Of a stretch of DNA of 64,000 bases, positions 1-64,000 are shown in pieces (within the stretch, counting starts at the first letter, position 1; each line of letters starts with the position of its first letter). The position numbers and the translations under genes were made by a program. The notes beneath the pieces are model-generated. The model made no database searches, was not told the origin of the DNA, and was given only the letters and a program-made list of their open reading frames with translations. Source of the stretch: Prosopocoilus inquinatus (Eukaryota > Arthropoda > Insecta > Coleoptera > Lucanidae); NCBI GenBank assembly GCA_036172665.1, contig CM069869.1:4960001-5024000 (forward strand). The letters are read 5' to 3'.

Positions 1-1831
1 AAATTGCAAAACACTTACAGTGTTGATACTTGCTCGTCGTCTGGTGACAAGACAGTCGACACACTGTCATTACGTGTGTGCTGTAAAATGTTTCTTTAAC
101 TTCAAGCTTTAATTACTGGATTCCATGTTACTAGTGCGTTACATGCTATTATTATTTGCCTGCTTCGTTTATTCTAATAAGTTCTTCCATTCTACATATT
201 TTCGTTTCCGTGGTAATTTTGCTCCAGATTCTCTTCTTGATTTGAAGTTCCTACATTATGTGTTTGTTGTCTCAATACATGTCTTCTTTCTTCTGTCATC
301 TTTGTATCAACTATCTAACTTTGCATTTATTCTCCTTAATCTTATATCTCTTCTTTGCCAGGTCTATTCTCCCTCGTTATGCCTTTTAACTCGCTTCCGG
401 TTTCTTCTTAATATATTCCACTTCCGTTCTGCACCGTTTAAAGACACGTAGATTAACGTATAAAATTTTCGCTATTTTTTCCTTTGTTTCTTTCAGTTTA
501 TGCTTTTTTTTTGTCTAAGTCTATTTAGAAGTCTCGCTCCTCTTCAAGTGATCACTAGGTACGTAATTTCAAACAATCACAAACTCAGAAAACTGGTGCC
601 AAGTGCTTCTTTCCACATATGCAGGCGATCAAGAAATGTCTTTTCTGGCACAAATGACCTTGTTTCTTGAATACTTTTGGCATATTCCAGTTTTAAGTTT
701 GATTTTTCGTTAAAAAAGAGCTTTTCTTCGTTTTTTTATATTTTTTTGCGCAATAATCAAACATAAATTCTTTTTCTTCTCCTTTTATTTTACTTCTTAC
801 TGACCAAGCAAACTTTTGAACTCATTTGACCAGTCATTTAGTAATTAATAATTATTTTTAACCGATTGGAAGGGAGTGCGATGTTGTCAGATCTTTTTTC
901 CAGTTTCTATCGCCCTCAAAAAAAAAAAAAAATAGTCCGTGAATTTTTATTGAACCTTCTCGGAAAGTAGTAAGATTCCATAATTTTAAAGAATCTCTCT
1001 CTCAGTAATAGACTACGAAGATATTCAAAAGTCCATAATTGAATTGGCTTTTGGTTGGAACGGCGTCACTAGGATTTCTTATACTGCCGACGTTTCGTTC
1101 TTCATTGCAGAAGAACTTTCTCAGGGCTGCTGTTGGTGGTTTTGTTGCTGCTTCTCGTTGAGACTTAAAGTTAAACTAATATTTGAAATTCGTTGAGAAT
1201 TATAATAAATGATCTAACAACCAGTAACATTATTTTCCATCAGAGAATTAAAAAACATACGATTTATTTCCCTTCTTAGTTACTTATCGATGATGCCATT
1301 ATTAAATTTCTCCAAAGATTAGCCGAAAATATTTCAAAAACATATGAGAAGGAATAATAAACTGGTTGCCTTTATCGCATCAGTTTTCAGTCTGGTGCTG
1401 ATGATGTCTGATGATGATGACGAAAGGTATGCTGCTGACCTTAATAAATGTCCACAAAGGTGACGAGACTCTTTCGAGCTTGGATTTGATCTACAATTTT
1501 GTTACGGGTCGGTCCATTTCGTACTAAAAACATCTCACATTTCGACGGCTAAATTTATTTCTGCAGGCCCTAAATTTGATCTGAATTATTCACCTCTGTT
1601 TCACCTACTGTTTTTATAAATATTTTACTAAAAATTCTCAAATTTTTCGAACCTATAAAATTCTAAACACTGAAATCAAATTCCTCGTATTTTGTTGCAC
1701 CTACCGAATGATTTTCACACTTCGTTTTAACGAATTTGTCGAGATTTTGGAGAAAACATTTTCGCTCAATTTTTTTCACCTTTCGAGGAAGTCCAGCCAT
1801 GTTGGTTTTCAGTACCTACACCTTAATTTAC
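1..1831. other. Unassigned AT-rich sequence
   Basis: I see no gene here. A 108-codon open frame at 125-451 is rich in Leu, Phe and Ser with no recognisable domain and is probably chance. Poly-A and poly-T runs are common. Around 1088-1135 a short stretch with the motif CCGACGTTTCG followed by a GAAGAACTTTCTCAGGGC run resembles a common insect transposon fragment, but it is too short to classify. Confidence 0.6.
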
Positions 1832-2155
1832 TGTTACGAATTTGAGGGTTCACAAATTATAGTCGTTAAATTTCAGAACACTTTAATTAAAAGCTGTCGC
1901 TTTACACAATTGTAATGAGCTTGTCTATCAAATAACACTTTTACAAAATGTACTTTCTATTTATTCAATGTACAAATCCTTCGCTCGCTAACTTCCTAAC
2001 TAAACTCGTGGCGGATAGTACGGCTTATATAGCAGAGCCCTCTGTGCTCGAAATTTCTAGAATGATCGCGTAGCTTCAGTCTTGTTTTGTGACGCAAGGT
2101 GGCGTGTTTGATGTTAAAACTAGATCTGTTTGCGCGTCAGGTCTATAACGTTACA
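1832..2155 (+). mobile_element. Possible solo LTR (324 bp)
   Basis: The segment starts TGTTACG and ends CGTTACA, so it has TG...CA ends. It holds a TATATA box at 2026-2031 in a locally more GC-rich stretch, as LTR promoters often do. The bases right after it (TTTTGGTCAACGAG) look like the start of a primer-binding site and 5' leader of a Gypsy-type element. I found no partner LTR, no coding region downstream and no clear target duplication. It may therefore be a solo or truncated LTR, or a coincidence of motifs. Confidence 0.4.
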
Positions 2156-2425
2156 TTTTGGTCAACGAGTATTATGTGTCTAAGGCATTTCTACGTCTCT
2201 AAATCGTGATTCGGTGTCCATTTTGCCCTTGCTTATTCCGTCATCGTCAATTAAGCTGTTACGGAAACGCGTCCGTGTTCACTGCGGATTTTAGTGGAAG
2301 GAAACTCTCTTTATTTCGAAACTAGATATTTCTATCTATAAGTGCCAATCGATTCGTTTGTCGTTCTTTTTGATGTAAGAGAGTAAATTTAGACGGATTG
2401 TTTTGGTGAGCTAACCTCTCTTTTG

Positions 2426-2430
<5 letters not shown>
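2156..2430. other. Unassigned sequence after the LTR-like segment
   Basis: Possible 5' leader of the LTR element followed by unassigned sequence. No open frame of interest. Confidence 0.4.

Positions 2431-2468
<38 letters not shown>
2431..2468. repeat. (ATT)n microsatellite at the 3' end of a non-LTR element
   Basis: About 12 ATT units on the plus strand. It lies at the downstream end of the minus-strand reverse-transcriptase relic, where it reads as an (AAT)n tail. Such simple-repeat tails are typical 3' ends of I/Jockey/CR1-type retrotransposons. Confidence 0.85.
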
Positions 2469-2660
2469 GTAGGTAGTCGCCCAACAGGATAATCCCAATT
2501 ACAGGACGAAAAAAAAGAAGAATAGATATAGAACGATTGGAACTAAACCTAAACTTAACCTAAAACAAAAGAATAAATGTACAACTATAGATATATAGAT
2601 AAACAACAAAAGGCATAAACATAAATATAATGTAAGAAAAAAAAGAAAAAACAAGATCTA

Positions 2661-4327
2661 TCAAAAAAATATATCATTGTACATAGCATCAACATGACGG
2701 CACATAGAGTAAAGAGGTGCCTTAATTAGAATGTTACTCTTTGGAATTGGCAGTTTAAATGTACTAGTCCATCTGGAGTTAAATCGAGGTACTAGAAAAT
2801 TTAGAGAAGCCAAGATTTCAGGACAAACAATTTTAGAGTGAAGTAACTTCCAAATGAAACTGGCACCATGCAGATCTCGTCGGTGTTTAAGAGATTGAAA
2901 GTTGTGGGTTCGTAGTAAGAAGTCATAATCAACGCCTCTCTCAGGATAAACACCTGTGATTTTAAAGGTAAGAAATTTGAGAAACCGACGTTGTATTCGC
3001 TCTATATCTAGTTGAAAACAGATATAATACAGAGACCATACCTGAGAAGCATATTCTAATCGACTGAGAACAAAGCAGTTGTAAAGGCACTTAAATATCT
3101 CAATATTGTTAAAATACTTCACAAATCTCAAAACAAACCCTAAATATTTACAAGTTGCAGTGACAGTGAAGTCAATGTGGTGAGAAAAGCTTAAAGCAGA
3201 ATCAAAGATAACACCCAAATCTTTAGTTACACTTTTCCTAGCCAGCTGCTCACTTTTAATACAGTAATTGTAATTAACAGGATAGACCTTCTTTGTATAC
3301 GTTACGTCGCAACATTTGTTATCGTTCAACTTCAGACAATTATCAGCGCACCAGGAAATAATCGTGTTTAGGCACTGCTGGAGTCGTTCAGCTTCCCAAG
3401 TATTTGAAATAGAAGCATAGGTTTTTAAGTCATCAGCAAAAGCAAGCGAGTGAAAATTTAATGAGTCTAGTAAATCATTGATGAAAATGACGAAAAGTAG
3501 GGGCCCTAAATTTGAGCCCTAAGGCACACCAGAGGTCACTGGATATTCAAATGATTTATAGCCATTGAAAAAGACGTAATTCACTCTGCCAGATAGATAG
3601 GATTGCAGAAAACACACTAAAGACGGAACCATTCCTAAAGAGCTGAGCTTATTGACAAGGAGACCGTGATGCACTGAATCGAAAGCACTGGATAAATCCG
3701 TGTATATGACATCAACCTGACCTTGCTTATCCAACACTTCCGCTATGTATTGCGTTATAGTCACCAAATTTGTAGTAGTAGATCGACCAGAAATGAAACC
3801 GTGTTGATGGGGCGAAATATAAGAACTAATCCTACTGTAAATTAGTTTATAAATAACCTGTTCAAAAATTTTGGCAAAATTATTTCAAATGGCAATAGGA
3901 CGATAATTCTCAAGCTGTGTCTTTTCATCTTTTTTGAAAGCAGGCGTAACTCTAGCGCGTTTCCAGATGTCTGGAAAAGTAGACTTAGCAATTGCAAGAC
4001 TTATAATATGCAGAAGAGGTTTTACAAGCACATATCTAGCATCACGAATCAAAAACTTGGAATTGAATCCTCACCAGAAGTAAGCTTTACTGGAAATTTT
4101 GCCATAACTGTTAACAGTTCTTCTTCAGAGACAGTTGACATTGAGAACGGAGAAACATTTGAAACGACATCCGAAAGCACAGTGTCAGGCAAAAACATAG
4201 CAGAGAATAATTTTGCAAATCCATTGACAATATCTTGAGGACTGGTGTATGTCTTATTATCACTTGAATATAGCTTATTAGGAATACGAGAAGTGCCCTG
4301 CCTCATTTGAAACCTAAACTTATGCAA
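2661..4327 (-). pseudogene. Reverse transcriptase of non-LTR element A, broken
   Basis: Translation shows the usual RT blocks in order: a YRPIA motif (about 3890), an HGF..GRST block (about 3800), YTDLSSAFDSV with the first catalytic Asp (about 3690), the SGVP turn (3522), the NLGPLLF..FINDL block (about 3490) and the FADD active-site box at 3429-3440. A C-terminal domain containing LGVIFDSALSF and the IERIQRRFL block follows, ending at 2661. Three breaks are visible: in-frame TAG at 3519-3521, in-frame TGA at 3885-3887, and a change of frame near 4049, where the upstream piece (4049-4327) ends. The enzyme would have copied element RNA by target-primed reverse transcription. This copy cannot make a full-length product. 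Confidence 0.85.
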
Positions 4328-4333
4328 TATGTT

Positions 4334-4549
4334 CTAATTCTTTAGGTCAGTCTCTATGTAAAGAAATTCTTCTGTAGTGAGCAACAAACGTCGAATGAGA
4401 GTACAATCCTGATCAATTTTGGAACCTCCAGTGTCCTGCACGTACTGAACCAGCTGTGAGGCTGCCTCTACATCGACTGTGAGGTAACTCCTTCTTGCGC
4501 TATGCTGTGTTACTGATTGTTTACTATTCAAAGACAAGAACAAAGACAA
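4334..4549 (-). other. Short open frame of unknown origin beside element A
   Basis: A 71-codon frame directly upstream of the RT relic in the same orientation. It could be a linker part of the element or unrelated. I see no endonuclease motif, so I do not claim a gene. Confidence 0.2.
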
Positions 4550-4615
4550 TTAACAGTGTTAATCTGCTTTGCGTTTACAATAAGCTTAGGGATTGTTTCT
4601 AAGAATGGTTGCATG

Positions 4616-5432
4616 GGGATGGGACGATTCGCCGTCGCCAACTCGCCGTCGCCGATTTACCGTCGCCAATTCGTCGTCGATCCAATTTACCGTCCGCCCA
4701 ATTCGCCGTCCCATGTTACTGTTTTATTTAGCTTGATAAGCTTTAAAACACTTTCTGACCATTTTTAGATAATATCCAAGTTATACCTACGAATTGAAGA
4801 AAATAACTATAATTTCAGTACGTTTCAAGTAAATTAAAATGGACTTTACTATTGTTTTTCTATTTCAACTTAAAATAAATTCCTAATTACAGTGCGACCA
4901 CCGTAAGACACAAAATTACGAAAAAATTGGTGCTCTACGTACACATAATCATAATTCAATTTTTTTTTAATGGAACCCCTTTTTCAATTTATAATTTTAA
5001 ATGACGAGCTTTCATGAATCAATATTTCGAAAGCAGTCGACTTTTGATGTGTAGTAATTTTGATTGATATGATAATCAATATGATTTTGAGCAGAATCTG
5101 AAAATATAAAAAAGAAGAATTGGAGGGATTTTACGAACACCCTGAAGAATAAGAAATACTTCCTGGAAGACCAAATTTTTTTATCTGTTTCTTTATCTAT
5201 GTATCACATTTAATTAATATCAAATTATTTAATTAATTATGTTAACTTCTTTATTTTATTTACATATAATTATCGGTATATTATTATTTGGATATGTACC
5301 TGGACTTAAAACTTTAATCGCTGACGGCGAATTTACCGACGGCGAGTTTTCCGGCGGTGAATTGTACCTACGACGAATCGGCGACGGTGAATTGGCGACG
5401 ACAAATCGGCGATGGCGAATTGTCCTAGACCC
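4616..5432. mobile_element. Non-autonomous DNA transposon with 10-bp target duplication
   Basis: TGGTTGCATG occurs at 4606-4615 and again at 5433-5442, directly flanking an 817-bp segment. The segment's ends are inverted: GGGATGGGACGATTCGCC on the left, and the complement of the right end reads AGGGTCTAGGACAATTCGCC. Each terminal region of about 100 bp is built from degenerate 12-14 bp units such as CGCCGTCGCC plus AATT. The middle (about 4720-5310) is AT-rich and has no transposase. A 9-10 bp duplication is typical of Mutator-like elements, so that is my first guess. The open frames at 4517-4768 and 5239-5523 are by-products of the terminal repeats. Confidence 0.75.
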
Positions 5433-5442
5433 TGGTTGCATG

Positions 5443-6600
5443 CCTCAAATAGTCAAACTTTTGATTGTGAAAGTAAAAAAAAACTCACTTTGTTATAATC
5501 AATACTCCCTGGATAGATATTAAGGAGTTCGTTTTCAAAAACTATTTTTGTACTTTCATTTAATGAATGATGCAACGTAGCAGAAAGAATACAATATAGT
5601 CATTGTAGTGCTCGTGCTCGTAGAGTCACGCTGGAAAAAGCTGGAAAGTGACGTTTAAAATAATTTTAAGGAAATTTCCTCGCTTTTAAATAAAACGCCT
5701 ACAATAGTATTAGAAGTATAAAGCTGAAATGTTGGGCTTAATGACATCCGTCAGTACGTAAAAGTCTTTGTTCAAGAAATGATAACACACACTATATAAT
5801 GCAACTTCAATTTGTCCGAGCCCTTTGGGCCATAAACTTTTATATCCTGTATAAAATGACCTATTACAAAAGCACTTAAAAATTATATAAAACGTGAGGC
5901 GACGAATTTTCCGAAGGAAATTATTTTTTTACGCGGCAATTTAGAACAGAAGCTTTCATTTGAATTATGAGAAAATTGGAAAGGGGGCGGCGAATCACGG
6001 AGGAGATCAGATAAAAACGACGCTTCCACTCTTTTTTATATTTCGAAATGAAATTTAATCAAATGAGAAGAAGAATATTCCGCCGAGTGAAATTCCTTTC
6101 ATTACAACCAACGCCGCGGTGGCGGCGGCGACGGCGGAGGCGTCCCGAGTTTCGTTTGGACGACTCGACGTTAGGGATGCAGAACGAGTAACATAACGTC
6201 TGTAAGTTTTAAAAGATCTGCTTCAGCCGGAGGATATGTATTTGCAACTTTTGTAGTCTGACATAACCCGCTCACGTACTGCTAACTTTACATGAGGCGT
6301 CTTGGAAACTGATGCGTGATTTCCATTGCTAATGCTACACGGCATCACAATCAAGTTTCCATTATATACGCTACATTGCATTTTATGCGCATCGTTTATG
6401 TAAGCAGACCGTTCAGAAAGATTAAGTTTTTGCTGCTTACTCCCACACACAACTCAGTACAATACACACAAATGAATTTTAATGGGTGCAAAAAATCAGT
6501 CTGCAGTTTCTTTGGCACGAAAATCGTAAAAGAACTAAATACCTTTCTCCCTGGGGGACCAAACACACTCCCTAGGGAGTTTTCATTATATTAACACTTA
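5443..6600. other. Unassigned, with a CGG-rich island
   Basis: AT-rich sequence without a credible gene. From about 5985 to 6180 the base composition rises sharply, with GGCGGCGGCG-type runs at 6115-6145. The two overlapping opposite-strand frames near 6223-6594 have no domain and no splice or promoter support. Confidence 0.5.
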
Positions 6601-8600
6601 ACATTTAATTTCATTTACTCGTTGTGTTCAGCATTTTTTCTTTGCAGTACTCGTTCTTCGATTTTCGACGATTTTTTTTCTTTCGATTAATAAACTTAAA
6701 TTCGTTTTAAATAACAGTGACTCAATTTATTGGGTACTACAAAAATAGCCAACGCAGCTGTGTAAATTTGAATCTTCCGATGCAGGTGAATCGGAGTTCG
6801 AAAAACAACGCCAACCTGACGTTACAATGATATTTCACTGTTGTCTTTACGATCGAGTAGGCTTCCCTTCCTACACCTTTGTTTTGGGCGTTGTTGATCG
6901 CCGCAGGGTCACTTTCGTTTGGGGCGCTAATTTCCCTTTCTTGACTGCTAGCAACCAGACGGTGCAGGTGGTGTCACATCTGTTAACATGGTGAGTTTTG
7001 GGTGCGTTGGAAACGAAGTTGTTGTTGGATTCGGTTACCCTACCGTCTTGTGCGGATACACTCATCACGTTAGATATTTCCCCGACTGTTTGTGGGACCG
7101 ATTTCAATTTCTGCGGGTTTTGTAGACGTGAAAAATACATCCTTTTTGGGCGTGCTTTTCCCAAGCAAGGTAAGGACCATCTTGTTACCAGTGTGTTTTC
7201 CAAGTGCGTTTATTGCTCGCGTTCGTTAATATTACGGGGTTGAAAAACCACTTTTCATCCCCTCTTGTCCCTAAATTCTTTTAAACAATACGTACAAATT
7301 TGGATCTCAATCTTTTTGTTCGTAGTGTACTGGTTTAGACCAAAAAGCCAGAAATCGATTTCCAAATTGTTTTCCACGGTTCCCCGAATGGTGCTTTACT
7401 TGTATTTTCAGAATTGTCGAACATATTTTGTCCTTTCCTCTCTCCGCTCTCCTTAGACTTCAAAATGAAAACTTTACTTACGAGAACATCTCAAATAAAA
7501 ATGCCTGAATTTTAAATATAAGAATATATTAAAGAAAAATGTTAAATTTAGTTTACAAAACACCCTCGAAAATTTAAAAAGCAAAAACGTGAAGAAAAAT
7601 CAGTTTACAATTAAAAAAAAAAAGATTCTATTAAAGCAAAATCGTGAAATTTAATTCCAGTACAATTACGCAATTAAAAGAAAAAATATTATGAACAATT
7701 TTTCGACGAGACGAAAAGAATTAAATTTATTAAAATATTAATCACAAATTTTACAAATGACCAAAATTAATTCAATTTAACAAAATAATTTAATTCTATG
7801 AATAAAAATAAAATAAAACAAAAAAAAAGAGTTTTGGAGAGAGAAGGCGAAAACTCGGTATGAAATCAGAACAAAAATAAAGGTTGTGCTAGATAAAAAA
7901 AAGTAACTTCTTTATGCCTGAAAATGAATTACTATTTCAACTCAGCAACAACGACGTTTGGAAACAGTTACATAAAAAAAATACGAATCGATTAGGATTA
8001 AATTAACTACCAGAAAAAAAAAAACAAACTCTCTTGAAGTATAATAACCTCTTCGCGAAAATTAAGTTCAAACTGAAGAAAACTGACTGATTGAAATTTT
8101 TCAACAAAAATAAACTTCAACAAGGAACGAATACGCACTTTTAGCTTAAGTTAAGAAGAAGCTGCACCAGAATTCGTAATCTCAGCCATCCTTTTTATGC
8201 ATTTTCTTCTAACTTAAGTAGGGCATTAGGTTCGGTCTTTGTTAAGCAATGAAAAGAATTAATTGGATTTCATATCGCAGCTTCCGCAATCTCCGTTGCG
8301 GAAGAATGCTGCACAAAGCAACGTGTCGGGTGAAAAAATTCTAAAAACTTCAAAAAGTCATAGTGAGCGATATACAAGGCGACGTGACGAGAACACTCCG
8401 CCGTGTGTTCGCATACGCATCAAAGCGCGAGATCAACTACGCTCCACCAATCATCAATCTCGCCCTATAATTACGACTCAGCTACTAACCTTGATACAAT
8501 TATAATTGCGCGTTGTGAATCATCGTAACAGACGGAATAATTTAATCGCGGCATTTAATTTTTGTAAAAATAATAACGCTTCTCTGCATACCGAATCTTT
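6601..8600. other. Unassigned AT-rich sequence
   Basis: The region 6871-7243 is open on both strands for about 100 codons. Composition there is more balanced and could mark a decayed coding fragment, but I recognise nothing. A stretch at 7367-7420 is repeated in diverged form at 21373-21435 (shared TTGTTTTCCACGG and CTTGTATTTT). From 7460 to 8260 the sequence is very A-rich with no structure of note. Confidence 0.45.
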
Positions 8601-9618
8601 ACGTTAACTCCTTTATAGCAAGTGGTAAGGGGCAGATTTTCACCGGCAGTTCGGCGTTGGGTGTTAGCCTCCGTCCGACCTCGTTAGCAATGTTTGTGCT
8701 TCGATGGCCGTCACATCTCCCCTTTCGTGTCTTTGTTGAAAGCAGAAAAATGCTACTGCCGCCTCCGATTTGGATTTGTCGCAGCCACTTACTATCTTGC
8801 GATCCTGTTCAGGAGGAAATTTTGAGTAAGAAAATTTCTAATTTTTCTTCTTGCCTGCGGAATTTTTACGTGACGTCACACACCCAGGGTGTACAATTCA
8901 TCAGTGGAGTAGATTGAGCTGGGCTACGGGAGTTTTAGGCAACGAAATCAAGGAGGAAGAACGCCCTGTTTGTCGGGCAACATGGGTAGAGGAGTTTTTG
9001 TCGCTTACGTCATACTTACAAGGCTTTGTCAGTTTATTTTTTGCTCTTGCAATTTTATTCTTACGTAGTTGTTAATTTTTTTGATAGTTGGCTCCTTCAG
9101 AGTACGAAAAATTTACGCAGGTTCGTTTACGTTCATTGATTTTAGCTATATCGGCCTGTACGCTTAACGCTTTTTTTATTCTTGCTTTATATCTAATACT
9201 GGCGACTGTAAGCACATATGAGAGTACTCACGTCGGTGTGTTTTTGTCCTTTGCAATTGCTATTCTCTTTTGTTCTCCTATTTCTTTTACACATTTATAA
9301 CATAACTAATTTTCCGTAGGTTAATCGAGGGAATCCTCATAAGGAAAAAAGTGTTAACGATAAATGACGGTACTATCGTGGCTTTCGTATGAAAACTTCT
9401 GGGAGCGTATTTTTGGCTGTAAATATCAAACCCAAATACCGAACAAGAAAATCGTCTGCCAGGGGTGGCGTTGGTTAAAAAGAGTACGTTGGGTTATTAG
9501 AAAGCGAGGAATGGCGCCGTTGTCAGTTAGAGCAGAAAGAGTTTAGCGTGAGTATAAAAGTCGATCACCCCCAAATTGCTACTAGATAAATTATCAGCGG
9601 TTGTTAAATGTGAAACTC
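8601..9618 (+). other. Cluster of short hydrophobic open frames, unassigned
   Basis: Open frames at 8657-8917, 8851-9075, 9088-9300 and 9364-9546 follow one another. The second ends in a Leu/Phe/Ala-rich stretch. The third contains two hydrophobic stretches of about 20 residues that could be membrane segments. A 19-bp sequence at 8629-8647 recurs inverted at 15722-15740, which suggests a dispersed repeat. This may be a broken element or chance; I do not name a gene. Confidence 0.25.
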
Positions 9619-9621
9619 TTA

Positions 9622-9749
9622 GGTCCAGTTTTACAATTGCAGCTCAACTTTGAGCTGAGGTTTAAACCCTTAGCAACGATTATTTCAACAATTGTTGTGA
9701 AGGGTTTAAGCTTCGGCTCAAAGTTAAACCGTGATTGTAAAACTGGGCC
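9622..9749. mobile_element. Foldback MITE, 128 bp, TTA duplication
   Basis: The element begins GGTCCAGTTTTACAATTGC and ends with the near-complement, GATTGTAAAACTGGGCC. It is flanked by TTA at 9619-9621 and 9750-9752. Internal CTCAACTTTGAGCT and GGCTCAAAGTTAAACC pair with each other, so most of it can fold into one hairpin. Its plan matches the MITEs at 45694 and 63508 (ends GGCCCGGTTT). A 3-bp TTA/TAA duplication is characteristic of PIF/Harbinger. Confidence 0.8.
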
Positions 9750-9752
9750 TTA

Positions 9753-10534
9753 CTGAACTTACTGAACCTAAAACTTCGGCTTCGTCTACTTCCGGTCGTG
9801 AATAAAATAGTATAATACACGTCAAAAGAAAAATGCGAGAAAAAATTCGAATTATGAATTTCTCTCACTCGTACAAAATCGAAAACGTAATTTTTATATT
9901 GTTCATTACGCGTGGCCTTATATTCAAATTAACTTGTTACGACAGCGTCGCCGTCGACGGCGGCAGCTCGTTAAAGATTTTAACGCGAAAGTTGGGGCGG
10001 GCGTTCATTAAAGTTTTTTCCCTCTAATCAAATTTCAGCGGCGATTTGCATAATTTGCCCTCCAAACATAGATTCCCCGCATGAATAATTTATTCAATTA
10101 TTTTATTTAAGGACGCGCAGCTGTATAATGATTACGCTCGTCCTTCGTTCTCAGGATAAACAAGGCGGCGTCGTCATCGTTGCTGCCTACTAAACTATGC
10201 GGAGATGTTTCGCCGAATATACCCTCTGTCTACGTCTGAAGAACTGAGGATGGCGTTCGATTTTCCATTTTCTGTTCCTACGGGTATTTACTCGCACTAC
10301 ATGCTTTCATCTTGTATCTTCTTTGACAGGTTCACTCCAGCGATGCAAAATAAGATTTGCTCTTCTTTTCTATGCATAAGCACGATGAAAATGCCTGAGC
10401 ATTTCGTATTTCAGATGTCCAAGGGATATTAAAAATTCCACTCTTTGATGTACGATTTGCAAATCAAGACATTACTTAAGTTAGCAAATCTTTACATATA
10501 CTGTGGGCAAAATGCACTATACTCTGCTCTTTAA
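9753..10534. other. Unassigned sequence
   Basis: No credible gene. A CG-rich patch at 9945-9975 and a 75-codon frame at 10205-10432 show no recognisable domain. Confidence 0.5.
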
Positions 10535-10537
10535 TTA

Positions 10538-10674
10538 GAAGGAGTACTTTGAAATTTTGGCGCTAAAATCGAGCTTTGCCATTGGTAGCTGACCAGAATT
10601 GACCAATAACAAAGCTCGTTTGACCAATGACAAAAGTTCGTTCTTAGCGCCAAAATTTCAAGTACTCCCTCGCC
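10538..10674. mobile_element. Foldback MITE, 137 bp, TTA duplication
   Basis: TTA at 10535-10537 and 10675-10677 flank inverted ends. The left end has GGAGTACTTTGAAATTTTGG and the right end has the near-complement CAAAATTTCAAGTACTCCC. The GGCGCT/AGCGCC and CCATTGGT/ACCAATG pairs extend the stem inward. It has no coding capacity. Confidence 0.75.
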
Positions 10675-10677
10675 TTA

Positions 10678-11719
10678 AAAAAACATAGTGTAGGAAGTCT
10701 AAAGTTAGATTTTCAGTAACTTGCTTTTTAAACTTCAAACTACCCTGTGGAATATAGTTAAATTATTGGAAATTGGAAATATTTATTTTACATTCAGGTT
10801 TGATTCATTTCGAAATGCAATTGGAATTAATGCCCGACGAACCATCGAAAGGGGAGTGGGGCAAAAAAAATAAAAAAGCTCGGGCTCCAGTATTAAAGGA
10901 ATTTCCTCTGGTTGAAAGATCGCGGATTTGCACGCGACGGAAATTTTAATTACTTTTTTAAGCGGCTTCCACAAAGTTCTAAAATGATATTTCCGCTGCG
11001 ATTCGTAGGCAACGTGACGCGCGCCTCGGATAGAATCTGACGAAGGAGCGTGTTTATTTTCTATCAGCTCGGCGAAATTCGACTCGTCTTTTTAATTCCC
11101 CTTCCTCCCTGAATATTCAAAGCCGCCGTCGCCGATAAGAAACTTTCCGGGTTCGTTCTCGTAATCAATTGCTTGCCGGAAAGTTTTTCTTTTTTTTTTT
11201 GGGTGAAAACGCGCGCGTGTGTCTGTTCGAGTGTTAATAAGTAAAAATCACATTTGGCAGATATGTCAGAATTCATAAATTTATATGTATACAGGGGGAA
11301 ACTTCCCCCCTGCGAAACGTATTTTTATGAGTGATTAAATTTTATTTACTGCGTTTCGAATATCTGAATGAAAAGCAATATGCTTCTCCTCAGAAAGAGC
11401 AAGGACTAATTTACTATTTTTGGGCATGTAGTTGGACATGTTTCGAGTCTTGTTATTTCAACGGATTCTGTGAGACTTTTACGAAACAATGTTTGGTTTC
11501 CTTTGAGAGTCGCCTGCTTAAGCTGTTCGTGATTTCCTCGTTAATACCAACCTAACTTTGGATTTTAAGGCTCATTCTTAAGTAGTAACCTTTGTTTACG
11601 TTTTTAATAACGTCGGAAGGTTACCTTCCTAGAGATCGTACTGCGTCGGGCATCACCTATTCCGTTACATAATATTGTTTCTTGACAATTGACAAAATTA
11701 ACTTTACGGGAAAGACTTC

Positions 11720-11720
<1 letters not shown>
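10678..11720. other. Unassigned, with a GC-richer island
   Basis: No credible gene. About 10980-11190 is CpG-rich compared with its surroundings and has no open frame with a domain; it could be a conserved non-coding element. The remainder is AT-rich. Confidence 0.45.

Positions 11721-11776
<56 letters not shown>
11721..11776. repeat. (TAA)n microsatellite, 3' tail of non-LTR element B
   Basis: About 18 TAA units on the plus strand, read as (TTA)n on the minus strand directly after an AATAAA-type signal. It marks the 3' end of the minus-strand element that follows. Confidence 0.85.
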
Positions 11777-11778
<2 letters not shown>

Positions 11779-12113
11779 TTATTGGACCATTTCAAAGAAA
11801 AAAAAAATTACAGTGACGAAACAGATGATAGGAATCCAATGGGACTGGCATCAGTTTACTACAACAAATGCAGCAAACTGTTCTACCTGCCAACCCGAAC
11901 TTAACTAAACTTAACTGAGTTATATCTATAAATATAAGTACTATATATGAAAGTTTGATAACACATGGCAGACCTATAAATGGAAGGACAATCTTAGTTG
12001 ATCTAAAGAAACAGAAATTAGGAAAGAAATTGAATGTATGTAGTTTTGGCGGAAACAAGCAAATTTCATAAAGTAATATTAAAAATTGTGTTATATATTT
12101 TACGTTAAACATC

Positions 12114-12620
12114 TCATGTTAACGCTCGTCTAGTCAACAGGTACAGCTTCAGATGTCTCTTAAATTGTTTAGGAGGTAATTATTTTAGAGTACAATCGAA
12201 GCTATTTAAACAGTACGCTACGTTATAAGTAATTGATCTCTTGAACAGTGTTGTTTTGTGTTTAGGAACATCAATGAAATCTTTATGTCTTATATTTATA
12301 CTATGTATATCTGTGCGATGTCTAATTTTCATCAATAGATAAGGAGGGGTTCCAGATATTAAAATTTTGTGAGGAAAACTGGCGAAATGGAGAAAACGTC
12401 TGTCCTCCATATTAAGCCATTTCGCTTCCTGTAACTTGTAAGAAATATGCTGCCGTCTCGGAATGCCATAAATAAATCTTAGGCAACTGTTTTGCATTGT
12501 CTGAATACGCTTAATATCTCTGAAATCTACGGTACGATAATTATTCTTTGAAAATAACAAACAGCAAACTTTAAGGGAAACTTCATATGCGGTATGCAGG
12601 AACTTCACGGTTCCAATATT
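12114..12620 (-). pseudogene. C-terminal fragment of a non-LTR reverse transcriptase
   Basis: The translation contains IKRIQTMQNSCLRFIYG, a block typical of the C-terminal region of Jockey/CR1-type RTs, followed by a helix-rich tail with YKLQEAKWLNMEDRR. An in-frame TAA at 12180-12182 splits off the final residues, which continue in the same frame (LPPKQFKRHLKLYLL) to a stop at 12114-12116. The catalytic palm is absent. The open frame runs to 12755, but the first 40 or so residues look unrelated. Confidence 0.7.
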
Positions 12621-12966
12621 CATTCCTTCACAACAACGAACGCAGAATATTCTCAAGCAACGAACGCAGAAAATATTCAAATGAGACAACGTAAAATCTG
12701 GCAAAATCCTTATGCAACTTCGCATAAATGCCACAGACTGCTTCGTCCGAATCATTCAAGGTTAAAGAAACGATGCTGAACGCAGCGACATGGAAGAATT
12801 CGGTAAGAAAACGTCCGGTAGTAAGAGAAGTAGCTGCACTCAACGGTAAGACAGCATCCGGTAGTAGAATGTATAGTCGTTTGCTAGTTTTTCTGAAGAA
12901 GAATGTTGGCCGAACACATGCCCGACTGTAAATGCTTGCGGAGGGAAATAATCTTGATAGGAACAA

Positions 12967-13019
12967 AACAGCAGAATGTACGATGAACGGAACGTCCGTT
13001 CATCGTACACTCTGCTGTT
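12967..13019. repeat. Near-perfect 53-bp hairpin
   Basis: CAGCAGAATGTACGATGAACGG pairs with CCGTTCATCGTACACTCTGCTG, with one mismatch and a very short loop. I see no longer element around it, and the two flanks are not related. Confidence 0.75.
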
Positions 13020-14838
13020 GGTGGATTTACGAAGCCGTCAGACTCAACAAAAATGCACAAATTGCACTTGCAAACAACGCGTCTGCAAAATGGAAGCACC
13101 GGAATGATAATTCGTGAGATGAACTCAAAGGGAAGGAAATACGTCACCGAAAACCCTACGTAATTTCCGTTACGTCGACAGAAGGAATCGATAAATATAT
13201 TGACCGCTGGCGATATCTAAAGATTAATTTCCGAAAATTAGAGTAAAATGACCACAGAGTATCACTGAAGAAAGGTTCGTCCGTAATAAAATTTAACCTA
13301 AAACAAAAATTGCGAGATATAAGAATTTTAACTAAAAATTCACGAAATAAGATGAAAGAACATAAAATAAAAGTCAATGAAAAATATGAACGTTATAGCA
13401 TTCCCAGCAACCATTTAACCTTAAAATCTATCTCTTTTGAGAACGTAAACCTAGTCGAAGTGTTTGCTTTGTTTACTTCAAACCAACGTACTTCAAGTTT
13501 TATTTTGGGACAATCGATCCGATTTTCTCGACTTTGTTGGAATATTTTTGTACCGATTGCTTGGTAAGTCTGTTTTCTTTTTCTTTTGAGTACGCAAACT
13601 TGGGCGTTTGTTTGGTCATTTTAGGCCGTTCCGATCACCTTATTTGGTGCTTATCTTTTGATACCTCGCCGTTCATTTATGGACAGTCGACAGTGGACCG
13701 TCGCCTGATAACGTACTTGGTAACGAGGTTCGACCATGTCTTCATATTTTTCGCAGTGACGTATTGCGCTTGACGGGTTCCTTCAGAGGAGACACACTCC
13801 ACATAGGCCTTGCGTTCCTGCGGGTACATTCCCGGGTTCTGAGGACAAGCAAATTTATCCTCCGGACCTTCGGTGCTATATGACTCACGTAGTCAAATCA
13901 TCACTCCAGGTTCGCACCTCTTGCGTGAATTTAATTTTCATTTACGCACAACTATCTGATGATGCTCTGGGTTTGCACCTGCTACACCAATTAAACACTC
14001 GCCCGCAATGAACTCAAGATCCAATTTTCAAATTGCTAGATTTCATAATTTGTTAAAATGCTGAAGGCGTAATTTTCAATTTTAAAGTAATAACAAGGAG
14101 TAACGGCTTGCGCCAAGCCACCGCTTATTACCACGTTTATATTTTTTCCTGACTTAATTTTTACTTTATCGACACTGTATTGTGATGTCCTGGCTACACG
14201 TCACTTAATAAAATTCATTTTCAACTTAATTCATTTAATATCTTAACGTTTGGAGGTTTCTTCCTCCTCGCGGCAAATTACTGTTAGGGATACATCTGAA
14301 CTGTAAACTAGAGGGTCTATGGTGTGTAAACAAATATAAATTTCCGTTGGTACTAGTTTGTCACATTTTCTAGTTTCATGTTGGTTCCACAAAAATTTGG
14401 AAAATTCTCAATAAATGAATACGCAAGTACAAATTTTGTGTAAATAACGAAACGAAATACACGCGTCAGTAGGTTCCATAAATTATTGGATTTATTCATC
14501 TTGAACATGTTTCTCGCTATATAACAGTTTTGTAAACCAATGTAGCGTAACGATAAAGTGATTTTTACTTCGTGCAAGATATAGTGCGCACATATTTCAG
14601 GATATAAAGTAATACAATCAATTGGCCGCTGATACGAACCCAACAAAATAACGTCGAACTATTCGAGCACGTAGCAAACATTTTGCACCTTACACGGCGT
14701 CCTCTCGCCCGCGCCGCTAACAAAATTTATGAAGTAATAAATTACACGTCGCTTCAGATAACAATTTTGAATCCCCTTATTCGAGTGAAATAATCTGGAG
14801 CGGGCCCCCCGAATTTACTGCCGATAGTTGCCTAACTT
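13020..14838. other. Unassigned sequence
   Basis: Several 60-100 codon frames on both strands (for example 13310-13567, 13534-13773, 14353-14646) without domains. The 13560-13930 stretch has more balanced composition and may be a decayed element. No promoter or splice structure that I can defend. Confidence 0.45.
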
Positions 14839-15180
14839 TTGCGCCGCCGCCGCCGCCGCCGAAAATTATTCATTCACAAAGGCTACCCAAAATATGTAGT
14901 CGGTGGCGCGGAGTTCGAGATCGCTTCAAATATGCCCCGCAAAGTTGGAGCCGAGTTCCGGCAGGGAAGAAGAAGAAGTAAACCCCATGTGCGGACGGAC
15001 GGGGAAAGACTAAAATACAACAAGTTTATAGAACTAACCGCTAACCCAGCGGAGATACGTCGAACACTCTGGGGAATGCTGCGGCCGGGCATTTGGACTG
15101 CAGATACACTTCAGATAAGATGGAAGCGGGTCAATTTAATTGGCAATTGGAAGCCGAACTGCGGTGATAAGTAAAAGTTC
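14839..15180. other. CCG-repeat island
   Basis: A run of CCG triplets at 14842-14862 begins a GC-richer island to about 15130. The 111-codon plus-strand frame here starts with poly-Arg produced by the triplet run and shows no domain, so I do not call it a gene. Similar GGC-rich patches occur at 6115 and 18982. Confidence 0.5.
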
Positions 15181-16032
15181 CTCTGTTTTTTATTTATTTA
15201 ATGAAAACGCTGACAATTTTATCTAAATATCCAAGTATTAAGGGAACGAAATGGTTCTCAATTATTAGGCATACCAGAACAACCTTAGTTTTTATTCAGA
15301 TTTATTGAAAGTACTTTCAGCAAATTATACACGATCTGTTGACAAATTCGTGTACTTAATATAACTCAGCTGTTTAATTTAGAAGTTCTTTGATGTTGCT
15401 TCTAATTTACAGAATGCATTTTTGCTGATATCGTGAACTGAAGTCTTTTTTCTCTTTTCCGATACATTCATTTTTCTTGTTACTATCACTTAAGACGTTT
15501 AACGTTAGTATTCCTGGATAGACATAATTTATCTGGTGGCAAACTCGCGTTGTTTGTCAACAGCATTCCCGGACATGGCTCTGGTAGAGGTGGGGTGAGT
15601 TATAATGTAAACTAAGGGCACCAGAGAAATAAACCCAACTGAAATATCCACTACGGAATGGTTCTCAAGATCCCGAGAGCTTGCGAAGTAAGTGAAGGGG
15701 CAATCACCCTGCATCGATTCGGCCGGTGAAAATCTGCCCCGGACTACTTGCTCGTTGATGAACAGCAAGCCGGGAAAGGGTTCACACGTCCCACAAATCC
15801 GAATACATGGTCCCCAACCCGTCCGGATAACAATTAGCGAAGTGAGTGCATCGGTACGGTAGGGTCGCTGATACAACGGCAAAATCGTTTCAAAAACACC
15901 CCAAACTTACTTAAGTTTCTGAGACGTGAAATACAACAGCACAGTACGCTTGCTCGTCGCCAAGAGAGAGAAAATGCCGGCCGCTCCGATCGATTACCTG
16001 CCCATCAAAAACCACAACGCCCCTAACACGTG
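15181..16032. other. Unassigned; possible LTR-like remnant near 15530-15900
   Basis: The minus strand is open from 15882 to 15529 (117 codons), and composition there is balanced. The 19-mer at 15722-15740 is shared, inverted, with 8629-8647, and the match continues weakly for about 35 bp. This suggests a dispersed repeat, perhaps an LTR or leader, but I cannot name it. Confidence 0.35.
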
Positions 16033-16206
16033 TGCACAAATGGAAGCCTACCCGATCGTAACGATTAAAGAGAAATACAAATGTAACGCGTGCACAAATG
16101 GAAGCCTACCCGATCGTAACGATTAAAGAGAAATACAAATGTAACGCGTGCACAAATGGAAGCCTACCCAATCGTAACGATTGAAGAGAAATACAAATGT
16201 AACAAA
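16033..16206. repeat. Three-copy tandem array, 58-bp period
   Basis: TGCACAAATGGAAGCC recurs at 16033, 16091 and 16149, each followed by a nearly identical 58-bp unit. The first two copies are almost identical; the third has two visible substitutions and a diverged end. Confidence 0.9.
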
Positions 16207-17439
16207 GTGTACACTTACAGGTAAACTGGTAAGGGTAGGAAGGTCAAAATTCGTCCTACACTGTTCTGTGTTCACGGAATTCAGTGTGAAATCAGCAGTA
16301 GGTACGACATCGTCGGAATAAAATAATAAAATCTGTTTGCTGTCTCGGCAACGGGCTGCACGTTCATAATGAGCGGAGCGTCGACAAATTAACCCCCACC
16401 TCCCCAGAACAAAAGGCCAAAAGTACAACTAATCCGGCACCAAAGAATGCAATGAAAATTCCTAAAAGAAATAGTCTAATAAAAAAACGAGTCTAGATAA
16501 GAGAACGAAACAGCGTCAAACAGCGCTCTATATAACTGAATTGGAATATACTTGTTCAATTGAAAAAAAAATGTTATTGGCACCTTCATGACACGACGTC
16601 AATCGAATTCGAATTCGAGTTGAACTGTACGAATTGAGTCTTCCTAAATACAAATTGTCGGGACGATATATAACACATCTCCTTACTTGTGCGGTGTCGG
16701 TGTCGATAAAGGCCAAAAGATGGGCCCGCATATAAACGCCTTTCCAGCTTCCTCACGTTACTTAGCCGAGCCAAAATGGCCCAACTAATTGGAAAAAAGT
16801 GGCGTCAGCATATTTGAAGTGAAGGACGAATAAAAAGTAAGCATTTCAAACGGTGATCAGAAATTATTTCCGGAGCTTTATGCAACGTTGCCACCTCTAC
16901 ATAGTAAACCGCAGCGTTCGCGAAGGCCCTGTTGCCGAAACAGTAAGTATAAGAGTAGGGGAAAAATGCCATCCGAAATGAATTTTGTGGCTGCATGGCG
17001 CCGTTCATCTCCTTGCTCGATGTTGCCTTTTCCTCGAGAAGGATTTTGTGATTGGTTATCTTGGGTCACGTGACTTCCCTCTTTGCCTTGCCACCCGAAC
17101 CAAGCGCAATACGAAGTACAATCGAGTCAGTTTGCTAATCGCTTTGAGTGCAGTTTGTCGTTTTGCCGGCTGCTGTCATTTTGTTTGTTCTTTCAGGCTG
17201 GGATGATTTAGTGATGTCTGAACGGAAGAGATTTCCATGTTTTCCAAGTTATTCCATGTTTTGGAAAAGGCATTTGAAGCAAATTAAAACATTTATTGAT
17301 GCTTTCAAAGCCTGACAACTACAATTAATTAGGTAGTTACGGACAGCGATTTCTGTGGGCAAATTAGCCCGCAATGCTCGTTTCATTCTTCTTCAATTAG
17401 GCTTTTCATTGTGATCTTTTCCTGTTCCTTTAAGATTTA
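16207..17439. other. Unassigned sequence
   Basis: No credible gene. Short overlapping frames at 16528-17206 lie on both strands with no domain. A CACGTGACTTCC motif near 17068 could be an E-box, but there is no transcript evidence. Confidence 0.45.
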
Positions 17440-17920
17440 ATTAAGTGGTGTCATTGAGCTTCCTGTTTGCTTGTTTGTTTTTACAACTCAAACAGGACTT
17501 TGTTTCTAATTTTCATTCTTGACGACACAGTCGCATTCAAGTTAAACAACGATTTGTTGATTGTGTACTGTAACGTCGTGCAGACGAAATACGGGCTCCG
17601 TTATTCGATTTTTACTTTCATTTAAACTATTGTCATTGAGCTTCCTGTACGTGTAGGTAGACCGTTCTCCGCGACTCGGACAGTTCTGCATGTAGCCTTG
17701 GATTGAACCAAAGTGGAATACCGCCGGGTTGGTGAAAAAGCTAACTTTTTGTTAATTATTTCGGTTTTCATTTCTGACGGCACGTAGTCGCAATCAAAGT
17801 TAAATGCTCACTGTTAAAGTTTTTAATAGATAAAACAGCGACATCCTACGATCGCTTTTTGTAAAACGTAACACGGACCCCGTTATTCCAATTCCTTTCC
17901 ATTTAATTTACGAATTTTCA
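17440..17920. repeat. Diverged tandem duplication
   Basis: GTCATTGAGCTTCCTGT appears near 17451 and 17633. The ordered landmarks TTTCATT.TTGACG and CCGTTATTC each occur once in the first half (17510, 17597) and once in the second (17767, 17879). Spacing grows from about 180 to 280 bp, so the copies differ by indels. Confidence 0.6.
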
Positions 17921-18056
17921 AGTTGCTTTACATTTGACCATTTGAAGTAGTTAGTTACGTAACCTTGGAGGTACACCTGCATGATTTCATGTGTGTAAAT
18001 CAAGACAAGGGCAATAACCGGTGTTACTTTATTAATAACGATTGTAGGTTGAATTT

Positions 18057-18147
18057 TTGGCTTCCGGTTGGAACCACGTGTCTCGGATTTCTTCTCTGCC
18101 GATGTTATCTGAGAAATCCGAGACGAGCGGTTTCAACCGGTAGCCAA
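18057..18147. repeat. 91-bp hairpin
   Basis: TTGGCTTCCGGTTG pairs with CAACCGGTAGCCAA and GTCTCGGATTTCT with AGAAATCCGAGAC, leaving a loop of about 15 bases. No target duplication or related copy was seen in the window. Confidence 0.8.
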
Positions 18148-18337
18148 GAATTCAAGCATGTACGACGGCCGCGGAAGTCTTCAAGTTAAAGTAAGTATTT
18201 GTAAGTTATTTGGCGCTCAATTCGAACCAACCCGTACCACTGAATAGCCAGCAGTGGGGTCAGTCGGACGGTAAGTTAAATTCCTCTCCCATTGTCTTGC
18301 GACTTACAGGCAGGTAACTGCGAAAGCCTAAACCAAC

Positions 18338-18480
18338 AAACGATTATTTCAACAATTGGGCCCAATATTACAAGACGGTTTGAATTTAATCTGAAGCTTG
18401 TCATTAGGTGTTTAAGTTTAAAGTTCAACTAGTACAATGCATAATGGTTTTAATTGCTAGAGGGTTAATTGAAATTGAAC
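18338..18480. repeat. Fragment related to the 9622 MITE
   Basis: The 19-20 bp string around AACGATTATTTCAACAATTG is shared with the middle of the 9622-9749 MITE and is followed by GGGCCCAATATTAC and AAGTTTAAAGTT motifs of that family. The hairpin is incomplete. Confidence 0.45.
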
Positions 18481-20461
18481 CTAAGTAATGACACCAAAAT
18501 AGGTTGGTGTGCCATCATGCATGTACCACACAGTGGTATTTCCCTCAAGAATTTTCTTAAGTCCTTTTATAAAAAGCTCACATAAATCAGTCATTGAGGA
18601 AAGAAGTACTCAAGTTATCGGAGACGTACTTTGATGATTTTTTATTTGTTTGCGTTTGACTCGAAGAGAGCTTTTAAATTTTGTAGGAAGAGAAATAAAG
18701 CAACAAGCTTTATGTATATGAATGAAATTACTCTCGGAGTGAATAAACATTAAACGTAGAACGTAAATACTGACGACTTAAGTTATGTATTCGTTCAGCG
18801 TAACAAGATTAACATGTTTTATATGTTAACTGCATAATTTGGCGAGATGGAAGCTACAAAGAAAATAGCAAGGAGAAACCTCATATTTCAATTAAGTTTC
18901 CACTGTAGAAGAAAATTCCGCTGGGACACTGAGTTTCGAAACTCTTCGGAGAATATTAAGCGTTGAGAAACAGAACAAAAGAGGCGGCGGCGGTGGTGGT
19001 GGCGGCGGTGAATTCCGTGTACGGCGGGTAATCTCCCCGCACGGACGTGAAGAATTGCCCCGATAATAGTGACAGCTGTCGCGTAAAACTCAAAATCAGA
19101 AAGGACGTCGATGCCGTAAAGAGGAAATCGAACCGGGGGTATTTCCCGAACACCAACATTAATACGTCTGCATCAGGTATTGATTTGTCGGGGACCGAAA
19201 GCGTAACCGCAGAACTCTACTACTTCCCCACTAACTTCTTTATTTCTCTGCTGCTGCAATCCTGAAAACTCTAAACACATTTATTTCGGAATGAAATAAA
19301 ATACTCCTGCCGGGGCAGCACCGAGACGGGGAAAAAGAAACAAGAAGGGGCATTTAATTTATTTGCTGATGTTCGAAAATAACTGCAAATGCTGTTTCGA
19401 TGCAGTCCGTGTGCAAGAAGTGTATTATTACAAGGCTTTCAGTTTCAGAGACACCACCAGAAATAAACACATCCCAACTATTTTCACATTTCGCGTTTAG
19501 TTATTAAAAGTAACCGCAATTCTTTTATTACAATTATTATTATTATTATTTTGTTAAATTACTAATTGCCTAATATTTCTGACAGATCGTCTTTTCTTTT
19601 AAATAACATCACGCTAACAAATAATTTAATTAGAAATGGCCCCAGAACATACCTGTCGGAGTCGATAATGAAATACAGCAGTTAACTCCTATGCCTGTCA
19701 GCTCAGTGAAGAAGAGGAGTGGATTCTAAATGTTGGCAGAATGAAGTGCCAGGGCTGGCAGGGCTGTTTTACGACACGCATAAACATCGTCTCGCAAGTC
19801 AAGTTTTGTCCACGTTTACTAATACTCCGCAAAGATAATTATTTCGAGTGCGATTATTTTTTTTCTGAACTTCGTAAGCGTAAACTTTCCTCTTTCCTCA
19901 ACACATCCCTAAGTTCTTAGTGCTAGAAACATACGTAATTTCACGTAGATGTTGCTACTCATTATGAAAGCTCATTAATAAGATCTTGATTGCACGCTAC
20001 TGCCATCTGCAAGCAATGTACACGCTCCACTGCTTTCAAATACGTGTAATTTCTCTAACGCTGTTTATGCCCTAAGTGCAGCGCTCCCGTCATATTCAAT
20101 TTCTCTTGACACGATGCAGATCTTATCACTCGATTCAATAAGGCGACTCTTGTTCCCCGCTAGTACACATTCATGCACGTTCAGTTGAGGAAATTTGCAT
20201 GAACAATTTCAAGCAAAGTTATTTCAGTTATGAAATTAACATCAGCGACTGTCACTTTTAATAGCTTAATTTACACTTAAATTGCACCAACAGATCGTAG
20301 CTTTGCATCTATGTCGTTGAACACTGTAAAAACGAAGAAATCTATATGTATACCGGGTGTCTGGAAATTGTTGGAAAGGAAGTCTTTTCACTAATCCCTT
20401 CCCTCCCCCATTCAAGCTTATTTACTTATTTTTTAATTAATAGAAAATGATAAAATTTACT
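18481..20461. other. Unassigned, with a GGC-repeat patch
   Basis: No credible gene. GGCGGCGGTGGTGGTGG-type repeats at 18982-19010 sit in an island to about 19160. The small opposite-strand frames there are produced by the triplet run. The sequence near 20350 (CCGGGTGTCTGGAAATTG) resembles the end of a DNA transposon. Confidence 0.45.
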
Positions 20462-20622
20462 AAAAAAATTTTGTGCAAATCGTTTTTGATTGCAGTGAAA
20501 ACCTCGAACAGTCTCTGGACAGCTACGTCTCTGCTGAAGAAGTCCCAAGCAGGGCTGAAACAGCTGTCCAGAGGCTGCTAGAGGTTTTCACTGCAATCAA
20601 AAACGATTTGCACAATTTTTTT
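20462..20622. repeat. 161-bp inverted repeat with arms of about 62 bp
   Basis: The left arm contains GTGCAAATCGTTTTTGATTG and the right arm its exact complement. Pairing continues through GCAGTGAAAACCTC and CTGGACAGCT. A plus-strand open frame of 90 codons crosses it but is simply the palindrome read through. A diverged copy of the right arm lies at 21671-21744, so this is part of a small repeat family. Confidence 0.85.
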
Positions 20623-21798
20623 AAAAAAAACTTTCATTATGCTTTGACAGCAAGCATGGCCGCCTTGCATGGGGGACTTATTAGGAGCAAATCCCGCTTC
20701 AATTTGTCTATCCTACTGCAATGTCAGGTCAAAAAGCGATTGTAAGATGTCGCTATTTTATCTGCTGATAAAATTTACGTACGTTACGGATATTTATTTA
20801 TTGAAAACATAAAATCTAGACCTGACGCTTGACTTATTCAGAAACACCATCTCTTAAACAAAAATGAAAGCTATTTTGTTGCAGTTTCAAACGGCAGGGT
20901 ATCATAACCTCAGCAATAACCTTCGCCTTCTCCCTTTGCGGTTTTCTAAAAGAAATCGGAAATTTGAACTAAATGCGTCACATCATGACGATTTTGATAT
21001 TCTCAGTGAAAGCAATTTTTTCAAACTCGCGTCGAAAATGGAAAAGAAATCATTCCGAGCGCCATCTCTAGACCGAAAAGGAAAACTATTTTAAACGAAT
21101 TTTAAATGCTGCTTCTTCACTGACGTTCCCATCGAAGCTTTCTTTTAATTTTAAAAAGTTTGGTTTTTTTTTGAATAAATAAACATTTTTTTTTTTGGTA
21201 AACTTATTGTAAGTATGCAAAGGGGGGTTGAAAAGGCGTCAGATTAAAAGAAAAAAAGGAAAATGCTTTTCTATGCCTCAGCCAAATTAGAAAACCAAAT
21301 AAGCTACTTGTTATCCCTTTTGTTCCAAATTTTTTTGTAGCAGTACTTGTTTGAAACCAGAAATACATGTCTACTTTGTTTTCCACGGGTTGCTGGACGG
21401 CGCGTACTTGTATTTTTCAGAATTCTCGAAATTGGTTCGATCCTCATCTCTTCCTGTGTTTAGGCAATCGTCCTTCCTTATTATAATAGTTCAAATAAAG
21501 ATACAAATCTTTCAATAACGAAACATTTTCATTATAAGAGTAAATCTCGTACAACAAATAGATTTGAACTGCTGATTATTATTCAAGGAGAGTTTATCAT
21601 TTTATAACAGACAATTTTTTACTTGGACTAACAGAAATAATACTGAATAAATAAAACAAAAAAGAACAAACAGGGCTGAAACAGCTGTACAGAGGCTGCT
21701 CGAGGATTTCACTGCAATCAAAAGCGATTTGCAACAATTCTTTAGAAATGATACTCTATATGAATATTAATAAAATATCCAGATTATTAAAATCAACT
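20623..21798. other. Unassigned, with a repeat copy next to the BEL element
   Basis: No gene. 21373-21435 matches 7367-7420. 21671-21744 is a partial, diverged copy of the right arm of the 20462 inverted repeat (GGGCTGAAACAGCTGT, then CACTGCAATCAAAAGCG). Confidence 0.5.
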
Positions 21799-21978
21799 TG
21801 TAATGGCGATTGAATGGACTGTATTTTAATTTTTGTAGAAAGAAAGAATTTTTACTGTGACATGTTCTAAAGAGCTTTTTTTTTATTATTTTTAAATTCA
21901 TGGCATTCTTAAATACATATGCATAATTATACATAATACGTATGCATTCATACAAAGCACTCTATTTACATCGTAACA
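21799..21978 (-). repeat. BEL 3' LTR (180 bp)
   Basis: It begins and ends TG...CA. It is nearly identical to 34102-34280; the only difference I see is one T in a T-run. Confidence 0.93.
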
Positions 21979-22045
21979 TGCCCCCCGGGTTGAAGGACAA
22001 AAGTCTTTCAAACAATTAAATAATACATTCGAAAAATTTTAGTCT

Positions 22046-22816
22046 TTAAGTTGGCACTGGTAACGGACACAAATTCGTTATAGTTCTTTTGTAAACGCCA
22101 CTTGGAGTTTTTACACTTACAACTCGAACTTTGCCGTCAGTTCCAGGAAACACTTCAACAATTCTTCCTAAAAGCCATCGTGCGGGAGGTAAATTTTCAT
22201 TTTTTAAAATAACCATGGTTCCTACTGTACAACAATTTTTGCCTTGCTGCCATTTCTTTCTTTGTTGTAGATTACAAAGATAATCTCTACTCCATCTTTT
22301 CCAAAAACTCTGACACATTTGTTGCATTAATTGATATCGGGATAATTTATTTATTGGTAAATGCAATAAACTTGGATCTGGAAGCATTATCATTACTTTA
22401 CCAATTAAAAAATGTGACGGAGTCAGAGGTGTTAAATCAGTTGGATCTGATGACATGGCATCAAGGGGTCTTGAATTCAAGATTGATTCCACTTGAGTTA
22501 ACACAGTTGAAAATTCTTCGTACGTCAAAATCGTTTCTCCAATTACTTTGGTGAGATGGAGTTTTACAATTTTTATATTTGACTCCCACAAACCCCCAAA
22601 ATGTGGAGATTTTGGTGGAATAAAATTCCATTTTACATTATATTGTGAGCAAAAATTAACAATAGAATCATTCGATTTTTTTAGAAATTGATTTAATTCT
22701 TTTAGTTGATTTGCAGCACCAACAAAATTTGTACCATTATCAGACCATAGTTCATTTGGGAAACCTCGTCTTGCTGAAAATCTACGTAAACATGAAATAA
22801 AACATTCAGTTGTCAA
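22046..22816 (-). pseudogene. BEL integrase, catalytic core second half and C-terminus
   Basis: The translation carries the second catalytic Asp in LWSDNGTNF and the catalytic Glu in HFGGLWESNIK. The C-terminal region contains VGTMVILKNENLPPARWLLGRI, a signature of BEL/Pao integrases. It is in the same frame as the preceding ORF, separated by the in-frame TAA at 22874-22876. The Met at 22816 is therefore an internal residue, not a real start. It would join element cDNA to host DNA. Confidence 0.9.
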
Positions 22817-22873
22817 ATCAGATACTAATTCAACGTGAATTGCTTTTACAGCAAAACATATAAATAAACAAAT

Positions 22874-24004
22874 TTAAGCTTTTGAAGTTTTATAACCACG
22901 ACCTTTACGATCCTTAATAATATAAGGACCAGCATAATCAATACCGGTAACTGAAAAAGGTTGTAAAGGTGTTACTCTACTTTTAGGAAGATTACATATT
23001 ATATTATTTAAAAATACAGGCTTAGCCTTAAGACATATTAAGCAATTTCTGGTTATGTCTTTTGCTAAATTCATGCCATTAATAGGCCAATATTTTTGTC
23101 TAATAGTATTAAGTAATAACTGCGGACCTGCGTGCAATAATCTCTTATGCTCATACAAGAATAGTAATTTTGTAAATGGGTGTTTGGTATCCCGTAATAT
23201 AGGATGTTTTGAATTAAATTCTAGCATTGAATGTTTAAGCCTCCCTTTCAATCTAATAATTCCATTTTCATCTAAAAAAGGTGTAAGGCTTCTTAATTTA
23301 ACTTTTAATTTTTCAAAATTTTCACTTGTAATATTTTTGTATTCATTTTTAAAAGAATCATTTTGAGATAATTTAATTAAACATTGTAAAGCATAGTTTA
23401 ACTCATCCACTGATAATGTATAAGATTTCTTAAAATTGTTTCTCGTAGCTAAACAGTTTGTTTTAAATTTTATGCAATAAGCTACAATTCTTTGCATTTT
23501 AAGAAAATTAGAAAATTTATCAAATATATTGAATTTTATTTCATCATTAATAACTTGCAAAGTTGTTATATTTAAATTTCTTTTATATTCTGGAATTTCT
23601 CTAAGAGAAGGAATAAATTTATAATCATGTGTTTGTGAATCAAAAGAAGATAACCAGTTAGGACCGTTCCACCATAACTTATTACCAAGAAGTTCGTTAG
23701 GATAAATTCCTCTAGAACTAATATCAGCAGGATTTTCTCTTGTGTTGACATAATTCCATATACAGTCTTTTGTGGATTCTTGTATTTGAAATACTCTATT
23801 AGCAACAAAAGTTTGTAATTTACAACATTCTGTGTTAATCCAATGCAGAGTTACAAGAGAATCTGACCATAAAAGACAATTACCTTTGAAATGAATAGCA
23901 TTTCTAACAATTTTAAGTAATTTTGCAAGCATAAATGCAGCTAGTAACTCTAAACGAGGAGTACTACATGGTTTAAGTGGAACAATCTTTGTTTTGGCAC
24001 ACAA
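22874..24004 (-). pseudogene. BEL RNase H remainder and integrase N-terminal half
   Basis: The start holds RNase H-like sequence (STPRLELLAA, LWSDSLVTLHWI, NPADISSRG). It is followed by the integrase zinc-binding region (EHKRLLHAG ... CLICLKAK) and the first catalytic Asp in GIDYAGPY. It ends at the in-frame TAA 22874-22876, just into the catalytic core. It is one frame away from the upstream piece (24025-24375), so the reading frame changes near 24005-24060. Confidence 0.88.
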
Positions 24005-24024
24005 AAGAGATATTTGAATATTAG

Positions 24025-24375
24025 TTAATTATTAATATCAGAATCAATACTCCGAAGGTAAATACATGCACAATAAGCTTGACTTGAAGCATCACAAAAA
24101 CCATGCATTTGAATTTCTTTAGCATTATTTATAATAACATGTAGAGATATTTTTAAATCATTTAGACTGTTTAAATTATTTCGAAAATGCAACCATTTTT
24201 TTATTAATTCTGTGGGAATATTAGTATCCCTATCTATTTTTAATAACCATAATTGTTTTAAAATAATTTTTGCTATTATAGTGCAAGGACTAATTAGACC
24301 TAAAGGATCATAAATTTTTGAAATTTCTGATAAAATGTGACGTTTTGAATAAACATTAGGTTTATTATAATTCAA
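24025..24375 (-). pseudogene. BEL segment between RT and RNase H
   Basis: The translation contains SEISKIYDPLGLISP, a block found after the RT palm in BEL/Pao polyproteins, and GFCDASSQAYCACIY, the first RNase H Asp motif. Its first codons lie at the Gypsy insertion point. Removing the 6,586 bp between the ATAT duplications puts it in the same frame as the RT ORF at 30965-32149, so the two were one gene before the insertion. Confidence 0.85.
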
Positions 24376-24378
24376 TAT
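24375..24378. repeat. Gypsy target-site duplication, left copy
   Basis: ATAT directly before the TG of the 5' LTR, matching 30961-30964 after the CA of the 3' LTR. The site lies in the BEL pol gene. Confidence 0.85.
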
Positions 24379-24516
24379 TGTGGCGCACCAACCGGCTTAG
24401 CGCAAGGCGCCAAGAAGTCGGCCGCTTCGATGTATCATCGGCCGTCACGCGTTCGGGGCCCATATCGAGCAAACTAGAATCTTCCAGCATCGAGACTTCC
24501 AGACGCCAACAGTAGA

Positions 24517-24551
24517 TATAAAATCGCCCGGAGTTGACTCACGAGTCAGTC
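24517..24551 (+). promoter_or_regulatory. LTR core promoter: TATA box and initiator
   Basis: TATAAAAT at 24517-24524 is followed by TCAGTC at 24546-24551, which fits the arthropod initiator. The A at 24548 would be +1, putting the TATA box at about -31. The same arrangement exists in the 3' LTR. Confidence 0.75.
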
Positions 24552-24592
24552 GAATTCGAGCAGCGATAGTCGAAGTTAGATTTTAGTGTGAA

Positions 24593-24598
24593 AATAAA
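24593..24598 (+). terminator. LTR polyadenylation signal
   Basis: AATAAA lies about 45 bases after the predicted start site. In the 3' LTR copy it would direct 3'-end processing of the genomic RNA. Confidence 0.55.
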
Positions 24599-24703
24599 TT
24601 GTTAGAAATAAATTAGTTTTTAAGCTTCATTAAATTACGGTTAAGTTTTTATCGAGTGTTTTATTCGTTTAAATAAATAAACTCAAACCCTAGAAACGTA
24701 ACA

Positions 24704-24801
24704 GTGGTGTCAGGTGTGGGGTTTGTGCAAATAAATAAACAATTTAAAGTAAATTAAATTTAATCAGATTATTAAATAAGTACAGAAAAAAAAAAAAAAC
24801 A
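24704..24801 (+). promoter_or_regulatory. Gypsy leader with putative primer-binding site
   Basis: Directly after the LTR the sequence reads GTGGTGTCAGGTGTGGGG. The TGG start and position fit a tRNA primer-binding site, but I did not assign the tRNA. An A-run precedes the gag ATG at 24802. Confidence 0.55.
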
Positions 24802-26394
24802 ATGGCTACGAGAAAAGTGTTGTTGAAAGACTTAAAAGTGGCCGAATTAAAAACCGAATTGGAAGAACGAGAGTTAGAAACCTGTGGTTTGAAAGGCGCA
24901 CTTCAACAGCGTCTCCGATCCGATTTGTTAACAGCTGGTGAAGATCCAGAGACGTTCCTTTTCGAAATTTCGTGTGGTCCCGTCGATTTTAATAAAATCT
25001 TGAAGGATGAATTTCGAGAACAATCCAGAAATTTAGAGGAGAAGCTTCTAGAACAATCTGGAAATTTCAAGGACGAACTTCGAGAACAATCCAGAAATTT
25101 GGACGAGAAGTTTCAAGAACAGTCTGGAAATTTAGAGAAGCTTCAAGAACAATCCAGAAATTTAGAGGAGAAGCTTCTAGAACAATCTGGAAATTTCAAG
25201 GACGAACTTCGAGAACAATCCAGAAATTTGGACGAGAAGCTTCAAGAACAATCCAGAAATTTAGAGGAGAAGCTTCTAGAACAATCTGGAAATTTCGACA
25301 AATTACAAAATAAATTGTTGGAACAATCTAGAGACTTAGACGAGAAATTTCTAGAGCAATCCAGAAATTTCGACGAGAAACTTCTAGAACAGTCCGGAAA
25401 TTTGAAGGGTGAATTTCTAGAACAGACGAAAGGACTCGAAGATAAACTAGTGGTAAAAATATCGGAAGAAACAAGAAACCTTCAAGAAAATGTGGAAGAA
25501 ATAATATTCCAGCAGGATAATAAAATCAAAAATCTGGAACAAATCATGGCGGGGTTGCGAGTGTTCGGGGATCAGCCACCAGTAGAAGTACTAGAAAATA
25601 ATGAAACCCGAATTGTGGAAGGACCAACAGAAAATTCTAAACTGAAGATAAAACCACCAACGTTCGATGGAAAGTCTTCTTGGCCCAACTACTTCAAACA
25701 GTTCGAAGCAGCAGCAAAGGCAAACAGATGGACGGCCAGCGAAAAAGCCACTTCGTTAATTGTGGCCTTGAGAGGGGACGCTATCGATGTGCTGCAGACG
25801 ATGCCGCCAGAGGAACAAGAAGACTTCGACAAGCTGGTGAATAGGATGGAAATGCGTTACGGACAGGCCCATCTGACCGAGGTATACCATGCGCAGTTGA
25901 GGAATCGCTGTCAGAAATCCGGAGAAACTCTTCAGGAATTCGAAGCAGACGTTGCGCGTCTGGCCCAGTTGGCATATCCCACAGCTCCTGTTGAATTCCT
26001 CAAATGTTTGACGGTGCAGACCTTCATAGATGGAATCCGTGACCCAGACAACCAGCAAGCATTGAGAATGACCCATCCGAAGACGTCCAAGAACGCATTA
26101 GCTTATGCCTTGGAATTTGAAGCAGCGAGACGAGTCTCAAGAGGGCATGTCAAGGTGCGAGCGGCTATGGACTTCCAAGAGGAAGAAGAGGAAGAATCCG
26201 CTAACGCCAAGGTGGGATCTACTATAAAGGAGCGAGCCAGGGAGTATGCCACCGCCGAGGATGTTCGCCGCATTGTGGAACAGGTCTTCAAACAGAAGAG
26301 GCCGCTGGTTTGTTGGAATTGCCAGGAGGAAGGACATGTTCGCAGGCGATGTCCAAAGCCCAGACAGGATCCAAGGAAGCCACAGTTAAACTAA
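24802..26394 (+). CDS. Gypsy Gag with SAP-like motif, hendecad coiled coil and CCHC knuckle
   Basis: This 530-residue structural protein would assemble the particle and bind element RNA. Residues about 7-42 (LKDLKVAELKTELEERELE ... LQQRL) match the SAP helix-helix pattern known in chromatin-binding proteins. Residues about 73-216 are some 12 repeats of an 11-residue unit such as EQSRNLEEKLL, predicting a long right-handed or hendecad coiled coil. Residues about 280-440 (PPTFDGKSSWPNYFKQFE ... FIDGIRDP) are a typical retrotransposon Gag core. C504-x2-C-x4-H-x4-C517 is the zinc knuckle. The first ATG after the leader is used, preceded by AAAAC. The ORF ends in TAA immediately after the frameshift heptamer. 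It is longer than many Gypsy Gags because of the repeat array. Confidence 0.93.
   Translation: MATRKVLLKDLKVAELKTELEERELETCGLKGALQQRLRSDLLTAGEDPETFLFEISCGPVDFNKILKDEFREQSRNLEEKLLEQSGNFKDELREQSRNLDEKFQEQSGNLEKLQEQSRNLEEKLLEQSGNFKDELREQSRNLDEKLQEQSRNLEEKLLEQSGNFDKLQNKLLEQSRDLDEKFLEQSRNFDEKLLEQSGNLKGEFLEQTKGLEDKLVVKISEETRNLQENVEEIIFQQDNKIKNLEQIMAGLRVFGDQPPVEVLENNETRIVEGPTENSKLKIKPPTFDGKSSWPNYFKQFEAAAKANRWTASEKATSLIVALRGDAIDVLQTMPPEEQEDFDKLVNRMEMRYGQAHLTEVYHAQLRNRCQKSGETLQEFEADVARLAQLAYPTAPVEFLKCLTVQTFIDGIRDPDNQQALRMTHPKTSKNALAYALEFEAARRVSRGHVKVRAAMDFQEEEEEESANAKVGSTIKERAREYATAEDVRRIVEQVFKQKRPLVCWNCQEEGHVRRRCPKPRQDPRKPQLN
25018..25450 (+). repeat. 33-bp coding minisatellite in gag
   Basis: About 12 to 13 units, mostly 33 bp with a few shorter or longer, encode the EQSRNLxEKLx hendecad. 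Blocks of several units are themselves duplicated (25018-25140 resembles 25141-25260), so the array is likely to vary in length between copies. Confidence 0.9.
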
Positions 26395-29009
26395 GCCGGG
26401 TCGGTGCAGAGGGGCAAACGTCGACCCGTATTCAAAGGCCCCCAAAGACGAAAGCCAACCAAGTAATTTTCCTACGGCAGTTAACCAGCAGTGTCTTCGT
26501 GGATGTCACCATTGATGACATTCCTCACACCATGTTGTTGGATACGGGTGCGACGAAGACCATCCTAAGACCCGACGTCATTAAGTCATCTGGACGCACC
26601 GAGCCGACCAAGTGGAGACTGAAAACTGCAACTGGAACATCAGCAACTGTCCACGGTGAAGTAGAGGTTATCATCACCATTGGTTCAACTCCAATTAAAC
26701 ACCGTGCACTGGTGGCAGATATAGAGGACGAGGCAATTTTGGGCATGGACGTCATGTGTGCCCACGGGTTCCAATTGGACTTAAAGCGTGGCGTGATGGC
26801 GGTCAATAATGAGGAGTTGGTTCTACATCAACGAGGGGACGTGGCCGCTCGAGTAGTCCTCGCTGAAGACGTTGTATTACCCAGCAGGACTGAGGTTATC
26901 GTCGACGCAAAACTGGACGGTGTTTTTCAAGATGGGCAAGTCATTATGGTTGAACCTAATACTGATGATCAAAGGATTGGAAGAGGAGTCCTCGTTGGGA
27001 AAATGTTGTTGACGGCGAAGAAGGAAGTACCTGTCCGCCTGATGAACGTCAATTGTTTCTCTGTCAATATCAAGAAAGGAACAATCTTGGGAAGCTGCAC
27101 CATGGTGTCCTCCATCTCCCGGCAACTTGAAACAAACGTGCCAGAAGCGAAAGTCCCAAAGAAATTATGGGAAATGGTTATGTCAACAGCCCAGGAATTG
27201 ACTCCAGACCAGAAGACAAAAGCAAAGAATCTGATCGGCCGCTATCAAGATGTATTTGAGGTAGAAAATGGATCCAAGGGAAGAACTGATGTCGTGAAAC
27301 ACAAAATAGAGACTGGAGAAGAAAGACCTATCCGTCAAGCTCCAAGGCGATTACCGTTGGCGAAGCGTGAGGAAGCGGAACGCATTATTCGCGAGATGGA
27401 AAAGGATAATGTAATAGAACCATCAAGCAGCCCGTGGGCGTCACCAGTAGTGCTTGTGAAGAAGAAGGATGGGTCCACCAGGTTCTGTGTAGACTACCGG
27501 TTACTCAATAATGTCACCAAGAAGGACAGCTATCCCTTGCCCCGGATTGATGATACCCTGGACACCCTGGCCGGCTCAAAGATCTTCTCAACTTTGGACT
27601 TAAAGAGTGGATATTGGCAAGTGGAGCTGGCGCCCGAAGATCGAGAAAAGACGGCGTTTTCCATTGGTATGGGTCTGTGGCAGTTCACAGTGATGCCATT
27701 CGGGTTATGTAATGCCCCAGCGACATTCGAGAGGTTAATGGAGACGGTTCTGAAAGGTCTGTCCTGGACAACGTGCATGGTGTACCTTGACGACATAATT
27801 GTCGTGGGAAAGACGTTCGACGACCACCTAAGGAACCTGGAAGGAGTGTTCCAGCGGCTTCGCGGAGCTGGACTAAAGCTTAGCCTCAAGAAGTGTCACC
27901 TGTTCCAGAAGGAAGTGAATTACCTGGGGCACATAGTTAATGGAAACGGAATCGCCGTGGACCCTGTGAAGATTCAGGTGGTGAAAGACTGGCCAACTCC
28001 CAGAAATAAACACCAAATAAGGAGTTTCCTTGGCCTGTGCACTTACTATCGGCGCTACGTTCCTGGATTTGCAGACATTGCTAAGCCGTTGACAAAACTC
28101 ACTGAAGAAGGTCGTCCATTTGAATGGGACCAACAGTGTCAAATTGGCTTTGAACAACTAAAGCAGTACTTGGTTAGTGCTCCTATTCTGAGTTATCCTC
28201 TCCCGGAAGGCAAGTTCGTCGTGGACACAGATGCTAGCAACGTTGGAATTGGTGGCGTACTCTCCCAGATACAAGAGGGGCAAGAGAAGGTGATCGGCTA
28301 CTTCAGTAAAGTCCTATCAAAGCCGGAACGAAACTATTGCGTCACAAGAAGGGAATTGCTAGCCGTCGTAAAAACGATAGAACACTTCTACAAGTACTTG
28401 TATGGTAGACGCTTCCTGCTGAGGACCGACCACGCCGCTCTAAAATGGCTTCTCCGTTTCAAGAACCCAGAAGGGCAAGTTGCACGATGGATCGAACGAC
28501 TTCAGGAGTACGATTTTGAAATTCAGCATCGGGCAGGAACTAGCCATCGAAATGCCGATGCTCTGTCGAGAAGACCCTGTGCCGAAGACTGTAAGCACTG
28601 TAGTCGTTTGGACGAGAAAGTAGCCACGACTGCGAGGACAGCCATTGTTGATGACAAATGGCAAGGCGAAGAACTGCGAAGAGACCAGGAGAACGACCCG
28701 GATTTGAAATTAGTGCTAGAATGGAAAAGCAGGGACGCGAGGCCTACCTGGGAAGAGGTAGCACCATGTGCACCGTCCGTAAAATCATACTGGGCGCAGT
28801 GGGACTCCATAGTGTTGGATCGTGGTCTTCTGAGACGAAGCATAGAGAATCAGGAAGGCATGGAACAGAAGACACAGTTACTGATCCCCAAGAATAGGGT
28901 GCCAGAAGTTCTGAGGGAACTTCACGATGGAACTTCGGGAGGGCATCTGGGAGTTAAGAAGACTATGGAGAAGGTGCGCGAAAGATTTTACTGGGTGAAC
29001 TGCAAGTAA
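26310..29009 (+). CDS. Gypsy Pol, first part: protease, RT, RNase H, integrase N-terminus
   Basis: The open frame begins at 26310, but translation is expected to enter by -1 frameshift near 26388, so the first Met is not a functional start. Aspartic protease: LLDTGATKTIL with Asp at residue 78. Reverse transcriptase: FCVDYR at about 391, YLDD active site at 492-495. RNase H: catalytic D639, E682, D707 and D750 in the DTDAS, RRELLA, RTDHAAL and NADALSR motifs. The integrase zinc-binding region begins with His 872 and His 879. The frame is cut by TAA at 29007-29009 (codon 900), between those histidines and the cysteines. The next ORF is in the same frame. The enzymes process Gag-Pol and copy RNA into cDNA. 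Confidence 0.95.
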   Translation: MLELPGGRTCSQAMSKAQTGSKEATVKLSRVGAEGQTSTRIQRPPKTKANQVIFLRQLTSSVFVDVTIDDIPHTMLLDTGATKTILRPDVIKSSGRTEPTKWRLKTATGTSATVHGEVEVIITIGSTPIKHRALVADIEDEAILGMDVMCAHGFQLDLKRGVMAVNNEELVLHQRGDVAARVVLAEDVVLPSRTEVIVDAKLDGVFQDGQVIMVEPNTDDQRIGRGVLVGKMLLTAKKEVPVRLMNVNCFSVNIKKGTILGSCTMVSSISRQLETNVPEAKVPKKLWEMVMSTAQELTPDQKTKAKNLIGRYQDVFEVENGSKGRTDVVKHKIETGEERPIRQAPRRLPLAKREEAERIIREMEKDNVIEPSSSPWASPVVLVKKKDGSTRFCVDYRLLNNVTKKDSYPLPRIDDTLDTLAGSKIFSTLDLKSGYWQVELAPEDREKTAFSIGMGLWQFTVMPFGLCNAPATFERLMETVLKGLSWTTCMVYLDDIIVVGKTFDDHLRNLEGVFQRLRGAGLKLSLKKCHLFQKEVNYLGHIVNGNGIAVDPVKIQVVKDWPTPRNKHQIRSFLGLCTYYRRYVPGFADIAKPLTKLTEEGRPFEWDQQCQIGFEQLKQYLVSAPILSYPLPEGKFVVDTDASNVGIGGVLSQIQEGQEKVIGYFSKVLSKPERNYCVTRRELLAVVKTIEHFYKYLYGRRFLLRTDHAALKWLLRFKNPEGQVARWIERLQEYDFEIQHRAGTSHRNADALSRRPCAEDCKHCSRLDEKVATTARTAIVDDKWQGEELRRDQENDPDLKLVLEWKSRDARPTWEEVAPCAPSVKSYWAQWDSIVLDRGLLRRSIENQEGMEQKTQLLIPKNRVPEVLRELHDGTSGGHLGVKKTMEKVRERFYWVNCK
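26385..26428 (+). promoter_or_regulatory. Programmed -1 frameshift signal between gag and pol
   Basis: The heptamer G-TTA-AAC at 26385-26391 lies in the gag frame and is directly followed by the gag stop TAA. After a 5-nt spacer, CGGGTCG (26397-26403) can pair perfectly with CGACCCG (26422-26428), leaving an 18-nt loop. Pol is in the -1 frame relative to gag and is open through this point. GTTAAAC is a known slippery heptamer in some RNA viruses. Heptamer, spacing and stem together make this convincing, though untested. Confidence 0.8.
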
Positions 29010-29012
29010 GAC

Positions 29013-30734
29013 GTGAAGGATTGGTGCAGAAAGTGTACAGTCTGCGCAGCCAGTAACGGTCCCCACAGGCGGGGTAAGGCTCCCATGAGACAGTACAACG
29101 TTGGAAGTCCTTTTGAGAGAGTTGCCATCGATGTAGCCGGCCCGTTTCCAGAAACGAATGGTGGAAACAAGTACATCGTCGTGGTAATGGACTACTTTAG
29201 TAAGTGGGTTGAAGCTTACGCCCTACCTAACCAAGAGGCGATCACTATTGCGGAAGTCCTTGTCAGGGAATGGATCAGTCGGTATGGTGCACCTATGGAA
29301 CTGCATTCAGACCAAGGAAGGAACTTTGAATCGGCCTTGTTCAAGAACGTGTGTACTCTGCTCGGCGTACGAAAAACTAGAACAACTGCACTCCACCCAC
29401 AGTCGGACGGAATGGTGGAAAGGTTCAATAGAACCATCAACCGACATTTGTCCAAGGTCGTTTCCAATCATCAGAGGGACTGGGACACGTACATCCCCCT
29501 GTTTCTAATGGCATACCGCTCATCTGTTCATGAGACAACAGGGGAGACTCCCGCGAAAGTGGTATTCGGGCGAGAGCCGAGACTGCCCTGCGACCTGAAG
29601 TTTGGTGTGAAGCCTGGCGAAGTCTCTGCCGACGAAGATTACGTGAGCAAATTACGCAGGAAAATGGATGATATCCACAACCAAGTGCGTCACAATATAC
29701 AGACGGCCAGCGATCGGATGAAGGAGCACTATGACATCAACGCTCAACACGGGGGATACCAACCTGGAGCACTGGTCTGGCTTTATAACCCCCAAAGACG
29801 TCGAGGCCTCTCCCCAAAATTACAGACCTCTTGGGAAGGTCCTTACAAAGTGATGAAACGGATCAACGACGTCGTTTACCGCATCAAGAAGGTCCCCCAT
29901 GGCAAACCCAAAGTAATCCACTTCAACCGGATAGCCCCTTACCATGGAGAAGCAGATGAAGGGACAGTACAAAGGGCGCAAGTTTCCGAAGTGAACTTCG
30001 AAACCTTCATGTCTCATCACGCCGAAGGAAGCAAGGCACGGTTTGGAGTGACCACGGAGAAGCAACAAGATCTCTTTAAAGTGCCACCGGAGTACAGTCT
30101 GGCCCACTGCGTAGCAGAAGACCTGAAAATGTCCAAAGGAATCGCTCAGGTGTTTAGGAAGAAATTTGGCCAAATCGAGGAGCTACGAAGACAGCATCCC
30201 GTGGTAGGCAAGAGCTTGCAGATCATTGATTCGACGGCAGATCGGAGGCGCCACGTGCATTATTTAGTCACTAAGAAGACATCAAGCGGTAAACCTGACT
30301 ATCAAAGTATGTGGAGAGCCCTATATAGCCTAAGGAGACAGCTAATAGAGACCCATCAGATGAAGCTAGCCATCCCCAAATTGGGCTGCGGATTGGACGG
30401 ACTAGACTGGAGAGTAATTCGAAGCATGCTGGAAGTCATCTTCCACAGAACGGGAATTGAAGTCCTAGTCTGCAGCCACCACCCACAGGCAACAGACAGC
30501 AACAGCAAAACCGTAGACTGTTACTTCTTCCAGACGGGAAGTTGCAAGAATGGGCCAGCATGTAGATTCCGACACCCTCCTTCAAGACTATCACCAGGAA
30601 CATTTCGAGACGAAACGTTTTTAAGAAGGGGGCAGTGTGGCGCACCAACCGGCTTAGCGCAAGGCGCCAAGAAGTCGGCCGCTTCGATGTATCATCGGCC
30701 GTCACGCGTTCGGGGCCCATATCGAGCAAACTAG
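29013..30734 (+). CDS. Gypsy Pol, second part: integrase, macrodomain, CCCH zinc finger
   Basis: It continues in the same frame after one in-frame stop, so its first Met is internal. CRKCTVC (residues 5-11) completes the zinc-binding region. The catalytic triad is D40, D100 and E136 with 35 residues between the last two (DD35E). A GPY/F module (WEGPYKVMKRINDVVYRI) lies at about 275-292. Residues about 362-489 look like a macrodomain of the TARG1/OARD1 type: SLAHCVAEDLKMSKGIAQVF, YLVTKKTSSGKPDY and LAIPKLGCGLDGLDW in that order. A CCCH finger follows: C503-x7-C511-x5-C517-x3-H521. The last 33 codons or so lie in the 3' LTR. ADP-ribose binding or removal and RNA binding are inferred from the families. 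The macrodomain has no obvious separate start, so it is expected as part of Gag-Pol. Confidence 0.93.
   Translation: MKDWCRKCTVCAASNGPHRRGKAPMRQYNVGSPFERVAIDVAGPFPETNGGNKYIVVVMDYFSKWVEAYALPNQEAITIAEVLVREWISRYGAPMELHSDQGRNFESALFKNVCTLLGVRKTRTTALHPQSDGMVERFNRTINRHLSKVVSNHQRDWDTYIPLFLMAYRSSVHETTGETPAKVVFGREPRLPCDLKFGVKPGEVSADEDYVSKLRRKMDDIHNQVRHNIQTASDRMKEHYDINAQHGGYQPGALVWLYNPQRRRGLSPKLQTSWEGPYKVMKRINDVVYRIKKVPHGKPKVIHFNRIAPYHGEADEGTVQRAQVSEVNFETFMSHHAEGSKARFGVTTEKQQDLFKVPPEYSLAHCVAEDLKMSKGIAQVFRKKFGQIEELRRQHPVVGKSLQIIDSTADRRRHVHYLVTKKTSSGKPDYQSMWRALYSLRRQLIETHQMKLAIPKLGCGLDGLDWRVIRSMLEVIFHRTGIEVLVCSHHPQATDSNSKTVDCYFFQTGSCKNGPACRFRHPPSRLSPGTFRDETFLRRGQCGAPTGLAQGAKKSAASMYHRPSRVRGPYRAN
30623..30635 (+). 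promoter_or_regulatory. Gypsy polypurine tract
   Basis: AAGAAGGGGG followed by CAG directly before the TG of the 3' LTR. It is the expected primer site for plus-strand cDNA synthesis and is also translated as part of the C-terminal ORF. Confidence 0.75.
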
Positions 30735-30960
30735 AATCTTCCAGCATCGAGACTTCCAGACGCCAACAGTAGATATAAAATCGCCCGGAGTTGACTCACG
30801 AGTCAGTCGAATTCGAGCAGCGATAGTCGAAGTTAGATTTTAGTGTGAAAATAAATTGTTAGAAATAAATTAGTTTTTAAGCTTCATTAAGTTACGGTTA
30901 AGTTTTTATCGAGTGTTTTATTCGTTTAAATAAATAAACTCAAACCCTAGAAACGTAACA
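30636..30960 (+). repeat. Gypsy 3' LTR (325 bp)
   Basis: Same length as the 5' LTR, with one visible substitution. It contains the stop codon of the Pol ORF (30732-30734). Confidence 0.95.
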
Positions 30961-30964
30961 ATAT

Positions 30965-32149
30965 GTTAAAAGATAAATCATCAGATTCACATGACCATTG
31001 AATACCTAATGTTTTAATATTTTTTTCACCAAAAGTTAGCACACTAATAGGATTATCATCAGATTTAACCGAATTTAAAATAAGTTCGTTGTTTGATCTC
31101 CATTTTCTCAGAGGAAAACAAGCTGAGTTTAAAATAAATATTATTTGCTTACATAAGCAAATGGCTTCATCTAAATCGTTAAATCCTGTTATTAAGTCAT
31201 CAACATAAAATGAATTCATTATTATATGAGATGCAATTGGAAACTCATTTTTAAAATCTAATGCTAATTGTTTAAGACATCTGATAGCTAAATAAGGTGC
31301 ACTTGTTGTACCATAAGTGACAGTATTTAAAGTATATGCTTCAATATTTGTATTGGAATTAAATCGCCAAAGAATTTGTTGTAATTTTCTATCATTAGGA
31401 TGTATTAGTATTTGCCTATACATTTTTTCTATATCAGATGACACCACATAAGTATATTGACGAAAATTTAAAAGTATTGAAAAAATGTCATTTTGTATTG
31501 GTAATCCAGTGTATTGTAAATCATTAACTGAATAACCACTAGTTGTTAAAGCTGAACCATTAAAAACAACTCTCAACTTTGTGGTTAAACTTTCTTCTCT
31601 TATGACAGCATGATGAGGAAGAAAATATGATATCTCATTGGTGTCAGTAACTTTAGATAATTCCATGTGTTTTAATGATAAATAAGTATTCATAAAATCA
31701 TGATACTCAATTTTTAATTGGCAATTCTTTTCCAATTTTTTTTCCAATTGTAGTAATCTTTTTATTGCTAGATTTTTTGAGTCACCTAACTTATTTTCAT
31801 TATATTTAAGCGGTAATTTTACAATGAAACGACCATCATCATTTCTTGTATAATTATTTATAAATATTTTTTCACATTCTTCATCATCATTAGACATAAA
31901 TTTAACAGAAGGACAATCCTCAATTGTCCAAAATTTATTTATTACGTCATGTAAAACTTGATTTTCATTTATGCTGAATAAACAATTGGAATTCGTATTG
32001 AATGAATTAATCTGACCAGCTGTAATATAACCAAAACTAGTGTTTTGTAATATGGGCATATTTTTTCCCAAGAAAATTTTACCTGATCTGATTAAATTCC
32101 AAAAATGACTACCACCAATCAATAAATCAATTTCCTTTGATGTATTCAA
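30965..32149 (-). pseudogene. BEL protease end and reverse transcriptase
   Basis: The open frame runs on to 30947 inside the Gypsy LTR, but element sequence ends at 30965. The start (IDLLIGGSHFWNLI) belongs to the region after the BEL protease. RT motifs are LRVVFNGSA, VVSSDIEKMYRQI with the first catalytic Asp, TYGTTSAPYLA and FYVDD, with YVDD near residues 315-318. The upstream ORF (32162-32785) is in the same frame, separated by an in-frame TAA at 32162-32164. The apparent Met start is therefore internal. Confidence 0.92.
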
Positions 32150-32161
32150 ATTAGGATCAGC

Positions 32162-32785
32162 TTATTTAACATTAGCTGGAATATTCCAACCAGAAATATC
32201 AATGGTTCTAGATGGTAAATGATTTGTAATTTGTTCTAAAATTAAACAAGGAAGATTAAAATTGAAATTATTGTACATTGATTTCACACGAACATTACAT
32301 TTTTTATTTATTTTGGAAGAACTTTGATTAATTCCAGTAATGTTCATGTTTATATTATTTTGTGGTAACTTTAACTTGCTTATTAATCTTTTTGAAATAA
32401 AATTTGATTGTGAAGCACTGTCTAATATTGCATTACAAATATTAGCATTTCCATTAGCATCATAAATCAACACCTGTGCTGTTGATAAAAGTACATAAGA
32501 ATTCAAATGACTATTTGTCAAAGCCATATCATTTTTATTGAAATTCTCCTCTGAAGGATGTAATAATGTATTATGATTTTGGTTGCAAATTTTACATGAC
32601 TTTGATTTACAATCTTTAGTTTTATGACCTACACATAAACACTTTTCACATAATTTATTTTCTTTTACTTTTTCTAATTTCTGATCGAACGACAATTTGG
32701 AAAAATCAAAACATTTATAAATTTTATGATTAGGTTTCTTACAATAATTGCAAGAAATTTTTCCTTTTGGAAGATTTTGAGACAA
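32162..32785 (-). pseudogene. BEL nucleocapsid knuckles and aspartic protease
   Basis: Two CCHC knuckles stand at C12-C25 and C46-C59 (both C-x2-C-x4-H-x4-C), and a third Cys/His cluster at 64-76. The protease active site is AILDSASQSNFIS with Asp at residue 122, typical of the BEL/Pao (A17-type) peptidase. It overlaps the gag ORF at 32739-32785 but sits one base off in frame. The switch occurs around an A-rich run near 32755. Confidence 0.9.
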
Positions 32786-33746
32786 ATAACTTTTTGAAAT
32801 TATTATTGTCCATTTCTAATGACTCTAAAAGGTCAGCATGTTGTCTCAAAAAATCTTGCATATCCTTTAAGGATGGCGATTCATCTTTAAAGTTTTTAAA
32901 TTTTTCCCATTCTATAGATGAATTTTTGTCAATTTTAGAAGAAATTAGAAATATTAATAAAGAATCCCATTTGTCGGTAGGTTGTCCCAAAGAATATAAT
33001 GCACGCAAATGCTTTAAGATATTATCATTTAAATGACGTAATGCATGAGCATTCTCAAATTTAATAATGGGTAAATGAAATAGTGCTTTTATATGATTAT
33101 GTACCAATATTCTTGGATTATTATAACGATTGCACAATAAATCCCAAGCTATTTTATAATGAGAAGCAGTGAATTCTAATGATTTCATTATTTCAAGTGG
33201 TTCACCTTCTAAGGTTGCCTTTAAATAATGAAATTTTTGAATTTTATTGATAGAATCATTTACATGAATAAGACTTTCAAAGGTATCTTTAAAATATAAC
33301 CATTCATCATATTTACCATTAAATTTTGGCAAATTAATTATGGGCAATCTAATGTTATTTTTAATATTCTGATTTGACACAGAAGACTTTGACATTTCTG
33401 AAATATTTTCATGATGATTTGAAACTGTTTCATTACTTTTCAAAATTCTTTTTGCCATTGCAAAATATTTATTGTATTTATTTACAAATTCATCTCTCTC
33501 ATTATACTGAATTTCAAGTACGTCATCATCACAACTTTGTTCAATATTTAACTGAACAGTTTCAAACTCATCTAAAATTTGTGGCAAATTTTGTAATCTT
33601 ATATCCATTTCTATTGCTTTTTGCTCATCAATATCATTAGAATCATTAAATTCATTAAATATGGGAGTTACAAAAGTTACAAAATTAGTTAATTTACGTT
33701 TAACAGCTCCTCTGTTCCTCACCAAAGTATTGTATTCTTGCGCCAT
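32739..33746 (-). CDS. BEL Gag N-terminal region
   Basis: A 335-residue Gag. It begins MAQEYNTLVRNRGAVKRKL, a start typical of BEL/Pao Gags, with a helical N-terminal region. Residues about 130-235 (LPIINLPKFNGKYDEWLYFKDTFESLIH ... YNNPRIL) match the family's conserved Gag domain (DUF1759 type). The ATG at 33746 is the first after a leader of about 355 bp from the LTR, so I accept it. It would form the particle shell. The ORF ends shortly after the frame change near 32755, losing the connection to the knuckles. Confidence 0.88.
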   Translation of the reverse strand: MAQEYNTLVRNRGAVKRKLTNFVTFVTPIFNEFNDSNDIDEQKAIEMDIRLQNLPQILDEFETVQLNIEQSCDDDVLEIQYNERDEFVNKYNKYFAMAKRILKSNETVSNHHENISEMSKSSVSNQNIKNNIRLPIINLPKFNGKYDEWLYFKDTFESLIHVNDSINKIQKFHYLKATLEGEPLEIMKSLEFTASHYKIAWDLLCNRYNNPRILVHNHIKALFHLPIIKFENAHALRHLNDNILKHLRALYSLGQPTDKWDSLLIFLISSKIDKNSSIEWEKFKNFKDESPSLKDMQDFLRQHADLLESLEMDNNNFKKLFVSKSSKRKNFLQLL

Positions 33747-34101
33747 GCTTGAAACGTAGGTTCTTCTTCTCTTCTTAACAGCTAAGGACCTTCATTATTC
33801 ATCAGGCTATCGTCCAGTCTTCATGAAAACATCGTAACGAATATCAGCGTCACACCGACGATAAGCTAAGATGTCGTGGACTGTTCTCTTCAGAACGTAT
33901 ATATATAATATTTAATAATCAACAATTCAGAAGATCCTCGCTTCTTTGAATTTTGAACAGCAGTAGGAGGCAGCAATCAACTCTACGGTAGCAATACAAT
34001 AGAAATTTCATCATGTTTCATTTACCACTCATCAAGAAATTATTCCATAGTTATCATTTATGCGGACCGATGTTACCAAATTATCCGGCTCGAAGGACCA
34101 A
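33747..34101 (-). promoter_or_regulatory. BEL leader with primer-binding site
   Basis: The minus strand directly after the 5' LTR reads TTGGTCCTTCGAGCCGGAT (34083-34101), a motif I associate with insect BEL/Pao leaders. The rest is untranslated. Confidence 0.65.
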
Positions 34102-34280
34102 TGTAATGGCGATTGAATGGACTGTATTTTAATTTTTGTAGAAAGAAAGAATTTTTACTGTGACATGTTCTAAAGAGCTTTTTTTTATTATTTTTAAATT
34201 CATGGCATTCTTAAATACATATGCATAATTATACATAATACGTATGCATTCATACAAAGCACTCTATTTACATCGTAACA
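34102..34280 (-). repeat. BEL 5' LTR (179 bp)
   Basis: TG...CA ends. One T shorter in a T-run than the 3' LTR. Followed outside by the CAACT duplication at 34281-34285. Confidence 0.93.
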
Positions 34281-34285
34281 CAACT

Positions 34286-34821
34286 GTTAACATAAAATTG
34301 AAACGAAAAAGAAATCTTTTAGAAGGAAGGGAAGAACGAAGAAATCTGTACACTTTTTAAAGCCGTTGTTAGGTTCTAAACTTTGTTTCTGTTTTATTAA
34401 AACTCACCCTCACTGATCCTGGATATTTCTCGGGTACACTGTATTTATATTAACACGAATATAGATAACTGACTGATAGAAAATTTTTATAATTTATCGA
34501 GGAGAAAATTTAGATCTCCATGTTGAGTGACGTTCAGAACCAGCTTTTCTCATGTCTTCCCCAGTATTTGAAGCATAACCTTATACCATGCGGGGTGGGG
34601 GGAGGAGTTTAACGTAGTGTCGTCGGAGATTGTAGGAATTTGACTTAATGTGAGTTTTTCTAAATTCTAAAGCGCTCGATGCATTGAATTGCACTATTTT
34701 GTTTTTAAACTCAAATATATGATTTTCCAGGCACTTTTCTTGAATTTTTTAATTTTTACGATACAAAAAAAAATAATTAGGATAGTAAAACATATAATAT
34801 CTTATATAGAAAGGAATTATT
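34286..34821. other. Unassigned sequence
   Basis: AT-rich, with no gene and no repeat that I recognise. Confidence 0.5.
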
Positions 34822-34944
34822 TAATACTAAAGGGAAACACGCGAAACGAAATACGGCAGAAAAAATCTTCCATAATTAGGACTCGAACCTGAATCGTCTG
34901 GTTTCAGGCCAAACCGTTCTGCCCATTGAGCTGTTACGACACCG
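34822..34944 (-). repeat. tRNA-derived SINE-like repeat, minus strand
   Basis: The minus strand has a Pol III A-box-like AGCTCAATGGGCAG and a B box GGTTCGAGTCC about 30 bp apart. It is then followed by an unrelated tail ending in GTTTCCCTTTAGTA. The acceptor-stem ends do not pair, so this is not a functional tRNA. A related copy in the opposite orientation lies at 35100-35200. Confidence 0.65.
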
Positions 34945-35099
34945 AGATTCAATCAGGTTGATCTAATATAAATTACGATTAGCAGATATACAAATAGTTC
35001 TTACCAGATATACGTAAATGAGATGGTGTTGGTGTAGCTTTAGATTAAAAAAAAAACAATTTAATACTTAGGGGAAACACTGACGGAATATTGTAATTT

Positions 35100-35200
35100 C
35101 CGATGTCGTGATAGCTCAACGGTTAATGCGGTTTGGCAGGAAACCATACGATTCAGGTTTCTTCCTTATTTCTTTAGTGTTTCCCCTATTCCCTTAGTTT
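35100..35200 (+). repeat. tRNA-derived SINE-like repeat, plus strand
   Basis: It starts CGATGTCGTGATAGCTCAACGG, with A-box similarity to the 34822-34944 copy, keeps ACGATTCAGGTT in the B-box region (degenerate) and shares the GTGTTTCCC tail. A further tail fragment in inverse orientation (TTAGGGGAAACAC) lies at 35069-35081. Confidence 0.55.
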
Positions 35201-36312
35201 TAAAATATTATTTAATCAACACTAACGTATCCTCATTTCTTTGATTAAAAAAAAATATAAGGCAATTATCGATTTTTTTTAATAAAGAAAATTTATTTAT
35301 CTATTTAAAGAAGATTTATTTATCTATTTAAAGAAGAAGAACAATTAATAATAAAAAAGCGACGATCGTCACGAAATTCAAAATTGTTTTCTATTATTCA
35401 TCCCTGTGCTTGTTCGACTTGATTTACCAGCAACTGCTACTAGCAATAGTTGTGTGTATTTCTTTTGATAGGTAGCCAGCCTCTTTCAAGAAAAAAGATA
35501 GTTGTAGATGGTGAGTTAGTCATTGGAAAAAAATAATAAAAGTCATTTGGGTTTGGGTTGGGTTGGGTCTCGAGATAAAAATTACTAAAAATTTGTTCAA
35601 AATTGTTGGTGCGCCACTGAATAAAAGTAACAAACTGTCACAATAGTCACAACTCGGTACATTATTTTTACCGACATGAATGTCGCTTACACAAATAATG
35701 AGTTGGCAGACATGGTTATGTTATTCTATGGAAAAAAATGGGTTTCTTGGATTTCTTAGGACTTCAAGATGCTACAGTTTTTCTTTGTACTAGCAATTTT
35801 CAAACACTCTGTATGTAGAAATCGCGCAGAATGCTGGGACAAGAAATTCAAAATGTTTTTTTAATTCATCTCACGTTTATCTTATGCAGAATACTTGGCA
35901 GTTTTTTTTTTCAGAAAAAGCGTGGGTGTAGGCGCGTTGGGAGGAAGTTTTAACCGCCCCCGCAGACACTATTTTAATCAAATCAATAATACGGATTCTA
36001 TCTGATTAAAATAACAGAGAGATACTTCCAAGCTTTTTTAAGCATTGGTTCCTTAGAATGAAAGAAAACTTTCATCGACGTTTTCCTTCCCCCATTTGAA
36101 GCTTGCTTATTGTAGGAATAAAAATTAAATTAGATTTTTTTCTGATGTAAGGGCAATCTATACACGTTTTTGTTCGTATTTTTAATCACCTTGCAAGCGA
36201 GCTAAAAACAAAATTCTCCAATTTGGACAAATAACAAAACATGTGTTTTCTTAATGAGATTGTTGATCATCGATGCTATTCTCAGATTAGGTTGGTTAAA
36301 AAAAATATCTGA
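35201..36312. other. Unassigned; short tandem duplication at 35289-35337
   Basis: No gene. A 24-bp unit AATTTATTTATCTATTTAAA plus GAAG occurs twice in tandem at 35289-35337. The remainder is AT-rich. Confidence 0.5.
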
Positions 36313-37463
36313 TATATACAGCGTGTAATCAAATAAGTTTCACCTATTAAAACTGTAAGTTCGTTATCACTTAAGAAAGTGATTTCTGCAAATATGAATT
36401 TTATTGGTGGAAAATTAAAGGAATTAAAACCACCCCAGAGCCCGGACACTTTTTGTTTGAAAACCTCTGTCTGGCCGTGTATCAGTTTCTACAAGCGCAT
36501 CATAAAACGTCGTAAAACAATAAAGCGTCATCGAGCTGAAGGGCACTGGGTTAAAATCTTCGCTTATGTAATTACATAACGGAAAAGAATTATAAATATC
36601 CATCGCGTTGCTTATTAAATTAATCAATTTTCTCAATTTTCACGTAATTGTTAATAGTTTTCTGCTCACAAAACTGTAAAAATAAATAAAAATTAGAAAT
36701 TCCATTTTCTAAAATTATTTTACTAATTCATACGTATTCATCGTGTACTTTATTTGCTGGTCGTCAATAAACTGCATTGTTATTTCTTTATTGCGCAAAA
36801 TGTTTAAGAATGTCTTTTCTTTCTGCATTTCGGAAAATCATTATTGAATGCAGTCATCGCTTTTATTAGTTTGTGGAGCCAAAACAATAAAGCGTCATCG
36901 CACTCGAACTACGAAGAAACGTATTCGTTAGTGGAAATAATTAACAAAGCGACAATCAATCAGAGCGACTAATGATTTTTTTTAATTACTTTAATACGCG
37001 GCGAAATTAGCACTGTAAATCAGGTGTATTGTTAGTTTACAAAGACCAGGATATCAAGATCTAATTATTGTCGATTATCTAACGAAACAGATTTAATTCT
37101 GATCAATGCAAGCAGATTTAAATTGTTCTCCTTTAATCATAATGCACACTCGGACTACGACCTAGAAGTTGTGAATTAGAACTATCGTCTTTAATCGGTC
37201 GGTGATTCTATTTTGTGTTTCCATAAAAGCTTTTAAAATGCGATCAAGCAATTGACCTTGAATTTTGTTGGAATTTTGTTTTATAACGTTGTTTTTGTGC
37301 ACGGCCGACCAGAAGTTCTCAAACAAAAGAGTCAATACTTCTCCACTAGGTATTTTTTTTATTTTTGAGCTAGACTTTTGGTAGTTGCAGCATTAATTCT
37401 CTTACATGATGAGGAACTTACGGTATTAATATGTGAAACTAATTTGATTACACCCTGTATATA
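36313..37463. mobile_element. Non-autonomous DNA transposon, copy A
   Basis: The left end TATATACAGCGTGTAATCAA and the complement of the right end TATATACAGGGTGTAATCAA match, and the inverted similarity continues for about 60 bp. Internal landmarks (AATAAAGCGTCATCG, ATCTAATTATTGTCGATTAT, AGAAGTTCTCAAACAAA) recur in copy B at 48483-49486 in reverse order and on the opposite strand. No transposase was found. Flanking TA-rich ends would suit a Tc1/mariner-like TA target, but this is unproven. Confidence 0.7.
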
Positions 37464-38451
37464 AATAAGCCCGTCACAGTGAACTCCTTGAAGCGCCATC
37501 TTTTAACATAAAGAGGAGACTGTTTTAATCGGTACGGTTTCGTCTTCATATTCTTAATAAAAGTGAGTGATATATCTAATTTTTGAAATAATTCGATTAA
37601 AACTGTTTGTAATTCTGGACATGGCACTTTGAATAACTTTTTTTTTTTTACTTTTTTACATTTTCCATAAAAAAACTTTTTTTAAATATAAAATATCTAA
37701 AACCTATGCTCATAAGCATCGTTCAAAATTGGTTCATTTTCACATTGGCATGACATTGGTAGAGGGGCATCGCGATCAACGATTGCTACACATCTCCTAA
37801 TCTCCTAATGTGGTCAAAGACTTTATTGATTGTGCTTTGAAACAGGTAAATACCTAACTCACTTCGAAACGTGTAAACTTGCGACCAATACACAAAAAAA
37901 TCATCTAAATTGGATGTTTTAAACTAAAAAAAAAATATATTTGAAACAACTATTAAAAATAGCCTTACATATTGTTTCGAGAAACGTAATCTTATAAATA
38001 AAACCCAACGTGGTTTTCGATTGGGTGGCATCTATTTCTTATGTTGCTAGAATTTTTTCTTTACAATGTAACTGAAAAAGCGTTTCAAGACAAAACTTTT
38101 GCAAAAAACCACAAGTCTCCAACGTCATTTATTCGGAAGATATTTACATTTGTTTGTGGTACTGCAAGAGCGATAATTTTTTTAAAAAAGTTGATTAACG
38201 CGAAAACGGTTTAGATTAGACCCTATGTATGGTACACAAAGTCAATTAAAATTCAATCCAGAACCCGAAAATGTAAAAATATCTAGGGTGTTCCATTTAA
38301 AATAACGTGACCTAACGCCCAGATTAAATGGAACACTCTGTACAAGTCAAACTATTTTTAAATTATGCTACACATGATCCTGTGAAACTTTCATTTGAAA
38401 CATTTTTTCGTAAAATTAATAACTAGAGAGGTATGAAAGAATTCGCCTTAA
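37464..38451. other. Unassigned, with a small hairpin at 38285-38342
   Basis: No gene. At 38285-38342 GGGTGTTCCATTTAA pairs with TTAAATGGAACACTC in a 58-bp hairpin resembling transposon ends. Confidence 0.5.
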
Positions 38452-40451
38452 GTGAGACACCTGTACAGGATGGATTATAGCGTTTTTCACTGGTTGCACT
38501 TTCTTGCACTCAGTGCGCACTGAGTGTATTTCCATCACGGTTCAGCTTTATGTAATAAAACGAGACAGAGATACACTCAGTGCACACTGGCGCAGCCAAC
38601 GAAAAACGCTGTTAAATTCGATGTCTCTTATGGGAATCTCCGTAACTATAAGTGATAGAAAAAAACCAGTGGCCAAGTTCCGATCTCTTTTTTGGAGATT
38701 AAGTCAATAGCGTAAACAAAAATTGGCTATCTTCTTTTGTTTTCAAGTTATGGCCAAAAATTGACATTTTCGACTTTTCGTTTTTCGGTCATATCTCGTT
38801 TATTTCTAGAGATATTAGAAAACTACTTGAACATTATTAGGACACTTTTTGGAATACAATTCAGTGGTGTAGTTACTTTTTTAATATCTACTTAAATTTT
38901 CAAGTTATAACATAAAGTTATGTTTTTTTAAATAGAAATTATAGTAGGCAATGCCCTCATTAAATAGATTTGTTGAGTTTATTTCTTATAATTAATAGGA
39001 AAAACTGTCATTTCTATTATTATCCTTGCGTAAATATCCTAGTCTGAGTAGGCTGGGTTCAATACGGAGCCGACTTTTTATTTTAATAAATTTTAAAGAG
39101 CTTTCAAATATTTTCAAAGTTTTCGCTGCGTAAATAATTTCGTATTCGCGTTAATTTACAAATTTCCGTTTTATCGTTTTGAGCGACCGTTCTGATAAGA
39201 GTTCCTGTCTGACTTTCTATTGAAAATGAGTTTATCATTCAATTTATAGAAAAATTGTTTTCAATCTTTAAACAGTCAAAATTGCTCGATTACTCAACGT
39301 TTCACTATCGGTTTATAGCTTCGTTACGAAGAAACGTTGAACGTTCCTGTAATTTTCACAATGTCTTTTTAAAATTGAAAACAATTTTTATACAATTTCC
39401 CTCGGACAAGAAACGACTTCAATAAAAAATTTGTAATTGAAGTCGACTCTTGTTCGATGAAATATGTGAGAGAAAATAGTTTTTGAACTTTAAAACAGAC
39501 ACTGTGAAATCGCAAGAACTCTCTACGTTTCGCTATCGCTTCATAGTTTCGTCAGGAATGAAAAAATGTAAATAAACAAGTTGTCAAGAGAAGCGAAAAG
39601 ATAACATGATTTTACACTAAAATACAAGTTGTCCGGATAAACATAAAGGTAATAATAACTAAATTAGAACTAAATTAAGCTTTCTTTTTTTGTTTCGCTT
39701 GAGTTATATTTTATTAAAAACACGAAAAACAAAAACAAACACACAAGTAGTAAAATATAAACAAAATCGGACATGTATCAAACTAAATTTGCGTGCATTC
39801 ATATTTAATAAAAACAAAAAAAGCTTTTGCCAGATCGGTGGCGATGGGTGCTACATTTCTCAAACGGAATTTTGTAAAATAAAGTGCATGTGAAATTTTT
39901 TAAGCGGCCAAAACTCTCTAAAGGTTTGAAAGTTCGTTAATATTTAATAAAAACAAAAAAAAATGTCGGCACTGCATTGAAGCCAGCCTACTGAGACTAG
40001 GATACGCAAGGCTAATAACAAAAATGGCATTTTACCTATTAATTATAAGAAATAAACCCAACAAAGTATATATTTTTGAAAACAGAAAAAAAATCTCTAT
40101 TTAATGAGGACATTGTCTACTAAGATTTCTATTTAAAAAAATATAACTTTATGTTATAACTTGAAAATTTAAGTAAATATTAAAAAAGCAACTACACCAC
40201 TAAATTGTATTCGAAACAGTGTCCTAATAATGATCAAACAGTTTTTTAATATCTCTAGAAATAAACGAGATATGACCGAAAAACGAAAAGTCGAAAATGT
40301 CAATTTTTGGCCATAACATGAAAACAAAAGAAGATAGCCAATCTCCAAAAAAGAGATCGAGACTTGGCCACTAGTTTTTTTCTATCTCTTATAGTTACGG
40401 AGATGCCCATAAGAGACATCGAAATTAGTCCATCCTGTACAACAGACTCAC
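38452..40451. mobile_element. 2-kb foldback element
   Basis: The left arm (38452 to about 39130) matches the right arm (about 39900 to 40451) in inverse orientation. Shared strings include CTGTACAGGATGGA, ATCTCTTTTTTGGAG, CGGTCATATCTCGTTTATTT, TGGTGTAGTT and CAGTAGGCTGG. Both arms carry many substitutions and small indels, so the element is old. The middle (about 39240-39390) has its own smaller palindrome around ATTGAAAACAATTTTTATA. There is no transposase. The left arm contains an extra MITE at 38478-38611. Confidence 0.8.
38478..38611. mobile_element. MITE, 134 bp, nested in the foldback left arm
   Basis: AGCGTTTTTC at the left end pairs with GAAAAACGCT at the right, and ACTCAGTGCGCACTGAGTGT near the left pairs with ACACTCAGTGCACACTGG on the right. 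TTA flanks it on both sides (38475-38477, 38612-38614). The homologous place in the right arm, near 40424-40429, has no insertion. Confidence 0.8.
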
Positions 40452-41439
40452 AGTCTACAACCCCCAAAGGACTTCTGTGATTCTTTGACCCTCAACCGAT
40501 TCTTTTTAAGTTTTCATCAACCTTGGGGGTCACTATCGACCTATTCGAGGATTTTCTGATCTAGACGATTACTATTTTCTGCATGGAGGAATCTGTTTTT
40601 ATTTTATTTATTTCTTCAAATTATTATTTAGTGACCTACATAGATCTCGCTGACGTCCACGATGATATCTCCCCAAAAACGGAAAAGCAGCATCTCCATA
40701 ATTTCATCTGTGAATCACGAGGTTAAATTACACGTGTGTATCGAACGGGAAACTTTGGCGAAATCCGTCAGAGAAAATGCGATTTAAAAATCATTTCCTA
40801 AACAGGATTTCCGGAATTCCATTCCGTCATATTTCAGTCGCGTCGTGGTTTTTCGTTTTCATCTCTTATCTCCAAATGTACTTCATGCACGGTCTCGTCT
40901 CCAAGCGCACATTACACCATACCACCGGCACCGTCGAGCTTTTGCTTTGCATAAGCATAAATCTAGAACGATGTTAAACGACTGTCTGTCCTTATCAAAT
41001 ATTTACCTAAAGTTTCCGTGCAAGTTAAATATTACTCGCATTTAACCGCCTGTGTTTAATGAAGATGATCAAAAAAATGTGCAGCGCGATAATGAAAGCT
41101 ACGTTCCGAAAATTGTTTTATGTATTTACATCTAGTTTTTACACGCCGGTAAAGCGCAGAGTTGAAAATTTGAAACCGGACAGCACAGCAGTTTATGCAG
41201 ACAGAATTTATTGTCGCATTAATTCTGGACGGTGTTCATTTTGCAATACATATATTTAAAATACAAATATCGTTCCGTTGTAACGTTTTGTCATTTATTT
41301 ATTTCGTTTTATCGTTTAATTGCCGGTCTGCGAAAATTGAGCTCGCTCTAATGGTCTTCATAAAAACAACACACAGGTAGATACAACCAGTATAATAATA
41401 TACGGTATTCACCATTGACTTTGACAGCTGCAATAACTT
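40452..41439. other. Unassigned sequence
   Basis: No credible gene; short frames at 40777-41380 overlap each other in different frames and lack domains. Confidence 0.5.
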
Positions 41440-41634
41440 GGGTGATTTATATACAACGTGTCACAGAAATAAGTATATTAATTTTAGCTAACAATAAAAC
41501 TCTTCAAGAGTAACAACTTTTTTAAATACATTTTTTCTATGAACGTTCTAGTCATCGAGTTAAAATTATTTAAAAATTTGCTAAAAATATCACCGTCCGC
41601 CACTGGAGATTACACAATATTGCAGTGCTGTGAC

Positions 41635-41890
41635 CTAGTAGCGATGACGTGAACAAACCTGACGCAATGTCAAAAGTCGCATAATATTAATAAATCCGGG
41701 TCGACATTTAAGGCTATCCAAACTAGCCTCCTCAATGTCTGCAACTGTTTGGACGTTGTCGACCACGATCGTAAACTGCGCCTTAGAAGATCCGTGTTCT
41801 CGGAGATGCTGCCCCACTCTGACAAATGTGCGAACATTCGGAATGCGACGATTCAGAAACCATTCTATGTAAAAGTGATTTTTTTCCCCT
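41635..41890 (-). pseudogene. Possible transposase N-terminal fragment
   Basis: The minus strand reads RRIPNVRTFVRVGQHLREHGSS, which resembles the helix-turn-helix part of an insect mariner-type or DUF4817-like transposase (an RRxPN..TF..V...LRE.GS pattern). It is followed by a loose linker to the stop at 41635. No DDE catalytic domain is present, and the surroundings (41440-41630) have only a possible terminal sequence. The call rests on one short motif. Confidence 0.4.
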
Positions 41891-43117
41891 ATTAATGTAA
41901 ATTATCTGAACTTTCGGTTGGTTTTTCGCTCTTATGCAATCTTATCATGTTACACATGTCGAAAGACAATTTGTATGGTATTTAAAAGGAATCTGCAAAC
42001 TCTAGAAGTAAAGTATTGTCACGCGTCGGTCGTCTCCAGCAGGTTACGAGCCGTCGGCGTCCAGACACGAGGGTTGCATAGCTTGGGGGTGAAAAGGGAG
42101 TAACAGGGAAACTGCAAACCAACTCATTAAAACAACAAGGATTACCTTTATTGTTTAAAGGTCAGAAATACAGTTAACTGTATCCCAAGACGACGATCAC
42201 ATTAACTGATATCTTTTACAAATTACGCACATCTTTTATACTGCCAATGTACGTGACGTCTTGACCAAATTCCGCAAAACTTTAATAGAACCCGCGCTTT
42301 GCTTGGTTGCTAAAAAGGTGATGTCAGGATTTTCACGTTGTTTCCAATCGTCATTTCTATTAAATCTTGAATTATTTGTTTGTGTTTAAACACTTATACA
42401 ATGCCCTAGTTATTTGCGTATTTGCAAGTTTGCGGATTCACTCTACAAGTTCATTGCCTGAGTCGTTGCACCAGCAAACCGCATATCAGCAAATAACTCG
42501 TATGTATTGCATTGGAAAAAATACATTTTAAATTAATTAAATACGATTTTCAAATTTTCCGTAATCGTGACAGTATGCCACATCGAGCACGAAAAATGCT
42601 AACACGAAACACAGAAGAAAATAGAAAAACGAACTCAATAAAAGAAGTAAAAGCAGGAGAAAGAAAAGGAAACGGATTGAAAGAAAGATTTTTTTTTTCT
42701 CTTTTAATTTTCTCGATAATTTTGATAATTGATCGTACTTGCATGCCCCAACTCATCTGACAGAGGGCGCCGAAATATGAGGTGGCACGACGGCGGCTTA
42801 TGGCCTCGAGGGGGCCCTGTTCCAAGGTTACTGAATGCCGCTGAGTAACTCCGAGTTTTGCGATAAAAAGAAAACACTTCTTGTTTTCCTAGTTTATTTG
42901 ACGTAACATCAGCAGCAACAAGATTTAAAGCTGATGGAAGGTTCGCATATTCAGTACGCAGATATGCAATGTTTGTTTAAAAATTAAGTTGCGATTAAAT
43001 AAAATTAGAATGAATCATATCGCGTACCAGTTCAGAATGAAATAAGTCAAGCAGCGGAGGCCGATTTTCCTGGAATTTTGCGCCCGGCGCGCGTCTGCAA
43101 ATGATGGAAATCGTAGT
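41891..43117. other. Unassigned; LTR-like composition near 42018-42320
   Basis: No gene. The stretch 42018-42320, beginning TGTCACGCGTCGG, is more CG-rich and has a CTTTTATACTGCC box, which could be an old LTR. I could not find matching ends. Confidence 0.35.
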
Positions 43118-44300
43118 TACGAAAATTGCAATATTGCACCTAAATTATGCACTCAATTAAGAATGATTTTTTGCATAGCAGATGCAACATCTGATATACC
43201 TCACTTACGTAGCAATTGGGAAGGGAAAAGTGCTAAAGTAGTTCGGGACTGTAGAAGAAATGGATAGTGGAAGTCCTTCTAGTCTTACTTCACGCCTACG
43301 CGTCACGTTTCTCGTTGAAGCTTATTTTAAATTAATTTTTCTTTCGGTCAGTTTCTTCACTTTGTAATTAATGTCGCGAATGAAGATATAACTCATCATA
43401 GTGCGTGCGGAAAAAACAGCGAAAATTCTCTTTCGGTAAGCACACCAAAGTTGGTCGTGTTCTGTGTTTATTATTTATTTATTTATTTATTTTTTTAAAG
43501 CAAACAGTTCGGAGATATTTGTTCCAAAGATCGTTTCTCACAACTTACTAAAAACACCTGAAAAACTACAAAGAAACAATTGAATCGTTCCTTCTTTTAC
43601 AGGCAGAAAAGACAATTGAATAACAAATGTCTCGAACGCATCCATTTCTTATAATTAAAAACGGGAAACAGGTGAATGCAAACCAGAAAAGACATTGATC
43701 GTTTTTTTTTGTTTAAATTGGCTGGACTAGCAAGATTGCAGTGAAACAAAAAAAAAAAACGTAGCTACGGCAAACGCATTTGTTTCTTACACGGATACAA
43801 ACGAGAAACTGCACGAAAAACAATTTGTGATGTTTTTTCTTTCTTATAAATAAAAACAAGATGTTATAAGCAAAAAAGATAATTGAATAACGAACGTGTG
43901 GAATACATTGGTTTCGTGTAATTAAAAATGAGAAACAGTTGAACCAGAAAAAAATCGATTATGTTTTTGTCGAAATTGGCTGCATTGGCAACACTGGCAT
44001 GAACTAGGGCGAATGCCTTGGTTTTTAAAATGGTGTACGAATTTTGCACACGACGAACGGCGCGTGAAGTTACGGAAATTGCAATATTGCGCCTAATTTA
44101 TGCACTCAATTAAGGATATTTTTTGCATAGCACAGGCATCACGTGATGTTCCTTTCTTATTACGAATCCAAACGGAAACAACTGCATAAAAGCTCCACCA
44201 ACAGACGGAATGCAAGCACTTCTTGAGTTTGAAATTAATTTCGCGAATGAAGATAGAACTCTTCACAGTGTTTTCTTTTATAATTAATTTAATCGTAACC
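43118..44300. repeat. Diverged direct duplications
   Basis: About 80 bp around ATTGCAATATTGCACC and TGCACTCAATTAAG at 43125-43205 recur at 44078-44160. Sequence around CGCGAATGAAGATA at 43375 recurs at 44240. Between them, 43605-43700 and 43870-43965 are a second pair (AATTGAATAAC ... ATTAAAAA.G.GAAACAG). The block looks like an older tandem or segmental duplication with later expansion of A/T runs. Confidence 0.6.
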
Positions 44301-45113
44301 AATTTATTTTTTTAATGAATTTAAGTTCTGTATTCTACGAAAGTCTGCAGCCAACTTTGGTGAGTTGAAAGAAAAATTCATTCTTACGCACAAAGAAAGC
44401 TATTTTCTAACAAAGGCCATTTTTTTAGTTATGTACTGAATATTCGCCTTCTCTCCAGTGTCGATTATTTTCCCTTGATTTAAAATTGTCGACTTTGAAA
44501 TTGCGCAAAAAAAATCGAAAACAAGATCGTCGGAAACGTCGACGGCATTGTTTGTTCGTGTTTTGTCTTGCGTCGACTTATCATAGCTTCGCAAAGTCCG
44601 CTTCGCTTTTCAATTGTTCAATTCCTTTCTCAGGCTTTGAAACGGAAAACTCTTTTGGTTAAGGAACTTGTTCTTGCATTTTTCGATCGTTAATTATTTT
44701 CGATTGTCGATTTTCTCTTCCGTTAGTCATCCTTCATGTACCAAATTTGGCGTTATCTTTCAACCGAAATTATATCATCGATTGTTTTCCGCGGACAACA
44801 GTTTCGGCTTTAATTAAAAATTCGAATTTTGCAAACTTATTTTTCAACAAACTCTTAAACATCGCATTATTTCGATCGTCACTTGTTTTGCGTCAGTTTC
44901 TTCTTCTTTTCATTCGAAAATCTGGTCGATCGTCGGCTGTTTCACGGCCCGATTTGGCGTCACTTCTCAACGAGATCAATTGTCAGTTATTATTATAGTC
45001 TTTTATTGAAATCCGAAAGAAATCTTAAAGCGTTTTCTTTTCGTTTTTTTTTGTACAACTTATTTTTTCGACTGCCAAATCGAATAAAATTGCAGAAGTA
45101 AAGAGACAAACAA
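44301..45113. other. Unassigned sequence
   Basis: No credible gene; many TCGA-containing short strings but no clear repeat unit. Confidence 0.45.
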
Positions 45114-45116
45114 TTA

Positions 45117-45367
45117 CGTCGGCTCCATATATTGAGGTCAATATTGGTACCAACAGTGTTCGTCCAACGCGTGGATCGACAAAATAGCGTTGGAGTCAAT
45201 GCTGAAGCCAGTATTAAAACTTACCTCGCGTGTCGGTTTTTAGACGAAACAGAGCTAATGCACCAGAAATATCTATGTCGGACATGTTTATGTTGACTTT
45301 GTACGAATCCAACTGAAGTTGGCCCAAAAAACTGGAGCCAACGTTGGTCCCAATATATGAGCCGGCG
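45117..45367. mobile_element. MITE, 251 bp, TTA duplication
   Basis: TTA at 45114-45116 and 45368-45370 flank CGTCGGCTCCATATATTG on the left and its near-complement CAATATATGAGCCGGCG on the right. ACCAAC/GTTGGT pairs extend the terminal repeat. There is no coding capacity. Confidence 0.75.
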
Positions 45368-45693
45368 TTACAGGATAATCACGGCAAAACCAAATAAGAG
45401 ACATCCGTGGAGTGGATTGATTATAAGAAGTGATGGAAAAAGGAAAGATCGTGTCTCAAAATGTTTAAACCCAGAAGAAAAACAACCAGAAAGGAGACGA
45501 GAAAGATAGTCATGGATTAAAAAAAAATCATGCGGAAGGAATTAAAAATGGGGAGAAAAAAGTTAAGACAATGAAATGGTTAAACCTACCAAGATAAGGT
45601 ACCAACATAGGTAAGATACCAACGAAATGGTTAAAGCTGTAGTAAGCTGGATGTTTTTAAAAAAGTAACAAATTGTCACCGAGTTTACTCTAA

Positions 45694-45822
45694 GGCCCGG
45701 TTTCACCATCACAGTTTAACTTTAAGCTCAGTTTTATTCCTATGGAAACAATTATCCTTGGAATTGTTGCCATAGGAATAAAGCGAAGTTTAAAGTTAAA
45801 CTGTGATGGTGAAACCGGGCCT
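45694..45822. mobile_element. Foldback MITE, GGCCCGGTTT family, TAA duplication
   Basis: GGCCCGGTTTCACCATCACA on the left pairs with TGTGATGGTGAAACCGGGCC on the right, and AGTTTAACTTTAA with TTTAAAGTTAAACT. TAA at 45691-45693 and 45823-45825 is the duplication. The copy is very similar to 63508-63637 and structurally like 9622-9749. Confidence 0.9.
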
Positions 45823-45825
45823 TAA

Positions 45826-46115
45826 ACGAATAGCCTCCAATCTTACTTGGACCTGGTGACAAGTCTGCGCTGGGTTTTTCCCCAGCGTTTCCCCTCGACT
45901 AGCTACACCGAGAATGAACATTTCCCTTCACGTACATACAACGGATATTAAATTTTGTTCGGGGTTGATATTAACGCTATGGAAAGAACCCTAAATAAGC
46001 TGTAATTTCCTGAAATTTGTTCAGTATTAAAAAAAAATAGTACTTATCTGACGGGTTAATTTAGCAATTCCTGTTAAATTAAGTTAAATTTCACGCAGTG
46101 ACGTAGAAACGCCGC
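45826..46115. other. Unassigned sequence
   Basis: No feature recognised. Confidence 0.5.
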
Positions 46116-46316
46116 CGCGAACGTTTGAGTATTTTTATTCAAAGAAAATTTTCAAAGTCGATTTTAAGACACATAATTACAACCGCGAACATTTGAGTTT
46201 TTTGTTCAAAGGTAATTTTCAAAGTCGATTTTAAGATACATAATTACAACCGCGAACATTTAAGTTTTTTGTTCAAAGGAAATCTTCAAAGCCGATTTTA
46301 AGATACATAAATGCGG
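46116..46316. repeat. Three-copy tandem array, 67-68 bp period
   Basis: CGCGAACGTTTGAGT / CGCGAACATTTGAGT / CGCGAACATTTAAGT begin units at 46116, 46184 and 46251. Each contains TTCAAAG.CGATTTTAAGA. The second and third copies are the most similar. Confidence 0.88.
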
Positions 46317-48482
46317 AAGCCACATACGAATTTTAAATTGCCGAAATCTCGGTCGTTACTTCTTCTCAACTCAAGTCTGGTGGTTTCGCCGACATCTTAC
46401 ATAGAATCACATAATTGAAAACTCATGGAATCATATAATTGAAAGCTCCACGACTCCCAAGCGGGGTTACTTTCCCGCGTAATTCTCAGAGAGACAGAGA
46501 CGTAAATTAGTCCGGGTTTTAAATAAATCTAAGTGATAAGTCAACATGAGCTTTAGAGGCATTTTGATTTTAAATTTTCAGACTGAAATTTCTGCATCCT
46601 CTATTATTAGACAATTATGATACATGTTTTTTTTTTTTGTTTTAATATTTAGAATTATTCACTGATGTTACACTAACCTGTAAATTGGGAGGACAATGAT
46701 CCAGGAGTTCAAGCATATGCCTTATGTTTTGGGCGTCCTGAATAACGAAATTCAGTTCCATATCAAACTCGCCACCAACCAGCTGAAACCAAACAAAACA
46801 ATATTAATTAAGGCGCAAACAATACGGTTAATTAAGTCGCTCGCGCGCAAGCATTCAAACTGCACGGAAACATCCCCCCGATTTCAGAGCTGCGTTTTCA
46901 GCGAGAACAGAAAGCACGTGTAATTTTGTATTTTTCTTTTTTTTTTTTGTTCGCACGGTAGAACAGGACAAGTGGCGGAGCAGCATCGAGCGCGAACGGC
47001 GCATATTTCAATGTTATTTAGAACAACGGGAAGACTCCGTGATGATAACTAGCAATTTATCAGAGGAATGGCAATAAATCAACAAACTGCGAATGCTACA
47101 TTACGAAAGATTTGCAGTCTTCTGATGTATAGGCAATAAATTCTGGCATCAAGTCAGTTTAAATTTGCAAATGTAATACCCCCCATAAATTGTACATAGT
47201 TTTTTTTTATTTTCAGTAGGATTGATCATGCAATGCAGGAAATACTGCAAATTCATAATCAACCCCCGGAAAAATATATTTTAAAGCCACGCTCCGCCTA
47301 CTATCCATATTCGGCGGTACGTAGCGCAAGCACTGATACAAATCTGGAGTTAATTCTAACATTTTTTGGACGCCAGGGAACATTTTTTCGGTGTTCCCTC
47401 GCGTCCATCCGTTTGCGGAGTTATGAAAAACGGAGTTAGTATGTTTACCCTTTAAACGTATGTAGTAGAGCAGAGTTAAGCTTATCCTTGTTGGAGTAAA
47501 CACTCACTTTTAGATACAATTTAGTCGGAAAAAGAGAACAGTAACGCCAAATTAGATGAAGATTAACAACTTTTCAGATAAAACTTTCTCCATATTTAAC
47601 ACCGAATGGGCAGATTACAATTAATCCCGAAAATTTTTATATGTGTGTAGCAACTTACCATGTAGATTACTTTTCACATCAAATAAAATAGCGCGTACTT
47701 CTGTAGTTCAGTTTTCATTATAAAAAAAAATCATCGAATTCTTCCCCCAAACAAATAAGTGGACAGACAAAGTATTCAACACTGCGTTTATCAAATGCCA
47801 AGAGAGAGAATATGTAGTCGATCAGCGTTTTAGTTTGTAACAGTCAGCTGAAGCGGTCGCAGTTTATGCGGGTGCAAAGGTTTCAGGATTTGCTTTAAGC
47901 GCGACGCTCCGCTTCTTTAATAAAAAAAATATGTGTGACCGGCTCCTGCTCATAATAAACACGAATCAATTATTGTTCACAGTATTCCAAAACAACTTTA
48001 TTGCACAAACGAATAACTCAATTTTCTCTTGTTTAGATATCTTTCGTTTACTGTATTTTAATTCAGCAATTCGACAGTAACGTTTATAAATTAAAAACTG
48101 CGGAAAATTGCGTAATATTTTCAAACTTAAACATAACGTCATTAAATTATTCATTCATCGAGTGTAAAACTGTAAACATGCAAAGTGTGTACAATCGCCG
48201 GCAAAAAGTTCCAATGATTTTCTTTTTCTTTTTGCATTTTGCACGTATCAAAGCACAGGACTTTTCCGCAGCTGCTCCAGTTCCTCGCACTTTTATTTTT
48301 CTTTCCGACCGAATAAATTGCGTTGGGAGAGTTCCTTTACTTCGGAATAAAAACACACTAACCTGTGTTACTGGGCGCATTTTAAACAGAAAAATATCAT
48401 TTTTACGTTTCCCCCCTAGGTTGGGAGGGTGACGACGTTGAAGACAGCAGCGTGCTTCGAAAAGCTCCGGCAATATTTCGAA
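46317..48482. other. Unassigned sequence
   Basis: No credible gene. Opposite-strand frames at 47213-47503 and 48147-48680 have no domain, and the second runs into the terminal repeat of the DNA element at 48483. Confidence 0.45.
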
Positions 48483-49486
48483 TATACCGGGTGTAATCAA
48501 ATTAGTTTCACATATTAATACTGCAAGTTCCTCGTCATTAATGCCGCAATTATCAAAGGTATAACTCAAAAATAAAAAAAATGACCTACTAAAGGAGAAT
48601 TGGTACATTTGTTTGAGAACTTCTGGTCCATCGTGCGTAAAGACATCATAAAATAAAACTCCAGCAAAAGGCAAGGTCAAGTGCTTGATCGCATTTTTAA
48701 AAGCTGTAATGTTTTATGTAAACAATATCAAATTCATAGTGTCCCGGTGGTTGCCCACGTGTGCAATTTGATTAAAGAAGACCATTTTAAATCTACTCTC
48801 ACTGATTATAGAATTAAATTTGTTTTATTAGATAATCGACAATAATTAGATCTTAGTATGAATTACATAAACATAAACTTTATTCTTTATTGAATAACTA
48901 AAAAATCTTCAATAACGACAAGTCTAAATAAATAAATACGTAAAATAAACAAGCATAAAAGATAGGTTCTTTGTCAGATACTCCTCGATGTCATTTATTT
49001 GCACAGTGTAAACAAAACAAAATAATCAAACCATAAATGAAGGGACGATGGATACCGACGTGCGTTGTTTACGATAATTTTTAGAATGTTACCTTAAATA
49101 TTTTTATTTCCTAGCTTTTACTTATTGTTACACTATTGTCAGCAGAAAATGAACTTAATTAATCCAGTAAGTAATTCCACAAACGTGATGGATGTTTAAT
49201 TTCTCTTGGTATGGAATTGCTGAGCAAAGACTTTATTGACACAGTGCCCTTCATTTCGATGACGCTTTATTGCTTTATGTTTTGTTTATAATGTAATGTT
49301 TTGCTTAGAAAAATCCACACACGATCGGTCAGAGATTCTCAAACAAAAAGACTCCGGACTCTTCTGGGGCTTTAATTTCTTACATTCTTCACCCAAAAGA
49401 ATAAGATATGCAGAATTCGTTTTCTTAAGTCATGAAGAACTTACAGTTTTAATATGTGAAACTTATTTGATGACACCCTGTATATA
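48483..49486. mobile_element. Non-autonomous DNA transposon, copy B
   Basis: The ends TATACCGGGTGTAATCAA and, inverted, TATACAGGGTGTCATCAA match copy A at 36313-37463. The internal order is reversed relative to copy A, so the insertion is in the opposite orientation. The translated ends give the misleading EELAVLICET / EELTVLICET peptides in open frames on both sides. Confidence 0.7.
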
Positions 49487-49499
49487 TCAAGCTCCAGTT

Positions 49500-49990
49500 G
49501 TGTTAGGACATGGTCTTTCTTCGACTGGACTAATTTCCGGCGAATTGTTACGGTTTAATTCCCTGGTTCTTTTAAATACTTATGTGTGGTACATTTTGGT
49601 TGTTGACCGTTGGCCACACTGTTCGCCTTCGGTTTAGGCGCGTCGATATTACGCTCTCGTTGGGTCGCGTTATCTGTAACTGTAATCTGATTCGCCGCTA
49701 TTTCTGGTCACTTGCTCTATCACCAATTGGCATTACGCCAGCAAGAGGTATTTCGTGAATTGTAGTAATCAAATATGCAAAATTCGAATCAGCTGCAGTG
49801 ATAACTGGTATTATTTGTGCTTCGTGAACCTGTGGAGTTGTCCCATGCTTACATTAGATTTCCTTGTTCCCAGAGAAAAATCCGCTTATTTATTTTCTCT
49901 CTGGTCAACTGTCTTTTGATAATATTTTTCCGTTTATTATCTACCTAATCTGATTGGCCGACGTTGTGTTAGTGAGAGAATTTATTTCCG
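49500..49990. repeat. Unknown dispersed repeat, partial copy 1
   Basis: 49540-49670 resembles 54325-54455 (shared TTTAATTCCCTG, GTTGTTGACC, GGCCACACTGTTCG, TTTTACGCTCTC or its one-base variant). 49850-49940 resembles 55448-55610 (TTAGATTTCCTTGTTCCCA, ATCCGCTTATTTA, ATTTTTCCGTTT). Confidence 0.55.
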
Positions 49991-50282
49991 GCCTCTTGTT
50001 CTGTCGCCATTAGGCATTACGAAGTACAGGCACGTATATACTATCTCATTTTGTCGATACCTAGACGTGTGCAGGAGTGTACTCAGCTACGGGGTCGCCA
50101 AACACATTATTATTTTTTTTTGTACTGTATGTTTACATTTTTTGCAAATTTTATCGTTTCATTCTCGATGTAAGACTACCACATTGCCAAAAAATTATTC
50201 CTTCTAGATGTAACATTTCTAATGTCACTGAGTATAATTAAGAAAAATGTAGCGCATTATAACACAAAGTCTAAAAATATAT

Positions 50283-50660
50283 TGTTACGGTCAGATTCCT
50301 GTAATTACTTCGGTGTTGGTCTCCTTTCTTTTCCCTCGCGCTCTTATGTCCCCGATATTTAGATGTCGCCTATTGTCCCATGTTGTAACGGCTATTTGAT
50401 CGCGTTGCGATGGGAATGGGAGAGAGCGCAAGCGGGGACGCGTCGAGTACAGCTGAATTATCGCCCACAGCGCGGCGTGTGTAGCCGGTTTACAAGTTTG
50501 AGTGTGGATTGTCCGAATTTCGGCCCGCATTTTTGTGGATTTTCTTCACCGTTATATTCTCCCCGAGTGTCAAGCGGGGATCGCATTCTTCTGATCTGGA
50601 CGGCGATAATTGGCAAGCCTTCAGCACCTACGTTACGTAGGGTGAGTTGATTATAATAAA
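50283..50660 (+). other. GC-richer island, unassigned
   Basis: CpG-rich relative to its surroundings. It is open for 95 codons on the plus strand (50363-50650), ending just before GGTGAGTTG, which would fit a splice donor. There is no domain and no upstream promoter I can defend. It could be an LTR, a first exon of an unseen gene, or neither. Confidence 0.3.
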
Positions 50661-51399
50661 AAAAATTAATCAAAATTTACGATTAAAAAAATTAAATAAA
50701 TTAATGACGTAGATTGATCCAAGACAAATACTTAAGAATTTGACGATTTAAATTTGTATCATCGAAGGTCGAAAAAAAAAATAGAGTTCGAAGCAAGATA
50801 AAATGTATGTTCAGATTGGCTCTTCAATACCGTTCCGATTTTTGGCGAAAAGTTTTCTTATCCTTAGGAGGAAACGGGACTTTATTTTCGGAACAGCTTC
50901 CGGGCACTTTTGGTCCGAGGAATGTTGTGACCAAGGACTTTTTTCGGAACACGTGAGTAAAATGATGTCCTTCGAGCGACCACACCGGTCGGAATTAATT
51001 TTTGTCGGCAATTAATCAAGAGCTCTCCTTGAAAGTCTGCATTTTACAAATACAAAATTAGAATTTGGTAAAAAAAATTGAAAGGAAAGATAAGCTTACC
51101 CTGCGATTATCAGGAGTTTCACGAAAATAAGAACTTATTCAAATATTCTGCCGTAAATAACACGAAGGCGGTGGGTTGGAAAAGATCGAGGAAAAATTCT
51201 TCAAGCTGTTAGCAGCAAAAAACCCCACTTTGAGGGGTCATGTTCCGAGACTTAATTAATTAATAATTTCAGCAGGAATAAGGAAATTATTGCCTATATG
51301 TTAGGCTTATTTTGGCCAAGAAAATATGCGTAAAATTGAAATGTTACTTCAGCGAATTGTTATTTATTGGGCAATATGGGGAGTTGTAATAAACAGCTT
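50661..51399. other. Unassigned sequence
   Basis: No credible gene; complementary open frames at 50803-51015 lack domains. Confidence 0.5.
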
Positions 51400-52270
51400 A
51401 ATCCAAGTGACCGTTAAACAGTCAGGAATTTATGGTGACGACATTCCAAAGAACCACGCTTATATTAGATTTCCTTGTTCCCACAGTCTCTCAGCAATAC
51501 CTTTCCGTTTGCTATCTACCTTTTTCGGCGTCGTTTGAGGGTGACGCCGTATAGCGTCCTACTAGAAGGTCATAGTTTCACGCGACGTAGCACCAGTTCA
51601 GTGAACCGCCACGAGAGGTAGCTACGGCATCTGACACTTGAACGAAACCGACAGATGAACAGGATACAGTATAACCAATTTTCGGACCACAAAACCGTAA
51701 CCATCGATTAATAATGTTATTTGCTTAATGCGTGTTGCCTATTACTCAGTTATTTCGGCATATGTGAGTGCACCAAAGTTAATTATCTCATTGAGTAAAT
51801 TGCAGTTAAGTTTTGCTTGCAAATAACAAGTTACCGTTTCAAGTACTGTGAAGATCTGCATTAGTTGACGGTTAATATCAGTTAGCAAGTTACGTATAGT
51901 TCTCGCCTCGTCCGTACGTTAACTCAAACTTAATTAAGTGACATTGCAAGTACAATTGGTGTACGTTAATATACGATTTAAGTAAGTGCTGTTATTTTTT
52001 TGTGGCGACGAACCAAATTATTTTAAATGCACAATTGTTATATCCTCCTGAAAGTTTTCGATATTTTAGCGCACGCTGCGACCCTTGGAGGACGGAATCC
52101 GCAGTGCATTTTATCAGCTGGAGGTTGTTTTTCTAGCGCCCTGGAGCTTTTGACCGCGCACTTTCTTCAACTGATTAGTAGCTCAGGACAGCTGAATTGT
52201 TTATTCTAGCGCTAGCTTTCCACCCTTCTAGTTAATTATTCAGGAGCTAAAGTAAATTTATTCAGGTGGT
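51400..52270. repeat. Unknown dispersed repeat, copy 2 (about 0.85 kb)
   Basis: Matches 55400-56370 in the same order and orientation over most of its length. Shared strings include TGAACGAAACCGACAG, CCATCGATTAATAATGTTAT, TATTACTCAGTTATTT, AATAACAAGTTA and GCGCACGCTGCGACCCTTGG. Similarity is roughly 75-85% by eye with indels. Both copies contain a short ORF at the same place (52027-52209, 56132-56320). Confidence 0.75.
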
Positions 52271-54309
52271 GGTAGTAGATTTTATCCGACAAGTTCATAG
52301 TAGCTTACGAAACATATAATCCCGACGTTTCGCTATAGTTTGACATTTTTTATTATTTTGTTTACAAATTCACGCTTAAACAAAAGTGGAAAATTTTAGC
52401 CCATTCATAATTTATAAAACATCCAAAACCACCTGCTAAATAAAATATTGCGGCTTTACACAGAAAATGAAGCGCTCCGCGGAGATTTCAAGCGTAATTG
52501 CCATTATTAATGAGCGCATTATTAGCCCAGAGCTTTATAAGTGATTAATTAAAACCAAATATGTAATTGGCCGCAACGGGAGTTGCCCGGCCAAGTTTTA
52601 AGACCGGCTTATCTCCCGAGATCGACGGCTTATTTACGGCAATATTTCGGGGGAACTTAATAAAACGCTCCTCGCTACGCCACTGGGTCCCTCTGCGAAA
52701 TCCGCCGCGCGCGCGAGGTCAGCGCCTAGCCTAAAAGCGTAACAAAGGCCCCCGTTAGTTATTAATGAGCGCGAGAAGGATGTTCATCCTGCTAAAAGGA
52801 AATAAATTAATTTCCTCCGCTTGTTATTTATTTTCCCTTGAGATTTGTGTGCTGTTTTTTAAAGCATTTATTAAAACGTTCGGGGTAATGACGCGATTAC
52901 ATAAATAATGAGATGCTGTGATTAATATTTAGTTTCCTCTAAATTTTTTCAAAGGTCACGTCTTTAGTTATATAGAAACTCTTCCAGCCATACTTCCAGT
53001 GTACCACCCTCAATAGCTGTAAGCCACAAAAAAAAAAACAAATTAAAAAATGCTGTACCGCTAATTGAAAATTTAAAATCACTCTGAACGTTCATTAAAT
53101 TGATAATCCTTTATACTTATGAGCGAGCTTCTCATTACTGGACAAGCGCTAGGTTATATTTTTCTTTGTTTTTGAATCGTTGCAGTGTCTTCACCTAGCT
53201 CTTAGTGTTAGTCGTCCTACTCGGAGTGATCTTCAATCAAGGTTAGATATTTACATCCAATAGGAGCAAGTCCTTAGGTGTTGTGCCTTTTTGGGGGCTT
53301 TTTTGTGTTGCTTAATCACTGAGAGGCGGAAATAAATTTTCTACGCCTACCTGTGCACACCGCTATTTTTCCACGCCGTCTCCACTGAGTGGGCAGCTCA
53401 CTTTTTTTTTCAACATCAATAATCTGAACCCAGAGGTGACAACCGACTTCAATTCGGGGGCTCCATTTACATGTTACGAAAATGTAGTTAACGTTAATAT
53501 ACCACTTAAAAGGCAAAAACGAATATTTCACTTTTAATCATTGTTTTTTTTTTTAGATCAGATAGAATTAATTTGAGAAGCTTGAAATCACTCTGTCATA
53601 GTGTGCTGACAAAATAAAAATAATTATCAAATCTTACGGTCGGAAAGAGAATAACAAATGATGACAATTACTTTGTAGAAAACCTCCAGCCACTGTAATA
53701 AATACGAAAGGGCTAATGTGGCCACATCCCTCTGGAAATTCTTCACGGGACGTGATTAATTTTCAATATCTCTAACGCGAAAAGCACAGTCGGGGCCTCT
53801 TCCGCTATCAATTTGGAGCCAGTTCAAATAAGGTCTGCCAGCCAGATGAAGTATGTCCTGAATCGCATTATCCTAACAAGCCTGATCCTAATTACGTCCG
53901 GACGGCTCTGTATTATTTTAACAGGCGGGCCCGCCTCATGAATATGGCCAGTCTACTGTATACATTCGAATATATACGCCTTGCTCGATTGTTTAATTTT
54001 CTCGATACGATGAACGTGTGCAAATGCCGTGTGTATAAATTATCTCATATCGGGGAAGTACACAAAACTCTGTTTGTGTTTCCGGATTCGCATGGATGTC
54101 ACTCGTACACGACCAAAACAAACACCAACAGAAACAGGATTTAACCGGAAATGAAATAATGCGTTTTTTAAATTTTCACAGTATCCGGTGTCTCTTGCAA
54201 TCGACTGGTGAAACAGAGTTAGTGTTCAACTGTCGTGGATTATAATTTCTATTCGGTGTTGCAACATCTTGAAGAAATCGTCCGAGACAACATCTTTTTG
54301 GTTTCCATG
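52271..54309. other. Unassigned, with two GC-rich islands
   Basis: 52440-52860 and 53690-53960 are CpG-richer, with long AATTAATT- and TTAATGAGCGC-type strings. They show no open frame with a domain, and their texture is that of conserved non-coding sequence. Nothing else is recognised; short frames at 53316-54144 lack domains. Confidence 0.45.
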
Positions 54310-54480
54310 CAAATTACAGGGTGAATCTGTTACAGTTTTAATTCCCTGACTCTTTTGAATATTCACGTGTTGTACGTTTTTGTTGTTGACCACTGGCCAC
54401 ACTGTTCGTTTCCGGTTTAGACGCATTGATTTTACGCTCTCATTGGGTCTGAAAGTCAAGTTGCTCTTGCTCGAACTTAG
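54310..54480. repeat. Unknown dispersed repeat, fragment
   Basis: Similar to 49540-49670; see that entry. It lies about 0.9 kb upstream of the copy starting near 55400. Confidence 0.55.
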
Positions 54481-55399
54481 CAGAAGAACTTATCTACGGC
54501 TCCGCCGGAATCTGCCCTTACACCTTCAGCGAGTTTTGGGTTAGTTTAAACCCTCATTCGAAGCCTGAGCAGTTAGTATACTCAGGTAAATTGAGCGAAT
54601 TTCGTCTGTCCATTATGGACGCTAACGGCTTTCTTCTTTTTAGGCTTTCAGTTGCAGTTTCAGTTTTAATCTCGCTTTACACTTTCTACTTTCTACACAT
54701 CTCCTGGGCTCACGGCGAAACTCTCCCGCTCTCGAACATACCATCAGGTGACGCTGCCCCATCGACTCCGTACCGGGGACATAACCCGACCACCGCAGCA
54801 ATAAGTTTGACATTCAACTTCGTGAGTCAATCACGTTTTTTTCTTTTACTTAACGATTTTGTTATCACGTTTCGATGAATGCATGCCCTTTACGGAGAGC
54901 GAATTTTTGCTGAACTCATAAATTATCGATACTTTATACGTATGGTGTAAGTAGCAGTAATCATAACGTATTGTTTACTTTCGTTTTATCTACTGATACC
55001 GTGCATAGTGTCTGCATTTCATTTTTGTTGTAGTTAAATGAAACCCGAATCTTGCAGATTTATGTGTCTCGTTCCTATTCTACCTTCGTCTATGAGTGAG
55101 ATACGCGCAGCCTCAAGTTTTGTTTGGGACCTTCTGCAATCACTACGTCAGTCCGGGGACGCTGTCGAAGTGTTTTTAGGCAATCAGCTTGGGTTGAGTC
55201 CGTACTGGCGCTCGAATACCTTACCATTATAATATTACCCATCCTCATTTTCGCTGTGGCTAGCCGAGGGGAAAAGTTAGTGAAAGACCCAGCGCGCACT
55301 TGTCACAAGGATAGGTTAAGATTGGAGGCTGTTCGCTTTAGAGTAAATTCGGTGACATCGTGAACCCGGAGTGTTGTTATAAATAGTTTGTTCCAAGTG
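54481..55399. other. Unassigned; open frame 54591-54878
   Basis: A 95-codon plus-strand frame begins with a hydrophobic stretch (FLLFRLSVAVSVLISLYTFYF) that could be a membrane or signal segment. There is no family match, and it may belong to the dispersed repeat. The 55038-55363 frames overlap each other on both strands. Confidence 0.25.
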
Positions 55400-56370
55400 G
55401 ATCTATCGTTAAACAGTCAGGTATTTATGGTGACGACATTGCAGAGACCCACGCTTATATTTGAGTTCCTTGTTCCCACAGAGACATTCCAAAGACCCAA
55501 TCTTATATTAGATTTCTTTGTTCCCATTGAGATATCCGCTTATTTAGTTCCTCCCTGGTATCGTTTTTCGAATCTTCAGTCTTTCGACAATATTTCTCCG
55601 TTTGCAGTCTACCTGTTGGAACGTCATTTGAGGGACGACGCCTTAGAGCGTAATAGTAGAAGGACATCGTTCCACGAGACGGAGCGCCAGCTCAGCGAAC
55701 CGCCACAAGAGATCGCTACGACGTCTGACATTTGAACGAAACCGACAGGTGTTTGACAACAACAATATAACCAACTTTCACACCACAAAACCGTAGCCAT
55801 CGATTAATAATGTTATTTGGTTAATGCATGTCACCTATTACTCAGTTATTTAGGCACTTGTGAGAGTATCAGAGTTATTTATCGTACTGAGTAATCCGTA
55901 GTTAAGTTTTGTTTGTAAATAACAAGTTATCGTTTCACATATTGTGAAAATTTATATTATTTTTTAGCTAAAAGCAGTTAACAGTTTAAATTGCGTATAG
56001 TAAACGCCTCGTGCGTACGTCTGGCCTCTTTAACTTAAACTCGAGTGTCGGAGTGAATTTAAGTTGTGACTAGTAATATATGATTTAAGTACGTACTGTT
56101 TCTTTTGTGGCGATGAATCAAATTAGTTTATATGCACGAGTGTTACATCCACCTGAAGGTTTCCGAAATTTTAGCGCACGCTGCGACCCTTGGAGGACGG
56201 GATCAGCAGTGCGTGTCATCAGCTGAAGGTTATTCTCCTGGCGCCTTGGACCTTTTGACCCCGCCCTTTCTTCAACTGAATACTACCTCGGGACAGCTGA
56301 CTTGTCTTTCTCAGCGCTAGCTTCCCACCATTTTCGTTATTTATTGAGGAGCTCAGGTTGTAGCAAATCA
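55400..56370. repeat. Unknown dispersed repeat, copy 3 (about 0.95 kb)
   Basis: Direct, diverged duplicate of 51400-52270, about 4 kb away. It includes the duplicated short string CTTATATT.GA.TTCCTTGTTCCCA near its start and the 62-codon open frame at 56132-56320. Confidence 0.75.
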
Positions 56371-59323
56371 CTGAATTTTTAAATAGTGACCCTTTGAACT
56401 AAAACTTTTCCCGTAACAGCAAAACAGACCTACGCCGAGAGCCATACATAACTAACAATCTGACGCTCTCTGGGTTGAAGACTGCGATGAAATGACTCTG
56501 GACAAAGGATATTAATATTTGCGAATCCGGCCCAGAGTGCGAATGCATGATAAATGATGCCGGGTGGGCGCGCCTCAATTAATTCCGTCCCGACAAAACC
56601 GAATAACTTCATACGGCCCTGGAACACAAAACGTGTCTGAGTGGTAGTTTCATTTGTAAATGAGACGAGATGAGATTACGCAACTAGAATTACAGTTATT
56701 ATTAAACGGATGATGAATTTTGGACGAAGAAGGCGTGTCACATAAACAAAACCAAGGAAATTACTTGCGTTACTCGTTATCATTAATTATTAAATTAATA
56801 TTTAATGTACGTTTTCCTGAAAAGAAAAAAAAAGAATATTTAAGTTGAAGTCATGATAATAAGAGCAAATGGTGGCTTATGATTTGATTTTGTCGGTATT
56901 ATATTCTTCAGAAATCGCAATGAATTTATAATTACTCGATGATTCCAGGAAATTTTAAGAGATGGGGCTGGAACTACATATGAAGGTCTGAAAAGGTGAA
57001 AAATGTATAAAAGCCGAACCTGGAAGGCAATTTAATCCTTTGGTATATTCATGTTTGGACATAAGAAGAAATTCAATACAAGGGTGGAGTGAATACTTCT
57101 CGACCTATCGTACAGATGGCGATCAGAATATCAAATGGAGTTTATCCTCTGAAGCTTTAATCGGTTAACATATGATCTGTCACTCTGACAACTGTCATAC
57201 ACGAACAAGTTTTTAGCTTGAAGCACGATATAGAGAACACTGGTACGCTCACTCGCCGCCATTTTCAGCTTAAAATTTTGAGCAAGTTGAGTAGTTTGTA
57301 AAAATTCGCTAGATGGCAGAACCGTATCGCGGACTGTCATTTTTATCAAATTCCGCAACCGGTTCTTCTGAGGCTCTCAGAACACATGGGCAGAGATAAA
57401 CAGAGGTCAGTACGCAACAACTGGTTTGAGGTTAAATACTGCATTTTAAATTTTAACTATGAATTTAAAGCGAAGTTGTCAGGCGTAGAAATTTTAATTA
57501 AAGAGGGAACGTATTGGCGAATAATTTGATTCGTTTCCTAATTTAGTTACATTGCAGTCAAAATAGAAAGACTTCTTAGAGTTAAATTTGTATTGAAGCA
57601 AGGAGATTTTAACATAAATATGAACTCATCGTAAGATTGCTATCTAACCTAGAATATCCACCAATCCATCTGGCATTAAACCCCCCTGGTACTGATTAAA
57701 ATGTACTCAATATAACGAGTGGATATAAACTCACAAAAGTACCTATCTAGTAACATCAGTTCTGCATGCAAGTGACACCAAAAGTGTATAAAGTTAAAAC
57801 ACCTAAACGTTACTGCAGCTTGTTTCCTTCAAGTTTGATGACCTTGCAAATTAATTCCATCGAAGCTGAAAATATCAAGTGTTATGTGAGAGGGTCATAA
57901 CCTTCTTTATATTATTTCTAATTTAATAAACATATTGTTTAATCTGATTACATCCCTTAATCCAAGATTACCTTAGGAGTAGCACTTGTCTTCATTTGCA
58001 TCACAAGTTTATCTACGTTTCACTCTGGCTCTTTCAGAAAATAAAATGATTTATTAATCTCGAAGAAATTGATAAAGAACAGTGAAGTAAATAGCATCTT
58101 CGATTCATTTGCACTGGTTGCAGTCAGAGTGCTTGCATCTTGTAATAACACAAGATGTGTTGTGTGTTGATTCAATGCCAGTGAACCAAAAACATTAGTA
58201 GATATTTAAAGCATCATTAAATTTTCAGTTAACCAGAATAAACTGCTGTTAAACCGCTCAGTAAATTTGGGTTACAGATGTAGACTTACGATTCATACCA
58301 TTCATTACGAAATATTAATTATAGATTTTGGAAAGGCTTCAAGAATGAATCAAAATGCAGGTGTCACAATATTAAAGCAACATTTTGTGTGCTTGATACA
58401 TTTTCAAGAAAAAATTGTAAAAAATCGTTGTCAGTGGAAATGAAATCAATCGAAGAACACTGACAGATGATGCTATTCCTCAACTAAATGTATGCTCCTA
58501 CTAAAGCTAATCTCACATCTGCCCTTTCTTCCACCACTACCAAACAGATACAAGAAACAAATAATACCAATAACCTCTGAAAGGTTTGTAAAAATCAAGG
58601 CAAAACGTACTTGCTCGTAACATTAGTAAATATCTTTCTACATCTGTTTGATTGCTTGCTAAATTTGACAGTCGCCATTTATTCTTTATTTCATACACAC
58701 TAACCAAAGTTTGCCATTAATACACACGTAAATACTGAATATACGTCGCCTACAACCGTGCCAACAACACGTAATATAACCTACAGGAGTACATTAATGA
58801 CGTTTAGTGACAGTTCTTCATACATTGGTGTCATCTAGCGGTAAAATTTAAATCACGTAACTAGGCACTACTTTTGACTTCCTCGTTTTGTATGGGGAAG
58901 ATAGGGAAGTGCGCGTACTAGTGTTCTGTATATCGTGGCTTGAAGTAAACAGTTGTCAAACATTTACACAAGGCTCGTATGCAAAAAATAATATAACAAT
59001 TAAGGAAGGCAGCCTCCTAGATATGTATCCTAAGGCGGCGAAGGCCATTTTTCTACAGACGAAAGCGATGCTAACCTTCTAATTGATAACAAAAATGCGT
59101 ATAGGGTCCCCCGAGCTCGCTAAGGCAAAGGAAAGAGTAGAAGTCTTTAAACAGATGATAAAAATTCGAAACGAGGAAGGTATTAGTAGTGTTCGCGCAT
59201 GCGTGAAAACCTTCAAAATCTTTTTTGTGTCCTTATGTTGCAAACATGTCAGTAGCTTGCAAAAAGAAATCAATTCATTTTTCCCGCCATTTTGTTGCAT
59301 CACGCTTTATATACACCACGACT
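56371..59323. other. Unassigned sequence
   Basis: 56400-56630 is a GC-richer patch without a domain. The remainder is AT-rich with only chance frames. A 58165-58200 stretch has short inverted strings around ACACAAGATGTGTTGTGTG. Confidence 0.45.
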
Positions 59324-59349
59324 CGTGTGTGTGTGTGTGTGTGTGTGTG
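59324..59349. repeat. (GT)n microsatellite
   Basis: About 13 GT units. Confidence 0.95.
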
Positions 59350-59785
59350 CCTCCGAAGTGGTAGCATGTTCGCGCGCATTGAGCAGTGCCACTCAGTACC
59401 ATAAGTGCCATCGACCTTGAACAGCTACTGAGAAACTCACTGGTGAGTCCCCCTTATTTAAAATCCCAAACATTTTAACGCAAGCAACTACATAACATGG
59501 TCCTTCAAAAATATAGAATGGATCGCAAAGCTTTGAATTTGGTCGTAAATGGAACCGACCAGGACACCTGGAATAGTCTTCAACTGCTGAAGACTGAGGC
59601 GACTGAGAAAGAGCAGCTATTCTGCAATGGACGAAGAAAGATGGCGGAAACTGGTGGAAAGTGTTCTCTAACAAATCAATAAGAGGATCACCATTCACAG
59701 GCAAACAGCGCGAAGAAGGACAAAACTATACGAAACGAAGAACGTAAGACCTTGTCACAAGCCTCCCGCTTAGATTTCTTTTATA
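59350..59785. other. Unassigned sequence
   Basis: Opposite-strand frames at 59393-59704 and 59497-59682 lack domains. Confidence 0.45.
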
Positions 59786-61127
59786 CCGATGTGAACTTGG
59801 CGTCCAATCAATCCTTTTTTAATAATACAGTGGGTTTGTACCCGTTTGTACCACTTTTTATTTCGTTTGTACCTCAGAAGGTAAAAAAATAAAAAGTAAT
59901 TAAAAAATAAGCGGCGCCCAACTTTTAGATATTTTAATTTCGTCAACGTCAATCCATAGAGAATTGTTTGTACCTCTTTTCATTTCGTTTGTACCTCAAC
60001 GGGAAGCGAAGTATGGCGTTTTTAAAGTTTTGGAAATTACGTTAAAGCTATTGACGCTATTTCTTAAGATATTGGAAAACGACCAAAGGGGCTCGAAAGC
60101 GAATGGTTTGTACTTGTTTGTACCTCTATTTATTTCGTTTGTACCTCAGTGGGAACGAAATGAAAAATTATTAAATAAATAACCGTCGTCCAATTTTTAA
60201 GATATTTTTATTTCGTCAACGCCATTCGATAGAGAATCGTTTGTACCTGTTTGTACCTCTTTTTATTTCGTTTGCACCTCAACAGGAACTCCTATAGAAA
60301 ATATCGTGGAAGCGAGTGTTTTTAGATGACTCACCCTATGAGGAGACCCACTTTCTTTTTGCCCTTATTATTCGTAAAAATAATTGTAACAAACTTTATA
60401 TTTTTAAAACCTCACCAAAACTCAAACTCAAACTGGTTTCGGGCAGTTCACTCTTTCGATTCCGCTGTTTGGTCATAGCCAACTGCGGTTTCCGTTTAAA
60501 ATTAGAAAATTACAGCCTGCCTCGCACAACTGCAGGTGAAATTCCTACAAATTTTCAAAACATCTTGTCAAACAACAGATATTGAGAAAAATGATTTTTC
60601 GGAAAAATTCGTTTTCGGCCGATATTTTCCGAACAAATCGAGATAGCTAACTTTTGTTTTCTCCGCTGAGTTTTTCCCAAAAATGTAGTATTGGGTCGCG
60701 AAAACGGTTTTCTTCTATTCCTATAAATAACTGAGAATCCCAGTAAGACCATCACAAATGGACCGCACTGTGCACCACAGCTGTACACCAAGAGTATTAA
60801 ACTGAAAGGTTACCCAAGTTTGTATATTTGATACGTTGGATGTAGTTTATGCGCGTGGGGAAGATTTGAGGTAAAAAAAAACGCTATACTTCGGTTCCCG
60901 TTGAGGTACAAACGAAATGAAAAGAGGTACAAACAGGTACAAGCGATTCTCTATCGAATGGTGGTAACGAAATTAAAATATCTAAAAGTTGGGGGCCGGT
61001 TATTTTTTTATTTTTTTTACCTTTTGAGGTACAAACGAAATAAAAAGTGGTACAAACGGGTACAAACGGGGTACAAACCCACTGTATTATTAAAAAAAAA
61101 TTGATGAAGTTGGGCGCCAAGTTCACA
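59786..61127. mobile_element. 1.3-kb foldback element with GTTTGTACC subterminal repeats
   Basis: The left end has GATGTGAACTTGGCG, then AATAATACAGTGGGTTTGTA; the right end carries the complements (CAAACCCACTGTATTATT, CGCCAAGTTCACATC). On the left, four blocks at about 59830, 59965, 60105 and 60237 each contain GTTTGTACCTC followed or preceded by TTATTTCGTTTG. The right arm has at least two blocks in inverse orientation (60905-60945, 61028-61075). The middle (60310-60880) has no transposase. The 59964-60182 and 60884-61282 open frames are translations of the repeats. Confidence 0.8.
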
Positions 61128-62479
61128 TCGGTGAAGTGGAAAAAGTGCTGCCAAGTGAATTGAAGGGGGTGGCAAGGACCGATGAAAGTATTAAGGCGGT
61201 CGTAGAGCAGGGCACAGGCCCCTGGTAGCTTGTGGCGACGACGAAGTAATAAGGGACCCAAAGCGTTTTGATTATGATTCATTGTGATTCGGTTTTTTTT
61301 TTTAGCAGATACTTAAGGCTAAATGAAAGGATGAGCTGTAACTTAATCTGCTTATAGCTAAATAAAGAATTATTCCTATCGTGAGGATGAGAAGAGAAGG
61401 CACAAACGAGACTCCTTCCTGGAAGACGTGATGTGAATTATTAGTCTTACCTACGTTTCGTTAATATCTGTCACGAGAAGCCTTCCGCGCCTTCACCATG
61501 TCGCGCAGAAACTGTCGGGGTTGTAGGGGCGTAGGTAGAGCTTTTAAACAATCGGATTATAAAAATTTACCTCCCCATTAAAATTTGCTTAAATTAATTT
61601 CTGGGGGTCGCAGTTTTTCTGCCGGTCTGGATTCCCGGGCTCGACGCTGACGGTGCACGGAGTCGTATAGGGTGGATGTACTCCGGTGCTGTTGCAGAGA
61701 CTTCAGTGACTTTGAGGTGTTTTTGTCGAGGGCTTCTCCAAGGCGTTCGATTAACCGGCTCTAGCGGCGACAGAAGCTAAATGTTGAGAGTCGAAGTCCG
61801 ATGGTGAGGTGATTAAAAGTCCAGGGCAACGGCGACGATATAGTTAAATTGAAGGTCCAAGGGAACTATTCTTGACAAGCGCGTTTTTGAATACGCATTC
61901 GTTAAAAATGCGAACGTGTGTATTCTTGACCGTTTGATTTTCCAAAACGTATGCGTTTTTGATGCGAGTAGACATTACCATTTGTTTTTTTATTATGCGA
62001 GTGCTTGGTCGCTTTCCAGTTTCGAATTTCAAGCACCTGAGATGATCTGAACTGATCTGATCCGAACTACACTTCTGAGATTTCAATGGGAACGCTGCAT
62101 AAGTCATATGAGCGTGATATATGCGTATTCATAGATTCAGATTTAGGTGCGTGAGGGGACGGGTGAAAATAAAAAAAAAATCGGTTCAAGTGCGTTTCGC
62201 ACCCTGCAATTGGAACATTTTGAATAAGTTTGGAGGAGCCCCGAGTAGCTCATTTTGGCAATTGGAAAGCGGCTCTAGTAACTGTAATTAACGTCTAATT
62301 TGTAACAAATTGATTTGACATTTTACATAAAACAGACAATTTTTTACTAAATAAGGCGTATTCTTTTATTCACCAAGGAGCTAAGCGCATTAATTCGAAA
62401 AACTTCAAAGCGTATTTTTATTCATCGTACATTTTGCGATTAAAGTAATCGTGCTGGTCTTTTATTCTTCGATGAGGTA
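61128..62479. other. Unassigned sequence
   Basis: No credible gene. The 61844-62107 minus-strand frame reflects a local low-complexity run of TTTTTGAATACGCATTCG-like words. Confidence 0.45.
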
Positions 62480-62614
62480 ATCGAATACTCATCGGAGTCA
62501 TCTGGTTCTTTATATCGGTCTCTTGGATGCGATTTCAAAGAATTTTTTGACAGTTTCGAAACTACTCTGAGTGAATTCATTTATTCCTACGATAATATAA
62601 TCTGTTTAGGTGAT

Positions 62615-63226
62615 TTGAACATAAATTTATTAAACTTTAATGAATTGCATGTTATTCAATTGTATTCACTTTTTGATGCTTTTGATCTTAAACAAGTTAT
62701 CAAGGAACCTACTCGTGTAACTCGATTTTCCGAATCTATTATTGATGTCATTTTTTTGAATAGCAAACTGGAATGTGCAACTTCAGGTTCTTTTAGCGTA
62801 CAGAACGTATCTGATCACAATCTTGTATTCTGTGATATCAATTTAGTTATACCCTCTACACTTCCTAAGTGTTTGACATATCGCAGTTTCAAATACTTCA
62901 ACTATGATGCATTTCTGTCTGACTTGCAAAATATTCCCTGGTATATTATGCTACGATTAATTCAAATTGATGAAAAGTTAAAATTTTTTAATGATAACTT
63001 AGTATTATTATTTGATGTTCATGCTCCTATATGTACTTCTACCTTCCGGAAGTTTAATCCTCCGTGGTTAACAGATACTCTTCGCGAAATTATGAAATTG
63101 CGTGACGAAGCTTTTAAACGATTTAAAAACACTGGTATTGCAGCGCACAAGGAATATTACAGAACACTTAGAAACTACGCAACTTTTGCAGTTAGGGAAG
63201 AGCAAAAAGCATACATAAAAAGTTAG
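62615..63226 (+). pseudogene. Endonuclease C-terminal half and linker of element C
   Basis: The frame is open upstream of the Met to about 62480. ICLGDLNINLL just before and at the Met is the conserved GDxN block of the endonuclease. IDVIFLNS and VSDHNLVFCDI (the SDH catalytic His motif) follow at residues about 44-77. The NPPWLTDTLREIMKLRDEAFKRF linker block is typical of Jockey/CR1-type elements. The frame stops at TAG 63224-63226, but similar sequence (FSASNSKDQWRSLNKL) continues in the same frame, so the stop is a lesion. The endonuclease would nick target DNA to prime reverse transcription. Confidence 0.8.
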
Positions 63227-64000
63227 TTCAGTGCTTCCAACTCTAAAGATCAGTGGAGATCTTTAAACAAATTAGTTCTAAATAAAACGTCATATTCGTT
63301 ACCCGACTTTTTTGACAATCCCAATGATTTGAATAGTTTCTTTGTGAACATAGAAAGTGCTAATAATCCTCAAAAGCAAAATACGATTAATTATATCAAA
63401 ACTCTCTTCATCCTAATTTAGACAAAAAAATTGAGTTGCTTCAGTACTTGATATTGAACAAATCTTAAACGGCATAGGCAGCAATGCAATAAGTTCTGAT
63501 GGTCTAAGGCCCGGTTTCACCATCACAGTTTAACTTTAAGCTCCGTTTTATTCCTATGGAAACAATTTTATCTCTGCAATTGTTACCATGGGAATAAAGC
63601 GAAGTTTAAAGTCAAACTGTGATGGTGAAACCGGGCCTAAGTATTAAACTTATTAATTTATGTTGTCCATTCATTTTACCTTATATAACTCACATAGTAA
63701 ACTTTTGTTTAGAAAATAATGTTTTTCCTTCTTGCTGGAAGGAAGCGTTAATTATTCTTTATTGCCAAAATTACTAAATCAACTGAATTCAAAGACTTGC
63801 GACCCATTAGTATTTTGGCTGTCATTTCCAAAGTATTAGAGAAGATTGTAGATAGACAAATAAGACAGTTCTTGAATCTGTACAATATCTTGTCTCCTTA
63901 CCAATCTGGCTTTCGGCCCGGCCACAGTTGTTGTACTACTTTGTTAGGTGTTATTGATGATGTAATCAGTTCTATTGATAAGAAATGTTCTTGCCTTATG
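63227..64000 (+). pseudogene. Linker and N-terminal reverse transcriptase of element C, broken
   Basis: The translation resumes in pieces: DQWRSLNKLV after 63250, SSDGL before and SIKLINLCCPFILP after the MITE, and then LRPISILAVISKVLEKIVDRQI with SPYQSGFRPGHSC to the window end. At least two frame changes lie between 63400 and 63780. The catalytic YxDD box would be beyond 64000. Confidence 0.8.
63508..63637. mobile_element. Foldback MITE, GGCCCGGTTT family, inside element C
   Basis: It begins GGCCCGGTTTCACCATCACA and ends with its exact complement. TAA occurs at 63505-63507 and 63638-63640. Removing the element plus one TAA keeps the RT reading frame across the junction, confirming that it is an insertion. 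It is close to 45694-45822 with few differences. Confidence 0.92.

What the first reader, a model, noticed from the sequence alone, without database searches (positions are those of the whole stretch)
30096..30580. Gypsy Pol carries a TARG1/OARD1-like macrodomain and a CCCH zinc finger after integrase
Seen: in one uninterrupted frame after the DD35E core and GPY/F motif, residues 362-489 show SLAHCVAEDLKMSKGIAQVF, then a TKK...KP.Y segment, then IPKLGCGLDGLDW. A C-x7-C-x5-C-x3-H finger follows. Known: macrodomains of the TARG1 type bind and can remove ADP-ribose, and the Lys and the Asp of GCGLD are the catalytic residues as I recall. CCCH fingers often bind RNA. Some viruses use macrodomains against host ADP-ribosylation. 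Inference: this element may erase PARP-type marks on its particle or at target chromatin, or counter a host response. I am not aware of a well-described Gypsy lineage with this combination.
Basis: partly seen in the sequence, partly recalled or inferred. Interest (0 to 1): 0.92.

Follow-up and report, generated by a model that had tools for sequence, protein, structure and literature searches.

The report
Gypsy retrotransposon with TARG1-like macrodomain
A jumping element in an insect-like genome carries, fused to its integrase, a copy of a cellular enzyme domain that removes ADP-ribose tags, and several other Gypsy families in the same genome carry related copies elsewhere in their polymerase protein, which suggests that erasing ADP-ribose marks helps these elements.

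The parts
24375..24378 (.). target-site duplication ATAT, left copy
   Evidence: same 4 bases at 30961-30964
24379..24703 (+). 5' LTR, 325 bp, TG...CA
   Evidence: 1 mismatch to the 3' LTR
24705..24722 (+). likely primer-binding site
   Evidence: position next to LTR; identity of the tRNA not tested
24802..26394 (+). Gag ORF (530 aa): SAP domain, coiled-coil-like repeat (by eye), CCHC knuckle
   Evidence: Pfam SAP 2.5e-6, zf-CCHC 1.2e-5
26310..29009 (+). Pol, first open part: protease, RT, RNase H, start of integrase zinc domain; ends at in-frame TAA 29007-29009
   Evidence: Pfam, ORF list
29013..30734 (+). Pol, second open part: integrase core and C-terminal module, macrodomain, CCCH finger; stop lies inside 3' LTR
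29109..29390 (+). integrase core (rve)
   Evidence: Pfam 3.4e-12
29838..29939 (+). integrase C-terminal module (Integrase_p58_C)
   Evidence: Pfam 3.2e-11
30045..30479 (+). TARG1-type macrodomain
30273..30275 (+). codon of the Lys84 equivalent
   Evidence: alignment to 4j5r
30396..30398 (+). codon of the Asp125 equivalent (GCGLD)
30519..30575 (+). CCCH finger C-x7-C-x5-C-x3-H
   Evidence: Pfam zf-CCCH 6.1e-6; CPSF30 best in PDB; ligand codons
30622..30635 (+). polypurine tract before the 3' LTR, also coding
   Evidence: read from sequence
30636..30960 (+). 3' LTR, 325 bp
30961..30964 (.). target-site duplication ATAT, right copy

Best explanation
A Gypsy lineage, known so far mainly from beetles among named hosts, has built a cellular TARG1/OARD1 macrodomain into Pol as a working ADP-ribosyl hydrolase. 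Made as part of Gag-Pol and carried in the particle, it would remove ADP-ribose that host PARPs place on element proteins, on cDNA or RNA ends, or on chromatin at the insertion site, and so relieve PARP-linked repression or repair interference. The CCCH finger would place it on RNA or on a protein partner. Shown here: fold, catalytic residues, conservation across lineages, and related macrodomains at three Pol positions in seven groups of one genome. Inferred: catalysis, substrate, packaging and benefit.
For: TARG1 match and superposition. Lys84 in 27 of 28, Gly123 in 28 of 29 and Asp125 in 28 of 29 element lineages with a letter there (30 lineages, 148 rows; by rows 143 of 144, 145 of 147 and 145 of 146), while the mean frequency of the commonest residue per macrodomain column is 0.66. 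The eight rows compared for F1-F7 (WIN, F2, F3, F4, two of F5, F6, F7) all keep Lys84, Gly123 and Asp125. Three Pol positions. pN/pS in 40 copies chosen by integrase: macro 0.43 (0.20-0.90), linker plus CCCH 0.15 (0.02-0.53). In Drosophila without PARP-1, five of eight significantly changed mobile elements go up (PMC7712786, passages). TARG1 acts on ADP-ribosylated proteins, O-acyl esters and phosphoesters at nucleic-acid ends (PMC7050489, passages).
Against: No activity was measured. The phosphate loop differs from TARG1 (MSKGIA for MGAGIA). One Diabrotica lineage (P0091) keeps the domain and the finger but has Arg, Ala and Glu in place of Lys84, Gly123 and Asp125, so a non-catalytic role is possible there. 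In the 34 open copies chosen by integrase the macro pN/pS is 0.48 with an interval up to 1.10, so selection within the genome is not firmly shown. The macro-CCCH part evolves faster than integrase (51-58% against 64-76% identity to the window). The PARP-1 effect in Drosophila may be indirect, as its authors say; three of the eight elements go down.
Confidence: 0.6

Rival explanations
1. The domain is a reader, not an eraser: fused to the integrase C-terminus where chromoviruses carry a chromodomain (recalled), it binds ADP-ribosylated chromatin or proteins and tethers the integration complex.
For: Position right after the integrase C-terminal module in F1 and F2; macrodomains bind ADP-ribose; the catalytically substituted Diabrotica lineage keeps the domain.
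Against: In F3-F7 the domain lies before RT or between RNase H and integrase, not at the tethering end. A reader would not need both catalytic residues, yet the rows read for all seven groups keep them. Insertion sites show a short sequence preference: window plus the 6 resolved of 10 examined copies have TSDs ATAT x4, GTAT, TTAT, GTAG.
Confidence: 0.2
2. One ancestral capture in Gypsy, later moved between Pol positions by recombination between elements, rather than several captures.
For: The macrodomain trees do not reject one clade of all element domains in them: AU p 0.381 for F1-F3, 0.141 for F1-F5, 0.0948 for F1-F7. In the last tree F7 (between RNase H and integrase) groups with F5 and F6 (before RT) at 94/94, as relocation would give.
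Against: Three different positions. F2, F3 and F4 macrodomains are 48-50% identical to human TARG1, F1 only 38%, and in the last tree F2, F3 and F4 fall in one group with all six cellular genes (85/85, not starred).
Confidence: 0.4
3. Passenger: a transduced host fragment without function.
For: Pfam Macro is below cut-off in the window copy; some copies are broken (6 of 40); the pN/pS interval for open copies reaches 1.10.
Against: 30 lineages with kept catalytic residues, seven groups, 148 of 150 scored places without a stop in the segment, though these are the best-scoring ones.
Confidence: 0.05

Closest known systems
TARG1 / OARD1 / C6orf130 (ALC1-like macrodomain hydrolases)
   Same: Fold, length, catalytic Lys84-Asp125, Gly123
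   Different: Fused in retrotransposon Pol, followed in F1 by a CCCH finger; phosphate loop MSKGIA instead of MGAGIA
Fish epsilon-like endogenous retroviruses with extra macro-domain ORFs (Basta et al. 2009, cited in PMC4977317)
   Same: A retroelement that took up a macrodomain gene (one passage of the citing review seen; the original was not held)
   Different: There described as an additional ORF of a vertebrate retrovirus; here inside Pol of Ty3/Gypsy elements. Which macrodomain class the fish ORFs have was not checked
Viral macrodomains (alphavirus nsP3, coronavirus X domain; predicted ones in Kadipiro virus VP8 and insect-associated virga-/flavi-like viruses)
   Same: Macrodomain in a viral protein; those of positive-strand RNA viruses show hydrolase activity (PMC7050489, passages; structure hits)
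Chromoviruses (Gypsy with C-terminal chromodomain on integrase)
   Same: Extra domain after the integrase C-terminal module (recalled)
   Different: No chromodomain found here
DarG macrodomain
   Different: Bacterial antitoxin, 21-24% identity

Membership tests
TARG1/OARD1 type macrodomain | sequence similarity over the whole domain | tested here: met
   E 1.7e-28 over 137 aa; F2-F7 2.3e-43 to 3.4e-29
TARG1/OARD1 type macrodomain | fold | tested here: met
TARG1/OARD1 type macrodomain | catalytic Lys84 and Asp125 | tested here: met
   present in the window and in the rows read for F2-F7; substituted in Diabrotica P0091
TARG1/OARD1 type macrodomain | phosphate-binding loop | tested here: inconclusive
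   MSKGIA for MGAGIA
TARG1/OARD1 type macrodomain | hydrolysis of ADP-ribosyl esters | not testable with these tools
   needs an assay
Ty3/Gypsy LTR retrotransposon | Pol order PR-RT-RNaseH-IN | tested here: met
   Pfam order
Ty3/Gypsy LTR retrotransposon | LTRs with TG...CA and short target-site duplication | tested here: met
   325 bp, 1 mismatch, TSD ATAT
Ty3/Gypsy LTR retrotransposon | tRNA primer-binding site | not tested
   TGGTGTCAGG next to the LTR; tRNA not identified
Chromovirus | chromodomain after integrase | tested here: not met
   no Chromo family at E up to 1 in the 573-aa ORF
Errantivirus (env-bearing Gypsy) | env ORF between Pol and 3' LTR | tested here: not met
   Pol frame runs into the 3' LTR, no room for env
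CCCH zinc finger | Pfam zf-CCCH above cut-off | tested here: met
   26.5 bits over 20.5
CCCH zinc finger | RNA binding | not testable with these tools
   best match CPSF30, single best finger ZF4

The most novel reading that the evidence does not exclude
Gypsy elements have captured the host ADP-ribose hydrolase TARG1 at least three separate times, at three Pol positions, because insect hosts use ADP-ribosylation of retroelement proteins, cDNA or chromatin as a defence; the domain is a retrotransposon counter-defence enzyme.
Probability: 0.35. Interest if true: 0.93.

Novelty: new variant of a known kind. Interest (0 to 1): 0.8.

Why it matters
If the domain is an active hydrolase, it points to ADP-ribosylation as a restriction on LTR retrotransposons in insects. 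Six paper searches aimed at a macrodomain in Gypsy or LTR retrotransposons (open-licence PMC only) listed nothing that describes one. Recurrence at three Pol positions in one genome makes a functional need testable with small purified domains. It also supplies a natural collection of TARG1 variants, including one lineage with changed catalytic residues.

Tried and rejected
One-off transduction and chance match: rejected by copy number and by conserved residues across lineages. Independent captures as a proven fact: not claimed, since the trees do not reject one clade (F1 plus F2 alone p 0.234, the before-RT group alone p 0.256). The RT tree is weak too: 8 rows, before-RT group 61/41, very distant BEL outgroup. 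OTU-like domain in F3: Pfam E 0.092 over 16 residues only, so not claimed. Host TARG1 gene in this genome: not identified. The search with an aphid TARG1-like domain was answered once; I read 15 of its 150 scored places (L167-L181; L182 repeats one of them) and each lies in retroelement Pol. Exons could be hidden by introns, so nothing follows from the absence. pN/pS from the 47 fetched copies ranked by the macro-CCCH segment itself (macro 0.25, linker plus CCCH 0.09) is biased low there; the set of 40 ranked by integrase is the fair one for the macrodomain, and is in turn biased for integrase (core pN 0). The integrase C-terminal part in that set has 0.51 (0.22-1.10), the finger alone 0.18 (0.00-0.82). 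Some of the 30 lineages are partial or decayed rows (six are Aromia, two are short Aquatica pieces), so 30 is an upper count at that cut. Viral-contig scan: 50 loci with TARG1-like macrodomains at 28-44% identity; 12 of these 50 were used as a distant tree group, and I did not check the contigs for retroelement genes. Paper searches: ten used; one search listed 20 of 133 papers, all with zero occurrences of 'macro domain'; the single papers listed were not opened. Searches had wrong frames and were put right; the F3 protease piece was scanned only.

Full report
What is in the window. At 24379-30960 lies an LTR retrotransposon with 325-bp LTRs that differ at one position, a 4-bp target-site duplication ATAT, a Gag ORF with a SAP domain and a CCHC knuckle, and Pol in the order protease, RT, RNase H, integrase. 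It is inserted in antisense to a BEL/Pao element whose pieces (Peptidase_A17, integrase and DUF5641 on one side, RT and DUF1759 on the other) flank it. The near-identical LTRs point to a recent insertion (inference). The Pol frame of this copy is split by a TAA at 29007-29009 in the integrase zinc domain; after it the frame is open to 30734, inside the 3' LTR.

It is a fixed part of the element. In the same 650-Mb genome a search with the macro-CCCH segment gave 1451 first-look candidates; the 150 that were scored, the window included, match at 97% or more, and 148 of 150 have no stop in the segment. From a search with the integrase core (150 scored), I fetched 40 copies and read downstream: all 40 have macrodomain DNA there, and 34 of 40 are gap-free and stop-free over 29013-30584. 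The other six are L110, L112, L125 and L144 (frame breaks, L110 with part of the macrodomain missing), L113 (cut off in the finger) and L119 (a finger ligand lost). In these 40 copies pN/pS is 0.43 (codon bootstrap 0.20-0.90) for the macrodomain and 0.15 (0.02-0.53) for linker plus finger; in the 34 open ones 0.48 (0.24-1.10) and 0.17 (0.02-0.57). In 47 copies chosen by the macro-CCCH segment itself it is 0.25 and 0.09, a biased figure. So constraint within the genome is likely but not firm. Lys84 and Asp125 are present in 85 of 87 fetched copies, the other two not being covered by the aligned piece; one copy (L124) has Glu for Gly123.

Other organisms. Protein searches gave 132 (120 listed), 40 and 15 hits. 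From 159 aligned rows I set aside 11 that look cellular, viral or human, which leaves 148 element rows in 30 lineages at 85% identity: 14 from named beetles, one from the leafhopper, one shared by an unnamed row and a record filed under a fungus, and 14 unnamed including the window. Lys84 is Lys in 27 of 28 lineages with a letter, Gly123 Gly in 28 of 29, Asp125 Asp in 28 of 29; the exception is Diabrotica P0091 with Arg, Ala and Glu. All four finger ligands stand together in 119 of 148 rows and in at least one row of 23 of 30 lineages. Integrase and macro-CCCH distances among 12 elements correlate (Mantel r 0.674, 0 of 5000 permutations as high), which fits shared descent of both parts. Macro-CCCH changes faster (51-58% identity to the window) than integrase (64-76%).

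More Gypsy groups with the same kind of domain. Searching the genome with an aphid TARG1-like domain, and then with the domains of F3, F5 and F7, brought up groups that I number F2 to F7 by their macrodomains. F2 (L167-L170; open frame 1575 aa in three of the four) has the macrodomain after integrase, like F1, with no finger but an acidic repeat tail. F3-F6 have it before RT. In F6 (L193; 17 rows with a 1764-aa frame) protease above Pfam cut-off, macrodomain and the start of RT (by eye) lie in one frame. In F3 (L179) the protease is recognised only in part (1.8e-5, just under cut-off) and RT is strong (1.6e-35); its macrodomain and RT lie in different frames in this copy. In F4 (L187, L190) RT follows (4.2e-38) and the protease end is by eye. 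In F5, RT follows in L188/L191, while a protease was seen only in the related fragment L189, weakly (E 0.1). F7 (L194; six copies at 96% or more) has the macrodomain between RNase H and the integrase zinc domain, both above Pfam cut-off in the same frame. One copy each of F3, F4, F6 and F7, and two of F5, were read for position. RT of F2 is 60-62% and of F3, F4 and F5 49-51% identical to F1 members; F3 and F4 share 82% in RT, so they may count as one lineage; RT of F7 was not read and that of F6 not compared. PDB matches to TARG1 are 2.3e-43, 1.3e-39, 1.7e-38, 2.5e-30, 3e-38 and 3.4e-29 for F2 to F7. The rows read keep Lys84, Gly123 and Asp125; identity to human TARG1 is 38% for the window and 40-50% for the others.

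Origin. In a 46-row tree the 23 F1-type macrodomains form one group (98/95) next to cellular TARG1-like genes, apart from phage and other viral TARG1-like domains (100/99). Of the eight cellular rows in it, six were scanned with Pfam and carry no retroelement domain (P0119, P0139, P0140, P0141, P0142, P0151); P0120 and human TARG1 were not scanned. With F2-F7 added, F1 stays together (99/98) and elements plus cellular genes stay apart from viral ones (100/97), but the order among groups is weak and a single clade of the element domains is not rejected (AU p 0.381, 0.141 and 0.0948, with F1-F3, F1-F5 and F1-F7). P0142 was dropped for its long branch from then on, and P0120, P0135, P0147 and P0157 as near-copies from then on. 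So the source was most likely an animal TARG1, while the number of captures is open: three Pol positions need at least three captures, or fewer captures and relocation.

How it may work. The most economical reading is an eraser. Both catalytic residues are kept in the rows of all seven groups, and the domain sits at places that have only Pol and the particle in common. TARG1 acts on ADP-ribosylated proteins, O-acyl esters and phosphoesters at nucleic-acid ends (PMC7050489, passages). In Drosophila without PARP-1, eight mobile elements change significantly, five up and three down, three of the eight being of the gypsy superfamily; ten more rise without passing the authors' threshold, nine of them gypsy superfamily; the effect may be indirect (PMC7712786, passages). 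I infer that host ADP-ribosylation hinders these elements at some step from particle to integration. A reader or tether role, like the chromodomain of chromoviruses (recalled), fits F1 and F2 by position but not F3-F7. The finger resembles CPSF30 fingers, the best single one being ZF4; in CPSF30, ZF4-ZF5 bind hFip1 and ZF2-ZF3 the AAUAAA signal (PMC9512404, passages), so either RNA or protein binding is possible.

Novelty. Six paper searches aimed at it listed no macrodomain in Gypsy. [quoted passage not shown] 2009, not held). RNA viruses carry macrodomains, and predicted structures of insect-associated viruses include some that resemble this model. I therefore file it as a new variant of a known kind, with unusual recurrence inside Pol.

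Limits. No activity is measured. Copy counts are lower bounds because only 150 candidates are scored per search.

Noticed in passing
L167 (G000:C1:19993957 region) and L168-L170: F2: second Gypsy group with a TARG1-like macrodomain after integrase, no CCCH finger, C-terminal tail with repeated EDEIPLSEL-like motifs.
   Followed up: partly
L179 and L184 (G000:C7:18318016-18327438, minus strand): F3: macrodomain before RT; between RNase H and integrase lies a segment with an OTU-like start (GDGSCLFW), Pfam OTU only E 0.092.
   Followed up: partly
L187, L188, L189, L193 (G000): F4-F6: further Gypsy groups with a macrodomain before RT.
   Followed up: partly
L194 (G000:C6:50273658-50275377): F7: macrodomain between RNase H and integrase zinc domain, a third position.
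   Followed up: partly
F3 (L179) and F4 (L187, L190): RT pieces are 82% identical but the macrodomains only 55%: the macrodomain seems to change, or be exchanged, faster than RT.
   Followed up: no
P0091 (Diabrotica virgifera virgifera): An element lineage with Arg, Ala and Glu in place of Lys84, Gly123 and Asp125, while the CCCH ligands are intact.
   Followed up: no
window 22046-24375 and 30947-33746, minus strand: BEL/Pao element (Peptidase_A17, DUF1759, DUF5641, RT) split by the Gypsy insertion.
   Followed up: yes
window 24823-24924: SAP domain at the N-terminus of Gag, followed by a repeated EQSRNLEEK-like stretch; SAP (PF02037) is also listed for many Aromia rows.
   Followed up: no
P0135 (record named Erysiphe pulchra): A Pol with macrodomain and CCCH finger filed under a powdery mildew fungus on a 5-kb contig; could be contamination by an arthropod.
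   Followed up: no
structure library hits: Predicted viral proteins resembling this macrodomain model: Kadipiro virus VP8, thrips-associated virga-like viruses, a flavi-like virus and a Cressdnaviricota protein.
   Followed up: no
3' LTR starts of copies L107-L146: Copies with nearly the same integrase and macrodomain differ in the start of the 3' LTR as read in frame, which suggests LTR subfamilies or recombination.
   Followed up: no
window 62615-63226: Fragment with weak endonuclease-reverse transcriptase match (Exo_endo_phos_2, E 0.001, under cut-off), perhaps a LINE relic.
   Followed up: no
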